A stretch of DNA of 50,071 nt. Source: Synechococcus sp. CCY 9618. GTDB taxonomy: Bacteria > Cyanobacteriota > Cyanobacteriia > PCC-6307 > Cyanobiaceae. Shown piece by piece: positions 1-50,071 of this stretch. Below the pieces are notes generated by a model that saw nothing but the letters and a program-made list of their open reading frames with translations, was not told the DNA's origin and made no database searches. The first letter of the stretch is position 1. Each line of letters starts with the position of its first letter. Both the position numbers and the translations under genes were made by a program. The stretch is from NCBI RefSeq assembly GCF_019038415.1, contig NZ_JAFKRG010000005.1, forward strand, positions 1 through 50,071, written 5' to 3'.

Positions 1-246
1 GCAGGCGGCCATGCGGCGATGGGTGTAGGCGTTGCCGCCGGGGGCGATCAGAGCGGGCTGCTGATCGAAGAGATCGCGGGCCGCGTTGGTGACGATCCTG
101 GAGGCGCTGGAGGTGATGCGGTTGACGGTGTCCATCCGCTTGTTGCTCTCGGCAACCATCGCTGCCAGGGCATCGATCTGCCCAGGACTGAGGAATTCGC
201 CGCGGGCATCGGCCTGGGCCACGAGCTTGGTGAAGGCGTCAAACAT
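1..246 (-). CDS. cpcB: C-phycocyanin beta subunit, N-terminal part (runs off window)
   Basis: Reading leftward from the ATG at 246 gives 82 residues beginning [20 protein letters not shown], the classic phycocyanin beta N-terminus. It continues through [20 protein letters not shown] and ends at the window edge with the RRMAAC motif. The last codon (bases 1-3) is the conserved chromophore-binding cysteine at residue 82, which carries phycocyanobilin by thioether linkage in the phycobilisome rod. The remainder of the gene, and presumably cpcA and linker genes, lie outside to the left. A divergent GST-family gene starts at 405. Identification is very secure; whether the operon is C- or R-type phycocyanin cannot be judged from this half. 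Confidence 0.96.
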
Positions 247-404
247 GGAAGCGAAGGTCTCGCGAAAGGTCCGGTTTCCCGACCATAGATTGCCGCTCCA
301 CGGCGGCGCGAGCCCGGCTGGCGAAGGAAAGCTGAAGGGTTTCCTAGGCTGGAATTCCCCGGTTTCGGTTCATGGCCGGCCTCGCACCCGCACCATTCAG
401 GCCC
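247..404. promoter_or_regulatory. Divergent intergenic region between cpcB and GST gene
   Basis: This 158-base gap must hold the leftward promoter and 5' leader of the phycocyanin operon, unless the promoter lies inside the GST gene, and also the start signals of the rightward GST gene. I could not identify a convincing -35/-10 pair; a TATGGT-like hexamer on the minus strand near 280-290 is only a candidate. Phycocyanin operons are usually among the most strongly transcribed genes of the cell. Confidence 0.35.
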
Positions 405-1658
405 ATGGACTGGTGGGAGCTGGAACCGCTGGGGGCGCCACCGGACCCTGACCCGATGGGAGGTCCTGCCAGCGCCCGGGCGCTGCTGCGACTGTTCGGC
501 CATTCCGAACGGGATGTCCGGGTGACGCTCTACCGCGACCACCACGCCTGGTGCCCCTATTGCCAGAAGGTGTGGCTTTGGCTTGAAGAGCGGCGGGTGC
601 CCTACCGGGTTCGCAAGGTGACGATGTTCTGCTACGGGCAGAAGGAGTCCTGGTACACGGATCTGGTACGTGGCGGCATGCTGCCTGCCCTGGAGCTTGA
701 CGGTCGCCTGATCACCGAGAGCGATCAGATCCTCGAGGAACTTGAGCGGGCCTTCGGTTCCCTGGGGCCGGGGATGACCGATCCCGCCGTGCTGCCCCTG
801 CGTCAGCTGGAGCGGCAGTTGTTCCGAGCCTGGTGCCAGTGGCTTTGCGTGCCCAGCCGCGATGGCTCGCAAGAGAGCAGCGGCAGGGCGGGCTTCGACC
901 GTTTCGCCGAACGTTTCGGCCTGGCCCTCGTCGCTGATCCTGGGCCGTTCCTGCTGGGGGAGCTGAGTTCGGCGGATCTGATCTTCGTGCCCTATGTCGA
1001 GCGGATGTCGGCGAGCCTGGCCTACTACAAGGGCTATCTGCTGCGAGAGCGCCATCCCGCCATCGATCGCTGGTTCGCCGCCCTGGAGAGACGCTCCACC
1101 TATCTGGGCACCCAGAGCGATTTCCATACCCACGCCCACGACCTGCCCCCCCAGATGGGGGGCTGCCACGCCAGCGGCAGCCAGGAGCAACGGCACCTGG
1201 CGGGGCGGATCGACAGCGGGCCCTGGCCCATCCTCGGCCCGGAGCGGCCCGATCCGGAAACCAGCCAGAGCGCACCCGAGGACGCGGCCTCTGTTGCTCT
1301 TGCCAGGGTTGTGAAGCACCGGGCCGTTCTTCTGGCCCGCAATCCCCTGGGCCCGGATGGCATGGATCGGCCGCTGCGCTGTGCCCTGACCCAGCTGATC
1401 TCCGGTCGGTCTTGCCCTCCCCCCGCCGGATCGGCCGCGGGTCTGCGCTATCTGCGCGACCGCATCAGCGTGCCGAGGGACATGCCTCTGCATTCCGCCA
1501 GGTCACTGCGCAGCGCTCTGGAGCGAACCGCTGGCCTCGATCCGGCTGATCCGATGGCATCGGGCGAACCGATCCCATGGCGCCACCGGCGGGATCAGGA
1601 TCCGGCCCCGTTCCTGGCGACCCCGACCCCTTCCCCCCCGAGAGGATCCTCCAGATGA
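405..1658 (+). CDS. Glutathione S-transferase family protein with CPYC dithiol motif
   Basis: The start at 405 (MDWWELEPLGAPP) is preferred to the upstream ATG at 372 because this N-terminus matches a conserved picocyanobacterial family as I remember it. A thioredoxin-fold GST N-domain follows (roughly residues 45-130): VTLYRDHHAWCPYCQKVWLW with a CPYC active site, then LPALELDG and the TESDQILEEL turn typical of glutathione binding. An all-helical GST C-domain covers about 150-260, ending in IDRWFAALERR. The last 150 residues (from about 265) are a Pro/Gly-rich extension not typical of GSTs. The CPYC dithiol suggests glutaredoxin- or omega-class thiol chemistry rather than classical conjugation. 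It overlaps the next gene by ATGA, so the two are likely co-translated. The substrate is unknown. Confidence 0.85.
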   Translation: MDWWELEPLGAPPDPDPMGGPASARALLRLFGHSERDVRVTLYRDHHAWCPYCQKVWLWLEERRVPYRVRKVTMFCYGQKESWYTDLVRGGMLPALELDGRLITESDQILEELERAFGSLGPGMTDPAVLPLRQLERQLFRAWCQWLCVPSRDGSQESSGRAGFDRFAERFGLALVADPGPFLLGELSSADLIFVPYVERMSASLAYYKGYLLRERHPAIDRWFAALERRSTYLGTQSDFHTHAHDLPPQMGGCHASGSQEQRHLAGRIDSGPWPILGPERPDPETSQSAPEDAASVALARVVKHRAVLLARNPLGPDGMDRPLRCALTQLISGRSCPPPAGSAAGLRYLRDRISVPRDMPLHSARSLRSALERTAGLDPADPMASGEPIPWRHRRDQDPAPFLATPTPSPPRGSSR

Positions 1659-2251
1659 ACCACGCTGTATCGGTCGGCCTGCGGTTTGGCGAGCGCCTTG
1701 GTCGGCGCAGGGCCTGGGGCTGGAAGCTGCCGCTCCTGGCCCTGGCTATTCACATGGGCACAGCCGCTCCCGTCGCTGCCCTCGAGGTGGGAGGCACCAC
1801 GCGGTTCGTCCGCGCCCCCTGGAAGGTGGAACTCACCAGCTACACCACCAATGTGGGCCAGATCCCTGCGGAGTACTTCTTCACGCTCCGCCTCGATCCA
1901 GACGCCGGCGCCGCGCTCGGAACCCTGACGATCCAGCAGATCCGTGGAGCCGACTGGCAGTTCCCTTTCTCAGTGGATCGCACCCGCGCCTTTCTCGGGG
2001 TCCCCCGCCGCGAGGGGACGCCAGTCCGTGTCCAGGCCAGCTTCGATGCCGCGGCCCGACGTTTCAACCTTCTGTTCCCGGAGCCCGTTCTCCCCGGGCA
2101 GACCATCACGGTCTCCCTCCGCCCGTGGGCCAACCCCTCCCAGGCGGACACCTACCTGTTTCAGGTGGTGGCTTTTCCTGCCGGCCCCGCTCCTGTCGCC
2201 AGTCCGGTGGGGGTGGGCACCCTGAGGATCTATCAGCCCACCGACCGGTAG
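1655..2251 (+). CDS. Secreted DUF2808-type protein
   Basis: The ATG at 1655 shares ATGA with the stop of the GST gene and has GAGG about 9 bases upstream, which decides this start over the longer frame. The 198-residue product has a charged N-terminus followed by a hydrophobic segment (LPLLALAIHMGTAAPVAALE), consistent with a signal peptide cleaved near residue 36-38. The mature part carries features I associate with cyanobacterial DUF2808 proteins: an early aromatic RAPWKVEL segment, YFFTLRLDPDAGAALGTLTI and a closing VGTLRIYQP strand. These proteins are predicted to be periplasmic or outer-membrane associated, of unknown function. Family assignment is by recognition of pattern only. Confidence 0.75.
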   Translation: MNHAVSVGLRFGERLGRRRAWGWKLPLLALAIHMGTAAPVAALEVGGTTRFVRAPWKVELTSYTTNVGQIPAEYFFTLRLDPDAGAALGTLTIQQIRGADWQFPFSVDRTRAFLGVPRREGTPVRVQASFDAAARRFNLLFPEPVLPGQTITVSLRPWANPSQADTYLFQVVAFPAGPAPVASPVGVGTLRIYQPTDR

Positions 2252-2292
2252 GCCCGGGGACGCCAGAATGGAAACCCTCGGATTTGAAAACG

Positions 2293-2571
2293 ATGCAGGC
2301 CAGTTGGAATGGACAGGTGGTCGCCAGCAGCGATGACATCGTCACGGTGGAGGGAAATGCCTATTTCCCGGCTGAATCGCTCGATCTCAGCTGCATCCGG
2401 GAATCGAGCCATCGCTCGGTCTGCGGATGGAAGGGCGAAGCCCACTACTACGACCTGGTCGTGAACGACCAGGTGAATGCCAACGCCGTCTGGTTCTACC
2501 CCGAGCCCAAGCAGGCCGCGGACAACATTCGGGGCCGGGTGGCGTTCTGGAAGGGAGTGAAAGTGAGCTGA
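2293..2571 (+). CDS. DUF427 domain protein
   Basis: A compact 92-residue protein that is almost entirely one DUF427 domain: MQASWNGQVVASSDDIVTVE, then GNAYFPAESLDLS, the characteristic CGWKGEAHYYDLVV core, and WFYPEPKQAADNIRGRVAFW near the C-terminus. The conserved tryptophan, the lysine in WKG and the tandem tyrosines are present. I chose ATG 2293; an in-frame TTG at 2284 is also possible, while the longer reading frame back to 2125 only overlaps the DUF2808 gene. DUF427 proteins are widespread cytosolic proteins without an assigned reaction. It lies 41 bases after the previous gene on the same strand and may be co-transcribed. Confidence 0.88.
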   Translation: MQASWNGQVVASSDDIVTVEGNAYFPAESLDLSCIRESSHRSVCGWKGEAHYYDLVVNDQVNANAVWFYPEPKQAADNIRGRVAFWKGVKVS

Positions 2572-2625
2572 AGTGACCGGGGAGCCCGGGGCAGTGGTGG
2601 TTCCGGCCCCAGGGGAGGGGAGGCT

Positions 2626-2907
2626 TCAGGTGCCCGGATGACGCAGGGTGCGCCATTCGCCGCTGAGGGTGCTCACCTCCACCCCGATGCCCACGGGCCC
2701 CTGGACCGGACCGAACTCCTCCTGCCACCAGTGCAACGCCTCGCTCCAGGCGGCATCCAGGGACTCGTAGAGGTCGTCAAGGACCGGATGGGGGTTTCCC
2801 TGCAGGTCCACCAGGCGGTAGGTGCGGCAGGCCGTGGGTGCCTTACGGCTGCGTGAGGACAGAGGTAAGGAGATCGCCACGGCTTGCCTCGCAGACAGAT
2901 CTTCCAT
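2626..2907 (-). CDS. Conserved cyanobacterial hypothetical protein
   Basis: A 93-residue protein with the core TYRLVDLQGNPHPVLDDLYE, then LDAAWSEALHWWQEE, and a C-terminal VGIGVEVSTLSGEWRTLRHP. The tryptophan-rich helix followed by a two-stranded ending looks like a small folded domain; I recall similar short proteins in marine Synechococcus but cannot name a family. It is convergent with the DUF427 gene (55 bases between stops) and precedes the FAD monooxygenase end by about 55 bases on the same strand. No signal peptide or membrane segment. Confidence 0.65.
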   Translation of the reverse strand: MEDLSARQAVAISLPLSSRSRKAPTACRTYRLVDLQGNPHPVLDDLYESLDAAWSEALHWWQEEFGPVQGPVGIGVEVSTLSGEWRTLRHPGT

Positions 2908-2962
2908 TGTGGGCCCTGTGCCAGATCAGAACTGTCACCTTCACGACATCTTCCGGTGTCGC

Positions 2963-4141
2963 TCAGGTGGAACCACCCCCGGAAGGCCTGCTGCCCGGGG
3001 GGCGTTTCCGTCCCGTGCGATGGCTGACCTGCCGGCTGCGCTCCTGGTAGCGGTGCACCACGGGCAGCCGCTCCTGCTCGTAGGCCTGCAGCGCCTGCCC
3101 CAGGGAGGTGGCGGCGCCGGGGGCGAGCCGTGCCGCCAGGGCCACCGCATCCTCCAGACCTGCTGTCATGCCCCGGGCCTGAGAGGAACTCATGGCATGG
3201 GCGGCATCACCGATCAGGGCCACCCGGCCCCCTGCCAGAGCGCGGAGGGGGTCGATGTCAAATGACCAGTTGGCCACCACGCACTGCGGCGGTGTGGCGG
3301 CGATGATCGCGGCCGCATCGGCCGGCAGTTTGGCAAGCGCATCGGCCGGGACCCCCTCGTCCAGCAACTGCCGCCGCCGATCGCGATCCTCCGGCAGTTC
3401 CTCCTCCTGGAAGAAGCCCCAGTGGGTCAGCTCCCTGCCCTCGGCGTCGCTGCCCAGATCAAAGAAGTTGGCGTAGATGCCCCGTCCGCGGGCATAGACG
3501 AAGAAATCACCGTCGCGGCAGAAGCTCCCATCCGCAACCACCCCCCGCCATACCCGATCTCCCAGGTAGCGAAGTCGCCGCTCCGGGCAGAGCAGGGGGG
3601 CCACCTGGGAGAAGATCCCGTCAGCTCCCACCAGCAGATCACCCGTCCATTCCCTGCCCTCGGAGAAGCGGGCGTGGACGCCCTCATCGTTCTGGCACCA
3701 GTCGACGAGCGCGTGATCGCCATGGAAACAGGCGGGATCGAGATGGCGCCAGAGAGCATCGAGAATGGCGCGGCGGTGGATCAGCAGAGACGGCAGATCT
3801 CCCGCTTCCCGTTCGGCGGGGCTGGCTTCGATCAGATCGCCCCGCAGGTTGCGGAAGACGAACCGCTGCACGGGATGGCCGCCGGCCAGCAGATCGTTGA
3901 GCAGCCCAGGGATGGCTGCGGCCGCGATGGCCTCAACGCCGCTTTTCACCAGGAGGATGCCGCAGCCTTCGGTGCGCAATTGCGGAGAGCGCTCGAACAG
4001 AGACACCCGGTGACCCTGGTGCTGCAGGATCAGGGCGAGCAGCAGTCCGGAACTTCCGGCACCCACCACGGCGATACGCAGTCCTGCAGGGGGGAGGGGC
4101 GTGTCGGCCAACAGCGGCTGCTGCACCTCCGCGGGGATCAT
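2963..4141 (-). CDS. FAD-dependent monooxygenase (UbiH/zeaxanthin epoxidase-like fold)
   Basis: The 392-residue protein has the three group A flavoprotein monooxygenase signatures: the dinucleotide-binding LRIAVVGAGSSGLLLALIL near residue 21, the DG motif in LLVGADGIFS near 190, and the FAD ribityl-binding GRVALIGDAAHAMSSSQARG near 310. Such enzymes use NAD(P)H and O2 to hydroxylate or epoxidise aromatic or isoprenoid substrates; the substrate is not deducible. The serine-rich stretch after GDAAHAM differs from the usual GDAAHxxxPxxGQG, but the fold is clear. The start ATG overlaps the stop of the TerB-like gene (ATGA at 4138-4141), implying translational coupling. Confidence 0.85.
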   Translation of the reverse strand: MIPAEVQQPLLADTPLPPAGLRIAVVGAGSSGLLLALILQHQGHRVSLFERSPQLRTEGCGILLVKSGVEAIAAAAIPGLLNDLLAGGHPVQRFVFRNLRGDLIEASPAEREAGDLPSLLIHRRAILDALWRHLDPACFHGDHALVDWCQNDEGVHARFSEGREWTGDLLVGADGIFSQVAPLLCPERRLRYLGDRVWRGVVADGSFCRDGDFFVYARGRGIYANFFDLGSDAEGRELTHWGFFQEEELPEDRDRRRQLLDEGVPADALAKLPADAAAIIAATPPQCVVANWSFDIDPLRALAGGRVALIGDAAHAMSSSQARGMTAGLEDAVALAARLAPGAATSLGQALQAYEQERLPVVHRYQERSRQVSHRTGRKRPPGSRPSGGGST

Positions 4142-4566
4142 GCGCTCACGGCAGACTCCAGGATGCTGGCATGGAGGATATCCATCACCTCCAGAACCTT
4201 GGCGGTTTCCTCCTGGTCCAGACGAAGGGTGGTAGCCAGGTCGGCAAGGATCGTCTGCTCCTGCTCCTGCAGCGGCCCGTCGGAGCGCATGATCTCGGCG
4301 GCCACGGCGTAGGCCGTGTGCCGTTGGCGGTCATCAAGCACCGCCGCCGCTTCCTCCATCAGGCCGATCGCCCCCTTGGCCCGCAGAGCCTGGAGCAGGG
4401 TGTCCATCAGGGAGATCATCTCCTTGTCGCCCCGGCCCTTGTAAGGGGCGCGGTAATCGAGGGCATGCCGGAGAGCCCGGGTGCCCGCCATGGTGAGGGC
4501 CCCGTCCCAGGAGACCGCAGCGAGCGCGACAGCAGCGAAGGCCGTTGGTGCGTCCATGGACTCCAT
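4138..4566 (-). CDS. TerB-like (tellurite resistance family) helical protein
   Basis: A 142-residue all-helical protein of the cyanobacterial TerB type: MDAPTAFAAVALAAVSWDGA, then a GMAGT-like turn, and a second half EIMRSDGPLQEQEQTILADL with the acidic D-G-x-x-x-x-E pattern that in TerB domains binds divalent metal. ATG 4566 or the in-frame ATG 4557 could start it. It is the first gene of a two-gene unit with the FAD monooxygenase, overlapping it by four bases. TerB proteins are associated with membrane stress functions, but no role is established for this version. Confidence 0.7.
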   Translation of the reverse strand: MESMDAPTAFAAVALAAVSWDGALTMAGTRALRHALDYRAPYKGRGDKEMISLMDTLLQALRAKGAIGLMEEAAAVLDDRQRHTAYAVAAEIMRSDGPLQEQEQTILADLATTLRLDQEETAKVLEVMDILHASILESAVSA

Positions 4567-4689
4567 CGTCAGTAACAGAAGATCCCGTCATCGTCCCGTG
4601 ACGGGGTGCTTGTCAGTGGCCGATGTGACCGAATCCAGGACACATCACCCTTCGGAGCCAGCATCCCAGCCTGGGCTTGGGGACTTTCC

Positions 4690-4950
4690 TCAGCGTGTCC
4701 CGCCAGCGCCGGCGCGTCTCTCCCGGCACAGCTGCAGGTAGAGGGCATCCGGTTCCAGATAGCGGGCCGGCCGGCAGTCGTGCAGAAGGGCCAGCTGCTT
4801 CCAGCACACCGTCCGTTGGACGTTCTTGAGACTCTTCCCTTCCCGGACCAGCATCCTCATGGCCCGGCAGTAGGAGCCGTAATGGTCTTCCAGGTCCCGC
4901 AGATCGGGGGGCGGCTCCGCGGGGGAGAGCGGGTCGGTGGAGAGACTCAT
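4690..4950 (-). CDS. Small conserved protein, paralogue of the gene at 28086-28364
   Basis: An 86-residue protein whose central part, DLEDHYGSYCRAMRMLVREG then SLKNVQRTVCWKQLALLHDC and RYLEPDALYLQL, aligns without gaps to the protein at 28086-28364 (about 33 of 59 positions identical by eye). Shared invariant features are YC, EG, QRTVCW, LH-x-C, and PD followed by an RE dipeptide. The QRTVCW block with two cysteines looks like the functional core. I cannot name the family; it appears specific to picocyanobacteria. No membrane segment or signal peptide. Confidence 0.7.
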   Translation of the reverse strand: MSLSTDPLSPAEPPPDLRDLEDHYGSYCRAMRMLVREGKSLKNVQRTVCWKQLALLHDCRPARYLEPDALYLQLCRERRAGAGGTR

Positions 4951-5174
4951 GGATTGACTTCAGCACTGACCAGCGCGGGGCGACTGTGCTGAAGGGAACC
5001 AAGCGTCCAGAACTTTGCAGCAGATCCTGCGGATTCAGGTGCCCGTGGCACCCTGAAGATTCGTTGCCCCCCGGCCCGATGGTGGAAAGGCCCGCCCGGG
5101 GATGGGTACGTTGATCGAAAGGGTGCCGGATGCCCAGGGGCCCGTGCTCACGCCCGCTTCCCTCCCATCGGTCC

Positions 5175-5354
5175 ATGCAACTGCAGCTCGATGCCATCAA
5201 CCTGATGCTCAGGGATCTGGGAGTACCTGACCACGCCCTGCTGCATCGGGCCGCCTTCCGTGGCTGCACCTGCGAACTGGCCGATCTTCGCGCCGAACTG
5301 ATCGCCTACCTCCGGCAGCGCCGCGAGCGTCTCCGCAGCGGGGAGGACGCCTGA
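5175..5354 (+). CDS. Small hypothetical protein
   Basis: From ATG 5175 the frame encodes 59 residues: MQLQLDAINLMLRDLGVPDH, then LLHRAAFRGCTCELADLRAE and an Arg-rich helix LIAYLRQRRERLRSGEDA. The frame is open back to 5130 but the part before 5175 is Arg/Pro-rich and unlikely to be coding. The CTC pair and amphipathic helices suggest a small folded cytosolic protein. Upstream, 4951-5174 has no further gene; it contains an imperfect hairpin (CAGGTGCC/GGCACCCTG) near 5035-5055. Unrecognised family. Confidence 0.5.
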   Translation: MQLQLDAINLMLRDLGVPDHALLHRAAFRGCTCELADLRAELIAYLRQRRERLRSGEDA

Positions 5355-5499
5355 ATCCCTGGCGGGACGCTCTTGCCCGGCGTCAACCGTCCCCTGGCTG
5401 CGGCACCAGATCAGACGGATCGCCTCCCCCTGCCCTGCCGGTGCAGGACTTCCGGCCGCCTCGAGGGTTGCCGGCGGGGGGCATGACCGAGCGGGATCC

Positions 5500-6312
5500 T
5501 CATTCTGGAGCGGCTGAGGGCGGCAGCCGCGGCGCTGGAGAACTCCACACGCTGTCGTCCAGGTCCGGCCAGGCCGCGATGGAAGCGATCACCAGCCCGC
5601 CCTGCGGCAGCCGTTCCTCGTCACCGGGACGGAACTTGCCGGTGCGCACCAGCACCCCTCGCAGCCCCCTGGCCATGGCCCCGGCCACATCCGCTTCCAC
5701 GTCGTCCCCGACCATCAGGCAGTCCCCCGCTGGCAGCCCGGTGGAGGCCACCAGCTCATCGAAGAACGCGGCGGATGGCTTCCCCATCACCAGGGCTTCG
5801 GTTCCCGCGGCCCATTCAATGGCGGTGAGGAAGGCCCCCGCATCAAGCATCCAGCGGCCTCCCTCACGGAAGCAGCGGTTGCGGCCGATGCCGATCAGGG
5901 GTTTGCCCTGCTGCACCAGCTGGAACACCCGGTTGAGGGCCCCGTAGGTGAGCCGGTCCCTGGCATCGCCGAGCACCACGCAATCGGGATCCTCGGCAGA
6001 TCCCTGGGGCAGCTTCAGGTCGGCGAAGAGGTCCTCGATCGCCGGATGCACCAGGGCATGGGGGTGCCAGCCGCGCCGCTGCAGGTAGCTGCGGGCGGCC
6101 AGGGGGGCGGTGAACAGCTCCCCTGAGCCGACCGAAAATCCCATCCGCTCCAGATCCGCCCGCAGGTCCTCCTGGGAACGGGTGGCCGTGTTGGTGACGA
6201 AACGAAGCAGGTGGCCCCGGCGTCGTGCCGAGGCCACCGCCTCCACGGCCCCGGGAAACGGGGTGCCGTCCTCGAACAGCACCCCATTGAGGTCGAGCAG
6301 CAGGGCCGTCAT
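5500..6312 (-). CDS. HAD superfamily hydrolase, subclass IIA (NagD/LHPP/HDHD2-like)
   Basis: The 270-residue protein opens with MTALLLDLNGVLFEDGTPFP. The first aspartate (nucleophile) is in LLDLNG, with Asn in place of the second Asp, as in the HDHD2/LHPP branch. Motif II is FVTNTATRSQEDL near residue 38, the IIA cap lies roughly at 70-170, and the C-terminal part has VMGKPSAAFF (motif III lysine) and CLMVGDDVEADVAGAMARGL (motif IV). Predicted to be a cytosolic phosphatase of small phosphorylated compounds. It follows glnN by 29 bases on the same strand and is probably read through from it. Confidence 0.87.
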   Translation of the reverse strand: MTALLLDLNGVLFEDGTPFPGAVEAVASARRRGHLLRFVTNTATRSQEDLRADLERMGFSVGSGELFTAPLAARSYLQRRGWHPHALVHPAIEDLFADLKLPQGSAEDPDCVVLGDARDRLTYGALNRVFQLVQQGKPLIGIGRNRCFREGGRWMLDAGAFLTAIEWAAGTEALVMGKPSAAFFDELVASTGLPAGDCLMVGDDVEADVAGAMARGLRGVLVRTGKFRPGDEERLPQGGLVIASIAAWPDLDDSVWSSPAPRLPPSAAPE

Positions 6313-6341
6313 GGCTGCCGATCCTCAGGGGGCTCCGGTGC

Positions 6342-8510
6342 TCACCGGATGAAGAGCATCTCCTGGTAGGAGGGCAGGGGCCAGAGGTTGTCGTCCACCA
6401 GGGCCTCGAGGCCATCGACCGCTTCCCGCAGCTGGTGCATCAGGGGAACCAGGGTGTCGGAGGAGTAGCGCATGTGGGCCATGGTGCCGTGGGGCGCATT
6501 GCCGATGGCGCTCTCCAGGGTGCCGCTGAGCTCCATCAGCTTGGCGCTGAGGGAGGCCACCTTCGACTGGGTTTCCGGGGACACCTGCAGACCCATGGTG
6601 CTCTGCAGCTGGAGGGAACTGGCCAGTTCACCCAGATAGCGCATGGCGGCCGGATAGATCTGGGTCTGGGCGATCTGGACGGCCAGCTTGGCCTCCACAT
6701 CGATGGCCAGGACGTACTGCTCGGCGTAGACCTCGAAGCGGCTTTCCAGCTCCAGGGGGCTGAGCACGCCGGTGCGGGAGAAGAGATCCCTCACGTCGGG
6801 ACGCTGCAGCACCGGCAGGGAATCGGCGGTGGTGGGCAGGTTTTCGAGGCCCCGCTCCTCCACGGCCATGCGGTGCCACTCGCTGGAGTAGCCGTCGCCG
6901 CCAAAGACCACGTTGCCGTGGTCGGTCATGATCTGCTTGAGCACCGAGAAGCAGGCGCTCTGGAGGCTTTCTCCAGCCCCCATTTTCTGCTCCAGCTGGT
7001 CGGCCATGTAGGCAAGGGAATCGGCCAGGATCGTGTTCATGGCCACCAGAGGACCCGCCACGGACTGGTTGGAGCCGACGGCCCGGAACTCGAAGCGGTT
7101 GCCGGTGAAGGCGAAGGGGGAGGTGCGGTTGCGGTCGCCGGGATCCTTGGGGAATTCCGGCAGGGTGTCGACGCCGAGCTTCATCACGCCGGCGTGGGCG
7201 GAGCCGGTCACGTCCCCGTCCTTGATCTGCCGGAACACGTCCTCCAACTGGCTGCCCAGGTAGACGGAGATGATCGCCGGCGGAGCTTCGTTGGCCCCGA
7301 GGCGGTGATCGTTTCCGGCGGTGGCCACCACGGCACGCATCAGCGGGCCGTACTTATGCACCCCACGGATGACGGCTCCGCAGAACATCAGGAACTGCAT
7401 GTTCTCGTGGGGGGTGTTGCCGGGATCCAGCAGGTTGCCCTGGGTGGGATTGCCCACCGACCAGTTGACGTGCTTCCCGGAGCCGTTGATGCCCTCGAAG
7501 GGTTTCTCATGCAGCAGGCAATTCATGCCATGGCGACGGGCCGTGGACTTGAGGATGGTCATCGTGAGCTGCTGGTGGTCCGTGGCCACGTTGGCCGCCT
7601 CGAAGAACGGGGCGATCTCGAACTGACCCGGAGCCACTTCGTTGTGACGCGTCTTGGCGGGGATGCCCAGCTTGTACATCTGGCGCTCCACGTCCTGCAT
7701 GAACACCTGAACCCGCTGGGGGATGGCGCCGAAGTAATGGTCGTCGAACTGCTGCCCCTTGGCGGAGGGCTTGCCGAACAGGGTGCGTCCCGCCAGCAGC
7801 AGGTCGGGACGCAGGGGCACGTAGGCGCTGTCGATCAGGAAGTACTCCTGCTCGGCCCCGCAGCTGGAGTTGACCGGAGCCACCTCGGTTTCACCCATCA
7901 GCTTCAACAGGCGCTGGGCCTGTTTGTTCATCGCCGCGTTGGAGCGCAGCAGGGGGGTCTTCTTGTCGAGGGCCTCGCCGGTCCAGGAGATGAAGACCGT
8001 GGGGATACAGAGAGTGAGACCGTTGGGGGTCTCCATCAGAAAGGCGGGGCTGGTGATGTCCCAGGCGGTGTATCCCCGGGCCTCGAAGGTGGTGCGGATA
8101 CCGCCGCTGGGGAACGAGGAGCCGTCGGGCTCGCCCTGCACCAGCACCTTGCCGGTGAATTCAGTGATCACCGAGCCGTCGCCCTGGACGGAGATGAAAC
8201 CGTCGTGCTTTTCGGCGGTGGCGTTGGTCAGGGGATAGAAGACGTGGGCGTAATAGAGGGCGCCACGGCTGGTGGCCCATTCCTTCATCGCCTGAGCCAC
8301 CACGTTGGCCACCGAGACATCAAGCTTGCCGCTTTCCTTGATGGTGCGCTGCACCGACTTGAAGATGTCCTTCGGCAGGGCCGCCTTCATCTTGGCCAGG
8401 CTGAACACATCGCTGGCCCAGAGCTCATCGAGGGACTCGATGGGGGGCGTCGCCACCGGAGGACGTTGGTGAATCTCCTGAAGGGCGGCGAAGCGTTGGG
8501 GGCTGGGCAT
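6342..8510 (-). CDS. glnN: Glutamine synthetase type III
   Basis: A 722-residue protein beginning [20 protein letters not shown], consistent with the length of cyanobacterial GSIII. An upstream TTG at 8543 is possible but less likely. The N-terminal GSIII-specific region contains [20 protein letters not shown] and an [20 protein letters not shown] segment. The catalytic barrel includes [12 protein letters not shown] (Glu metal ligands) and [19 protein letters not shown]. It also contains the nucleotide and substrate loops [13 protein letters not shown] and [25 protein letters not shown] makes glutamine from glutamate, ammonium and ATP and is often induced by nitrogen starvation under NtcA; I did not find a clean GTA-N8-TAC box just upstream. 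A HAD phosphatase follows closely. Identification is secure. Confidence 0.96.
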
Positions 8511-8615
8511 TGGATCAGCTTGGATCGGCTGCCGGGTATCCAATCCTTGTGCCCGGCCCCATGGGTGGAGCCGTTGATACAGAACGCCAGGTTGGCCGGT
8601 GGTCTCCGCCGGCCC

Positions 8616-9044
8616 TCAGCGCAGGTAGGCGCGGATGGCTGGACGGCACCAGAACACCAGGGCGGCCACGGTCAGGACCCAGGTCAGAGGGGCGCCCACG
8701 GCCAGCAGGGTCCTCCCTTCGCTCACCAGCACGAGCCGCACGATGCCGTAGGCCAGCTCGATCGCCAGGCCCATCGCCAGGGCGACGATGGCCAGGATCT
8801 GGCCCCAGAGGCGCCACTGCAGCAGGGCGATGCAGGCCACCACGCCCAGGGCCACCGTGGGCAACAGGGCGCTGGTGTACACCGTGATGTTGGCGGTCCG
8901 CCAGATGCCGTCGCGCAGGATCAGCAGCAGACCCACCGGCAGGGCCAGCACATTGACCGCGAGGCCGGTCCATGCCAGGACGCGGTAGCCGCGGGGTGGC
9001 TGCAGCTCCGCAAGGGCGGCGGGGGTGGCCGATAGCGTGGGCAT
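8616..9044 (-). CDS. Small four-helix membrane protein
   Basis: A 142-residue protein starting MPTLSATPAALAELQPPRGY, chosen because GGGAG (9055-9059) lies about ten bases upstream; ATG 9053 is an alternative. It shows four hydrophobic segments: about 26-46 (LAWTGLAVNVLALPVGLLLI), 57-77, 83-105 (GQILAIVALAMGLAIELAYG) and 115-135 (LTWVLTVAALVFWC). Short polar loops connect them and the C-terminus is basic (RPAIRAYLR). No catalytic motif is visible. It faces glnN on the same strand, about 105 bases upstream of it. Unrecognised family; an integral inner-membrane location is inferred. Confidence 0.65.
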   Translation of the reverse strand: MPTLSATPAALAELQPPRGYRVLAWTGLAVNVLALPVGLLLILRDGIWRTANITVYTSALLPTVALGVVACIALLQWRLWGQILAIVALAMGLAIELAYGIVRLVLVSEGRTLLAVGAPLTWVLTVAALVFWCRPAIRAYLR

Positions 9045-9069
9045 GGGGTCCATTCTCCCAGTTCTGCTT

Positions 9070-9435
9070 TCAATCGCGGTCCGGGAGGGCCCCGTCCCGG
9101 TCGGATCGAAACACCAGATCAAGGTCGGGCATCACCTGGGCGGCGATCGCCACCAGGCTCCCGAACCGTTCCTTGGTCTGGGGGGCGCCAGCTCCCATGG
9201 CCTCCCGGCTCATCAGCACCAGTTCCAGTACGGGACCATCGGCCTTGGCCTGCACGTCGGCGATCAACCGCAGCCGCAGCGTCTCATGCTCCCCTCGCAC
9301 CATGGCGCTCAGGTGAGCGGGAGAGCGGTGCTCCACCTCGGCGCCGAACCGGTCGATCAGGGGCTCGAGCCGCCCGATGAGCTCGCGGGGAGTCAGCGGT
9401 GAGCGGGGCCTGAAGAGCAACAGGAAGCGGGCCAT
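9070..9435 (-). CDS. Conserved hypothetical protein
   Basis: From ATG 9435 the product is 121 residues: MARFLLLFRPRSPLTPRELI, then GRLEPLIDRFGAEVEHRSPA and strands HETLRLRLIADVQ and PVLELVLMSREAM, ending with PDLDLVFRSDRDG. The alternation of helix and strands suggests a small ferredoxin-like alpha/beta fold. The reading frame is open further upstream (to 9591), but that part is Pro/Cys-rich and overlaps the pirin gene end, so the internal ATG is preferred. The function is unknown. Confidence 0.55.
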   Translation of the reverse strand: MARFLLLFRPRSPLTPRELIGRLEPLIDRFGAEVEHRSPAHLSAMVRGEHETLRLRLIADVQAKADGPVLELVLMSREAMGAGAPQTKERFGSLVAIAAQVMPDLDLVFRSDRDGALPDRD

Positions 9436-9505
9436 GACGTCGGGCTGCTGCCCCCATCCTGGGGCCGTTTCCGGGTTGCGCATCCCCTGAGGCGGTCCCG
9501 GACGC

Positions 9506-10243
9506 TCAACGCAGTTCGAACAGCAGCAGATCGGCTCCGTTCTCGCCGGCCTCAAAGGTCTCGCCGGGCCCGGCGGGAAAGCCCACGCCATCCCCCCGCT
9601 CCAGGGGGCGGCCGAAGGCTGTCCCCTGGCCGTCGATCAGCTGCAGCCAGCCCCTGGCATCGGAGGCGATCCCCAACGCCAGCCGATCCCCGGCGGCGGG
9701 GCGTGCCCGCCAGAGCCGTATCGGACGGTTGATGGCCAGGGCGCCCCTCTCGCCGTCCGGATCCAGCAGCGGGGTCCAGTCGGCCTGCAGCTGGAAGGGC
9801 TCCTGGCGATAGGCAGGGGGAAAGCCGTCCCGACTGGGTTCGATCCAGATCTGCAGCAGTCGGCAGGCCCGCTCGCCCAGATTCATCTCGCTGTGGACCA
9901 CGCCCGTGCCGGCGCTCATCGCCTGCACCTCTCCCTCCCGCAGCACCTCGCTGTGGCCCATCGAATCGCGATGGTTGAGCTGGCCCTCCACCATCACCGT
10001 GACGATCTCCATGTCCCGGTGGGGATGCATGCCGAATCCGCGGCCGGCGGCGATGGTGTCGTCGTTGATCACCCGCAGCGGGCCGAATCCCATCCAGGCG
10101 GGATCGTGATGATGGGAGAAGGAGAAGCTGTGCCAGCTGTCCAGCCAGTCGAGGCGGCTGTGGAAACGCTCGGCGGCGGGCCTCACCACCAGAGAGGTCT
10201 CTGGACGGTCGTCAAAGAGGGGGGAGGAAGACGTCAGGGTCAT
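9506..10243 (-). CDS. Pirin family protein (YhaK-type bicupin)
   Basis: A 245-residue bicupin. The N-terminal cupin contains DWLDSWHSFSFSHHHDPAWM, GFGPLRVINDDTIAAGRGFG and the metal-binding MHPHRDMEIVTVMVEGQLNH, with further ligands in AMSAGTGVVHSEMN. These are the hallmark pirin histidines and glutamate. The C-terminal cupin is degenerate, as usual. Bacterial pirins such as YhaK and YhhW bind iron; some show quercetinase activity or sense redox state. It is the last gene of the leftward unit OYE - FMN reductase - pirin (9 bases after the FMN reductase stop), so it is probably part of an electrophile/oxidative response. Confidence 0.92.
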   Translation of the reverse strand: MTLTSSSPLFDDRPETSLVVRPAAERFHSRLDWLDSWHSFSFSHHHDPAWMGFGPLRVINDDTIAAGRGFGMHPHRDMEIVTVMVEGQLNHRDSMGHSEVLREGEVQAMSAGTGVVHSEMNLGERACRLLQIWIEPSRDGFPPAYRQEPFQLQADWTPLLDPDGERGALAINRPIRLWRARPAAGDRLALGIASDARGWLQLIDGQGTAFGRPLERGDGVGFPAGPGETFEAGENGADLLLFELR

Positions 10244-10252
10244 GGGAAAGGT

Positions 10253-10771
10253 TCAGGTGTGGATCGGCTGCATGTGCTGGAGGCGGCGGACGATGTCATC
10301 GATGCTGCTGTCCTTGGCCGGGTTGTTGCGGTTGCTGGTGAGCTGGCGTCCCACCACATGGGCCCCCAGATGGGCCAGCTGGATGCGCAGCACGGTCATC
10401 ACCTCGACGCCCGGACCGCCGGAGTGGGTGGCGATCGCGATCGGTCGGCCGTTGAACAGGCTGCGGAACCCATCCCCCTGCACCGACAGCCAGGCGATGG
10501 CGCTGGTCAGCACCGGGGGAAGGGAGCCGTTGTATTCCGGGGCGCAGATCACCCAGCGAGGGGAAGCCTCCAGCCGTTGGCTGAGGTTCGCCACTTCCGC
10601 GGGTACTCCGGACTCGGCATGGGTGCGGGGGTTGTAGAGGGGCAGGGAGAGGGTGGTGAGGTCCAGGACCTCCGCCTCCATGCCCCGGGCCCGGCCGGCG
10701 GCGGCGAAGCGTTCCGCAAGCTTGAGGTTTTCGCCGTTGCTGGCACTGAGCACGAGCAGATCGGGGGGCAT
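10253..10771 (-). CDS. NAD(P)H-dependent FMN reductase family protein
   Basis: The 172-residue protein begins MPPDLLVLSASNGENLKLAE. It has a flavodoxin-like fold with the phosphate loop SASNGENLK near residue 9, PLYNPRTHAESGVP near 50, WVICAPEYNGSLPPVLTSAI near 85 (the PEYN FMN-binding signature) and IAIATHSGGPGVEVM near 118. Such reductases reduce quinones, azo compounds, chromate or supply reduced flavin. ATG 10771 lies one base after the stop of the upstream old yellow enzyme gene, so the pair is clearly co-transcribed; the longer open frame further upstream is the shadow of that gene. Confidence 0.92.
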   Translation of the reverse strand: MPPDLLVLSASNGENLKLAERFAAAGRARGMEAEVLDLTTLSLPLYNPRTHAESGVPAEVANLSQRLEASPRWVICAPEYNGSLPPVLTSAIAWLSVQGDGFRSLFNGRPIAIATHSGGPGVEVMTVLRIQLAHLGAHVVGRQLTSNRNNPAKDSSIDDIVRRLQHMQPIHT

Positions 10772-10772
10772 G

Positions 10773-11840
10773 TCAGGCGGCCTCCAGGAAGGGGTAGTCG
10801 GTGTAGCCGGCGGGGCCGGCGGAGTAGTAGGTGGCCGGGTCGGGCTCCTGCAGGGGGGCGCCACGGCGGATCCGCTCGGGCAGATCGGGATTGGCCAGGA
10901 AGGCGTTGCCGAAGGCCACGGCATCCAGGTCGCCGGCGCTGATGGCAGCGTCCGCTTCGGCGGCGGTGTACCCCATGTTGGCCACCAGCACCCCGGTGAA
11001 CCGTGCCCGGATCGGGGTGAGCAGATCACCCTGCTGCCGGCCCAGGAAGTCGCCCCGCATGACGTGGAGGTAGGCCAGCCCCGTGCCTTCCAGGCGCTCG
11101 GCGAGCCAGGTCGCCAGGCCGATCGGGTCACTGTCCTCCATGGCGTTGTAGCTGTTCAGCGGCGAGATGCGCAGGCCCACCAGGTCCGCCTCCTGGCGCA
11201 CGGCGCCGAGAACCTCCAGCAGCAGCCGGGCCCGGTTGGCGATCGGTCCGCCGTAGGGACCGCCGCGCCGGTTGCTGCCGTCCCGCAGGAAGGAATCCAG
11301 CAGGTAGCCATTGGCACCGTGCACTTCCACTCCGTCGAAGCCGGCGGCCATGGCGTTGCGGGCGGCCGATCGGAAGCCCGCAACGATTCCAGGCAGCTCC
11401 TCGTCGGCCAGCTCCCGGGGCACCACATAGGGCTTCTTCCCCTCGGGGGTGTGCACGTCGTCGCCGGTGATGGCGATCGGGCTCGGTGCCACCGGCTGAC
11501 GGCCGTCGTTGAGCAGGGGGTGGCAGGCCCGGCCGCCGTGCCAGAGCTGCAGCACGATGCGGCCTCCAGCCCCGTGCACCGCTTCGGTGGTGAGTTTCCA
11601 GCCCTCCACCTGGGCCGGCGAGTGGATGCCCGGCTCTTTCCAGAAGGCCGAGTGGCCCTCCATCACCATCGTGGCCTCGGCGATCAGCAGGCCGGCGCCG
11701 GTCCTCTGCCGGTAGTAGGCCGCCATCAGCGCGCCGGGCACGTGGTCCGGTTCGGCGCGGCAGCGGGTCAGGGGTGCCATCAGCACCCGGTTGGGCAGTT
11801 CGAGCTCGCCCAGGGTCAGGGGGGTGAACAGGTCGGTCAT
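10773..11840 (-). CDS. Old yellow enzyme family alkene reductase (NemA-like)
   Basis: The product of 355 residues begins MTDLFTPLTLGELELPNRVL and continues MAPLTRCRA, the FMN-binding start of OYE proteins. Other landmarks are LLIAEATMV, IVLQLWHGGRACHP, GFDGVEVHGANGYLLDSFLR (the H-x-A-N substrate pair near residue 180), the NRRGGPYGG loop, VGLRISPLN and VLVANMGYT. It should reduce electron-poor double bonds in quinones, enals, maleimides and nitro-esters using NADPH. ATG 11840 is chosen; the frame extends upstream into the control region. It is first in the unit with FMN reductase and pirin and is divergent from an HxlR regulator, a common arrangement for electrophile defence. Confidence 0.95.
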   Translation of the reverse strand: MTDLFTPLTLGELELPNRVLMAPLTRCRAEPDHVPGALMAAYYRQRTGAGLLIAEATMVMEGHSAFWKEPGIHSPAQVEGWKLTTEAVHGAGGRIVLQLWHGGRACHPLLNDGRQPVAPSPIAITGDDVHTPEGKKPYVVPRELADEELPGIVAGFRSAARNAMAAGFDGVEVHGANGYLLDSFLRDGSNRRGGPYGGPIANRARLLLEVLGAVRQEADLVGLRISPLNSYNAMEDSDPIGLATWLAERLEGTGLAYLHVMRGDFLGRQQGDLLTPIRARFTGVLVANMGYTAAEADAAISAGDLDAVAFGNAFLANPDLPERIRRGAPLQEPDPATYYSAGPAGYTDYPFLEAA

Positions 11841-11870
11841 GGGAAAGGACCCGGCGGATGTCCCTAAGGT

Positions 11871-11907
11871 CGTGAAGCGACTCTGACCGAATCGCCTCGA
11901 CCCTGAC
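11871..11907. promoter_or_regulatory. Candidate HxlR operator: direct repeat and partial palindrome
   Basis: In the gap between the divergent OYE and HxlR genes, CGACTCTGAC (11878-11887) recurs as CGACCCTGAC (11898-11907), exactly 20 bases later, about two helical turns. The first copy is also part of the imperfect palindrome CGACTC-TGACC-GAATCG (11878-11894). HxlR proteins bind as dimers to such repeats. The link to this regulator is inferred from position only. Confidence 0.4.
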
Positions 11908-11923
11908 AAGAACGCACCGACTT

Positions 11924-12319
11924 GTGCCTGGGGCACCTGGCGGTAACCCCCGGGCTCCTCGCTTGACTGCCTTCCTCGATGAACCCCAGGGCCCTGGAGG
12001 CCCCCAGCACTGCCCGGCGGAACTGGCCCTTCAGGTCATGCGCGGTCGCTGGAAGGTACTGATCGTGCGGGAACTCATTGCCGGCACCCGCCGGTTCTCC
12101 GCCCTGAAGCGTTCCCTGGCGGGGGTGAGCCACAAGGTGCTTACGGCCCAGTTGCGTGAGCTGGAGACCGATGGCGTCGTGGAGCGCCGCGTGTTCGCCC
12201 AGGTGCCGCCGCGGGTCGATTACGACCTCACCGAGCGGGGTCGGGCACTGCTGCCGCTGCTGGAAGGTCTGCATGCCTGGGGAGCGGCAGGGCAGCCAGC
12301 GGCGGAAGCTGGGGAATGA
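11924..12319 (+). CDS. HxlR family transcriptional regulator
   Basis: The winged-helix core is unmistakable: CPAELALQVMRGRWKVLIVR, ELIAGTRRFSALKRSLAGVS, then HKVLTAQLRELETDGVVERR and PPRVDYDLTERGRALLPLLE. A cysteine sits just before the first helix (HCPAE), the position used as the redox/electrophile sensor in YodB-like HxlR members. The start is uncertain: GTG 11924 gives 131 residues, while TTG 11963 would give about 118. Divergent orientation to OYE-FMN reductase-pirin suggests it represses that unit and itself. Its last 92 bases overlap the convergent glycosyltransferase gene, an unusually long tail-to-tail overlap. Confidence 0.9.
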   Translation: MPGAPGGNPRAPRLTAFLDEPQGPGGPQHCPAELALQVMRGRWKVLIVRELIAGTRRFSALKRSLAGVSHKVLTAQLRELETDGVVERRVFAQVPPRVDYDLTERGRALLPLLEGLHAWGAAGQPAAEAGE

Positions 12320-14231
12320 GGCTGCGGCGGAACCAGCCCTCCGGCCGGATCCGCTGGAGCAGTCGCAGCAGCACCAGGGGCAGGGTGCGGAGCTCGGACG
12401 GGGCCCGGATGGTGGGCCAGAGGCCTTCGCGCCGGTAGAGCAGGGCATCGAGCCGGTCCCGTTGCAGCGGCGTGAGCGGCCCCCAGACCCCGCCGACGGC
12501 ACCGGCGCCCTGGGCCATCGGCACGAAGGGCAGCGGCAGATCCGGGAGCACTCCCTCCACGGTGAGACCCTCCGCTGAGGCCAGGGACTCCCCGTCAGCA
12601 CCGCTTTCCAGGTTCAGCTCGGCCCCTGCGGCGCTGATGGCCCGCAGCCGCGCCCTCTGGCGGACCCCCCGGTGCTGGAGGTGGACCGGCAGGGCCAGGG
12701 CGAACCAGGGAACCCCGTCATACCCCGGGCGGTCCCAGCAGCTGCGGATCGCCAGCAGCAGCAGCATCCCGTTGAGCAGGCTCCAGCCCAGCACCACCCC
12801 GACGGTGGCCGCCGAGACCGGCAGGGCCACCCCCTGGCCGGCCAGCAGCGGCAGCCGGCCCGGTGCCAGGTTCCACAGCGCCAGCAGCTGCAGACCCAGC
12901 AGCACCAGCAGGGGCAACAGCAGCCCGGGGTCGGGGCCGGCCGGTCCGGCACCCACCACCGCTTTCGGAGTCACCCGGAAGCGTCGCGGCCGACCCAGGG
13001 CGGTGCTGATCACGGCGGCACAGATCGGCAGCTGGAAGATCCAGCGGTACAGCTCCGGCAGGATCGCCGTGCGGGCATGGCCGCTCAGCCAGCGGGTGAG
13101 CAGCAGCTGGCTGAGAAAGAAGGGCATCGCCACGGTGAGCAGCGCCTCCCCCCCGATCAGGATCGGGGCGATCCCCAGCAGGCCCAGGCTGAGCGGGGTG
13201 CAGAGCAGCACCAGCTGGGCCGGGAAGCTGAACCAGTGCAGGATGCCCTCGCTGTAGGCCAACCGTTGCAGGAGGCTCAGACCGGTGATCGAGAGGGGGC
13301 TGGCCCCCGTGCGCAGGGTCTGGAGGGAGCCGCTGCCCCAGCGGCAGCGTTGCCGGGCCATGGCGGCTGCCGTGAATGGCGCCAGGCCCGCGCTCAGCTT
13401 CTCCGTCAGGTAATGGTTGCGGTAACCGGCCGCGGCGATGCGGATGCCGGTGGCCAGGTCCTCGGAAGGGGTGGCGGTCTCGAAGCCCCCCACCCGGTCG
13501 AGGGCCTCGCGCCGCATCACGAAGGAGGTGCCGGCGCAGACCACCGCGTTCAGGTTCTGGCGGGTGGGCTGGATCCAGCGGTAGAAGCTTTCCTCGTCGG
13601 GCAGCAGCCAGCGCTCCAGGCGCAGGTTGCGGATCACCGGATCGGCGTTCATGTAGCTCTGGGGCGTCTGGACGAAGCCCACGGCCGGATCGCGGAAGAA
13701 ACCCACGGTTCGGGTCAGGAAGGGGCGCAGGGGCACGACGTCGGCATCGAACACCGCCACCAGGGCGCCCCGGCAGTGGTCCAGAGCGTGGTTGAGGTTG
13801 CCGGCCTTGGCATGGCGGCGCTCGCTTCGGGCCAGATAGCGGCAGCCAAGGCGATGGCAGAGCGTCTCCAGTTCCGGGCGGGCGCCGTCGTCGAGCAGCC
13901 AGACCGTCAGATCCGGATAGTCCATCGCCAGGCAGCCCCGCAGGCAACGTTCCACCAGCTCCAGGGGTTCCCCACAGGTGGGCACGAGCACGTCCACCGG
14001 TGGGGCAGGGTCGGGGACCGGGCAGGCGGGAGGCACAGGCCGTTCCGGCAGCAAAGTGAACCACAGCTGCAGGAAGTAGCCAGCCAGGAGCACCAGCTCC
14101 GCCGCCAGGGTCAGCAGGCTCAGTGTCGCCGCCAGAGGGCTGGCCAGGTTGAGGCTCGCGCCCATGCGCCAGACCAGGTAGCGGATCCCCAGCAGAGTCA
14201 GCAGCAGCACCGCCCAGGGCAAGCGCGTCAT
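12228..14231 (-). CDS. Cellulose synthase-like family 2 glycosyltransferase, membrane-bound
   Basis: Starting at ATG 14231 (MTRLPWAVLLLTLLGIRYLV) the protein has 667 residues. N-terminal membrane helices precede a processive GT2 domain: VDVLVPTCGEPLELVERCLR, WLLDDGARPE (first Asp), VAVFDADVVPLRPFLT (DAD), a PSEDLATGIR variant of the TED motif, and ARQRCRWGSGSLQ (Q-x-x-R-W). Further helices follow, then a C-terminal region around ARLRAISAAGAEL and LTPLQRDRLDALLYRR that resembles a PilZ domain of BcsA but without a clear RxxxR. It may make cellulose or another beta-glucan; no bcsB-like gene is adjacent. Its 3' end overlaps the convergent HxlR gene by 92 bases. Confidence 0.87.
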   Translation of the reverse strand: MTRLPWAVLLLTLLGIRYLVWRMGASLNLASPLAATLSLLTLAAELVLLAGYFLQLWFTLLPERPVPPACPVPDPAPPVDVLVPTCGEPLELVERCLRGCLAMDYPDLTVWLLDDGARPELETLCHRLGCRYLARSERRHAKAGNLNHALDHCRGALVAVFDADVVPLRPFLTRTVGFFRDPAVGFVQTPQSYMNADPVIRNLRLERWLLPDEESFYRWIQPTRQNLNAVVCAGTSFVMRREALDRVGGFETATPSEDLATGIRIAAAGYRNHYLTEKLSAGLAPFTAAAMARQRCRWGSGSLQTLRTGASPLSITGLSLLQRLAYSEGILHWFSFPAQLVLLCTPLSLGLLGIAPILIGGEALLTVAMPFFLSQLLLTRWLSGHARTAILPELYRWIFQLPICAAVISTALGRPRRFRVTPKAVVGAGPAGPDPGLLLPLLVLLGLQLLALWNLAPGRLPLLAGQGVALPVSAATVGVVLGWSLLNGMLLLLAIRSCWDRPGYDGVPWFALALPVHLQHRGVRQRARLRAISAAGAELNLESGADGESLASAEGLTVEGVLPDLPLPFVPMAQGAGAVGGVWGPLTPLQRDRLDALLYRREGLWPTIRAPSELRTLPLVLLRLLQRIRPEGWFRRSLIPQLPPLAALPLPRHADLPAAAAVPDPAR

Positions 14232-14348
14232 GGTCTGTCTCTGAATGTGAAGAAAAACCTTAGGCAGGTTCCATGGTCCATCGGTTCCCATCCCAGCCAC
14301 GCCGGCAGTGTTGATCGCCCAGACTCCCCTCCAGCGCATCGCCTGGGC

Positions 14349-15326
14349 ATGACGGAAGTGATGGTGGGGCCCCAGGCCCCGGCACGGTCTTTTCCCTCCC
14401 TGCATCGGGAGGGACTGGTCACCCTGCAGGTGAATCTGGGCTACCGCTGCAATCAATCGTGCAGCCATTGCCATGTGAATGCCGGGCCCACCCGCACCGA
14501 GACCATGGATGCGGCCACCCTGGCCCTGATTCCTCCGGTGCTCGAGGCCCGCGCGATCCGAAGCCTCGATCTCACCGGGGGAGCCCCGGAGCTCCATGAC
14601 GGATTCCGCGATCTGGTGCGGACCGTCCGTGCCATGGGCGTGACGGTGATCGACCGCTGTAATCTCACGATTCTCTCGGAACCCGGCCAGGAGGATCTGG
14701 CGGCGTTCCTGGCCGAGCAGGGGGTCACGGTGGTGGCTTCCCTTCCCTGCTATCTGGCCGAGAATGTCGACCGGCAGCGGGGATCAGGTGTCTTCGCCCG
14801 CAGCATGGAGGGCCTCCGGAGTCTCAATGCCCTCGGCTACGCCCAGCCGGGCTCCGCACTGGAACTGGATCTGGTCTTCAACCCCCAGGGCCCGGCACTG
14901 CCGCCCGACCAGTCGGCCCTCGAAGCGGACTACCGCCGCTTCCTCCAGGCGGAACACGGAGTGGTGTTCAACCGGCTCTATGCGCTGGCCAACATGCCCA
15001 TCCAGCGCTTCGCCCAGGTGCTGCGCAGCACCGGTGAGCTGGAGGGCTACCTGCAGTTGCTGCGCCGCAGCCACCGTGACGCCAACCTGCCCCATGTGAT
15101 GTGTCGCCAGCTGATCAGCGTTGACTGGCAGGGGAGATTGTTCGACTGCGATTTCAACCAGCAGCTCGGCCTGCCGGCAGCCTGGCCCGGCCATCGAGCG
15201 GGGGGTGGGGCCTGCCTGGCCGATCTGCTGCATGTCGATCCCTCCGGAGCCCCCATCCAGGTGGCCTCCCACTGTTTCGGCTGCACCGCCGGCAGCGGCT
15301 CGAGCTGCGCCGGTTCCCTGAACTGA
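14349..15326 (+). CDS. arsS: Radical SAM protein, arsenosugar biosynthesis ArsS-type
   Basis: From ATG 14349 the product has 325 residues. The radical SAM cluster motif is in VNLGYRCNQSCSHCHVNAGP (C-x3-C-x2-C) near residue 36, followed by SLDLTGGAPELHDGFRDLV. The C-terminal DUF3641-type domain includes VFNPQGPALP, VVFNRLYALANMPIQRF, MCRQLISVDWQGRLFDCDFN and a Cys-rich ending HCFGCTAGSGSSCAGSL, which likely holds an auxiliary cluster. In Synechocystis, ArsS is reported to form arsenosugars from SAM and methylated arsenic, working with ArsM; no arsM lies in this window. The gene is divergent from the glycosyltransferase with a 117-base gap. Confidence 0.88.
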   Translation: MTEVMVGPQAPARSFPSLHREGLVTLQVNLGYRCNQSCSHCHVNAGPTRTETMDAATLALIPPVLEARAIRSLDLTGGAPELHDGFRDLVRTVRAMGVTVIDRCNLTILSEPGQEDLAAFLAEQGVTVVASLPCYLAENVDRQRGSGVFARSMEGLRSLNALGYAQPGSALELDLVFNPQGPALPPDQSALEADYRRFLQAEHGVVFNRLYALANMPIQRFAQVLRSTGELEGYLQLLRRSHRDANLPHVMCRQLISVDWQGRLFDCDFNQQLGLPAAWPGHRAGGGACLADLLHVDPSGAPIQVASHCFGCTAGSGSSCAGSLN

Positions 15327-15354
15327 GAACGGACGCGGGGCAGCGGCCATGAAA

Positions 15355-15384
15355 AAGCCCGGATCCCCAGGGGGGGCCGGGCTT
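15355..15384 (-). terminator. Rho-independent-type hairpin, leftward
   Basis: AAGCCCGG (15355-15362) pairs perfectly with CCGGGCTT (15377-15384), with additional C/G pairing in the loop. Read leftward, the stem is followed by a run of T residues (complement of the GAAAAA at 15351-15356), so it terminates minus-strand transcripts. Read rightward it sits 28 bases after arsS but lacks a T tract. The nearest leftward gene ends 430 bases away. Confidence 0.7.
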
Positions 15385-15813
15385 CGTGACATGGGTTTCA
15401 GTTCTGCTGACTTTCGGCCCCTTCAGGGACCAGTGATGGGTGATGCGGAAGCCAGCCGGGGAGGCCGGTTCCGTCATGGACGCGCCATCGAAGAAACGTC
15501 AGCGATTCTGTGGATCTTCGCGGATCCCTGGTGACTGGTTTCGGAGTCGGAGCTGCGGAGGGAGGCACCTGGGGCCTGGGTTTCCAGGGAGAGGTTTCCA
15601 TGAACCCGTGGGCACCTGGAACGATGCATCGGGTGATCTGCGTGAGACCGGGAAACCGGGAATAGGAACAAGACTGTTGGAGCAGGGGCCTGCAGTCAAC
15701 AAACTCCTGACGACTGACCGGGTGGTGTGTCTTCCATCGCTGGAGCCTCCTGGTTGCTGGGATCACTCTCCTGCCACCGGCCCTCCATGGCCATAGGCAT
15801 TCGTGCCCGACTT
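15385..15813 (-). other. 430-base gap with possible ncRNA or long 3' UTR
   Basis: No convincing coding frame lies here on either strand. The leftward terminator at its left end implies that a minus-strand RNA crosses it, either the 3' UTR of the GlnT-like gene or an independent small RNA. Short hairpins are visible, for example GGATC/GATCC at 15512-15527 and, on the minus strand, CCTGG-AAAC-CCAGG near 15580-15600. I found no good promoter inside. Confidence 0.3.
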
Positions 15814-17061
15814 TCAGTCGTCGCTGCGCTCGCCGATCAGGGCCTCGTAGGCCCTGCAGAAGTCTTCGCCCAGGGCCTCCCGCAGGGGTTCGTCATGGCG
15901 GAAGGCCTCCAGGGCATCCGCCTGACTGGTGGGCAAGGCTCTGGCCCCCACCGGCGGCTCGATGTAGGTGTTGACATCGCTGCGGGTTCCGGGCTCCAGA
16001 CCACGCGCGATGCCGTCGAGGCCCGCCGCCAGGACGGCGGCCTGGAGCAGGTAGGGATTGGCGGCGCCGTCGCCGAGGCGTAGCTCGATCCGCTGGTCGT
16101 CGGGGATGCGGACCATGTGGGTGCGGTTGTTGCCGCCGTAGCTGATCCAGGAGGGTGACCAGGTGGCCCCCGACGTGGTGACCGAGCGGGCCAGCCGCCG
16201 GTAGCTGCCGGCCACCGGATTGGTGAGCGCGCACAGGGCGGGCGCGTGGGCCAGCAGCCCGGCCAGGAAGCGGTAGGCCAGTTCCGACAGTCCCTTCTCC
16301 CCGGAGGGGTCGTGGAACAGATTGCGCCCCGCCGCATCCCACAGGGAGGCGTGCAGGTGGGCGCCGTTGCCGGTGAGTTCCGGAATCGGTTTGGGCTGGA
16401 AGCTGACCCTCACCCCGTGCCGTTCCGCCAGGGCGGCGGCCATCACCCGGAAGAAGGCGTGCCGGTCGGCGGTGACCAGGGCTTCGGCATAGGTCCAGTT
16501 GAGTTCGAACTGGCCGTTGGCATCCTCGTGGTCGGCCTGGTACGGGCCCCAGCCGAGGCTTTCCATGCCCTCAAGCAGTTCGCTGATCAGCGGATAGTGC
16601 CGCATCAGGGCCAGCTGGTCGTAGCAGGGCTTGGCCTGCCGGTCGAGGCTGTCGGCGATGGTGTCCCGCTCCCGGTCCATCAGGAAGAACTCCGCTTCCA
16701 CGCCACTGCGGAACTGCAGGCCCATGGCTGCCGCCCTGGCGATCTGACGCTGGAGCACCCGCCGGGGCGACTGCTCCAGCATCTGTCCCTCCACCTGCAG
16801 ATCGGTGGCCACCCAGGCCACTTTGTGCTGCCAGGGGAGCACCATCAGGCTGGCGGGGTCGGGGATGGCCAGCACGTCCGGGTCGGCGGGCGTCATGTCC
16901 AGCCAGGCGGCGAAACCGGCGAAGCCGGCACCGGATCTGGCCAGTTCGGCGGCCGCGGAGGCGGGCACCAGCTTGGCCCGCTGCACGCCGAACAGATCGC
17001 AGAAGGAAAACAGGAAGTGGCGGATGCCGTGGGTGGCGGCGTAGCGGGCCAGGTCGGTCAT
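15814..17061 (-). CDS. GlnT-like glutamine synthetase family ligase (second copy)
   Basis: The 415-residue protein starts MTDLARYAATHGIRHFLFSF. GS-fold motifs are present: GVEAEFFLMDRE (metal-binding Glu), DHEDANGQFELNWTYAEAL, LTGNGAHLHASLWD (catalytic loop), TNPVAGSYRRLA, and NNRTHMVRIPDDQRIELRLG with substrate-binding arginines. It belongs to the TIGR03105/GlnT-like group often labelled type III glutamate-ammonia ligase, which includes gamma-glutamylmethylamide synthetases. True acceptors may therefore be amines rather than ammonium. It is third in a leftward unit after a desaturase and an alpha/beta hydrolase. It differs clearly from the GlnT-like protein at 24138-25502 and should not be taken as housekeeping GlnA. 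Confidence 0.82.
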   Translation of the reverse strand: MTDLARYAATHGIRHFLFSFCDLFGVQRAKLVPASAAAELARSGAGFAGFAAWLDMTPADPDVLAIPDPASLMVLPWQHKVAWVATDLQVEGQMLEQSPRRVLQRQIARAAAMGLQFRSGVEAEFFLMDRERDTIADSLDRQAKPCYDQLALMRHYPLISELLEGMESLGWGPYQADHEDANGQFELNWTYAEALVTADRHAFFRVMAAALAERHGVRVSFQPKPIPELTGNGAHLHASLWDAAGRNLFHDPSGEKGLSELAYRFLAGLLAHAPALCALTNPVAGSYRRLARSVTTSGATWSPSWISYGGNNRTHMVRIPDDQRIELRLGDGAANPYLLQAAVLAAGLDGIARGLEPGTRSDVNTYIEPPVGARALPTSQADALEAFRHDEPLREALGEDFCRAYEALIGERSDD

Positions 17062-17119
17062 CGGGGCGGGTCGGAGGTGAAAGGGGGTGGCGGAGGGGGG
17101 CGGGAGGGCCGCCGGAGGC

Positions 17120-18151
17120 TCAGATGGTGCAGAGGCGTTCCACTGCGGCCCGCAGCTGTCGCTGCTCGGCCGGAGCGTCCCGGGGATTGCCGGCCCGGTG
17201 GCCCAGGTCGGACTCCAGCACTTCGAAATGGGCACCGGGGATCATGGCGGCTTCGGCGGCGCAGTCCTCCGGAGTGAAGTAGAGGTCGTGGCGCCCGGCG
17301 ATCACGGCGCTGCGGGCCTGGATGCGGCCCAGGGCCCGCGCCAGGTCGGCGTCCGGGTCCCCCGAGGCGATTCCCGCTGCGGCGGCCACGTCGTTGGCCA
17401 GCCAGATGTCGAGCATGGCCAGCAGGTCGTGGGGGTCGTGTCGCCGGTAGGCCGGCAGCCAGGCCTGCTCCACATAGGCATCGACGCTGGAATAGCCGAG
17501 ATCCTGATGGGCGCCGCGGCGGTAGAAGGGCTGGCTCGCGGCCCAGCTGGCGTAGATCAGGGCGAAGGTGCGCAGCCCCTGCTCCGGCACGCCCCGGAAG
17601 CGGCTGCCGTCCCAGGCGGGATCTGCTGTGAGCGCCTGGCGCAGGCTGAGCAGGAACACCCGGTTGTGGGGCGTGGTGCGGGCGCTGCCGCAGACGCAGC
17701 AGATCCGCCGGGTCCGCTCCGGCTCCAGCACCGCCCAGTGGTAGGCCTGCTGGGCGCCCATCGACCAGCCGTAGATCAGGGCCGGAGAGGTCACTCCGAA
17801 GACCTCCTCCAGCAGCCGGAGCTGGGCGGTCACGTTGTCGCGATGGTCGACGGGCCAGCGTCCGCCGGCCAGACCAGGCTCCCCGGTGCTGGGGCTGCTG
17901 GAGCGGCCGTTGCCGAACTGGCTCACCAGCACCACGCACCAGCGCGCCGGATCGAGGATCGGGCCCACCACCCAGTCGATGTCCTCGGGCCAGGCGCCGT
18001 AGGAACTGGGGTAGAGCACCAGGTTGGAGCGGTCGGCGGCCAGGGTCCCGTAGACCCGGTAATCAAGGCAGGCGCCAGGAAGAATCGCCCCGCTGGCCAG
18101 GAGAAGATCTCCCAGGGCGAGGCGGCGAGTTGAGGCGGAGGCGGTCGGCAA
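17120..18151 (-). CDS. Alpha/beta hydrolase of the homoserine O-acetyltransferase family
   Basis: The 343-residue protein has an HTA-like layout: GACLDYRVYGTLAADRSNLV, a long SSYGAWPEDIDWVVGPILDP stretch, VVLVSQFGNGRSSSPST, the nucleophile elbow LIYGWSMGAQQAYHWAVLEP near residue 128 (Ser in G-W-S-M-G), GRHDLYFTPEDC with the acid residue near 290, and LESDLGHRAG with the catalytic His near 315. Family members transfer acyl groups or hydrolyse esters. Linkage to a GlnT-like ligase (58 bases downstream) and a desaturase (24 bases upstream) suggests a small pathway of acylated or amidated metabolites, but the substrate is unknown. Confidence 0.85.
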   Translation of the reverse strand: MPTASASTRRLALGDLLLASGAILPGACLDYRVYGTLAADRSNLVLYPSSYGAWPEDIDWVVGPILDPARWCVVLVSQFGNGRSSSPSTGEPGLAGGRWPVDHRDNVTAQLRLLEEVFGVTSPALIYGWSMGAQQAYHWAVLEPERTRRICCVCGSARTTPHNRVFLLSLRQALTADPAWDGSRFRGVPEQGLRTFALIYASWAASQPFYRRGAHQDLGYSSVDAYVEQAWLPAYRRHDPHDLLAMLDIWLANDVAAAAGIASGDPDADLARALGRIQARSAVIAGRHDLYFTPEDCAAEAAMIPGAHFEVLESDLGHRAGNPRDAPAEQRQLRAAVERLCTI

Positions 18152-18175
18152 GGGAGGGGGGACCGGCGGGGAGCG

Positions 18176-19159
18176 TCAGGGAAGGGCCAGTCGGGCGGGA
18201 TTGCCGAGGAAGCTGCGATGCACGGCCAGATAGCCCGGGTCGCAGTGCTCCATGCGGGGCGCCAGATGCGTGTGGGCTTCGGCCAGGGCGTGGAACGGGA
18301 GGGAGGGATAGAGGTGGTGTTCCACGTGGTACGGCATCTGCCACATCAGCCAGCGCAGCGGGGCCAGGGTGCGGGTGGTGCGGGTGTTGCTGAGGCCGTC
18401 GGTGCTGGTGCTGCAGCCACCGTGTTCGGCCATCAGAACGAAGCGCAGCAGGGGCTGGCCGACGGCGAGGGGCAGCAGCCAGAACCACAGGACGGCGCCA
18501 TTGCCGTGCCAGAGGGAGGCCACCAGCAGCGCCCCGTAGACGCAGAACTGCAGTCGGAGCGAGCGGGTGACCGCCTCGGTGGCCTCGGCGGGGATGTAGG
18601 GCCTGCCGCCGAAATCACCCCGCAGCCCTGCCGCGTGGCCCCGGATCTTGCCGATCCACCAGGGAAGGCCGCTGAGTTCGAGCAGATAGCTCCCGAGGCT
18701 GCCGGGGGGGGCGTCCTCAAGCTCCGGATCCAGGCCGGGCTGGTGGGTGTAGCGATGGTGCCACTGGTGGTAGCGGCGGTAGTAGTCGGCGTTGTAGAAG
18801 CTCAGCACCCCTGCCCACCAGGCCACCGTGTCGTTGAGGTCCTTGCCGATGAAAGCCGTGCGATGGCCGCACTCGTGCATGGCGCAGAAACCGAAGGCCA
18901 GTCCCCAGCCCAGGAGCAGCAGACCGCCCAGCCGCAGGGCCCAGAGACCTGCGCTGGGCATCGAAGGGATGGCCAGCGCCTCCATGGGCGCGCCCCAGAG
19001 CACGGCACCGAGCAGCAGCACCGCGCCATGGAAGGCCAGGCGGCGCCAGCCCGGACCGTCGCGCCGCTCGTTCAGCCGGCGCAGCAGGGGACCGGCCAGC
19101 AGGGGGGGAGCCGCAGGGGAATCGGTGGCCGGCGGCGCGGAAGGGATGGAGGCGGTCAC
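18176..19159 (-). CDS. Membrane fatty acid desaturase family protein
   Basis: Three histidine boxes of di-iron membrane desaturases are intact: HECGHRTAF, YHQWHHRYTHQPG and YHVEHHLYPSLPFHALAEAH, with hydrophobic segments between (WALRLGGLLLLGWGLAFGF; LWHGNGAVLWFWLLPLAVG). The last box is HVEHH as in type-2 desaturases and related hydroxylases. I take GTG 19159 as start (VTASIPSAPP); an ATG at 19243 would add 28 residues, and neither has a good ribosome-binding site. It leads the leftward unit with the alpha/beta hydrolase and GlnT-like ligase, which is not a usual lipid-gene neighbourhood, so the substrate might not be a bulk membrane acyl chain. Confidence 0.85.
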   Translation of the reverse strand: MTASIPSAPPATDSPAAPPLLAGPLLRRLNERRDGPGWRRLAFHGAVLLLGAVLWGAPMEALAIPSMPSAGLWALRLGGLLLLGWGLAFGFCAMHECGHRTAFIGKDLNDTVAWWAGVLSFYNADYYRRYHQWHHRYTHQPGLDPELEDAPPGSLGSYLLELSGLPWWIGKIRGHAAGLRGDFGGRPYIPAEATEAVTRSLRLQFCVYGALLVASLWHGNGAVLWFWLLPLAVGQPLLRFVLMAEHGGCSTSTDGLSNTRTTRTLAPLRWLMWQMPYHVEHHLYPSLPFHALAEAHTHLAPRMEHCDPGYLAVHRSFLGNPARLALP

Positions 19160-19326
19160 GGAGGGGCGGCGGATGCTGCGGATTCTGGTCGCCGACCCCA
19201 CTCTCCCGCTTGGCGTCAGCCCGCCACCGTTCCCTGCGAACATTCACTGTCCAGCCATTCTGGGAGGGCATGGACACCGGCCCCATCCCGCTGCCCGGGA
19301 AGAGTGGCAGGCACCGCACTGACCGG

Positions 19327-20187
19327 ATGGCTTCCCTCCTGTTCTTCTCCCTCTGGGGTTTTGAAGGCTCCCTGGCCCTGGCCCTGGAGACGGCCCGCCG
19401 GGGCGTCTTCGATGGGCTGGAGCTGAACATCCGCCATCCGGCCCTGCTGGGCGACGGGGACGCCCCCGGACGGCTGCGGGATGCGGGCAGGCCCCTGGTG
19501 CTGGAGGTGGTCACCGGCGGCGGCTACGTGCCCGACCTCGCCTGGAGCCCGGCGCAGCATCTGCGTGAGCTCGGCGAACGGCTCGACGCCTGCGCTCCCC
19601 TGGATCCCCATCGGGTGACCGTGCTCACGGGCAGCGATGCCTGGCCCTTCGAGCTGCAGCGGGATTTCCTGGCACAGGCCCTGGCGCTGGTGGGCCGCAC
19701 CGGCCTGGCGGTGAGTTTCGAAACCCATCGCTCCCGCTGCCTGGGCATGCCCTGGACCATTGCTTCCCTGCTGGACGCCCTGCCGGACCTGCGGCTCACG
19801 GCCGATCTCAGCCACTGGTGCGTGGTGGCCGAACGGTTGATGACCCCGGATCTGGCACCGGTTCAGGCCATGGCCGACAGGGTCGACCACATCCACGCCC
19901 GGGTGGGCCACGCCCAGGGGCCCCAGGTGTCCCATCCCTTCGCGCCCGAGCATGGCGAGGCCCTGGCGGCCCATCTGGCCTGCTGGCGACTGTTCACCGA
20001 CCGGGCCCTGGAACGTGGGGCACTGCCGCCGAGCTTCACCCCCGAATTCGGTCCGGACGGGTACATGCCCACCCTGCCCTTCACCGACCGGCCGGTGGCC
20101 GATCTGCTGGAGATCAACACGGCGATGGCGGACTGGCTGCGGAACACCCTTCGCCGTGCAGACGGAGATAAGATGTGTTCACACTGA
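19327..20187 (+). CDS. Sugar phosphate isomerase/epimerase-like TIM barrel protein
   Basis: From ATG 19327 the 286-residue product reads MASLLFFSLWGFEGSLALAL, GLELNIRHPALLG, GRPLVLEVVTGGGYVPDLAW, then VSFETHRSRCLG, LRLTADLSHWCVVAER and RVDHIHARVGHAQGPQV, ending with FTPEFGPDGYMPTLPF. The E-T-H, D-L-S-H, H-x-R and P-E metal-binding positions match the xylose-isomerase-like (AP endonuclease family 2) barrel. The substrate is unknown. It is divergent from the desaturase unit. The frame is open to 19210 but the extra N-terminus looks non-coding. Confidence 0.82.
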   Translation: MASLLFFSLWGFEGSLALALETARRGVFDGLELNIRHPALLGDGDAPGRLRDAGRPLVLEVVTGGGYVPDLAWSPAQHLRELGERLDACAPLDPHRVTVLTGSDAWPFELQRDFLAQALALVGRTGLAVSFETHRSRCLGMPWTIASLLDALPDLRLTADLSHWCVVAERLMTPDLAPVQAMADRVDHIHARVGHAQGPQVSHPFAPEHGEALAAHLACWRLFTDRALERGALPPSFTPEFGPDGYMPTLPFTDRPVADLLEINTAMADWLRNTLRRADGDKMCSH

Positions 20188-20200
20188 ACGGACAACTACC

Positions 20201-20446
20201 GTGATTGACCTCCTTGATCAGCCCGTTGCAGCCGAGGCCGGCGGCGATCAGGTCGTGGACCGCCGGTCTGAGGACCGCTGGACTGAAGTGATTGGCCAGG
20301 ATGGGGATCCCCGTCGCGCCGCCTTCATCGCCTCCCTGCGGGCCCGTTATGCGGTCGCCGAGCAGCGCCGCGATGCCGATGCCAAGCAGGCCCTGTTCAA
20401 GGAGGCCGCCTACCTGGGCATCCGTCCCGAGGCGTACCAGGGCTGA
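20201..20446 (+). CDS. Small conserved hypothetical protein
   Basis: An 81-residue protein read from GTG 20201 (VIDLLDQPVAAEAGGDQVVD), with a charged helix AAFIASLRARYAVAEQRRDA and a conserved-looking ending LFKEAAYLGIRPEAYQG. It starts 14 bases after the isomerase stop. I recall similar short proteins in picocyanobacteria but cannot name the family. Its last 37 bases overlap the convergent Rieske gene; both frames look genuinely coding there, though one of the two ends could be misassigned. Confidence 0.55.
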   Translation: MIDLLDQPVAAEAGGDQVVDRRSEDRWTEVIGQDGDPRRAAFIASLRARYAVAEQRRDADAKQALFKEAAYLGIRPEAYQG

Positions 20447-21483
20447 AGCAGCTTCGCGTAAATCGCCTGCTGGTGAAGGATGCGGGCCTCCAGCCGGTGG
20501 GGAGGCCCCGTGCGGAAACCCTCCCCGTAGCCCCGCTGGGCTGATTCCACCAAGGCGCGGTCCTCGGCCAGGAAGTGCACCATCTCGGCCATCAGCGCTT
20601 CGCCTTCGGGCTGGAGCTCCCGGGGTCCCAGCAGCCACACCTGCATGCGGCAACGGTCGATGGTTTCGGGAACGAACTGGATCATGGCCTGGCGCCCATC
20701 GGGCCACAGCAGCAGATGGTTCCAGGGGGGAAGTCCGAAGGTGAGGAATTCCCCTGCTCCGGTAGTCGGTTCGGCCCACGGCGTGGCCAGCACGTTGGCC
20801 CAGGCGCCGAAGCGATGGCCGTAGTGCTTCACCGGGCCCTGCAACCGGTGCAGGGTGGTGGGGTGGGCGATGGCGACGTGGTAATCGTCGAGGGTGTTGT
20901 CGTGGGCGATTTTCCAGTTGCAGGCCAGGGTTCGCTCGTGAAAGGCCAGGAGCTCCAGGGGGTTCCTCAGGGCTGAGGTGGCTTCCTGCAGGGGCAGATC
21001 GAGCTGGTCCTCCAGGGGGATGGGATTCACCCCCGGGGCCACCCAGATCAGGGAGGCAAGCAGCCGGCAGTCGAGATCTTCCAGCGGCCAGGCACTTCGG
21101 TCGAAGGGGTCGACGAATTCCGATTCCCGCGCCGCCGCCATGAGCCGGCCTTCGAGGTCGTAGGTCCAGCCGTGATAAGGGCAGACCAGCCTGCGGCAGG
21201 CCACGGTGCCCTGGCCCGGCTCCAGGAAGGCCACCGCCCGATGGGGGCAGCGGTTGCGGAAGGCCCGGACGATGCCATCGCTGCCGTGGCAGATGAGCAC
21301 GGAAAGTCCCAGCACGTCCACGGCCCGCACCTGTCCCACGGGCAGGTCGGCAGCGGCGGCGACGGGGTGCCAGAACCGCGATGCGTAGTGTTTCCGCTCC
21401 AGGGCGGCGATGGCTTCGGAGCGGTAGAGCTCCGGCGGCAGGAAGCTGGCCACAGAGGAGGATCTGACTGGGGCGGTCGGCAT
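20410..21483 (-). CDS. Rieske non-heme iron oxygenase (choline monooxygenase/GbcA-like)
   Basis: The 357-residue protein begins MPTAPVRSSSVASFLPPELY. It has a Rieske domain with RNRCPHRAVAFLEPGQGTVA and RRLVCPYHGWTYDLEGRLM (C-x-H ... C-x2-H cluster ligands near residues 80-105). The catalytic domain carries CNWKIAHDNTLDDYHVAIAH, supplying the D-x-x-H-x4-H mononuclear iron triad with the bridging Asp. This resembles choline monooxygenase and betaine/carnitine N-demethylases. Enzymes of this group hydroxylate N-methyl or alkyl groups, often causing dealkylation. Lying 11 bases after the ABC ATPase gene, it appears to be the last gene of the guanidine operon; substrate inference (methyl- or alkylguanidine) is a hypothesis. 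Confidence 0.88.
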   Translation of the reverse strand: MPTAPVRSSSVASFLPPELYRSEAIAALERKHYASRFWHPVAAAADLPVGQVRAVDVLGLSVLICHGSDGIVRAFRNRCPHRAVAFLEPGQGTVACRRLVCPYHGWTYDLEGRLMAAARESEFVDPFDRSAWPLEDLDCRLLASLIWVAPGVNPIPLEDQLDLPLQEATSALRNPLELLAFHERTLACNWKIAHDNTLDDYHVAIAHPTTLHRLQGPVKHYGHRFGAWANVLATPWAEPTTGAGEFLTFGLPPWNHLLLWPDGRQAMIQFVPETIDRCRMQVWLLGPRELQPEGEALMAEMVHFLAEDRALVESAQRGYGEGFRTGPPHRLEARILHQQAIYAKLLQPWYASGRMPR

Positions 21484-21494
21484 GGATGGGGGCC

Positions 21495-22262
21495 TCAGAG
21501 CAGGGCGCCGTCCAGGCCGCGCAGGCAGCTGGCCAGCTCCTCCCGCATCTCCAGGAAGGGCTGGGACACCCTCAGGTGGCGCAGATCGGAGCGATCCAGC
21601 TGGACGTCGACGGTGTGCACGATCCGACCGGGACGCGGCGCCATGATGTGCACGGTGCCGGAGAGCAGCAGGGCCTCCTCGATGTCGTGGGTGATCAGCA
21701 GGGCCGTCAGTCCGGTGCGGCGCCACAGGTCGTGGAGGAATTCCTGCATCGATTCCCTGATCTGCAGATCGAGGGCCCCGAAGGGCTCATCCAGCAGCAG
21801 CACCTTGGGCTCGGTGGCAAGGGCCCGGGCGATGGCCACCCGCTGCTGCATCCCGCCGGAGAGTTCCCTGGGCAGACGCCGTCCTGCCTCCGCCAGGCCG
21901 ACAACGTCGAGGAAGTAGGCGGTGCGTTCGCGGATCTCTGGCTTGGGCCTGCCCTGGAGGCTCATGCCGAAGGCGACATTCTCGGCCGCCGTGAGCCAGG
22001 GATAGAGGCTGTACTTCTGGAACACCATGCCGCGGTCGGAGCCGGGGCGACGCACCGGCTGGCCATCGAGCTGGATCGTGCCAGAACTGGGCCGGTCGAG
22101 ACCGGCGATCAGGCGCATGACAGTGGATTTTCCGGAGCCCGAGCTGCCCACCAGGGCCATGAACTGACCGGACACCAGTTCGAAATTGATGTCATCAAGG
22201 ACCAGCTTGCTGTCCCTGCCCTCTCCGAAAGTCTTGGAAACCTGAGATACCTGGAGGTGCAT
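21495..22262 (-). CDS. ABC transporter ATP-binding protein (guanidine-type importer)
   Basis: A 255-residue SsuB/TauB/NrtD-class ATPase: Walker A ALVGSSGSGKSTVMRLIAGL near residue 40, Q-loop GMVFQKYSLYPWLTAAENVA, signature PRELSGGMQQRVAIARALA, Walker B VLLLDEPFGALDLQ and H-loop LLITHDIEEAL. It powers import with the permease five bases upstream. The riboswitch-led operon and GdmH point to guanidine or a derivative as cargo, in line with the importer genes that follow gdmH-hypA-hypB in Synechocystis (sll1080-1082), although this class of ATPase alone does not define the substrate. Confidence 0.93.
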   Translation of the reverse strand: MHLQVSQVSKTFGEGRDSKLVLDDINFELVSGQFMALVGSSGSGKSTVMRLIAGLDRPSSGTIQLDGQPVRRPGSDRGMVFQKYSLYPWLTAAENVAFGMSLQGRPKPEIRERTAYFLDVVGLAEAGRRLPRELSGGMQQRVAIARALATEPKVLLLDEPFGALDLQIRESMQEFLHDLWRRTGLTALLITHDIEEALLLSGTVHIMAPRPGRIVHTVDVQLDRSDLRHLRVSQPFLEMREELASCLRGLDGALL

Positions 22263-22267
22263 GGTGT

Positions 22268-23044
22268 TCAGTTGGCCCAGGAGCAGGCACGCCGCATCAG
22301 AAAGCGGAAGCCCAGATCAATCATCAATCCGATCAGACCGATCACAATCAGGCCCACGAAGATCTCATCGGTGCGCAGGAACCTCTGGGCAAGGCTGATG
22401 CGCTTACCCAATCCTTCATTGGCGGCCACCAGTTCGGCCACAATCACCAGGTTCCACGCGGAGGCCATGTTGATCCGGTAGGTATCGAGCACCTGGGGGG
22501 CGATGTAGGGGGCAACGACCCGGGTGAGGATCGGCAGACCGCGCCCGCCGAGGGTGAGAGCGGTTTCCACGAGCTCGTGGGGAACGAACTTCACGGAATC
22601 CATGATCATCAGGGTATTGAAGAAGAAGGTGCCGATGAAGATCAGCATGACCTTCGGCAGCTCCTCCAGGCCGAAATAGATGATCAGCAGTGGAATGAAG
22701 GCCGGTGCTGGCATGTAACGGATCAGGGCCATCAGCGGCTCCAGGAAGCGGCAGATCAACCGGTTCGTCCCCATGGCGATGCCGATCGGCAGGGCCAGCC
22801 CGGCGGAGAGGATGAACCCCAGAAAGACCCGCCTGATGCTGGCCACCGCATCGTTCACCAGGATGCCGCCGCGAAACTGGTTGGTTCCCGCTTCCCAGAC
22901 CGTCCCCGGGCTGGGAAGGAACAGCTTGTCGACCGTGCCGCTGGAGGTGACGATCAGCCATACCAGGAACACCGTGAGAATGCCCAGAGTCCCGAGGACC
23001 CAGGGGTGAGAGAAGGAGCGCCGCAGAGCAGGAGACCAGGTCAT
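22268..23044 (-). CDS. ABC transporter permease (guanidine-type importer)
   Basis: A 258-residue inner-membrane protein with about six helices, e.g. VLGTLGILTVFLVWLIVTSS near the N-terminus, RRVFLGFILSAGLALPIGIA, FIPLLIIYFGLEELPKVMLI and IFVGLIVIGLIGLMIDLGFR near the end. The EAA-type coupling loop is represented by ALTLGGRGLPILTRVVAPYI. It belongs to the SsuC/TauC/NrtB type. It starts 5 bases after the binding-protein stop and ends 5 bases before the ATPase start, so the three importer genes form a tight unit. Confidence 0.92.
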   Translation of the reverse strand: MTWSPALRRSFSHPWVLGTLGILTVFLVWLIVTSSGTVDKLFLPSPGTVWEAGTNQFRGGILVNDAVASIRRVFLGFILSAGLALPIGIAMGTNRLICRFLEPLMALIRYMPAPAFIPLLIIYFGLEELPKVMLIFIGTFFFNTLMIMDSVKFVPHELVETALTLGGRGLPILTRVVAPYIAPQVLDTYRINMASAWNLVIVAELVAANEGLGKRISLAQRFLRTDEIFVGLIVIGLIGLMIDLGFRFLMRRACSWAN

Positions 23045-23049
23045 CGGAT

Positions 23050-24057
23050 TCAGCGGGCGTTGTCGACGAACTGGGACGGCAGCAGATTGCTGAGGTCGGG
23101 AGCCTTCTGGATGAGCTTCGAATCCACCAGGAAATCGCTGATCTTCCCGGCGGCGAAAGGCAGGGACAGCATGGTGTCGCCGTCCTTGAAGGCCTGACGG
23201 TTTTCTTCGAGGGTGAAGATCGTGGTGCCGGCGGCATACTCCTTGAATTCAGGCTCGCTGACGCCGGAGCGCTCCACCAGGATCGGCAGGGTGCTGGCGG
23301 GATCGTCCTTCATCGTCTTGAGGGTGGCGAACCAGGCGTCGACGATCTTCTGCACCTTCTCAGGGTTCTGGGCGACGAATTCGGTGCGGCACACCAGGTG
23401 GTCGGTGATGGCTCCCGGGAAATCCTTCGAGGTGAACAGGGCCTTGCTTCCCGGGCGCTTCAAGGCCTGGGTGGTGAAGGGGGCATAGACGCCGGCCGCA
23501 TCCACCTTGCCGGCGGCAAAGGCGGCGGCGGCGGCCCCGGTTTCCAGCGGCACGAATTGCACGTCATCGACCGTCAGCCCTCCTTTCTCCAGCACCAGAA
23601 GCAGCAGGTAGTGGTCGACCGTTCCCTCCTCGACCGCCACTTTCTTGCCTTTCAGATCGGCGATGGAGGTGATTCCTTCGGCCACGATGATCTGGTCATT
23701 GCCGGTGGACTGGTCATTGGTGAGCACCACCTGCAGATCGGCTCCGCCGGCGACGGAACTGATCGTGTCATTGAGGGTCTGACTGTTGCAGTCGAGCTGG
23801 CCCGCGCTGAGGGCGTTGATCGAATCCAGATAACCGTCGAACCACTGCATCGACACCGGTACACCAGCCTTATCAAAGAGTCCCTTCTCTTCGGTGACCT
23901 TCCAGGGGAACCAGCCAGGCCAGGCGCTGTAACCGACTTTCACGGGAGTTTCCTGCTGGGCGGCCTGCTGGCAACCTGCCAGAAGACCGCCCCCCAGGGT
24001 GGCGATCAGGGCCAGTGAGAGGGCCCGGCGGCGGCGGAAGATCTTGACGTGAAGCAT
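23050..24057 (-). CDS. ABC transporter substrate-binding lipoprotein (guanidine-type importer)
   Basis: A 335-residue protein with a lipoprotein signal: basic MLHVKIFRRRRALSLALIAT, hydrophobic core and lipobox LLAGC (Cys near residue 28). The mature part starts TPVKVGYSAWPGWFPWKVTE and has the NrtA/SsuA-like architecture with LDCNSQTLNDTISSVAGGAD, LTNDQSTGNDQIIVAEGITS and LKGKKVAVEEGTVDHYLLLL. Several Asp, Asn, Glu and Trp residues could form a cation-binding pocket, which would fit a guanidinium ion better than a sulfonate or nitrate. It lies 80 bases after the GlnT-like gene, the largest gap inside the operon. Confidence 0.9.
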   Translation of the reverse strand: MLHVKIFRRRRALSLALIATLGGGLLAGCQQAAQQETPVKVGYSAWPGWFPWKVTEEKGLFDKAGVPVSMQWFDGYLDSINALSAGQLDCNSQTLNDTISSVAGGADLQVVLTNDQSTGNDQIIVAEGITSIADLKGKKVAVEEGTVDHYLLLLVLEKGGLTVDDVQFVPLETGAAAAAFAAGKVDAAGVYAPFTTQALKRPGSKALFTSKDFPGAITDHLVCRTEFVAQNPEKVQKIVDAWFATLKTMKDDPASTLPILVERSGVSEPEFKEYAAGTTIFTLEENRQAFKDGDTMLSLPFAAGKISDFLVDSKLIQKAPDLSNLLPSQFVDNAR

Positions 24058-24137
24058 GGCGAAAACGGATAGATTGCAGGGACTGTTGGAGGCCAGAGGC
24101 CCAGGAATCTGGCAGGCTGGACAGAGGATTCAGCCCA

Positions 24138-25502
24138 TCAGAAGAATTCCAGATAACGGTGCTGCTCCCATTCGGAAACGGCCGAGTGGTAAGCCGCCCA
24201 CTCCTCTCTTTTGTAGGTGATAAACGCATCGAACATGGCATCACCGAATACGCTTTTCGCAAGTGGATCCACGGCAAAGGCCTCGACCGCATCTCCAAGC
24301 GTTCGCGGCAGCATGTGCAGGCCACGATCGTTTCTTTCTTGGGGGCTGAGGGTGTAGGCGTTCACCAGATTTGGTGGGCCAGGATCCAGTTCCTCCCGAA
24401 TCCCTTCCAGTCCGGCTGCAAGCATCAAAGCAGCACCCAGGTAGGGATTGCAGGAGATATCGGCGGCCCTGCATTCCACCCTGCCGCCAGGAGAGGGAAT
24501 CCGCAGCATGTTGGTGCGGTTGTTGTTGCCGTAGCACACAAACACGGGTGCCCATGTGAATCCCGACATGCTTCCCTGGACAACCAGCCGCTTGTAGCTG
24601 TTGACCGTGGGGGCGATCACGGCACAGATGGCGGGGGCATGGCGGAGCACACCGGCGATGAAGTGCTCGGCAAGGCGGGTGACCTTCCCCGGCGCGGCGT
24701 CGGGGGTGGCGAAAAGGTTGGCGCCACTCTCGTGATCCGCCAGCGACATGTTGAAGTGGGCGCCGCTGCCGGTGCGATCCCCGAAGGGCTTGGGCATGAA
24801 CGTGGCCAGCAGCCCGTGGCGGTGGGCGATCTCCTTCGCCATCAGCTTGAAGAAGGTGAGCCGATCGGCCATGGTGAGCGCTTCGGAGTAGTCGAAGTCG
24901 GTCTCGAACTGGCCGGGGCCATCCTCGTGGTCGAAGGAGTAGACACCCCAGCCCAGACCGTTCATCGCCTCCACGAGTTCCCCCAGCCAGGGCAGGTTGT
25001 CGAGCAGGCCGCGCACGTCGTAGGCCGGTTTGTCGAGGGTGTCGCGGTCGCTGAAGGGGACCCAGCGGCCGGCGGCATCTTTCCTGAGCACGAAGAATTC
25101 GGTCTCGATGCCCAGGTTGAAGCGGAAGCCCATGGCCGCTGCCTGCTTGCGCACCCGCTGCAGGATGTTGCGGCTGCAGGCCTCGAAGGGCTGGCCGTGC
25201 AGGTGCAGGTCGCTGGCGAACCAGGCCACCTCGTTCTGCCAGGGGAGCACGGTGACGCTGGCTGGATCGGGGACGGCGGCCACCTCATCGTCGCTCACCT
25301 CCTGGGGAACACCGTCGAGGGCCGCCCCTGTGAACAGCTCGGAGCCGGCCATCATCTGGCCCAGGTGATCGAGGGGTACGGCCTTGGCCTTGCTGACGCC
25401 GTGGAGATCCACAAAGCTCGCCAGGGCGTAGCGGACCCCTTTGGCCCGCAGGTCGGCCTGAAGGGCGGCGGTGGCGTCGGAGGCAGGGTGCTGATGACCC
25501 AT
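24138..25502 (-). CDS. GlnT-like glutamine synthetase family ligase within guanidine operon
   Basis: A 454-residue GS-fold protein of the TIGR03105-like group: GVRYALASFVDLHGVSKAKA at the N-terminus, LGIETEFFVLRKD (metal Glu), YSFDHEDGPGQFETDFDYSE, GDRTGSGAHFNMSLAD, IAPTVNSYKRLV, and NNNRTNMLRIPSPGGRVECR with phosphate-binding arginines. The group includes gamma-glutamylmethylamide synthetases. Its start and the hypB stop share one base (TGATG-like junction at 25500-25504), so it is translationally coupled to the nickel chaperone. This makes accidental proximity unlikely. Possible roles are capture of released ammonium, or ligation of glutamate to an amine produced from a substituted guanidine; neither is shown by sequence alone. 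Confidence 0.88.
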   Translation of the reverse strand: MGHQHPASDATAALQADLRAKGVRYALASFVDLHGVSKAKAVPLDHLGQMMAGSELFTGAALDGVPQEVSDDEVAAVPDPASVTVLPWQNEVAWFASDLHLHGQPFEACSRNILQRVRKQAAAMGFRFNLGIETEFFVLRKDAAGRWVPFSDRDTLDKPAYDVRGLLDNLPWLGELVEAMNGLGWGVYSFDHEDGPGQFETDFDYSEALTMADRLTFFKLMAKEIAHRHGLLATFMPKPFGDRTGSGAHFNMSLADHESGANLFATPDAAPGKVTRLAEHFIAGVLRHAPAICAVIAPTVNSYKRLVVQGSMSGFTWAPVFVCYGNNNRTNMLRIPSPGGRVECRAADISCNPYLGAALMLAAGLEGIREELDPGPPNLVNAYTLSPQERNDRGLHMLPRTLGDAVEAFAVDPLAKSVFGDAMFDAFITYKREEWAAYHSAVSEWEQHRYLEFF

Positions 25503-26203
25503 CAGGCATGCACCAGGGCGGGGGCGGAGCGAAAGGCCGTCAGCTGATCGGCCAGCCAGCCGTGCCAGGCCTCAAAGCCCTCGCCACTGGTGGCGGAGAG
25601 GCGGAACACCGCGGCGGCGGGATTCACCTGGCGGATATGGACCTCAATCCGCTCCACGTCCACCGGCAGGTGGGGCAGCAGATCCACCTTGGTGATCAGC
25701 ACGCAGTCGGCCTCCCGGAACATCACCGGGTACTTGAGGGGCTTGTCGTCTCCTTCGGTGACGCTGAGGAGCGCCACTTTGCGGTGCTCGCCGATGGCGA
25801 ACTCGGCCGGGCAGACCAGATTCCCAACGTTCTCCACCCAGAGCACGTCCAGGTCGGCGGGATCGAGCCGCTGTTGCAGCAGTTTCAGGCCGCCGCTCAC
25901 CATGGCGGCATCCAGGTGGCAGGCGCGGCCGGTGGTGATCGGCACGACTGGAATCCCCACGGCCTCCAGCCGTTCAGCATCGAGCAGGGTGGTCATGTCG
26001 CCCTCCAGCACGGCCATGGACCAGCGGCTGGCCAGGGCGGCCAGGCTGCGCTCCAGCAGGGAGGTCTTGCCGGCACCGGGGCTGCTCATGACGTTGAGGC
26101 AGAGCAGCTTCCAGGCATCGAAATGGGCACGGTTGTGGTCGGCCCGGTGCTGGTTGGCGGCCAGCAGGTTCAGGCCCAGATTGTCTTCGAGCGGCATGTG
26201 CAT
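25502..26203 (-). CDS. hypB: Nickel-insertion GTPase HypB
   Basis: A 233-residue G3E-family GTPase: [20 protein letters not shown] (P-loop near residue 40), [47 protein letters not shown] with the metal-binding Cys, [15 protein letters not shown] and [12 protein letters not shown] (the NKxD equivalent is TKVD). The His-rich nickel-storage N-terminus of many HypB proteins is absent. Start ATG 26203 or 26197. Next to hypA and a GdmH-type hydrolase it is expected to deliver nickel to that enzyme (as hypB2/sll1079 in Synechocystis) rather than to hydrogenase; no hydrogenase gene is in the window. Confidence 0.94.
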
Positions 26204-26209
26204 GGGGGA

Positions 26210-26620
26210 TCAGGCGGCGGGGCAGGGGGCAGGCGGATGGGCGGCGGGGGCCGGGACGGCTTGATCAGCGAACGCGTAGGCGACGGAGCGGATGCGCAGC
26301 TCCCGGCCGCTGACGATCTCCTCCATGGGGTGATCGCAGCAGGGGGAGCGGAAGCCGCACGACGGATCGGGGCGGTAGGTGGCCTGGCAGGGCACGCAAC
26401 GGCCGACCAGGAGCACCGATTCGATCACCAGCTCGGCGCCGTCGAGCCAGCTGCCCCTGACGGCATCGCCCCAGGTGACCACCAGCTGGTCGGGTTCGAC
26501 ACAGGTGAAGGTGCCCACCTGGAGGTGAACCCGTTCCACCTTCGGCACCAGAGGGGAGTGCTGCCGTCTCCATTCGTCCATCGAAAGGAGCAGGCAGCGG
26601 GTCATGTCGACTTCGTGCAC
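26210..26620 (-). CDS. hypA: Nickel chaperone HypA
   Basis: A 136-residue HypA protein read from GTG 26620. It begins (V/M)HEVDMTRCL, preserving the His2-Glu3 nickel site. The zinc domain has VGRCVPCQATY and, after 20 or so residues, CGFRSPCCDHPME, giving the two Cys pairs. The C-terminus after GRELRIRSVAYAF is Ala/Pro-rich and probably disordered. It begins 3 bases after the hydrolase stop and ends 6 bases before hypB, so the three are a single translational group dedicated to nickel insertion. Confidence 0.93.
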   Translation of the reverse strand: MHEVDMTRCLLLSMDEWRRQHSPLVPKVERVHLQVGTFTCVEPDQLVVTWGDAVRGSWLDGAELVIESVLLVGRCVPCQATYRPDPSCGFRSPCCDHPMEEIVSGRELRIRSVAYAFADQAVPAPAAHPPAPCPAA

Positions 26621-26623
26621 GGC

Positions 26624-27838
26624 CTATCTCCAGGCGCGGTCGACCTGCATGTTGCAGTCGCTGGAGAGCCAGGCGGGCACGGCCTTGCGGGGCAGCTGGC
26701 CGCTCACCACCAGGTGGGCCATGGTGTCGCAGATGACCCGGGTGGCCATCAGGGAGGTCATGTCGCTGACGTCGTAGGGAGGCGACACCTCCACCACCTC
26801 CAGGCCGCAGACCGGCACGTTGCGGACGATCAGCTCCAGCAGCTTGAGGGCTTCGCGGGGCAGCAGCCCACCCGGTTCGGGCCAGCCGGTGCCGGGAACG
26901 AAACCGGCATCGATGCAGTCGATGTCGAAGGAGATGTAGACGCAGTCGGTGCCGTCGGTGGCCCGCTCGATGGCGAACTTCGCCGCCGCCTCCAGACCCA
27001 TGTCGCAGATGTCGGTGACGGTGAGCACGTTGGTGCCCCGCTCGCGGCAGACCTTCACCCCTTCCCGCGGCACCTGCCAGCCGCCGATGCCCAGCTGCAC
27101 GAGGTTCTCGGCCGGAGCATTGGCCATGTTGGTGGCGTGGAACCACGGGGTCGTGTGCATGCGCTCGTCGAGGTCCATCTCCTGGGTGTCGACGTGGCGG
27201 TCGAAGTGGATGATCCCCACCTTCTTGTCGCCCAGATGGCGGCAGACGCCTCGGACCGTGGGGAAGCCGATCGAGTGGTCGCCGCCAAGGATGATCGGGA
27301 AGGCGCCGCTGGCGAAGACATGGGCGATCCCTTTGGAGATCTGATCGAAGCTCTTCTCGTTGTTGGCGGGGATGGTGAAGATGTCGCCCACGTCGCAGAG
27401 GGTGATCTGTTCGCGCAGATCGACCCCCATCTCGTAGTTGTACGGGGTGTAGAGGGCGGAGATGCGCCGGATCCCCTGGGGACCGAAGCGGGTCCCGGGC
27501 CGATAGGTGGTGCCGCTGTCGTGGGGAACCCCCACCACCGCCACATCAAACTCCCCGACCCGGTTCACGTCCTCCAGGTAGGGGGCTTTCATGAAGGTGT
27601 TGATGCCCGCGTAGTGGGGCAGCTCGCCTCGGGAGAAGGTGGAGATGCGGCGGTCGACGATGCTGCTCGCCGCCTCCAGGCCGAAGCGGTGGCCCTGGTC
27701 CACCTCCTGCTGCCAGCCCGTCAGAGGCAGGGCGGTCTCCTTCTCCATGGCCCTGGCTCCCTCGGTGCCAGGAGGGTGATCAGCACGAACGAAGGCACCG
27801 GCTGCATCGGCCGCATTGCCGCTGGACGGATCGTTCAT
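26624..27838 (-). CDS. gdmH: Nickel-dependent guanidine hydrolase, GdmH type (ureohydrolase fold)
   Basis: From ATG 27838 (MNDPSSGNAADAAGAF, with AGAGG-like purines just upstream) the protein has 404 residues. Ureohydrolase metal ligands are present: ILGGDHSIGF (185-189), IIHFDRHVDTQEMDLDERMH (about 210-227) and ISFDIDCIDAGFVPGTGWPE (about 303). The FDRHVDTQ and DAGFVPGTGWPEPGG variants, the long N-terminal extension, adjacent hypA/hypB and the upstream guanidine-I riboswitch all fit the GdmH family (Synechocystis Sll1077), which converts guanidine to urea and ammonium with nickel. Automatic annotation as agmatinase (SpeB) would be misleading. It heads the operon. Confidence 0.92.
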   Translation of the reverse strand: MNDPSSGNAADAAGAFVRADHPPGTEGARAMEKETALPLTGWQQEVDQGHRFGLEAASSIVDRRISTFSRGELPHYAGINTFMKAPYLEDVNRVGEFDVAVVGVPHDSGTTYRPGTRFGPQGIRRISALYTPYNYEMGVDLREQITLCDVGDIFTIPANNEKSFDQISKGIAHVFASGAFPIILGGDHSIGFPTVRGVCRHLGDKKVGIIHFDRHVDTQEMDLDERMHTTPWFHATNMANAPAENLVQLGIGGWQVPREGVKVCRERGTNVLTVTDICDMGLEAAAKFAIERATDGTDCVYISFDIDCIDAGFVPGTGWPEPGGLLPREALKLLELIVRNVPVCGLEVVEVSPPYDVSDMTSLMATRVICDTMAHLVVSGQLPRKAVPAWLSSDCNMQVDRAWR

Positions 27839-27864
27839 CAGACCTCTTGGCACGGTGGGAATGG

Positions 27865-28012
27865 GGCGGTCTCCCGGGCTTTTGTCCCTCCGTGCCACTC
27901 ACCCGGGGCAGCCGTGGAGCGGCCCCTGACGATGAGTGCGCTTCTCTCGGACCAGACATCCTGAAAAACGCCGGCAAGGCCAGCGTTGATGGATCGGAAC
28001 CCTAGAAGCAAA
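27865..28012 (-). promoter_or_regulatory. Guanidine-I (ykkC class) riboswitch
   Basis: Reading the minus strand from about 28012, the conserved blocks appear in order: CTAGGGTTCCG (near 28004-27994), a GC hairpin around CGCTGGCCTTGCCGGCG, CTGGTCCGAGAG (near 27950), a long GC-rich stem, and ACGGAGGGACAAAAGCCCGG followed by GAG, ending near 27871. These match the ykkC consensus block for block. The ATG of gdmH follows about 33 bases after the last block, so guanidine binding should switch the operon on. No clear terminator with a T run was seen, so control of translation or an atypical terminator is possible. Confidence 0.93.
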
Positions 28013-28085
28013 CTTCCGCAACTCAATCATCACCCCCCGTCGGGCAAGCAGATGTGACGGTTGCTACGGGAGAGGGCCGGTGGCT

Positions 28086-28364
28086 TCAGATGGCGCAGGG
28101 GAGGCCGGCCGCCTTGCGGTTGGTTTCGCGGCGCAGCAGCAGGAACAGGTAGTCGGGATCCTTGTACTGGCTCGGCAGGCACTGGTGCAGTTGCTCAAGC
28201 CGATGCCAGCAGACCGTTCGCTGGATCTTCTTGAGGGTGCGCCCTTCCTGGACCAGCAGGCGCAGCGCCTTGCAATACATCGAATAGTTGGCCTCCAATT
28301 CACCGATGGTGACGTTCGGGATCGTGACCTTCGGATGAGACGCTGGAAGCGATCGGGCGATCAT
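28086..28364 (-). CDS. Small conserved protein, paralogue of the gene at 4690-4950
   Basis: A 92-residue protein with ELEANYSMYCKALRLLVQEG, TLKKIQRTVCWHRLEQLHQC and SQYKDPDYLFLLLRRE, aligning gap-free with the 4690-4950 product over the central 59 residues. The N-terminus (MIARSLPASHPKVTIPNVTI) differs. The shared QRTVCW/LH-x-C core suggests one functional site. The family is unnamed to me. It lies just upstream of the guanidine riboswitch in the same orientation, ending about 75 bases before it, but the other copy has no such neighbour, so a functional link is doubtful. Confidence 0.7.
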   Translation of the reverse strand: MIARSLPASHPKVTIPNVTIGELEANYSMYCKALRLLVQEGRTLKKIQRTVCWHRLEQLHQCLPSQYKDPDYLFLLLRRETNRKAAGLPCAI

Positions 28365-28455
28365 CGGACATCCTTCGGGGCAGGCCCCGCAGAGATGTGT
28401 TCACTCTTGCCGCAGGGCCGGGCCGGGCGCGCCCCCCATCCGGGGACAATCCGCT

Positions 28456-29142
28456 TCAGACCCGCACCATGCCGCAACGCATGCCTTTCAGCACCGCCTG
28501 CAGGCGGGTGTTGACGCCAAGCGCCCGGAGCAGGCGTTTGGTGTAGGTGCGAGCGGTGGCACCGCTGACCTGGAGCCGTTCGGCGATCTCCCGGTCGCTC
28601 AGCCCGCTGGCCAGCAGGTCCAGCACCTCGCATTCCTTCGGCGTCAGGCGGGGACAGCTCAGGAAGGGCAGTCTGCCGCTGCGGAGGGAGGCGCTCCGGT
28701 AGGAGTGATTCGCCATCACCGCCATCACTGCCGCCTCGAGGGGACGCTGGCCCTCGACCACATCGGCCTCCGCCACCACCGCCTGCAGCCAGGGGGCGTC
28801 AGCGTGTTCCGCGGGAATCACATCGCCCAGGGCCAGCATCACGACCTTGAGATCGGGCTGCCGTTCCAGCGCCAGGCGTGCGAGCTCGAAGCCGCTGCCG
28901 CCGTCGAGGCGGTCGGTGCACAGCAGCAGGCCGTAGGGCTCTCTGGCCAGATACGCCAGGCAGGTGGTTTCGTCCGTGACAGCACAGCCGATCAGGCTGC
29001 GGTTGCGGAGGCCTTCGCAGACGGTGCGCAGCAGAAAACGTCCCTTCATGGCGATCGCCAGGCGGCCGCGGATCTCCAGAGACAGCAGCAGGCCATCCAG
29101 GCCCGCACCCTCAAGGCTGTCGAGAAAGGGGGTGAAATCCAT
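28456..29142 (-). CDS. LuxR-type response regulator-like transcription factor
   Basis: From ATG 29142 the 228-residue protein begins MDFTPFLDSLEGAGLDGLLL. Residues about 45-150 form a receiver-like domain (LIGCAVTDETTCLAYLAREP, YGLLLCTDRLDGGSGFELAR, LKVVMLALGD) in which the usual phospho-Asp position is unclear. The C-terminal HTH reads RLTPKECEVLDLLASGLSDR, EIAERLQVSGATARTYTKRL and LRALGVNTRLQAVLKGM, a canonical LuxR/FixJ helix-turn-helix. The longer upstream frame lacks conserved sequence. No sensor kinase is adjacent. It could regulate the divergent small genes or PPK2 to its right, but this is only positional. Confidence 0.85.
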   Translation of the reverse strand: MDFTPFLDSLEGAGLDGLLLSLEIRGRLAIAMKGRFLLRTVCEGLRNRSLIGCAVTDETTCLAYLAREPYGLLLCTDRLDGGSGFELARLALERQPDLKVVMLALGDVIPAEHADAPWLQAVVAEADVVEGQRPLEAAVMAVMANHSYRSASLRSGRLPFLSCPRLTPKECEVLDLLASGLSDREIAERLQVSGATARTYTKRLLRALGVNTRLQAVLKGMRCGMVRV

Positions 29143-29265
29143 GGATCCGACGCTATCGAGTCTTATGAACCGGATCGGCCATGGGGGTTCGCTGACCCGA
29201 ACGCCGCATCGGCGCTGCGCCCCTTCCGTTTCGGTTAAGGTTTGGTCAGCTGACAGATAACGGTC

Positions 29266-29424
29266 ATGTACGAAGACCATCCAGTGCTCAATTCCCTTCA
29301 GCAGCAGCTTGGCTCTCTGAGGGACCAGTACCGCCGCATTCCCAACGAGCTCAACCGCTACCGAGTGGTCCGCCAGGAGCAGCTCATCGCCCAGTGGGCT
29401 CCTGCCGTCGCCACCATCGGATGA
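29266..29424 (+). CDS. 52-residue small protein, tandem copy 1
   Basis: ATG 29266 opens a 52-codon frame: MYEDHPVLNSLQQQLGSLRD, QYRRIPNELNRYRVVRQEQL, IAQWAPAVATIG. It aligns without gaps to the next gene (28 of 52 identical), which shows both are real. Invariant parts are HPV, DQYRR, RY and VRQEQLIAQWAP. A GTTAAGGTTTGG element ends 20 bases before the ATG, and a similar one precedes copy 2 at the same distance. It looks like a short, highly charged helical protein; the family is unknown to me. Confidence 0.78.
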   Translation: MYEDHPVLNSLQQQLGSLRDQYRRIPNELNRYRVVRQEQLIAQWAPAVATIG

Positions 29425-29530
29425 ATCGGTTCGGCTCATCGGCGATGCAGCGTTCCGGCTGCAGTCGATCAGCCCAGACTCCCCGGCTTTTCACTCTCTG
29501 TTAAGCTTGGAAGACCTCCGCGATGAGGTG

Positions 29531-29689
29531 ATGCACGAAAACCATCCTGTTTATCAGGCCCTGCTTGCCAGGCTCAGCCACTTCACGGACCAGTACCGCC
29601 GCCATCCCAGCGAGCACACGCGCTACTGCCTGGTGCGCCAGGAGCAGTTGATCGCCCAGTGGGCTCCTGGGACCACGGCATTCCCCTGA
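29531..29689 (+). CDS. 52-residue small protein, tandem copy 2
   Basis: Starting at ATG 29531 the product is MHENHPVYQALLARLSHFTD, QYRRHPSEHTRYCLVRQEQL, IAQWAPGTTAFP, the same length as copy 1. The frame extends upstream to a TTG at 29507, but alignment to copy 1 supports 29531. The intergenic part contains TGTTAAGCTTGG ending 20 bases before this ATG, resembling the element before copy 1, so the duplication appears to include its control region (unit of 265 bases). PPK2 follows on the same strand. Confidence 0.78.
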   Translation: MHENHPVYQALLARLSHFTDQYRRHPSEHTRYCLVRQEQLIAQWAPGTTAFP

Positions 29690-29846
29690 GTGCCGGCTTC
29701 CCCAGGGGGCTCAGCGCGGGTGGGGTGAACCGGTGTGCTGGAAATCATCCTTAAGAGACTCCCCCTCTTTCCTGGTGGGTGTTCAATGTTGCCGTAAGCG
29801 CCTCAAACATCGGCTATTCCGGGGTGAGCACACCTTTCACTCCGCT

Positions 29847-30779
29847 ATGGGTAAAAAAGACAAGAGTGGTCTCAAGACCAAGGCCAAATCAGGGAAAAAA
29901 TCCAAAAACGGCCATAGCTCAGGGAACCTGAACGAGGCGGATCTCTACGGAGCCTCCCCCATTTTTGACGACCTCGCCAGCCATTCCGAGGGACGCCCCC
30001 CCAAGCTGGACCGCAAATTCTACGAAAAGGAGCTGGTTCGCCTTCAGGTCGAGCTGGTCAAGATGCAGTACTGGGTCAAGCATGTGGGCTACCGCATGAT
30101 CCTGCTGTTCGAAGGCCGGGATGCGGCCGGCAAGGGCGGCACCATCAAACGGATCACCGAACCGCTGAACCCGCGTGGTTGCAACGTTGTGGCCCTGGGC
30201 ACCCCGTCCGACCAGCAGAAGACCCAGTGGTACTTCCAGCGTTACGTCGAGAACTTCCCCTCCGCCGGGGAGATCGTGCTGTTCGACCGCAGCTGGTACA
30301 ACCGCGCCGGCGTGGAGAAGGTGATGGGCTTCTGCTCGCCTGAGCAGGTGGATGAATTCATGCTCTCCTGCCCGGAGTTCGAGCGCATGCTCGTCCGCAG
30401 CGGCATCACCCTGATCAAGTACTGGTTCTCCGTGAGCGACGACGAACAGGAAGCCCGTTTCCGCTCCCGCCTCGAGGATCCCGCCCGCCGCTGGAAGCTC
30501 AGCCCGATGGATCTGGAATCCCGTGACCGCTGGGTGGAGTTCTCCCGGGCCAAGGACGAGATGTTCGCCCATACGAACATCCCCGAAGCGCCCTGGTTCA
30601 CGGTGGAGGCCAATGACAAGCGCCGGGCCCGGCTCAACTGCATCCGCCATCTCCTCAGCAAGGTTCCCTACGAGGACATGACCCCGGAAGCCATCGAACT
30701 GCCCCCCCGCAAGAGCGGCACCGACTATCAGCGGCCCCCCATGAACGAGCAGTTCTTCGTGCCCAACACCTATCCCTGA
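29847..30779 (+). CDS. ppk2: Polyphosphate kinase 2
   Basis: From ATG 29847 the protein has 310 residues. A Lys/Ser/Gly-rich, probably disordered N-terminus (about 1-35) precedes a complete PPK2 domain: KLDRKFYEKELVRLQVELVK, WVKHVGYRMILLFEGRDAAG with Walker A GRDAAGKGG at 90-98, TPSDQQKTQWYFQRYV, Walker B/lid IVLFDRSWYNRAGVEKVMGF near 143-162, and RWKLSPMDLESRDRW near the end. It is a class I-type single-domain PPK2 that should use polyphosphate to phosphorylate nucleoside diphosphates. The frame before 29847 is not conserved-looking. Its last ten bases overlap the end of a degraded convergent gene. Confidence 0.94.
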   Translation: MGKKDKSGLKTKAKSGKKSKNGHSSGNLNEADLYGASPIFDDLASHSEGRPPKLDRKFYEKELVRLQVELVKMQYWVKHVGYRMILLFEGRDAAGKGGTIKRITEPLNPRGCNVVALGTPSDQQKTQWYFQRYVENFPSAGEIVLFDRSWYNRAGVEKVMGFCSPEQVDEFMLSCPEFERMLVRSGITLIKYWFSVSDDEQEARFRSRLEDPARRWKLSPMDLESRDRWVEFSRAKDEMFAHTNIPEAPWFTVEANDKRRARLNCIRHLLSKVPYEDMTPEAIELPPRKSGTDYQRPPMNEQFFVPNTYP

Positions 30780-31175
30780 TCCAGCCGCCAGCGCTCCCCC
30801 CCAGCAGCTCCAGCCAGATCAGCACCATCAGCCATTTGGCCTGGAAGCGGTTCAGCAGCGTCCGCCCGCCCGGATGCCAGGGGGCATGGTCGCCATCGGG
30901 AGCCGGGCTCACCCGGCTGGAACGGCCGCGTCGGGTCTGGTGATCGCTCCAGTTGACCTGACGGATGTGGTTCAGCCCGGCGGCGGTGCCGGCGAGCCCT
31001 GCATCGCCGCTGGGAGAGGTCAGCTTTCGCGGTTCCAGGGCCTGGGCCGTGAAGGTTCCTTCGGCGTCCACTGAACCGAAGACGTACCAGCCCTCCTCAC
31101 CCACCGATGCGGCCAGCAGCCCTCGGGATCGAACAGGCGCCGGTCGTCGTGCTGCACCCGGAAGCGTTGCTCCAC
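30770..31175 (-). pseudogene. Conserved hypothetical gene with two apparent frameshifts
   Basis: Three successive frames join into one protein-like sequence. From GTG 31175: VEQRFRVQHDDRRLFDPEG; after a shift near 31115-31122: LLAASVGEEGWYVFGSVDAE and on through TAAGLNHIRQVNWSDHQTRR and LLNRFQAKWLMVLIWLELLG; after a second shift in a run of seven C (30796-30802): GERWRLDQG, stop at 30770-30772. The middle part has clear coding character, with the WYVFGSVD, HIRQVNW and RFQAKWL segments. Each break needs one extra base, so either real decay or sequencing error in homopolymers is possible. It follows the rhomboid gene by 17 bases. Family unnamed. Confidence 0.6.
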
Positions 31176-31191
31176 GGGCGTGGGACCGGGA

Positions 31192-31770
31192 TCAGCCCCG
31201 CTCACGGAAGATGGCCAGGGCCGCCAGCAGGCCACCGACAAAGCCCGAAGCGTGCCCGATCCAGCTCACCCCCGGGGGGCTCAGAAACGGCAGCAGGCTG
31301 GGCAGGGCCCCACCGTAGGCGAACAGGGCGGTGAGGGATAGCAGGATCGAGACCATCCGGCGCTCCAGCCAGCCAATCAGCAGCAGATAGCCCAGCAGGC
31401 CGTAGATCACCCCGGAAAGCCCATGGCTGGCCTGGTGCCAGAACAGCCAGACGGGAATGGCTGTCGCATAGACCCCCAGCCATACGGCCAGGTAGTCGCC
31501 CCGGCTCTTGGCCAGCACCAGCCAGGAGAGGGGGAGGAACCAGAGGCTGTTGCTGATCAGATGGCCGAAGCCGCTGTGGCTGAAGGGCGCCGTAAGCACG
31601 CCGAGGAACGGGCCTCCCGGCACCATGGGCAGGTTCCAGCGACCGCCGAAGACCAGCTGGTCGATGATCTCCTGGGTCCACGGCACGGCAAGGATCAGCA
31701 GGGGCACCAGGGCCATCCCCCCCAGGCGGGCGAGGCTGCGGTCAAGACGCTCGGCGAGGGAACCGGCCAT
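31192..31770 (-). CDS. Rhomboid family intramembrane serine protease
   Basis: A 192-residue polytopic protein. The HSGFGHLISNSLWFLPLSWL segment near residue 64 gives the H-x4-H-x3-N signature of helix 2. GLSGVIYGLLGYLLLIGWLE supplies the catalytic Ser in G-x-S-G, and SWIGHASGFVGGLLAALAIF supplies the catalytic His with the G-x3-G helix packing. All residues for activity are present. At under 200 residues it is a minimal six-helix bacterial rhomboid without cytosolic extensions. The substrate is unknown. Confidence 0.92.
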   Translation of the reverse strand: MAGSLAERLDRSLARLGGMALVPLLILAVPWTQEIIDQLVFGGRWNLPMVPGGPFLGVLTAPFSHSGFGHLISNSLWFLPLSWLVLAKSRGDYLAVWLGVYATAIPVWLFWHQASHGLSGVIYGLLGYLLLIGWLERRMVSILLSLTALFAYGGALPSLLPFLSPPGVSWIGHASGFVGGLLAALAIFRERG

Positions 31771-31804
31771 GGCCGCTGGCGGGGGGCAGGGAGTGGCGGC
31801 AGTC

Positions 31805-32716
31805 CTAGCTTGCCAATGGCCCGGACAGCAGCCACCACCACAGCGGAACGCTCACCAGGGCCAGGACGGTGCTCCACAGCACCAGACCCGCCGCCCCCTG
31901 GGCCGCTGCCGCCCGCCCGGCACCAGCCGCTTCGGTGAGCAGCAGCACCGAAACGGCCGTGGGAGCAGCCGACTGCAGCACCACCGCATCCCGCAGAGGC
32001 GTGGGCAGCCTGAGCAGGCTGGCCAGCAGCAGCATGACCAGCGGCAGAACCAGCAGCTTGCCCATCACCGCCGCCTCCAGCCCCCGGGCCGCGTGGTCAC
32101 CGGGAGCACGCTGCCGGAGTGTCAGGCCCAGTCGCATGCCCACCAGGGCCAGGGCCACCAGGATCACGGCACGGGCCGGCCACCGGAGCCAGACGGCCAG
32201 CGTCCCGCTCCAGGGGGTCTGCTGCAGGATCAGCGCCACCAGCAGCCCACGCAGGGCTGGGCTGCCGGCAAGGATCCGCAGCAGCCGCCGGCCGCTCGTG
32301 GTCCTGGTCTGGAGCAGCAGGGGACCGAGGCTCCAGGTGATCAGCGTGGCGACCAGATCGAAGGCGATCGTGAAGCCGATGGCGGTGGGGGGCAGCAGCG
32401 CCAGCGCGACGGGTAGGCCCCAGTAACTGGTGTTGCCCACGATGCAACCCAGGCGCAGGCTGCCGTCGGGGATCCGCCGGCGCAGGGGCGGCAGGCGCAG
32501 CAGCAGCAGCCCAAGGCCCGAGGCAGTGGCCGCCATCAGCCCAGCGGTGAGCAGGCCGGCCTGGAACTCCGACCGCAGCAGCAGGGCCACCAGGCTGATG
32601 GGAATCCCCCAGCTGATCAGCGGTGGAGCCAGCCTGGCGGGAAGTCCCGGGAACCTTCCGACCAGCAGCAGGCCGAGGGCCAGGGCAGGGACCAGTTCGA
32701 CAACGAGCCCCAGCAC
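31805..32716 (-). CDS. AEC (auxin efflux carrier) family transporter
   Basis: A 303-residue membrane protein with about ten hydrophobic helices in two halves. The first half begins VVELVPALALGLLLVGRF and includes ISWGIPISLVALLLRSEF and LRLGCIVGNTSYWGLPVALA. The second half includes AVMGKLLVLPLVMLLLASLL and AVVLQSAAPTAVSVLLLTEA. The N-x-x-Y-W-G-L-P and AAPTAV crossover motifs are typical of bacterial AEC permeases, which export organic acids or other metabolites. The start is GTG 32716. It is divergent from the SPFH gene with a 96-base gap. Confidence 0.85.
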   Translation of the reverse strand: MLGLVVELVPALALGLLLVGRFPGLPARLAPPLISWGIPISLVALLLRSEFQAGLLTAGLMAATASGLGLLLLRLPPLRRRIPDGSLRLGCIVGNTSYWGLPVALALLPPTAIGFTIAFDLVATLITWSLGPLLLQTRTTSGRRLLRILAGSPALRGLLVALILQQTPWSGTLAVWLRWPARAVILVALALVGMRLGLTLRQRAPGDHAARGLEAAVMGKLLVLPLVMLLLASLLRLPTPLRDAVVLQSAAPTAVSVLLLTEAAGAGRAAAAQGAAGLVLWSTVLALVSVPLWWWLLSGPLAS

Positions 32717-32812
32717 CTCCCCCTTGCCTCTGCCCTCGCCGCTCCCAGGATGCCGGCTCCTCGCCCGCCCCGCTGCCTAGGGTCGGGCGACTTTCCCTGC
32801 CAGCGGCCCACA

Positions 32813-33616
32813 ATGCAATCTCCCATGCGCTCCGGCGCTGACAATGGCCCTGGCGGGCTCTGGCAGCTGATCTTCGCGGCCGTGCTGGGAGGACTGGTGC
32901 TGATCACCCAGACCGTCTTCATCGTGCCGGCGGGCAATGTGGCTGTGGTCACCACCCTGGGCAAGGTCACCGGTGCCCCGCGCCAGCCGGGGGCCAACGT
33001 CAAGATTCCCCTGGCCCAGAACACCTCCCTGTTCGACGTACGCACCCAGGTGCGGCCGGAGCAGTTCTCCACCCTCACCAAGGACCTGCAGGTGATCCAG
33101 GCCACCGCCACCGTCAAGTACGCCATGAAGCCCGCCGAGGCCGGCCGCATCTACGAAACGATCGCCACCGACGACCAGCAGATCTACCCGCGGGTGATCC
33201 AGCCCTCCCTGCTCAAGGCCCTCAAGTCGGTCTTCTCCCAGTACGAACTGGTCACCATCGCCACGGAATGGAATTCGATCTCTGAGCTGGTGCAGGAGAA
33301 GGTGGCCGATGAGCTGCGCAAGTTCGGCTACGTCACCGTGCAGGGCCTTGATCTGACGGGCCTTCAGATCGCCGAGGAATACCGGGCCGCCATCGAGCAG
33401 AAGCAGATCGCCGAGCAGCAACTGCTGCGGGCCCAGACCGAGGTCCGGATCGCCGAGCAGGAGGCCAAGCGCTACCAGATGCTCAACTCCAGCCTCGACG
33501 ACCAGGTGCTCTACAAGCTCTTCCTCGACAAGTGGGACGGTCAGACCTCGGTGGTGCCGGCCCTGCCCGGAGCGGCCGGCAGCGGCAGTCCGGTGATCGT
33601 CAACGGACGCCGCTGA
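32813..33616 (+). CDS. SPFH/prohibitin family membrane protein
   Basis: From ATG 32813 (MQSPMRSGADNGPGGLWQLI; ATG 32825 is an alternative) the product has 267 residues. One N-terminal transmembrane helix (LIFAAVLGGLVLITQTVFIV) precedes the SPFH domain GNVAVVTTLGKVTGAPRQPG, FDVRTQVRPEQFSTLTKDLQ and IQATATVKYAMKP. A coiled-coil follows around EEYRAAIEQKQIAEQQLLRA, QTEVRIAEQEAKRYQ. These proteins form large cages on the cytoplasmic membrane linked to FtsH protease and membrane quality control. The C-terminus is short and low-complexity (PGAAGSGSPVIVNGRR). Confidence 0.9.
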   Translation: MQSPMRSGADNGPGGLWQLIFAAVLGGLVLITQTVFIVPAGNVAVVTTLGKVTGAPRQPGANVKIPLAQNTSLFDVRTQVRPEQFSTLTKDLQVIQATATVKYAMKPAEAGRIYETIATDDQQIYPRVIQPSLLKALKSVFSQYELVTIATEWNSISELVQEKVADELRKFGYVTVQGLDLTGLQIAEEYRAAIEQKQIAEQQLLRAQTEVRIAEQEAKRYQMLNSSLDDQVLYKLFLDKWDGQTSVVPALPGAAGSGSPVIVNGRR

Positions 33617-33647
33617 TCGGACGCCGTCGCGGAGAGGGAGGGGGTCC

Positions 33648-34607
33648 ATGGAGCCGGCCATTCTCGATGTGGATCTGCTGGCTTTCGAGCGGGGCGGCAG
33701 CAGCACCAAGGCGGCGGTCGTCGATGGCGTGATGCGGAGCCTGGCCACGGGTTTCGTGTACACCAGCAGTGATCTGCCGGAGGACCTGCTGGATTCCACC
33801 TACGGCCTGCTGCAGCGGTTCTTCTCCCTTGACGGGGAGAGCAAGGAGCGCTTCCACGCCCAGGGGGCCAGCGGCCAGACCGGTTACACCGGAGTGCTGG
33901 TGGAAACCGCCGCCGGCTCCGACCGGCCGGACTGGAAGGAGATGCTGAACTGGTCGGCCCCGCTGCCCTCAGGCCACCCCCTGCGACGTCGGTTCCCGGA
34001 TCTCTATCCGGAGCAGGTGCTGCCGGAGGCGGCCGTGCCGGGGATTGCTGCGCTGCTGGGAGAGTTCCATCGGGCCATCGCCGATCTGCAGCGGCGTTTC
34101 CTGCGGGTGATCGCCCTGGGCATCGGTTGCTCCGAGGACTTCTTTGAGGAGATCGTGCTCGAAGCCCCGACCCTCACCAGAGCCCTGCGGTATCCGCCCA
34201 TGCCCCAGGCACCGCCGGGGGGCCATCTCTGGGCTGCAGCCCATGGGGACATCAACCTGATCACCGCCCTGCCGAGGGCCACCGGGCCAGGCCTGCAGGT
34301 GCAGGTGGGTGGGGAATGGATGCCGGCCCAGCCACCCGAGGGCCGGGTGATCATCAACAGCGGGATGATGCTGGAGCGCCTCAGCAACGGCCGCATCCCC
34401 ACCGGCTGGCATCGGGTGGAGGCACCGGTCACCAACCCCGCCAGCGAGCGCCTGAGCGTGGTGCAGTTCTGCCATGCCCGGCCCTGGACGATCCTGGCGC
34501 CGGTGCCCTCCTGCTGCGGCGGTGAGCACCCCCAGCGGTACGGCGCCATCCGCGCCGCCGATGCCCTCGAAGAGGTGCTCTACCGGATCAACCTGCTCGA
34601 GCGCTGA
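33648..34607 (+). CDS. 2-oxoglutarate/Fe(II) oxygenase, isopenicillin N synthase family
   Basis: A 319-residue protein. The N-terminal IPNS-like part (about 1-100) includes TGFVYTSSDLPEDLLDSTYG and LLQRFFSLDGESKERFH. The double-stranded helix domain gives the facial triad: LWAAAHGDINLITALPRA (His and Asp near residue 200), TGWHRVEAPVTNP (distal His near 257), and SERLSVVQFCH with the Arg that binds 2-oxoglutarate. The closest group by pattern is bacterial proteins labelled isopenicillin N synthase-like; the reaction is unknown. A prohibitin-family gene precedes it on the same strand by 31 bases. It lacks the H-T-D motif expected for an ethylene-forming enzyme. Confidence 0.88.
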   Translation: MEPAILDVDLLAFERGGSSTKAAVVDGVMRSLATGFVYTSSDLPEDLLDSTYGLLQRFFSLDGESKERFHAQGASGQTGYTGVLVETAAGSDRPDWKEMLNWSAPLPSGHPLRRRFPDLYPEQVLPEAAVPGIAALLGEFHRAIADLQRRFLRVIALGIGCSEDFFEEIVLEAPTLTRALRYPPMPQAPPGGHLWAAAHGDINLITALPRATGPGLQVQVGGEWMPAQPPEGRVIINSGMMLERLSNGRIPTGWHRVEAPVTNPASERLSVVQFCHARPWTILAPVPSCCGGEHPQRYGAIRAADALEEVLYRINLLER

Positions 34608-34611
34608 GGGG

Positions 34612-34887
34612 TCACCGGGGAGGGTGGCGGCGGAGCCACATACCCCCTTCGCCCATGAACTCCACGATCCAGGGGGCCGGGATCCGTTCGAAGTCGCCGG
34701 TGTCGATGTTCAGGACCTGGGCGAAATCCTGTGAAGTGGGGCCGCTGAGGTGGCAGATCCGGCCGATGAACCAGGGCCTGCCGGCCGCGGCGACCACGGC
34801 CAGGTGACCCGGTCGCGCCTCCCGGAACCGGTCGGGATTGGCCCTTCGCAGCGGGGCCACGGCGGGATCGATCTGCCCAGGTGCCAT
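34612..34887 (-). CDS. DUF3104-like small protein
   Basis: From ATG 34887 the product has 91 residues: MAPGQIDPAVAPLRRANPDR, then HLAVVAAAGRPWFIGRICHL, SGPTSQDFAQVLNIDTGDFE and PAPWIVEFMGEGGMWLR. The order (a basic G-x-L-x-x-V strand, W-F-I-G-R, then VLNIDTG and a closing V-x-F) resembles cyanobacterial DUF3104 domains, small SH3-like barrels of unknown role. It ends 4 bases from the stop of the convergent oxygenase gene and is divergent from the high-light-inducible gene. Confidence 0.68.
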   Translation of the reverse strand: MAPGQIDPAVAPLRRANPDRFREARPGHLAVVAAAGRPWFIGRICHLSGPTSQDFAQVLNIDTGDFERIPAPWIVEFMGEGGMWLRRHPPR

Positions 34888-34899
34888 GCTTCTGCTGTG

Positions 34900-34911
34900 G
34901 TACACATGTAC
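34900..34911. promoter_or_regulatory. Short perfect palindrome GTACA-N2-TGTAC
   Basis: GTACACATGTAC lies 13 bases before the DUF3104-like start and about 76 bases before the high-light-inducible gene. Its arms pair perfectly, but the GTA...TAC spacing is six, not the eight expected for NtcA. It may be an operator for either divergent gene; no regulator can be named. Confidence 0.25.
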
Positions 34912-34986
34912 TGTAGTCCGATCCAGGCGTGGCGCCAGGGGGTGATCGCCTGCCGCATAGGGTGGATTCCGGCAACCGCGTGACCC

Positions 34987-35247
34987 ATGGGTGAAAGCAC
35001 GAGAGACGGCAGAACTCAGGGCCCCGGAGCCGTTCCGGGGGAGGCTTTCCAGTACGAGCCCCTGGAGCGCTTCGGGGAAGGCCTGATCACCTCTCGCCCC
35101 TGGAACCGCAAAGCGCTGGAGGGGGTGGAGCGGCTCAACGGGCGCGTGGCGATGCTGGGATTCATGGCGGCCCTGATCGGCGAGGAACTCACCGGCCAGG
35201 GCATCCTGGGACAGTTGCGACTGATGCTGCTCTGGGTACTGGGCTGA
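34987..35247 (+). CDS. High-light-inducible protein (CAB/ELIP/HLIP family)
   Basis: An 86-residue protein with one chlorophyll-binding transmembrane helix near the C-terminus: GVERLNGRVAMLGFMAALIG, EELTGQGILGQL, matching the E-x-x-N-G-R-x-A-M-x-G-F signature in which Glu/Arg and Asn ligate chlorophyll. The first 45 residues are hydrophilic, including FQYEPLERFGEGLITSRPWN. Such proteins sit in thylakoid membranes and protect photosystem II assembly intermediates and chlorophyll biosynthesis under strong light. I did not find an HLR1-type TTACA repeat upstream. Confidence 0.93.
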   Translation: MGESTRDGRTQGPGAVPGEAFQYEPLERFGEGLITSRPWNRKALEGVERLNGRVAMLGFMAALIGEELTGQGILGQLRLMLLWVLG

Positions 35248-35649
35248 GACGTCCGATGACAGCACCGGACCCATGGCGGCGGGTCTGAATCTCCATCGAC
35301 CGCCTTCTCGATGAACACCTGGCCGGGGCTTGCTGAGCGAACATCAAACGTCCCGGCGATGGCTGACGTGACGTGAATGCCCCGCAATTCTGTGGTAATC
35401 TAACTTATAATGACTGTGAATACGACTTGAGATCTACACATTCGACATGCCTTGATATCTTGCGTCTCTGCCTATGAATTCAAGGCTTTCTTTGCTCATC
35501 ATGGTTTTCTCTTGGCTTTCTTGCCAAGGGCTTCTCTCCCCGAAGAAGGCTGCGACACGCCACCCCCCGGCCATCTGACCACTCCCTGACCGGCGGCTGT
35601 GTGGGCAGCCCTTCTGGTTTGAGTGTCCATCCTGCACCATTTCTTGATC
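35248..35649 (+). promoter_or_regulatory. Promoter and long leader of the sucrose cluster
   Basis: This 402-base gap has no gene. It contains a perfect TATAAT (35406-35411) within a short AT-rich island unlike the surrounding DNA; no good -35 accompanies it, so an activator may be needed. If used, it gives a leader of more than 230 bases before sps. The leader holds a perfect hairpin CTTGGC-N6-GCCAAG (35511-35528) and a weaker CTTC/GAAG stem after it. Confidence 0.5.
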
Positions 35650-37794
35650 ATGAAGAAGGCAGCCAAAGACAACCCCCTTTACATCCTGATGATCAGTATT
35701 CATGGTCTGATTCGGGGTTTGAATCTTGAGCTCGGACGGGATGCTGACACCGGTGGTCAGACAAAGTACGTGGTGGAACTGACCAAGGCGCTGTCTCGCC
35801 AGTCGTCTGTCGAGAGAGTCGATCTGGTCACCCGGCGCATCACCGATGGCGCTGTGGCGAAAGATTACGCTGAGCCGTCGGAAGATCTCGGTCACAACGC
35901 GCGGATCATTCGCATTGATGCCGGTCCGGGACTCTATATCCCTAAGGAAGATCTGTGGGGTCATCTTGATGCCTTCACCGATGAGCTGTTCACCTGGATT
36001 CATCGCCAGCCTCGTCTTCCTGATGTGCTCCACAGCCACTATGCGGATGCCGGTTACGTCGGGGTCCGTCTTTCTCACCTCACGGGTCTGCCGCTGATCC
36101 ACACCGGTCACTCACTCGGCAGGGACAAGGTGCGCAGACTTCTGGCCCTCGGTCTCACGGTGGATCAAATCGAGCAGCGTTACCGGATGTCCGATCGGAT
36201 CAGAGCGGAAGAAGATGTTCTCAACAGTGCCAGTCTTGTGATTACAAGCACTCACAATGAGATCGAAGATCAATACGAACTCTACGACTGTTACACCCCT
36301 GAAAAAATGTCAGTGATCCCTCCGGGGACCGACCTGAACCAATTTCACCCACCCACTCGTGAGGATGGGCCGATCCCGTTTGCCGGCACTCTTTGCAAGT
36401 ATCTGCGCGAGCCTGAAAAACCCATGATCCTGGCTTTGTCAAGGCCGGACGAGCGAAAGAACATCGTGTCGTTACTGGAAGCCTATGGCCAGTCAGAGCG
36501 TTTGCAGCAACTGGCTAATCTGGTGATTGTCGCCGGTAATCGCAACGATATCCGCGAACTCAATGAAGGTGCCCAGCACGTCCTGACCGAGCTGCTTCTG
36601 GTGATGGACTGTTATGAGCTCAACGGTCTCGTCGCCCTGCCCAAGCACCATGCTTCCAGTGACGTGGCCGATATCTACCGGCTCGCCGCCGCATCAAAGG
36701 GAGTCTTCGTCAATCCTGCCCTCACCGAACCCTTCGGCCTGACCCTGCTTGAGGCCGCCGCCAGTGGTCTGCCGCTGGTGGCGACGGAAGCGGGTGGTCC
36801 GGTGGACATCATCGGCAATTGCAGGAACGGCCTGCTCGTCGATCCTCTTGACGAAGCCGCCATTGCAAGCGCCTTACTTGATATTCTGGAAGACGGGGAA
36901 TTGTGGGCGAAGTTCTCTGAGAATGGCCTCCAGAATGTCGCCAGATTCTATTCATGGGAGGCCCATGCTCTGGCCTACCTCGAGAAACTGAGTGATCTCA
37001 TTCAGCAGGCCCGGATGACCTCACGACCCGCCCCCCTGTCCTCCGCTCCTGTCGTTCAGACCCGCACCCACGCCATCTTCACAGCGATCGATAACACCCT
37101 GCTGGGGGATGCGGAGGCTCTGGCGGAGTTCGTAAAAGTGATGCGGCAGCATCATCGCAAGGTCCTCTTCGGAATTTCGACCGGTCGACGCCTTGATTCC
37201 GTTCTCAAGATTCTGAAGACCCATTCCATACCCATGCCCGATATTCTCATCACCAGTCTCGGCACGGAAATTTATTATCCTCCGCAGCTCACCACGGATA
37301 TCGCCTGGAATCACCACATTGACCATTGGTGGACTCCGAAAGTGCTCAAGCGAATCATCGACCCTTTGCCAGGACTCACTCCCCAGCCGAGGGATCAACG
37401 GAGTCGTTTCAAGGTGTCTTACTACTACGATGAGCATCAGGCACCCTCCATGGAGGAGATCCTCACCCTGCTTCGTCAGCAGGAGCTCTCCGTTCATACG
37501 ACCCTGTCCTTCGGACAGTACATTGACTTCGTTCCGGCCCGCGCTTCGAAAGGACAGGCCTTGCGTTACGTGGCCAATCAGTGGAAAATCCCGCTGGAAC
37601 AGGTTCTTGTCAACGGAGGCTCAGGTGGGGATGAAGACATGCTTCGGGGAAATACCCTCGGTGTGGTTGTGGCCAGTCCCCACCGCGAGGAACTTGCCCA
37701 ACTGAACGATTCTGAGCGGGTGTACTTCGCTAAGGGTTCTCATGCATCGGGTATCCTTGAAGCTATTGAGTATTATGATTTCTTCAACCTATAA
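35650..37794 (+). CDS. sps: Sucrose-phosphate synthase with inactive phosphatase-like domain
   Basis: From ATG 35650 (MKKAAKDNPLYILMISIHGL; GTG 35623 also in frame) the protein has 714 residues. The GT4 domain has LNLELGRDADTGGQTKYVVE, LPLIHTGHSLGRDKVRRLLA, MILALSRPDERKNIVSLLEA and VNPALTEPFGLTLLEAAASG (E-x7-E). Residues about 480-714 form an HAD IIB domain (HAIFTAIDNTLLGDAEALAE; GGSGGDEDMLRGNTLGVVVA). Its first motif reads A-I-D-N-T, lacking the nucleophilic Asp, so phosphatase activity is unlikely. It makes sucrose-6-phosphate from UDP/ADP-glucose and fructose-6-phosphate. It is first in the sps-spp-frk-ams cluster and lower in GC than the flanks. Confidence 0.94.
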   Translation: MKKAAKDNPLYILMISIHGLIRGLNLELGRDADTGGQTKYVVELTKALSRQSSVERVDLVTRRITDGAVAKDYAEPSEDLGHNARIIRIDAGPGLYIPKEDLWGHLDAFTDELFTWIHRQPRLPDVLHSHYADAGYVGVRLSHLTGLPLIHTGHSLGRDKVRRLLALGLTVDQIEQRYRMSDRIRAEEDVLNSASLVITSTHNEIEDQYELYDCYTPEKMSVIPPGTDLNQFHPPTREDGPIPFAGTLCKYLREPEKPMILALSRPDERKNIVSLLEAYGQSERLQQLANLVIVAGNRNDIRELNEGAQHVLTELLLVMDCYELNGLVALPKHHASSDVADIYRLAAASKGVFVNPALTEPFGLTLLEAAASGLPLVATEAGGPVDIIGNCRNGLLVDPLDEAAIASALLDILEDGELWAKFSENGLQNVARFYSWEAHALAYLEKLSDLIQQARMTSRPAPLSSAPVVQTRTHAIFTAIDNTLLGDAEALAEFVKVMRQHHRKVLFGISTGRRLDSVLKILKTHSIPMPDILITSLGTEIYYPPQLTTDIAWNHHIDHWWTPKVLKRIIDPLPGLTPQPRDQRSRFKVSYYYDEHQAPSMEEILTLLRQQELSVHTTLSFGQYIDFVPARASKGQALRYVANQWKIPLEQVLVNGGSGGDEDMLRGNTLGVVVASPHREELAQLNDSERVYFAKGSHASGILEAIEYYDFFNL

Positions 37795-37808
37795 CTTTAT
37801 TCCAAAGT

Positions 37809-38651
37809 ATGCGCCGTCTTTTCATCTGCACAGATCTTGATCGCACTTTGTTGCCCAATGGTGAGCCACCCGAGTCAGCGGAAGCAAGGCCTGCTTTCCG
37901 GCGTTTCGTTGCTCATCCCGAAATATCTCTTGCCTATGTGAGCGGCAGGCATCTGGCCTTGGTGGAGCAATCGATCCAGGACTATGCATTACCTTCACCG
38001 GACTGGATCGTTGGGGATGTCGGCAGTTCCATCTACGAGCAAACTCGCCATGGCTGGTCCTTGCTTTCGTCATGGTCCCGCCACATCGCTGTCGACTGGC
38101 AGGGGTATGCTGCCGCAGATCTTGTTCCGTTGTTTGAAGGACTATCTGGTTTGACCCTGCAACCCCAGGACCGTCAGAACACCTACAAGCTCAGTTACTT
38201 CATCCCTCTGGACGCTGATCTCTCCAGCCTGACGCTGGCCATGCAGAATGTCCTCAAGAACCTGAAGATTAGTGCCAGCCTGATTTACAGCGTGGATGAG
38301 CAAGCTGCTATCGGTCTGATGGATGTCCTTCCGGAAAGAGCTACCAAGCTCCATGCCGTCGAGTTCCTGATGCGCGAGAACGGCTTTGGTTGCGATGGTA
38401 CGGTGTTCGCCGGCGACAGCGGCAACGACCTTCCTGTTCTGGTCAGCTCCGTTCCCTCGGTGCTGGTGGCCAATGCCCATGTCGATGTGATCCATCAGGC
38501 CACCGCCGAAGCGCAACGCATGGGAACGGCCGATCGTTTATACCTGGCGAAAGGTGACTTCATGGGCATGAATGGGAACTACAGTGCAGGAATCCTGGAA
38601 GGGATTGCCCATTTTCATATCGATCTGAAGCCGGAGATGGCCTTGATCTGA
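37809..38651 (+). CDS. spp: Sucrose-6-phosphate phosphatase
   Basis: A 280-residue HAD IIB phosphatase with a complete active site: RRLFICTDLDRTLLPNGEPP (D-x-D-x-T), AYVSGRHLALVEQSIQDY (motif II), LPERATKLHAVEFLM (motif III Lys) and GTVFAGDSGNDLPVLVSSVP (motif IV). The cap has PQDRQNTYKLSYFIP. It hydrolyses sucrose-6-phosphate made by the upstream enzyme and so supplies the activity missing from that enzyme's C-terminal domain. It begins 14 bases after sps; its TGA overlaps the frk ATG by one base, implying coupled translation. Confidence 0.92.
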   Translation: MRRLFICTDLDRTLLPNGEPPESAEARPAFRRFVAHPEISLAYVSGRHLALVEQSIQDYALPSPDWIVGDVGSSIYEQTRHGWSLLSSWSRHIAVDWQGYAAADLVPLFEGLSGLTLQPQDRQNTYKLSYFIPLDADLSSLTLAMQNVLKNLKISASLIYSVDEQAAIGLMDVLPERATKLHAVEFLMRENGFGCDGTVFAGDSGNDLPVLVSSVPSVLVANAHVDVIHQATAEAQRMGTADRLYLAKGDFMGMNGNYSAGILEGIAHFHIDLKPEMALI

Positions 38652-39556
38652 TGCAGCAATCATCTTCGATCACGATTTTCGGGGAAGTCCTTTTCGATTG
38701 TTTCCCTGATGGCAGCGAGGTGCTTGGAGGCGCCCCTTTCAACGTCGCCTGGCATTTGCAGGGGTTCGGGCTGTCGCCCTGTTTCATCAGCCGCGTTGGG
38801 ATGGATGCCCAGGGGGAGCAGATCAGGGCCGCCATGCGGGGCTGGGGGCTGGACAGCTCCTCGCTGCAGCTGGACCCCATCCATCCCACGGGCAGGGTGA
38901 GTGTCCGCATCGAGAACGGCGAGCCCCACTACGACATCGTGGCAGGAAGTGCCTACGACTTCATCCAGTCCGCTGACCTGCCGCAGGCAAGCTCCACCGG
39001 CATCCTCTACCACGGATCCCTGGCTCTGCGCCATTCCTGCTCGGCGTCCGCCCTGGAGGCCCTCAAGGCGGATCATCAGGGCACGATCTTTCTGGATGTC
39101 AACCTGCGCAACCCCTGGTGGTCGAAGCCGACGATCCTTTCGCTTGTGGACGACGCCGATCACGTCAAGCTCAACGAGGCAGAGCTGGCTTTGCTGGGGC
39201 CAGACCTGCCAGACGATGCCGACGACGGCCGCCTGACGGCGGCGATGGAGGCCTTCGTCTCCTCCCATGGCCTGACGACGCTGATCCTCACCCTCGGGGC
39301 CCGAGGCGCCATGCTCTGGAGCGAAGGGCAGGTCTTTCGCGTCGATCCCGTGCCTGATACTGCTGTGGTCGACACGGTCGGTGCGGGAGATGCCTTCGCT
39401 TCCGCCATGCTGCTCGGCCTCAGCTGCCGGTGGCCTCTGCCGGTCAGCCTGGAGCATGCCGGGGACTTCGCTGCCGCGCTGGTGTCCCGCAGGGGCGCGA
39501 CGATCAATGAGCCAGCTGTTTATCAGCGGTTTCTGAAGCAATGGACCACAAACTGA
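38651..39556 (+). CDS. frk: Fructokinase, PfkB family
   Basis: A 301-residue ribokinase-fold sugar kinase: SITIFGEVLFDCFPDGSEVL, GGAPFNVAWHLQGFGLSPCF (substrate-binding GG-x-x-x-N), ISRVGMDAQG, ILYHGSLALRH, TIFLDVNLRNPWWSKPTI, VKLNEAELALLG, LILTLGARGAMLW and DTVGAGDAFASAMLLGLSCR (catalytic Asp in the anion hole motif). It phosphorylates fructose released by amylosucrase to fructose-6-phosphate, feeding it back to synthesis. GC content here is nearer to the genome background than in sps and ams. Confidence 0.92.
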   Translation: MQQSSSITIFGEVLFDCFPDGSEVLGGAPFNVAWHLQGFGLSPCFISRVGMDAQGEQIRAAMRGWGLDSSSLQLDPIHPTGRVSVRIENGEPHYDIVAGSAYDFIQSADLPQASSTGILYHGSLALRHSCSASALEALKADHQGTIFLDVNLRNPWWSKPTILSLVDDADHVKLNEAELALLGPDLPDDADDGRLTAAMEAFVSSHGLTTLILTLGARGAMLWSEGQVFRVDPVPDTAVVDTVGAGDAFASAMLLGLSCRWPLPVSLEHAGDFAAALVSRRGATINEPAVYQRFLKQWTTN

Positions 39557-39560
39557 TTCC

Positions 39561-41513
39561 ATGTACGAGCAAATCTCCCATTCGCTACTGAATTCCATCC
39601 TGGATGATCTGAGGCCGGAGATCCGTCGTCAGGATCTGCGCCACTTCTACACCAGGCTCGGGGCTAACTTCTACGCGATCCATTCTCTATTTGTCACCCT
39701 TTACGGTCATCGAGACGACTTCAAACTGCAGCTTCTGCGCTTGGTGGAAACCATGGCGCGCGGCTATATCGATCGATCGGCTGATCTGGAGGCGATGGAT
39801 ATCCAGAGAGAGTACGATCACAACTGGTTCCTGTCCCAGAAATGGGTGGGGATGGCCATCTATTCCAATGGTTTTGCCGAAGACCTGGCCGATCTTGAGA
39901 ACAAGATCAGCTACTTTCAAGAGTTAGGTATTAATATTGTCCACATCCTTCCCATTCTGATGTGTCCCACCGGGAAGAGTGATGGCGGCTACGCCATCAG
40001 TGACTTCCGTCAGATCGACGATCGGGTCGGCAATATCGACGATCTGCGACGGATTGCTGAGGAGTTCAGAAAGCGGGACATCCTCCTCGTCCTCGATATT
40101 GTCCTGAATCACACTTCCGATGAGCATGAGTGGGCCAAGCGTGCCATCGCTGGCGATGAGCAGTATCAGGATTATTATTATACGTTCCAGAACAGAGATA
40201 TTCCTGATGTCTTTGAGCAGAGCATGCCCGAGGTATTCCCTGAGACTGATCCGGGTAACTTCACATGGAATGAGGAAATGGGCCGATGGGTGATGACGGT
40301 CTTTCACGACTACCAGTGGGACCTCAATTATTCCAATCCGGCTGTCTTCATCGAGATGCTCGATGTGTTGCTGTTCTGGGCCAACCAGGGGGTCGACGTT
40401 CTGCGCCTTGATGCCGTTGCCTTTCTTTGGAAAAAGCTCGGCACCACCTGCCAGAACGAACGCAAGGCCCATCTCATTCTCCAGCTCATGAAGGATTGCT
40501 GCCAGGTGACAGCACCTGGCGTTCTGTTCATTGCGGAGGCCATCGTGGCGCCGATCGAAATCACCAAGTACTTCGGTGAAGACGCCATCGTTGCCAAGGA
40601 GTGCGAAATTGCTTACAACGCCACGCTGATGGCCCTGTTGTGGGACAGCGTGGCGACTCGCAACACCAAGCTTCTCTCCCAGGGCATCAAGAGCTTGCCC
40701 AACAAGCTTGAACGGGCCACCTGGCTGAACTATGTCCGTTGTCATGATGACATCGGCTTCGGCTTTGATGACAAGGACATTGAGCTGGTCGGTTACGAGC
40801 CCCGGGCCCATCGCCGCTTCCTCATCGACTACTTCAAAGGAGATTTCGATTCGATCCCCCGTGGGGTGGCCTTCATGCCCAACGATGCCACCGGCGATGC
40901 CCGCATTTGCGGTTCCCTCGCCTCCCTGGTCGGGCTTGAATCGGCAATTGAGTCCAATGATCAGAAACTGATCGCCACGGCGATCAGCCGCATCCTGCTG
41001 ATGCACGGCATCATCCTCTCCTTTGGTGGCATACCGCTCATTTACAACGGAGATGCTCTTGGCGTTCTGAATGATTACAGCTTCTACGACGATCCCAGCA
41101 AGAGCAATGACACGCGCTGGGTGCATCGGCCCAAGATCAACTGGGACAAAGCTGAGCTCAGGATGAAGCAGGGAACCGCGGAATATTTCATTTTTACGGC
41201 CATGAAAAAGATGATCTCCATCCGCAAGGAGATCTCAGCCTTTGCAGACTTCAATAATCGCGATATTCTCAATCTCGATAATGACTATCTGCTTGCCTTC
41301 GTTCGCTTCAATCATCTGCGCCCCTCTGAAATGGTGCTTGTGCTTGCCAACTTCAATGATCAGCCCCAGTTCTTCGATCTCGATTCCCTGGGTCATTCCG
41401 TGTTCAGCAGCCATGACCCACTGATCGATCTCTACAGCGGGCGCCGCCCCTCCCAGTCCGGCAGCAGGATTGCCTTGCAGGCCTATCAGTTCTACTGGCT
41501 CACCAAGACCTGA
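39561..41513 (+). CDS. ams: Amylosucrase (GH13 subfamily 4)
   Basis: A 650-residue protein with a helical N-terminus (RRQDLRHFYTRLGANFYAIH) and GH13 barrel. Landmarks include VHILPILMCPTGKSDGGYAI, DILLVLDIVLNHTSDEHEWA, WDLNYSNPAVFIEMLDVLLF and GVDVLRLDAVAFLWKKLGTT (nucleophile Asp). VLFIAEAIVAPIEITKYFGE holds the acid/base Glu and YVRCHDDIGFGFDDKD the third Asp. It splits sucrose, building alpha-1,4-glucan and releasing fructose. It starts 4 bases after frk, completing a sucrose synthesis/turnover cluster like that described in Synechococcus sp. PCC 7002. AT-rich stretches (near 39930 and 40170) suggest foreign origin. Confidence 0.94.
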   Translation: MYEQISHSLLNSILDDLRPEIRRQDLRHFYTRLGANFYAIHSLFVTLYGHRDDFKLQLLRLVETMARGYIDRSADLEAMDIQREYDHNWFLSQKWVGMAIYSNGFAEDLADLENKISYFQELGINIVHILPILMCPTGKSDGGYAISDFRQIDDRVGNIDDLRRIAEEFRKRDILLVLDIVLNHTSDEHEWAKRAIAGDEQYQDYYYTFQNRDIPDVFEQSMPEVFPETDPGNFTWNEEMGRWVMTVFHDYQWDLNYSNPAVFIEMLDVLLFWANQGVDVLRLDAVAFLWKKLGTTCQNERKAHLILQLMKDCCQVTAPGVLFIAEAIVAPIEITKYFGEDAIVAKECEIAYNATLMALLWDSVATRNTKLLSQGIKSLPNKLERATWLNYVRCHDDIGFGFDDKDIELVGYEPRAHRRFLIDYFKGDFDSIPRGVAFMPNDATGDARICGSLASLVGLESAIESNDQKLIATAISRILLMHGIILSFGGIPLIYNGDALGVLNDYSFYDDPSKSNDTRWVHRPKINWDKAELRMKQGTAEYFIFTAMKKMISIRKEISAFADFNNRDILNLDNDYLLAFVRFNHLRPSEMVLVLANFNDQPQFFDLDSLGHSVFSSHDPLIDLYSGRRPSQSGSRIALQAYQFYWLTKT

Positions 41514-41538
41514 TTCCTCCACCGCTGCGAGCCGCTCC

Positions 41539-42516
41539 ATGCGTGTCCTCACCTACGTTCTGCTTGCTTCCCTGCTGGCATCCGCGGCCACAGCGGTGGT
41601 CCGGTCGGGGCTCCCGCCCGATTCCACGGTTCCGTCCACCGCCACGGATCCAGCTCCCCTTGGGCAGGGCCCGCCGGTGGAGCGCCCTCAGCAGGAGCAG
41701 GCTGCGGCGGTCCGGTCCTACCCCAGGCTTCCGTCGGACCCTGCCGCCATCGCGGCCCAGCTGGTGTCGGTTGAGGAGGCGCTGCGCTCGGACTCCACGG
41801 ACGCCGCGCAGCTGCCCGAACTGGGCCACCGCCAGCAGGTGATCTACCGCCGTCTGTCCGAGGATCAGGCCCTCGCCAACCAGGTGCGGGTTTACCTGAG
41901 CGCCCGCTGGCAGACCGTGCTCGACCTGCACGTGGCCGCTCGCCGGGAGTTCCTGGCCATGCACCGGGGGGAGCGTCGCTCCGCTGTGGTCCCCGCCTGG
42001 CGCATCATCCCGCCCGAAGCGGCCGATCAGCTGCTGCGTTACTACCGCGAGGCGGCGGCCGCCACCGGCATTCCCTGGGAGGTGCTGGCCGCCGTGAATC
42101 TGGTGGAAACCGGAATGGGCCGCATCGACGGGGTCTCTGTGGCCGATGCCCGGGGCCCGATGCAGTTCCTGCCAAGCACCTGGGCTGAGCCAGGCATCGG
42201 CAAGGGCAACATCCGCGATCCCCAGGATGCGATCCATGCCGCTGCCCGCTACCTCGTGCGTCGTGGTGGCCTCAGGGATATCCGCCGGGGCCTCTGGGGA
42301 TACAACAACAGCAACCATTACGTGAACGCGGTGCTGCTCTACGCCCAACTGCTCCGGGAGGACCCTGCTGCCTTCACCGGTCTGTACCACTGGGAGATCC
42401 ACTACGCCTCCTCTGTCGGCGATCTGTGGCTGCCGGTGGGGTATGACCAGCCCAGGCCCCTGCCCGTCGGCCAGTACCTGCGCCGTTTCCCCGCTTCCGC
42501 TCCTCCGGAGGGCTGA
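41539..42516 (+). CDS. Lytic transglycosylase (SLT domain), exported
   Basis: From ATG 41539 the product has 325 residues with a signal-like N-terminus MRVLTYVLLASLLASAATAV, a Pro-rich linker to about residue 60, and a goose-lysozyme-type SLT domain: IPWEVLAAVNLVETGMGRID (catalytic Glu in V-E-T-G), DARGPMQFLPSTWAEPGIGK, IRDPQDAIHAAARYLVRRGG and GLWGYNNSNHYVNAVLLYAQ. These match the G-P-M-Q-F-L-P and Y-N-x-S motifs of the MltB/SLT fold. It would cleave peptidoglycan in the periplasm. It follows ams by 25 bases but is higher in GC and is probably a separate gene. Confidence 0.9.
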   Translation: MRVLTYVLLASLLASAATAVVRSGLPPDSTVPSTATDPAPLGQGPPVERPQQEQAAAVRSYPRLPSDPAAIAAQLVSVEEALRSDSTDAAQLPELGHRQQVIYRRLSEDQALANQVRVYLSARWQTVLDLHVAARREFLAMHRGERRSAVVPAWRIIPPEAADQLLRYYREAAAATGIPWEVLAAVNLVETGMGRIDGVSVADARGPMQFLPSTWAEPGIGKGNIRDPQDAIHAAARYLVRRGGLRDIRRGLWGYNNSNHYVNAVLLYAQLLREDPAAFTGLYHWEIHYASSVGDLWLPVGYDQPRPLPVGQYLRRFPASAPPEG

Positions 42517-42554
42517 GGTTCCTGCCAGCATCGGAGCACGGCGAACGGCCCTGC

Positions 42555-43181
42555 ATGACCCAGCTGCAAGCGATCAACATTGCCAAGGTGACCACCGCGG
42601 TGGCTCTGCTGATCCCCGCCCTGGTGCTGGGGCTCGATGACCAGCGCGTTGTGATCTATCTCTCCCTTCACGTCAGCTACTGCGTCTGGTGGCTGCTCGA
42701 ACAGGCGTTGTTTCCCTGGAGGTCCCGCCAGCTGTTCACCGAGCTGGTGCAACCCCTCCAGGTCATCGCGATCGTGCTCTATGTCGGCGTCTTCTACGCG
42801 CTGCCGGGCTGGCTCGCCATGGCCAATCCGGCGCCCCTGGCACCCCTGACGACCGCCCTCGGTCTGATCCTCTACGTCTTCGGATCGCTTCTGAACACCG
42901 CCGCCGATGTTCAGAAGGGAACGGCCAAGGAACTGGGAGCCACCCTGGTGGCGGACGGGGCCTGGAGACGGATCCGCCACGTCAACTATCTCGGTGACCT
43001 GCTCCGCTACAGCAGTTTCGCGGTGATCGCCGGTTCAGCCTGGGCCTGGCTCCTGCCGGCTTCGGTGCTGGCGCTGTATCTGCCGCGCATGATCCGCAAG
43101 GAGGCCGCCATGGCCGATCGCTATCCCGGCTTTGCGGCCTATCGGCAGAGCAGCTGGTGGCTGCTGCCGGGACTGGTGTGA
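42555..43181 (+). CDS. Isoprenylcysteine methyltransferase-like (DUF1295/ICMT fold) membrane protein
   Basis: A 208-residue polytopic protein. Four to five hydrophobic segments (IAKVTTAVALLIPALVLGLD; VIAIVLYVGVFYALPGWLAM; ALGLILYVFGSLLNTAADVQ) precede the methyltransferase-like motif LVADGAWRRIRHVNYLGDLL, a late helix LLPASVLALYLPRMIRKEAA and the ending YPGFAAYRQSSWWLLPGL. This layout (G-x-x-R-x-x-R-H-x-N-Y-x-G, then E-x-x-M-x-x-x-Y-P-x-F-x-x-Y) is that of DUF1295 and phospholipid/isoprenoid methyltransferases. The actual substrate is unknown. Confidence 0.82.
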   Translation: MTQLQAINIAKVTTAVALLIPALVLGLDDQRVVIYLSLHVSYCVWWLLEQALFPWRSRQLFTELVQPLQVIAIVLYVGVFYALPGWLAMANPAPLAPLTTALGLILYVFGSLLNTAADVQKGTAKELGATLVADGAWRRIRHVNYLGDLLRYSSFAVIAGSAWAWLLPASVLALYLPRMIRKEAAMADRYPGFAAYRQSSWWLLPGLV

Positions 43182-43224
43182 TGTCTCCGGCCCCCTTTAT
43201 GGACGGCTGGTGCGGCTCGGTCGA

Positions 43225-43629
43225 TCAGGTCACACCCCTGCCCAGCAGCACATCTCTGGCTCCGTTGATCGCCTGCATGGTGGCGTGGTGGCCCCCCCGG
43301 TCGGGGTGATGCTCCGCGGCGGCCCGTTTCCAGGCCAGGGAGACGTCGGCGGGCCGCAATCGGCCGGCCAGGGCCAGCCCAAGGCGCGAACGGGCCTCGA
43401 TCGCGACGATGTCGGGACTGCGACCGAGGGGGCCATGGTCGGCGGCGGAGAGGCCCGTGCCCTTCTTGCGTCGGCCTTTGGATCCGATCGTGCGGGCCCT
43501 GTTGCCCTGGCCTGGGGCTGCAAAACCCCTGCCGATGGGTTGGCGATCCGTCGACGCCGCCGCTCGGGCCGCCGGGGAAGGCTTCAGGGACAGAAGGGCG
43601 CTGGGGGTATCGAGCAGGGAGCCAGCCAT
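43225..43629 (-). CDS. J-domain-like protein
   Basis: A 134-residue protein whose C-terminal half is a compact J-domain-like region: RSRLGLALAGRLRPADVSLA, WKRAAAEHHPDRGGHHATMQ, AINGARDVLLGRG. The HPD tripeptide in HHPDRGG lies between two helices, as needed to stimulate DnaK ATPase. The N-terminal 60 residues are basic and low-complexity. There is no zinc-finger or client-binding domain, so it would be a type III J-protein. It is convergent with the methyltransferase-like gene. Confidence 0.75.
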   Translation of the reverse strand: MAGSLLDTPSALLSLKPSPAARAAASTDRQPIGRGFAAPGQGNRARTIGSKGRRKKGTGLSAADHGPLGRSPDIVAIEARSRLGLALAGRLRPADVSLAWKRAAAEHHPDRGGHHATMQAINGARDVLLGRGVT

Positions 43630-43673
43630 GGGTTCGGGAGCCAGCTCAACCGGTGCTCTGGGTGGGGCTCGCC

Positions 43674-43889
43674 TCAGGCGGCAGCGGAGTCGAGGCCGGG
43701 CGCCATGTCGAACTCGAACTCGGCGAGGAGATCGCTGGCCAGCTGATCGCTGGGTTCAGGGCTGAGATCGGTGGCCAGAGGAGCCATCATCGCTGCGGGA
43801 GCCTGGTCGCGACCGCCGGCCATCGCGGGAGCCAGAAAGGCCATCGCAAGACCCACCATCAGGGCGAAGAAGAAGGTCAGGGCTCGCAT
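43674..43889 (-). CDS. Small exported protein
   Basis: From ATG 43889 the 71-residue product has a clear signal peptide, MRALTFFFALMVGLAMAFLA followed by PAMAGG, with likely cleavage after A-M-A. The mature peptide is short and acidic (DLSPEPSDQLASDLLAEFEF). The function is unknown. The frame is open further upstream but runs into the RDD gene start region on the other strand. It precedes the J-domain-like gene on the same strand by 44 bases. Confidence 0.6.
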   Translation of the reverse strand: MRALTFFFALMVGLAMAFLAPAMAGGRDQAPAAMMAPLATDLSPEPSDQLASDLLAEFEFDMAPGLDSAAA

Positions 43890-43965
43890 GGGCCATTGAA
43901 GGGAGATTCGTACTGTCCTAACACCGCTGCGGCTGCCCGCGCGGCCCAACGGAGAGGATGGTTCG

Positions 43966-44427
43966 ATGGCTGTGTCCTGCTCTTTGCCTGGTCCGGCCAT
44001 GGCCTATGCGGGATTCTGGGTCCGCACGGCTGCTTCGCTGGTCGATTCGGTGCTGATCTCCCTGATCACCGGACCCTTTCTGCTGCTGTTTTACGGCCTC
44101 TTCTTCCAGCTCCGCAGCGCCACCGCCGACCTGGTGATCGGCACCGTGCTCTCCGCCCTGCTGGTGATCCTCTTCTGGCGCTGGAAGCAGGGCACCCCCG
44201 GCAAGCTGCTGTTCCGTCTGCGGATCGTGGACGCCCGTTCCGGTGGGGAGCCTTCCCTGCGCCAGTGGTGCCTGCGCTACCTCGGCTATGTCCTTTCCAC
44301 CCTGCCGCTGTTGCTGGGCTTCCTATGGGTCGCCTGGGATCCCCGTCGCCAGGGCTGGCACGACAAGATCGCCGGCACGCTGGTGATCCATCCCGCTGCG
44401 AGGGGGACCCGCCAGGGGCGTTCCTAG
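43966..44427 (+). CDS. RDD family membrane protein
   Basis: A 153-residue protein starting at ATG 43966, preceded by GGAGAGG (43951-43957); an in-frame ATG at 43999 lacks such a site. The RDD hallmark is YAGFWVRTAASLVDSVLISL at the first helix, followed by a second helix (LVIGTVLSALLVILFWRW), the GTPGKLLFRLRIVDARSG connection, and a third helix (YVLSTLPLLLGFLWVAW) ending in DPRRQGWHDKIAGTLVI. These proteins are small membrane modules, sometimes linked to transport or sodium tolerance; no specific role is clear. Confidence 0.88.
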   Translation: MAVSCSLPGPAMAYAGFWVRTAASLVDSVLISLITGPFLLLFYGLFFQLRSATADLVIGTVLSALLVILFWRWKQGTPGKLLFRLRIVDARSGGEPSLRQWCLRYLGYVLSTLPLLLGFLWVAWDPRRQGWHDKIAGTLVIHPAARGTRQGRS

Positions 44428-44491
44428 GACGTCCTGGGGGAACGCTGCTTCAGGCCCCCTGTGGCCCCGTCCTTTCCGGCCGCTTTCCGCC

Positions 44492-45199
44492 ATGAGCGAA
44501 TCTCCCCGTGATCCCCTGCTCAACGCCCTCCAGGCGCGCCGGAACCAGGATCCTCTGGCGGCGGCCAGGATCGGCGCCGAGGAGGTCAGCCGCCGGTTGC
44601 TGGACGCCATGGCGACGGCCGAAGGGGTCCATGTGGAATCTCTCCTGGCGGTGTGCGGCTCCCTTGCCGGGCAGGCCTGCCAGGCCAGTCTGAGGGCCCG
44701 CGCCAGGGCCGCCGGCCGGGAGGAGACGGCGGGACTGCATGTCGTCGGTACCGGGGACGGGGGCACCTTCCTGGTGGGGGAGGGGCTGGTCGGGATGCTG
44801 TTCAACGACCCCTTCGCCACCTGGAGCCTGGCCGCCGGCGCCGCCCAGCAGGCCGGATGCACCGACCTGCCGGATCCGACGGACCTGTGGCGCCACGGGA
44901 TGGCCACCCTGGGGCATGAGACGTTCGGTGTGCCCCGGGTCCCCGACCCGCACCGGCCCTCTCAGGAGTCGCTGCAGCAGCTGCCGAGCCTCTGGCCCGC
45001 CGTGCTGCCTGTGGCCCGGGAACTTTGCCCCGACCCGGCGGCATGGCCCATCCTCTTCGGCCTGGTGGCCCAGAAGGCCATCACCCTGGGCAGGGACGTG
45101 ATCGATCCCTGCGTCGCCCTGCGCATCGTGATGGATACGGCCGTCGCCAGCGCCATGGTGGTGCTCCCCGGGGGGCCGGCGGCTGAGCCTCGGGGCTGA
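44492..45199 (+). CDS. Conserved hypothetical protein
   Basis: A 235-residue, Ala/Leu-rich protein without membrane segments: PLLNALQARRNQDPLAAARI, EGVHVESLLAVCGSLAGQAC, HVVGTGDGGTFLVGEGLVGM, ATWSLAAGAAQQAG, and AWPILFGLVAQKAITLGRDV with a closing DPCVALRIVMDTAVASAMV. The helical pattern and Gly-containing mid-region suggest a folded cytosolic protein. I recall uncharacterised cyanobacterial proteins of this size and pattern but cannot assign a family. It is 64 bases after the RDD gene on the same strand. Confidence 0.68.
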   Translation: MSESPRDPLLNALQARRNQDPLAAARIGAEEVSRRLLDAMATAEGVHVESLLAVCGSLAGQACQASLRARARAAGREETAGLHVVGTGDGGTFLVGEGLVGMLFNDPFATWSLAAGAAQQAGCTDLPDPTDLWRHGMATLGHETFGVPRVPDPHRPSQESLQQLPSLWPAVLPVARELCPDPAAWPILFGLVAQKAITLGRDVIDPCVALRIVMDTAVASAMVVLPGGPAAEPRG

Positions 45200-45273
45200 G
45201 GTCGGGCCGGAGCCCGTCTTGGCAGAGGCTCTCCGTGGCGCTACCAAGGCGCGACAGCCTCTGCAGCAGGCGC

Positions 45274-45957
45274 ATGACGTCCCGACGCCGACCCATTCCG
45301 ACCCTGGTGCTGTTGGGCTGGCTTCTGCCGGCGGCCTGGCTGCTGGCGCCGCCCCTGCTGGCGATGGGGGATCCCCAGCCCCAGCCCCGGCCCCGACAGG
45401 TGCCTGTGGAGATTCCCGTTGGCGATCTGGGAGGCAACGAACGCCTGCCCGAGTCGCTGCGATCCAGGTACCGGCCCGCTCCGGCGGGGGTGACACCGGC
45501 GCTCCAGGCCGGGGCGCTGGGATTCCCACTGGCGCAGCGCCCCACGGAGGTGGCCCCCTTCGGCTGGCGTCTGGCCGACTCCAGCACCGACTGGCGTCTG
45601 CATACGGGCCTCGATCTGGTCGTGCCGGAGGGAACTCCCGTTCTCTCGGCTTTGCCGGGTACGGTCCGGCTGGTGGATGAAGTGGCTGACTACGGCCTGG
45701 TCGTCGTGATCGACCACGGACTTGGTTGGCAGAGTCTGTATGGCCATCTGCTGGACGTGGCCGTCCTGCCGGGGGCGGGTGTCGCTGCAGCCGCGCCCAT
45801 CGGCCGGGTGGGCCGCAGCGGTTCGGCCAGCACCGCCCAGCTCCATTTCGAATGGCGTCAGCTCCGCCAGGGCCGACTGGTGGCGGTGGATCCCTCGCCC
45901 CTGCTGCAAGCGGTCGGTTTCAGCGCGTCGGTGGCCCGCCGCCCGCTTCTGCCGTGA
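45274..45957 (+). CDS. M23 family metallopeptidase (peptidoglycan endopeptidase), exported
   Basis: From ATG 45274 the product is 227 residues with signal sequence IPTLVLLGWLLPAAWLLAPP. The LytM-type domain shows FGWRLADSSTDWRLHTGLDL (His-x3-Asp zinc ligands), VPEGTPVLSALPGTVRLVDE, LVVVIDHGLGWQSLYGHLLD (Y-G-H) and TAQLHFEWRQLRQGRLVAVD (H-x-H position reads L-H-F-E). The zinc ligands are present, although the H-x-H motif is reduced, which is common among family members. GTG 45235 is an alternative start. It would cut peptide crosslinks in the cell wall. Confidence 0.87.
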   Translation: MTSRRRPIPTLVLLGWLLPAAWLLAPPLLAMGDPQPQPRPRQVPVEIPVGDLGGNERLPESLRSRYRPAPAGVTPALQAGALGFPLAQRPTEVAPFGWRLADSSTDWRLHTGLDLVVPEGTPVLSALPGTVRLVDEVADYGLVVVIDHGLGWQSLYGHLLDVAVLPGAGVAAAAPIGRVGRSGSASTAQLHFEWRQLRQGRLVAVDPSPLLQAVGFSASVARRPLLP

Positions 45958-45970
45958 GGTCCCCTTCAGG

Positions 45971-46384
45971 TCAGGGCCTGTCGGGATCCACCGGCAGGCC
46001 CTTGAGCGCCAGGGCCACCTGTCGCGCCGCCAGCAGCAGGGGGTAGAGCCGATCGCTGCGGGAGGAGTCTCCGAACAGGGGAACCAGCAGCCGCAGCAGG
46101 GGATCGCTGGGGGACATCAGCCCGCAGATCTGCCTGATGGCGGCTGCGCCGTGCCAGGCCTTCTCTCCCCGGAGCAGCACGGCCCCTTCGGCCAGGGCCA
46201 GCCCCCGGCCCTGAAGTCGGCGCCGCAGGGGGGCGTCGGCCCGGCCGTCGACGATGCGCAGGTTCGGCAGGCCACCCCGCAGCTCGCTGCTCAGGGCGAA
46301 CTGGCGGCAGAACGGGCAGCCGCCGTCGTAGACGAGCAGCCATTCGCCTGGGTCCGGGTCGACGCTGTCTGGGGCGGAAGGCAC
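45971..46384 (-). CDS. Thiol-disulfide oxidoreductase DCC (DUF393) family protein
   Basis: A 137-residue protein from GTG 46384. The diagnostic start WLLVYDGGCPFCRQFALSSE contains the D-x-x-C-x-x-C motif near residues 20-26; later features are NLRIVDGRADAPLRRRLQGR, AVLLRGEKAWHGAAAIRQIC and the C-terminal LLLAARQVALAL. These match DCC proteins, thioredoxin-like proteins of unknown partners. It is convergent with the M23 peptidase gene (13 bases between stops). Confidence 0.9.
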   Translation of the reverse strand: MPSAPDSVDPDPGEWLLVYDGGCPFCRQFALSSELRGGLPNLRIVDGRADAPLRRRLQGRGLALAEGAVLLRGEKAWHGAAAIRQICGLMSPSDPLLRLLVPLFGDSSRSDRLYPLLLAARQVALALKGLPVDPDRP

Positions 46385-46559
46385 GGGAGGGCGACGGCGA
46401 GGCCGTGGCGGAGAGCATGGAGTTGATTCTGCTGCCGTGGTTCTCGCCGCCGCGGCTGGGAGGCAGGTGCAATGTTTCGGGAAGTCCTGACAGGTGACGG
46501 AATTGTGTGATCTTTGGCACCTTCGTCTCCATCAGAACGGCTAAATCTTCTGGCATCAG

Positions 46560-46874
46560 ATGGCCGCAAAGATGCTGACACCCAACACCCGTCTGCGACT
46601 GCAGGAGATCATCAGAAGGATTGGCGATTCCGATCCTGTCAGCCTGCAGGAGCGCATCTATGTGCAGAAGTTCGCTGACCGAGACGCCAGTGTCTGGAGC
46701 TGGCTGCGCCGGGCCCAGCGACAGCAGCGGCAGGGGGTGCCGAAGCCCGGCCTGGATCATTTTCTGGCGGAGATGGACCTCGGTGAACCATGTGAGGACA
46801 GCGCCTTCGATCCCCTTCGGGACGATCTGGGTGACTGGTTTTCCGGCGCGCCCCACTGGCTGAGACGCAGCTGA
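46560..46874 (+). CDS. Conserved cyanobacterial hypothetical protein
   Basis: A 104-residue protein: MLTPNTRLRLQEIIRRIGDS, DPVSLQERIYVQKFADRDAS, VWSWLRRAQRQQRQGVP and a C-terminal acidic region ending DPLRDDLGDWFSGAPHWLRR. ATG 46560 or the in-frame ATG 46572 may be the start. The mixed helical pattern and W-rich ending are typical of a small conserved cyanobacterial protein family that I cannot name. The upstream gap 46385-46559 shows nothing recognisable. Confidence 0.65.
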   Translation: MAAKMLTPNTRLRLQEIIRRIGDSDPVSLQERIYVQKFADRDASVWSWLRRAQRQQRQGVPKPGLDHFLAEMDLGEPCEDSAFDPLRDDLGDWFSGAPHWLRRS

Positions 46875-46982
46875 GCAGCGGGCTGACGAGTACATACACC
46901 CATTTCCGTGGGTTCGTCACATCGGCAACTGACGGGATCGACATTCCAGTGCATGGATGTAATCCGTGACGTCGAGGGTGCC

Positions 46983-47300
46983 ATGGATCCGTTGCTTTGT
47001 AGTTACCGTAACTGTTCGGAGCGGATGCGCATCGTTCGTTGCTGCGGGCCGGGAGATTTCTTCCTCGAAAGGGTTGTCTTTCCATTTGAACTGCTGACGT
47101 TCCACTGCCCGCCATCCACTGATGTGCAGATCTGGGCGAGGGAGTCGGCGGGTGTCGTGCTCGCCGAACAACTCTCTGCAGATTCCATGGCGATGGAGGA
47201 GAGTGACACGGTGCCGCGGCCGGCATGGCTACCCCAGATTCCGATCCGTGCCGTGGGAGTGAAGGGGAACGCCAGTTCGGTCTGCCTCCAACGCGGCTGA
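46983..47300 (+). CDS. DUF1830 domain protein
   Basis: From ATG 46983, with GAGG a few bases upstream, the protein has 105 residues. The core MDPLLCSYRNCSERMRIVRC, GDFFLERVVFPFELLTFHCP and VQIWARESAGVVLAEQLSAD corresponds to DUF1830: a Cys-containing first strand, the F-x-E-R-V-V-F-P signature, a short turn and a final strand. The tail after residue 75 is not part of the domain. DUF1830 is restricted to cyanobacteria and uncharacterised. ATG 46953 is another possible start. Confidence 0.82.
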   Translation: MDPLLCSYRNCSERMRIVRCCGPGDFFLERVVFPFELLTFHCPPSTDVQIWARESAGVVLAEQLSADSMAMEESDTVPRPAWLPQIPIRAVGVKGNASSVCLQRG

Positions 47301-47320
47301 CCCCAGCCCCGCCCACCGGC

Positions 47321-47954
47321 ATCGTCTGCAGTGCCAGGTATCGGGAGCACGCCACCGGGGCCTGGCATCCGGAATCTCCGGCACGGGTCGATGCCAGGTG
47401 ATTCCCCCCAGGCTCGCCAGCGAGAGGGAGTTGTTGCGCTGCCACACTCCGCTTGATCTGCAGCGGGTTCAGGAGGATGTGCTGGCGGCCGAGGAGGCCG
47501 TCATGGCCGGGCAGGTCCGCAACGCCTCCGCGGTGGTGCCTCCCCCCGGTCATCACGCCGGCTCCACCGGGGGCATGGGGTTCTGCACCTACAACGTTCT
47601 GCACTTACAACAACGTGGCCATCGCCGCCCGGCACCTGCAGGCAGAGCATGGGCTGGCGATGGTGCTGTTCTTCAGCAGTCACCAGGCACCGCTCCATCC
47701 GGGGGACCGGAACGCGGCTGGAGCGGGGGGAGGGGCCGGGGGAGGACTTGACCTGCAACTGCCCCCTTCCGGCCGGGACCTCAGGGTCCCAGCTGCTGGC
47801 CGCCTGGCGACAGCAACTGCTGCCGCTGGCGGAGGCCTTCGCCCCCGAGTTCGTGCTGGTCTCCACGCTGGAAGGCAGTTACGGCCCGGCCGGCCTGGTG
47901 TCGGCTGCCGCTGCCCATAGGGCGGCTCTGATGGTCGTCAGCCAGCTGGGTTGA
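47321..47954 (+). pseudogene. Histone deacetylase/acetoin utilisation family pseudogene
   Basis: Fragments of a class II HDAC-like amidohydrolase appear in order but in shifting frames. They are VCSARYREHATGAWHPESPA (47321-47398), IPPRLASERELLRCHTPLDL through ASAVVPPPGHHAGSTGGMGF and CTYN (47398-47596), FCTYNNVAIAARHLQAEHGL and VLFFSSHQAPLHPG (from about 47597), and RLERGEGPGEDLTCNCPLPA to the end. The block after the NNVAIAARH region that should hold the metal-binding D-x-H motif is missing. At least three frameshifts and one deletion make it non-functional. One shift is caused by a 16-base tandem duplication. Confidence 0.85.
47581..47612 (+). repeat. 16-base tandem duplication inside the pseudogene
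   Basis: TTCTGCACCTACAACG (47581-47596) is followed at once by TTCTGCACTTACAACA (47597-47612), two mismatches in 16. Because 16 is not a multiple of three, it shifts the reading frame exactly where the catalytic G-F-C-x-Y-N-N motif is repeated. This looks like the inactivating or an early decay event. Confidence 0.85.
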
Positions 47955-48312
47955 GCCCGGGCCTGAGCTGGGGCCAGTGACCGGTCCAGCCGTCAGTGGA
48001 CCTGCAGCCAGTGGCCCCCTGGAACACCACCAGAGCCACCACCCAGGCCAGGGCCAGGGACCACAGCACCGACCGAATCGCGAAGCTCCGGCTCCGGGAT
48101 TCCTTGAGCTGGGCGGCCACCGTGGCCAGGCAGGGGGTGTGGGGGAGGGTGAAGGCCATGAAGCTGAGGGCCTGCAGGGGAGTGATGGCGGCCTGCCGCA
48201 CGGTCCCCAGGCCCCCTTCACCAGTTCGGTAGCTCACCGCCATGGCTCCCAGCAGGGCCACCGTGCGGGTTCCGGCATCGGTCTCCTGCTCCCCGGCACC
48301 GCCATGGCAGCC
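47938..48312 (-). pseudogene. feoB: C-terminal remnant of ferrous iron transporter FeoB
   Basis: The minus-strand frame encodes about 100 residues matching only the C-terminal membrane part of FeoB: LGTVRQAAITPLQALSFMAF, TLPHTPCLATVAAQLKESRS and LWSLALAWVVALVVFQGATG. No G-domain, GDI domain or earlier membrane core is present upstream (48313-48491 gives no FeoB-like frame). The fragment is therefore a relic. It is convergent with and slightly overlaps the HDAC-like pseudogene, marking a decayed stretch. A functional feoB may exist elsewhere in the genome. Confidence 0.75.
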
Positions 48313-48491
48313 GCCTTCGGACTGGAACGGTGTGGACCGGCGCCGGGCAGCCCAAGTGGGTGTGCAATCCATCCCCTCTCCAGCGGTGCGGGCCGACGGG
48401 CCGGTGGTTGTCGGAGGCAGAGAGCGCTGATCAATGGCACCCGTTCCGGCAACCGATGGCACGCCGGCAGGCCGCGGCGGCGCCGCTCCCC

Positions 48492-48944
48492 TCATGCGAT
48501 CCCCGGCTGCGCCCGGGTTCGCCACCACAGCCAGCCCTCCCGGTTGATCAGCAGGCCGATCACCACCAGAACCACCATCAGCAGGATCTGATCGACCCGT
48601 GCATCGGGCACCAGGATGTCGGCCGCCAGATGGGGGATGTTGGTGAGGGTGTAGACGACGCTGAGCCAGAAGTGGCCTGCCCGCCAGCGCCGCCAGCGAC
48701 GGATATGGCCCGGATCGCTGGCGGCGTAGGCGATCAGCACCAACGCCGCCAGGGGCAACAGGAAGTAGAGCAGCATCGCTGTGAACACCAGCGGCAGGCG
48801 GGCGAGGGGCACATGGCCCTCGATCTCCGGGGAGAGCCCATGGAAGAGGGGCATCAGCCCCAGCTCCACATGGAACAGCATGGCCAGCAGCCAGGCGATC
48901 CAGAGGCTGCGCAGCCGCAGGGCATGGTCGATGGTGCCTGCCAT
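48492..48944 (-). CDS. Conserved small membrane protein
   Basis: From ATG 48944 the product has 150 residues: MAGTIDHALRLRSLWIAWLL, then four hydrophobic helices at about 14-33, 53-79 (PLVFTAMLLYFLLPLAALVL), 93-110 (HFWLSVVYTLTNIPHLAADI) and 118-135 (ILLMVVLVVIGLLINREGW). The His and Asp within the third helix and the GH pair before it could be functional. Unrecognised. ATG 48962 is an alternative start. It is divergent from the ferritin gene with about 130 bases between. Confidence 0.68.
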   Translation of the reverse strand: MAGTIDHALRLRSLWIAWLLAMLFHVELGLMPLFHGLSPEIEGHVPLARLPLVFTAMLLYFLLPLAALVLIAYAASDPGHIRRWRRWRAGHFWLSVVYTLTNIPHLAADILVPDARVDQILLMVVLVVIGLLINREGWLWWRTRAQPGIA

Positions 48945-49072
48945 GGGGAATGTGCAGGGCATCCCGAGTCTGGGTCGCGGCCCCGGCCGGTGGGTGGCGG
49001 CTTCGGACTTCGTTGTGGCGCCCCCCTACCCTGGGTCTCCGGGGATGGATCCTTTCCCCCACGTCGAGGACC

Positions 49073-49666
49073 ATGACTCCCTTCACCTCTTCTCTCTCCA
49101 GCGAGGCCGCGACGAGCGTGGTCGCCACCGGGCCCGCCGGCAGGGCCATGGCCCAGCCCATGGACGGGGCCCTGCTCGAGGGGCTGCAGGAGCACCTGGC
49201 CCTGGAACGCAAGGCCAGTACGGCCTACTGGGCCATGGCCATCTGGTTCGCAGAGCGGGAGTTGCGGGGCTTCGCCACCTACCTCCGGAGCGAGTCCCAG
49301 GGGGAGCTGGACCATGCCGGTCGGGTTGCCGATTACCTGATCGCCCGCGGCCAGACGGTGGAACTGACCTCCCTGCCGGCCCCCCGCCAGCAGTGGCGCG
49401 ACGCCGAGGAGATTCTCGCCGAGGCCTTCCGCATGGAGGCGGATGTCACCACCTCGCTGCAGCTGCTCTACGCCATGGCCGAGCGCTCCGGCGACGTGCG
49501 CACCACCGTGTTTCTGGATCCGATGGTGCAGGGACAGATCGACGCCGAGAACAGCACCGCCCACCTGCTGGGCAGGGTGCGTTTCGGCCGCCAGGAGGCC
49601 GCCGCCATGCTGCTGATCGACGGGGAACTGGCCGCGGGCCAGCCGGCGCCGGCCACGGTGGCCTGA
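49073..49666 (+). CDS. Ferritin
   Basis: From ATG 49073 (MTPFTSSLSSEAATSVVATG) the protein has 197 residues. After a short variable N-terminus, the four-helix bundle has LLEGLQEHLALERKASTAYW (first Glu ligand), FAERELRGFATYLRSESQGE, LDHAGRVADYLIARGQTVEL (E-x-x-H type site, here L-D-H), EEILAEAFRMEADVTTSLQL and DPMVQGQIDAENSTAHLLGR (later Glu and Gln ligands). This is a bacterial non-heme ferritin of the marine Synechococcus type (as SynFtn), which oxidises Fe2+ and stores iron. It neighbours a feoB relic, hinting at an older iron locus. Confidence 0.92.
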   Translation: MTPFTSSLSSEAATSVVATGPAGRAMAQPMDGALLEGLQEHLALERKASTAYWAMAIWFAERELRGFATYLRSESQGELDHAGRVADYLIARGQTVELTSLPAPRQQWRDAEEILAEAFRMEADVTTSLQLLYAMAERSGDVRTTVFLDPMVQGQIDAENSTAHLLGRVRFGRQEAAAMLLIDGELAAGQPAPATVA

Positions 49667-49696
49667 GCGCCCGCGCCGTTCCCGACCCGCTGCACT

Positions 49697-49969
49697 TCAG
49701 GGGGTCAGGGGGCGCAGGCTGAGCTCCAGCAGCAAGGCCACCGCCAGGCGGTCCCGCAGGGGCATGCGGCCCAGCTGAAGGGCGAGCCGCTGGAGCTCCG
49801 ACCGCCGTTGCTGCAGCCGTGCCGCCTCCTGGCCGAGCCGCAGGAGCAGTCTCTCCTCGCGGCAGGCCGCCAGCAGGCCGGCCAGCTGCTGCCAGCGCTG
49901 GCGCAGGTCGGCCATCTCTCGGCAGAGGCTGCCGACCAGGCTCTCCGATGGCTGGGTGGTGGTGAGCAT
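49697..49969 (-). CDS. Small coiled-coil protein
   Basis: A 90-residue protein that is almost wholly helical: SLVGSLCREMADLRQRWQQL, AGLLAACREERLLLRLGQEA and ARLQQRRSELQRLALQLGRM, with heptad-like Leu/Ala spacing suggesting a coiled coil, then LRDRLAVALLLELSLRPLTP. No known domain is recognised. It is convergent with ferritin (30 bases between stops) and starts 8 bases after the stop of the partial gene to its right, so those two are probably co-transcribed. Confidence 0.6.
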   Translation of the reverse strand: MLTTTQPSESLVGSLCREMADLRQRWQQLAGLLAACREERLLLRLGQEAARLQQRRSELQRLALQLGRMPLRDRLAVALLLELSLRPLTP

Positions 49970-49977
49970 CCCGTTGC

Positions 49978-50071
49978 TCAGGCGGCGAGGGGTGCGCCGT
50001 CGACCAGCTCCGGCGACAGGCGCAGGCCCGCTGCACCGCTGGGGGCCTCCAGCAGCTGGGCGGTGCGGATG
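49978..50071 (-). CDS. C-terminal end of an unidentified gene (cut by window edge)
   Basis: On the minus strand, an open frame from the window edge reads IRTAQLLEAPSGAAGLRLSP then ELVDGAPLAA and stops at 49978-49980. Only 30 residues are visible, too few to identify. Spacing of 8 bases to the downstream coiled-coil gene suggests one transcript. The frame is open and free of stops to the edge, but its reality is judged mainly from spacing. Confidence 0.45.
   Translation of the reverse strand, partial: IRTAQLLEAPSGAAGLRLSPELVDGAPLAA

Follow-up and report, generated by a model that had tools for sequence, protein, structure and literature searches.

The Rieske-type oxygenase encoded at the end of the guanidine operon studied here is real, conserved and linked to guanidine metabolism; its function is predicted. 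In our main reading, to which we give a probability of about one half, it is a Rieske monooxygenase that belongs to a separate clade near the group of CntA, Stc2 and GbcA and would make free guanidine from a guanidino compound. That it acts on some guanidino compound is probable, and for the dealkylation of a small alkylguanidine in particular we regard the chances as evenly balanced. Few reactions are known to make free guanidine, and guanidine riboswitches and guanidine-degrading enzymes are widespread, as stated in excerpts of PMC12508155. A conserved oxygenase beside both degradation routes is a testable candidate for a guanidine source inside abundant phototrophs, and it could add a new substrate class to the Rieske N-dealkylases as well as give a function to an unannotated family of TIM-barrel proteins.

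Two elements of this picture are already known. The presence of the Rieske gene in guanidinase clusters was described in 2023 (PMC10119275, excerpts), where most Synechococcus and Cyanobium genomes having the cluster carry a putative Rieske gene downstream of it; CK_00002251, the 'putative Rieske Fe-sulfur protein' of that work, is located behind the same cluster and, judging from how it is described, corresponds to the gene studied here. For this protein the excerpts of that paper propose only iron as a cofactor, and they contain no partner gene, carboxylase-linked relative or clade placement. The demethylation of methylguanidine by MgdH together with MgdL, MgdH being an unrelated 2-oxoglutarate dioxygenase, is known as well (PMC12508155, excerpts). 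The word 'Rieske' was not found in the text of that paper, and no claim of a Rieske alkylguanidine dealkylase was found among the titles and abstract openings listed in searches of the open-licence PMC literature.

The Rieske gene and its operon

The window, i.e. the whole stretch of DNA analysed (50,071 nucleotides of a Synechococcus sp. CCY 9618 contig), contains an eight-gene run headed by a guanidine-I riboswitch. The run is listed here in its order from gdmH to the Rieske gene, followed by a partner gene that is convergent with the latter:

27869..28016 (-), guanidine-I riboswitch at the operon head (RF00442, 78.4 bits against a cut-off of 63)
26624..27898 (-), gdmH, gdmH-type guanidine hydrolase of the agmatinase/arginase family (name from operon context and PMC10119275)
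26210..26620 (-), hypA-like nickel chaperone gene (named by position and PMC10119275)
25502..26203 (-), hypB-like nickel GTPase gene (named by position and PMC10119275)
24138..25502 (-), type III glutamine synthetase-like ligase (TIGR03105, 566.5 bits)
23050..24057 (-), ABC substrate-binding protein, SsuA/NMT1 type
22268..23044 (-), ABC permease gene (named by position)
21495..22262 (-), ABC ATPase gene, the immediate upstream neighbour of the Rieske gene
20410..21483 (-), Rieske non-heme iron oxygenase alpha subunit (357 aa; coding 20413-21483, stop 20410-20412)
19327..20187 (+), partner gene 'isom', predicted xylose-isomerase-like TIM barrel (longest ORF 19210-20187, start codon putative)

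The intergenic gaps amount to 3 nt (gdmH-hypA), 6 nt (hypA-hypB), -1 nt (hypB-ligase), 80 nt (ligase-binding protein), 5 nt (binding protein-permease), 5 nt (permease-ATPase) and 11 nt (ATPase-Rieske), and the Rieske gene is indeed the last of the operon, as an earlier sequence-only reading had placed it. No terminator-like site was seen between the ATPase and Rieske genes in a scan of a kind that proves little. The listed GTG start of gdmH overlaps the riboswitch, so that the true start is probably located further in.

The frame of the Rieske gene is intact and runs uninterrupted from start to stop, and in a Pfam scan listing matches at E up to 0.01 its product hits only the models Rieske (PF00355, 64.5 bits), Ring_hydroxyl_A and, below threshold, VanA_C. 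The [2Fe-2S] ligands of the CxH and Cx2H pairs are present, C79, H81 and C101 in all 61 aligned relatives and H104 in 60 of them, with an X in the remaining row, which bears out the sequence-only reading with respect to the Rieske cluster. The 2-His-1-carboxylate iron site consists of H202, H207 and D308 (61/61 relatives), corresponding to H208, H213 and D323 of CntA. The same reading had located the whole iron triad in one motif, NWKIAHDNTLDDYHVAIAH; the triad is intact and both histidines are found within this motif in all 61 relatives, but the third ligand, D308, lies outside it. In its own genome the protein is the only PF00848 protein found, and one more match of the Rieske type, which is partial (30%, E 6.9e-7), is located on another contig (C46).

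Among 19 gdmH-Rieske loci scanned for a guanidine-I riboswitch (window included), 14 have one at gathering score; at this score it is missing in L076, L077, L157, L160 and L165, the last three of which are of the Prochlorococcus type. Glutamine-II riboswitches were observed near guanidine/Rieske loci of picocyanobacteria (L257, L260, L145, L157, L160 and L165). Vreelandella offers a precedent for a methylguanidine demethylase encoded in an operon under a guanidine-I riboswitch (PMC12508155, excerpts), and because the riboswitch of that operon binds guanidine and not methylguanidine, the riboswitch class is no pointer to an alkyl substrate.

The closest solved chain of the glutamine synthetase-like ligase is a glutamate--methylamine ligase (9qur, 386 bits), a likeness that might be a second hint at N-methyl substrates, from a ligase that is not tied to the Rieske gene. 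As a general rule, a contribution of the ligase gene to the Rieske step was rejected because each gene occurs without the other: the gdmH loci L082, L085, L087 and L090 have the ligase gene without the Rieske gene, and the opposite is found in L073, L076, L081, several marine loci and the Prochlorococcus-type loci.

Kinship with C-N-cleaving Rieske enzymes

The predicted model of the Rieske protein (pLDDT 90.8) shows both the Rieske and the catalytic domain fold. Its closest solved fold is CntA (Z 34.6, rmsd 2.5, 332 aligned residues, 25% identity), followed among characterised enzymes by Stc2 (Z 32.7); aromatic oxygenases come close behind (Z up to 31.7), and the fold alone is thus not decisive. 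A sequence-profile search again returned CntA and Stc2 as the first two enzymes, and since both of these nearest solved chains cleave C-N bonds, this type of chemistry is favoured. In a careful tree, from which the long-branched rows L240, L227, L231 and L248 were left out, the 17 guanidine-clade rows form a single clade (support 100/99) that groups with CntA, YeaW, Stc2 and GbcA-like rows and is split from four aromatic rows (100/99); in a quick tree including the long-branched rows, the guanidine clade is still single (support 99). A constraint uniting the guanidine clade with the Group V rows was not rejected (AU p 0.323), and the tree favours no particular branching order within the group. 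The phylogenetic placement suggested as a check by the sequence-only reading therefore puts the protein beside C-N-cleaving Rieske enzymes and away from aromatic ones. The same reading had named beforehand, as evidence against its proposal, a clustering with pigment-type Rieske oxygenases, which we take to be the PaO family. A pigment-type oxygenase was rejected: the Pfam scan yielded only the three models given above and no pigment-type family, and the tree was built without pigment oxygenases.

Group V Rieske oxygenases are marked by Tyr or Phe (Va) or by Asn (Vb) at CntA position 203 (PMC7948474), and some members have a Cys-x-x-Cys beside the iron (PMC10952381). The protein has its iron and Rieske ligands in common with the carnitine monooxygenase CntA/YeaW (Group Va), and the stachydrine demethylase Stc2 and GbcA (Group Vb) offer a parallel in their N-demethylation chemistry. 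However, position 203, Asn in Stc2 and GbcA, is Thr here (61/61 and 22/22 rows), and the two cysteine positions are occupied by Asp and Val (61/61). We therefore regard the protein as a neighbour of Group V that may work like a member and do not file it as one. Its best NCBIfam match is GbcA (NF058607) with 82.7 bits against a cut-off of 670, for 357 residues against a model of 420 positions, and orthology to GbcA or CntA was rejected by this score and by the signature residues. The earlier description as 'choline-monooxygenase/GbcA-like' accordingly holds for the fold neighbours but not for the residues at CntA positions 203 (Thr instead of Tyr, Phe or Asn) and 206 (Asp instead of Cys).

The substrate pocket of CntA was mapped onto the protein with an alignment of ~25% identity that is weak near gaps. 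CntA Y203, E205, C206 and C209 are replaced by T197, D199, D200 and V203, each in 61/61 rows of alignment A3, and Y225 and F319 stay Tyr and Phe in all 61 relatives. N270 and Y295 of CntA, both in polar contact with carnitine (PMC7948474), correspond to Leu/Ile and to Met/Leu/Ile in aligned relatives, and the loss of these residues would suit a small substrate without a carboxylate. A second subclade outside the 61 rows (L077-L079, L221-L225 and L097 of genome G081; Cys in three of the 22 rows of alignment A1 and, in addition, in L221-L225 and L097) has Cys at the position of D199 and keeps D200. A Cys at the bridging acidic position would be unusual for electron transfer, and from this subclade it follows that either D199 or D200 could be the bridging acid. 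It is possible that D200 anchors a guanidinium group in place of Cys206 of CntA, to which the ammonium group of the substrate is directed; we put this forward as a possibility because in the Cys subclade D200 may carry electrons instead. E300 was also considered as a guanidinium-binding acid and dropped, Glu being present in only 39 of the 61 rows.

As the nearest solved relatives act on quaternary amines, the enzyme might demethylate or cleave a compound of the choline, betaine or carnitine type, or some other non-guanidino nitrogen compound, and share the operon only via general nitrogen scavenging. We consider this unlikely; where CntA has the aromatic residue that contacts its quaternary ammonium, 61/61 rows have Thr, and the Cys pair is absent, and the genomic evidence, presented below, bears on this explanation in both directions.

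Linkage to guanidine degradation

A scan of the collection confirmed 142 relatives of the Rieske protein, and linkage was counted on the best 80 of these 142. In 78 of the 80 loci the gene immediately upstream, on the same strand, encodes an ABC ATPase, and the other two start at a contig end; gdmH is found upstream of the Rieske gene in 67, and in the remaining 13 the Rieske frame begins at most 3.9 kb from the end of the locus sequence. The labels of these best 80 loci include Synechococcus, Cyanobium and Prochlorococcus. Two records labelled Bifidobacterium breve and Acidiferrobacteraceae (L142 and L155) contain cyanobacteria-like gdmH-Rieske operons and are probably mis-binned.

In a phylum sample of 386 genomes, which was taken as one set for the Rieske, gdmH and partner-gene searches (the genome handles agree), members of the Rieske clade (at least 397 bits; four weaker matches of 140-167 bits in G156, G340, G409 and G083 excluded) are present in 19 genomes, and all 19 also have gdmH, which is found in 59 genomes overall (Fisher's exact test for co-occurrence 1.9e-17, kinship ignored). 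The Rieske gene is missing from 40 of the 59 gdmH genomes; thus guanidine use does not require it. Among 119 relatives, a clade member (at least 144 bits; four matches of 76-81 bits in G083, G089, G099 and G116 excluded) was found in 33, with gdmH in 31 of these, the exceptions being G017, a 64% complete genome, and G118. Within family f1, the Rieske gene is not listed for any of the 20 genomes in which gdmH is not listed either, and a single genome (G070) has gdmH but no Rieske gene. Two genera, g5 and g67, each include some genomes having both genes and others listed with neither, which indicates that gdmH and the Rieske gene seem to be gained and lost together.

The riboswitch at the operon head would also be in keeping with an oxidation of guanidine itself, or of a guanidine breakdown product, for detoxification, and N-oxygenating Rieske enzymes exist. 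Such an enzyme would, however, compete with GdmH, its characterised neighbours in the tree cleave C-N bonds, and gdmH genomes lacking the Rieske gene are common (40/59), which together make detoxification very improbable.

Genome G118 encodes a Rieske relative (38% identity) directly before a guanidine-I riboswitch (84.3 bits), which is followed on the same strand by genes for UAAP1, UAAP2 and a carboxylase of 1203 aa that scores 1844 bits with the urea carboxylase model; on the other side, an allophanate hydrolase and an ABC importer are encoded. UAAP1 and UAAP2 are presumably the two subunits of carboxyguanidine hydrolase. A search of G118 for gdmH gave no match. The carboxylase route comprises guanidine carboxylase, a two-subunit carboxyguanidine hydrolase and allophanate hydrolase (PMC12508155, PMC12186494, excerpts). 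The oxygenase thus accompanies guanidine genes of either route, for which a feeder enzyme is a better fit than a helper of GdmH, G118 being a single case. A role in nickel loading of GdmH is unlikely, the G118 relative being part of a carboxylase locus in which no gdmH was found. The tight co-occurrence with gdmH (19/19) and the carboxylase-type guanidine locus of G118 agree with the guanidine-linked role proposed from the sequence, and both of them, the latter through its guanidine-I riboswitch in a carboxylase-route genome, argue against a quaternary amine as substrate.

In three of the 19 clade genomes the Rieske gene is not located beside gdmH. In G412 the ABC genes, the Rieske gene and the partner gene form one unit ~165 kb away from gdmH, and in G172 the Rieske gene is the last of another ABC operon, with gdmH elsewhere, that contains an isochorismatase-type hydrolase distantly similar to biuret amidohydrolase (91 bits, cut-off 370). 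The oxygenase in these two genomes is therefore tied to the importer rather than to gdmH, and both arrangements would be compatible with the quaternary-amine explanation. In G276 the searched operon genes are all missing from the vicinity of the Rieske gene, whose neighbour is a heme oxygenase gene, and gdmH is located elsewhere. A run composed of an ABC importer, a biuret-amidohydrolase-like isochorismatase-type hydrolase and a Rieske relative, apart from gdmH, was also observed in L225 (7363-11906, reverse strand).

Proposed reaction and the TIM-barrel partner

In the alkylguanidine reading, the ABC importer would take up a small cationic alkylguanidine, with methylguanidine and N,N-dimethylguanidine as first choices and guanidinoacetate, creatine or taurocyamine as possible alternatives. 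Electrons would pass from a shared ferredoxin to the Rieske cluster and on to the iron of the neighbouring subunit, where activated oxygen would hydroxylate the carbon attached to a guanidino nitrogen. The resulting N-(hydroxyalkyl)guanidine would split into guanidine and an aldehyde, perhaps aided by the TIM-barrel partner, and the guanidine would be consumed by GdmH or, in G118, by guanidine carboxylase. A need for such a releasing step is suggested by the guanidinase of Nitrospira inopinata: urea formation was not detected with methylguanidine, creatine, arginine, guanidinobutyrate or guanidinopropionate, and agmatine yielded very little (PMC11410670, excerpts).

Unlike CntA/YeaW, the Rieske gene has no YeaX-like reductase gene nearby: a YeaX-type query found none in 121 loci (window plus L062-L181, not all of them with a Rieske gene), and the same query recovers its own sequence along with three frames in the reference loci L242, L246 and L248. 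The electron donor is likely a shared, probably photosynthetic, ferredoxin.

By sequence, the product of the partner gene matches nothing in Pfam, NCBIfam or the PDB, and its predicted model (pLDDT 90.9) has a sugar isomerase/epimerase TIM-barrel fold (Z ~20). E132, D160, H188 and E240 are invariant in 49/49 rows and are likely metal ligands. In the phylum sample, the partner gene is present in 14 of 386 genomes, which are exactly the 14 f1 genomes with the Rieske gene; it is not found in G070, which has gdmH alone, nor, at the same cut-off, in five clade genomes outside f1 (G165, G172, G227, G276 and G455). G081, also outside f1, has a relative of the partner (40%) directly after the 3' part of its Rieske gene, in the same orientation and at the end of a contig. 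Among the best 80 of the 142 loci, 52 contain the partner gene, 42 downstream of the Rieske gene and 10 upstream of gdmH. For the 28 loci without it, a whole-genome search located the gene elsewhere for L134 and L143 and in broken pieces for L144, and did not find it for L118 or for any of the 24 Prochlorococcus-type loci (two of them titled Synechococcaceae), whose assemblies are small and probably incomplete. The position of the partner gene varies (convergent, divergent before gdmH, or co-directional), yet it tracks the Rieske gene. In L144 (Aphanocapsa) it seems broken, with stops in its pieces, and the Rieske frame is open.

A close comparison is the MgdH/MgdL system of Vreelandella boliviensis (PMC12508155, excerpts), in which a guanidine-riboswitch operon with an iron oxygenase likewise converts an alkylguanidine to guanidine, a conversion that is predicted here. 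There, a second protein speeds the split of the hydroxylated intermediate, and by analogy we hypothesise that the partner might be a possible counterpart of MgdL that provides a losable accessory step of this kind. The proteins themselves differ, MgdH being a 2-oxoglutarate dioxygenase and MgdL a modelled beta-barrel in contrast to a Rieske enzyme and a TIM barrel here, and so does the downstream enzyme, which is guanidine carboxylase there and, except in G118, GdmH here. Quite tentatively, the Rieske oxygenase and a TIM-barrel lyase may form an alkylguanidine-dealkylating module of freshwater and marine cyanobacteria that is fed by photosynthetic ferredoxin, reduced to the oxygenase alone in Prochlorococcus, and that would have arrived at the MgdH/MgdL reaction independently, through unrelated proteins, beside both the GdmH and the carboxylase pathways. 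If this were true, alkylguanidines would be a real nitrogen source in lakes and oceans.

The fold of the partner and its four invariant residues would also suit an aldehyde or keto product, i.e. an oxidation of a larger guanidino compound (of the guanidinoacetate, creatine, taurocyamine, agmatine or arginine type) next to the guanidino nitrogen, which would release guanidine; the second product, an aldehyde or keto acid, would then be isomerised by the partner. Plant homoarginine 6-hydroxylases and EFE carry out the same chemistry (PMC12508155, excerpts). On the other hand, the residues that hold carnitine in CntA are not kept, as far as the weak alignment can be relied upon, and the partner was not found in 24/24 Prochlorococcus-type genomes with the Rieske gene, for which the small, probably incomplete assemblies must be considered. 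A larger substrate thus appears improbable to us compared with the small alkylguanidine favoured above.

The window contains a second module of three genes (15814-19243, reverse strand) encoding a desaturase-like oxygenase, a MetX-like hydrolase and a type III glutamine synthetase-like ligase. The oxygenase is fatty-acid-desaturase-like and weakly matches the arginine hydroxylase GntB (47.1 bits against 380), and the closest solved chain of the ligase is 7cql. The three genes follow a gdmH operon without Rieske gene in L083, and in L077 and L078 only the MetX-like gene of the three is located behind the Rieske gene.
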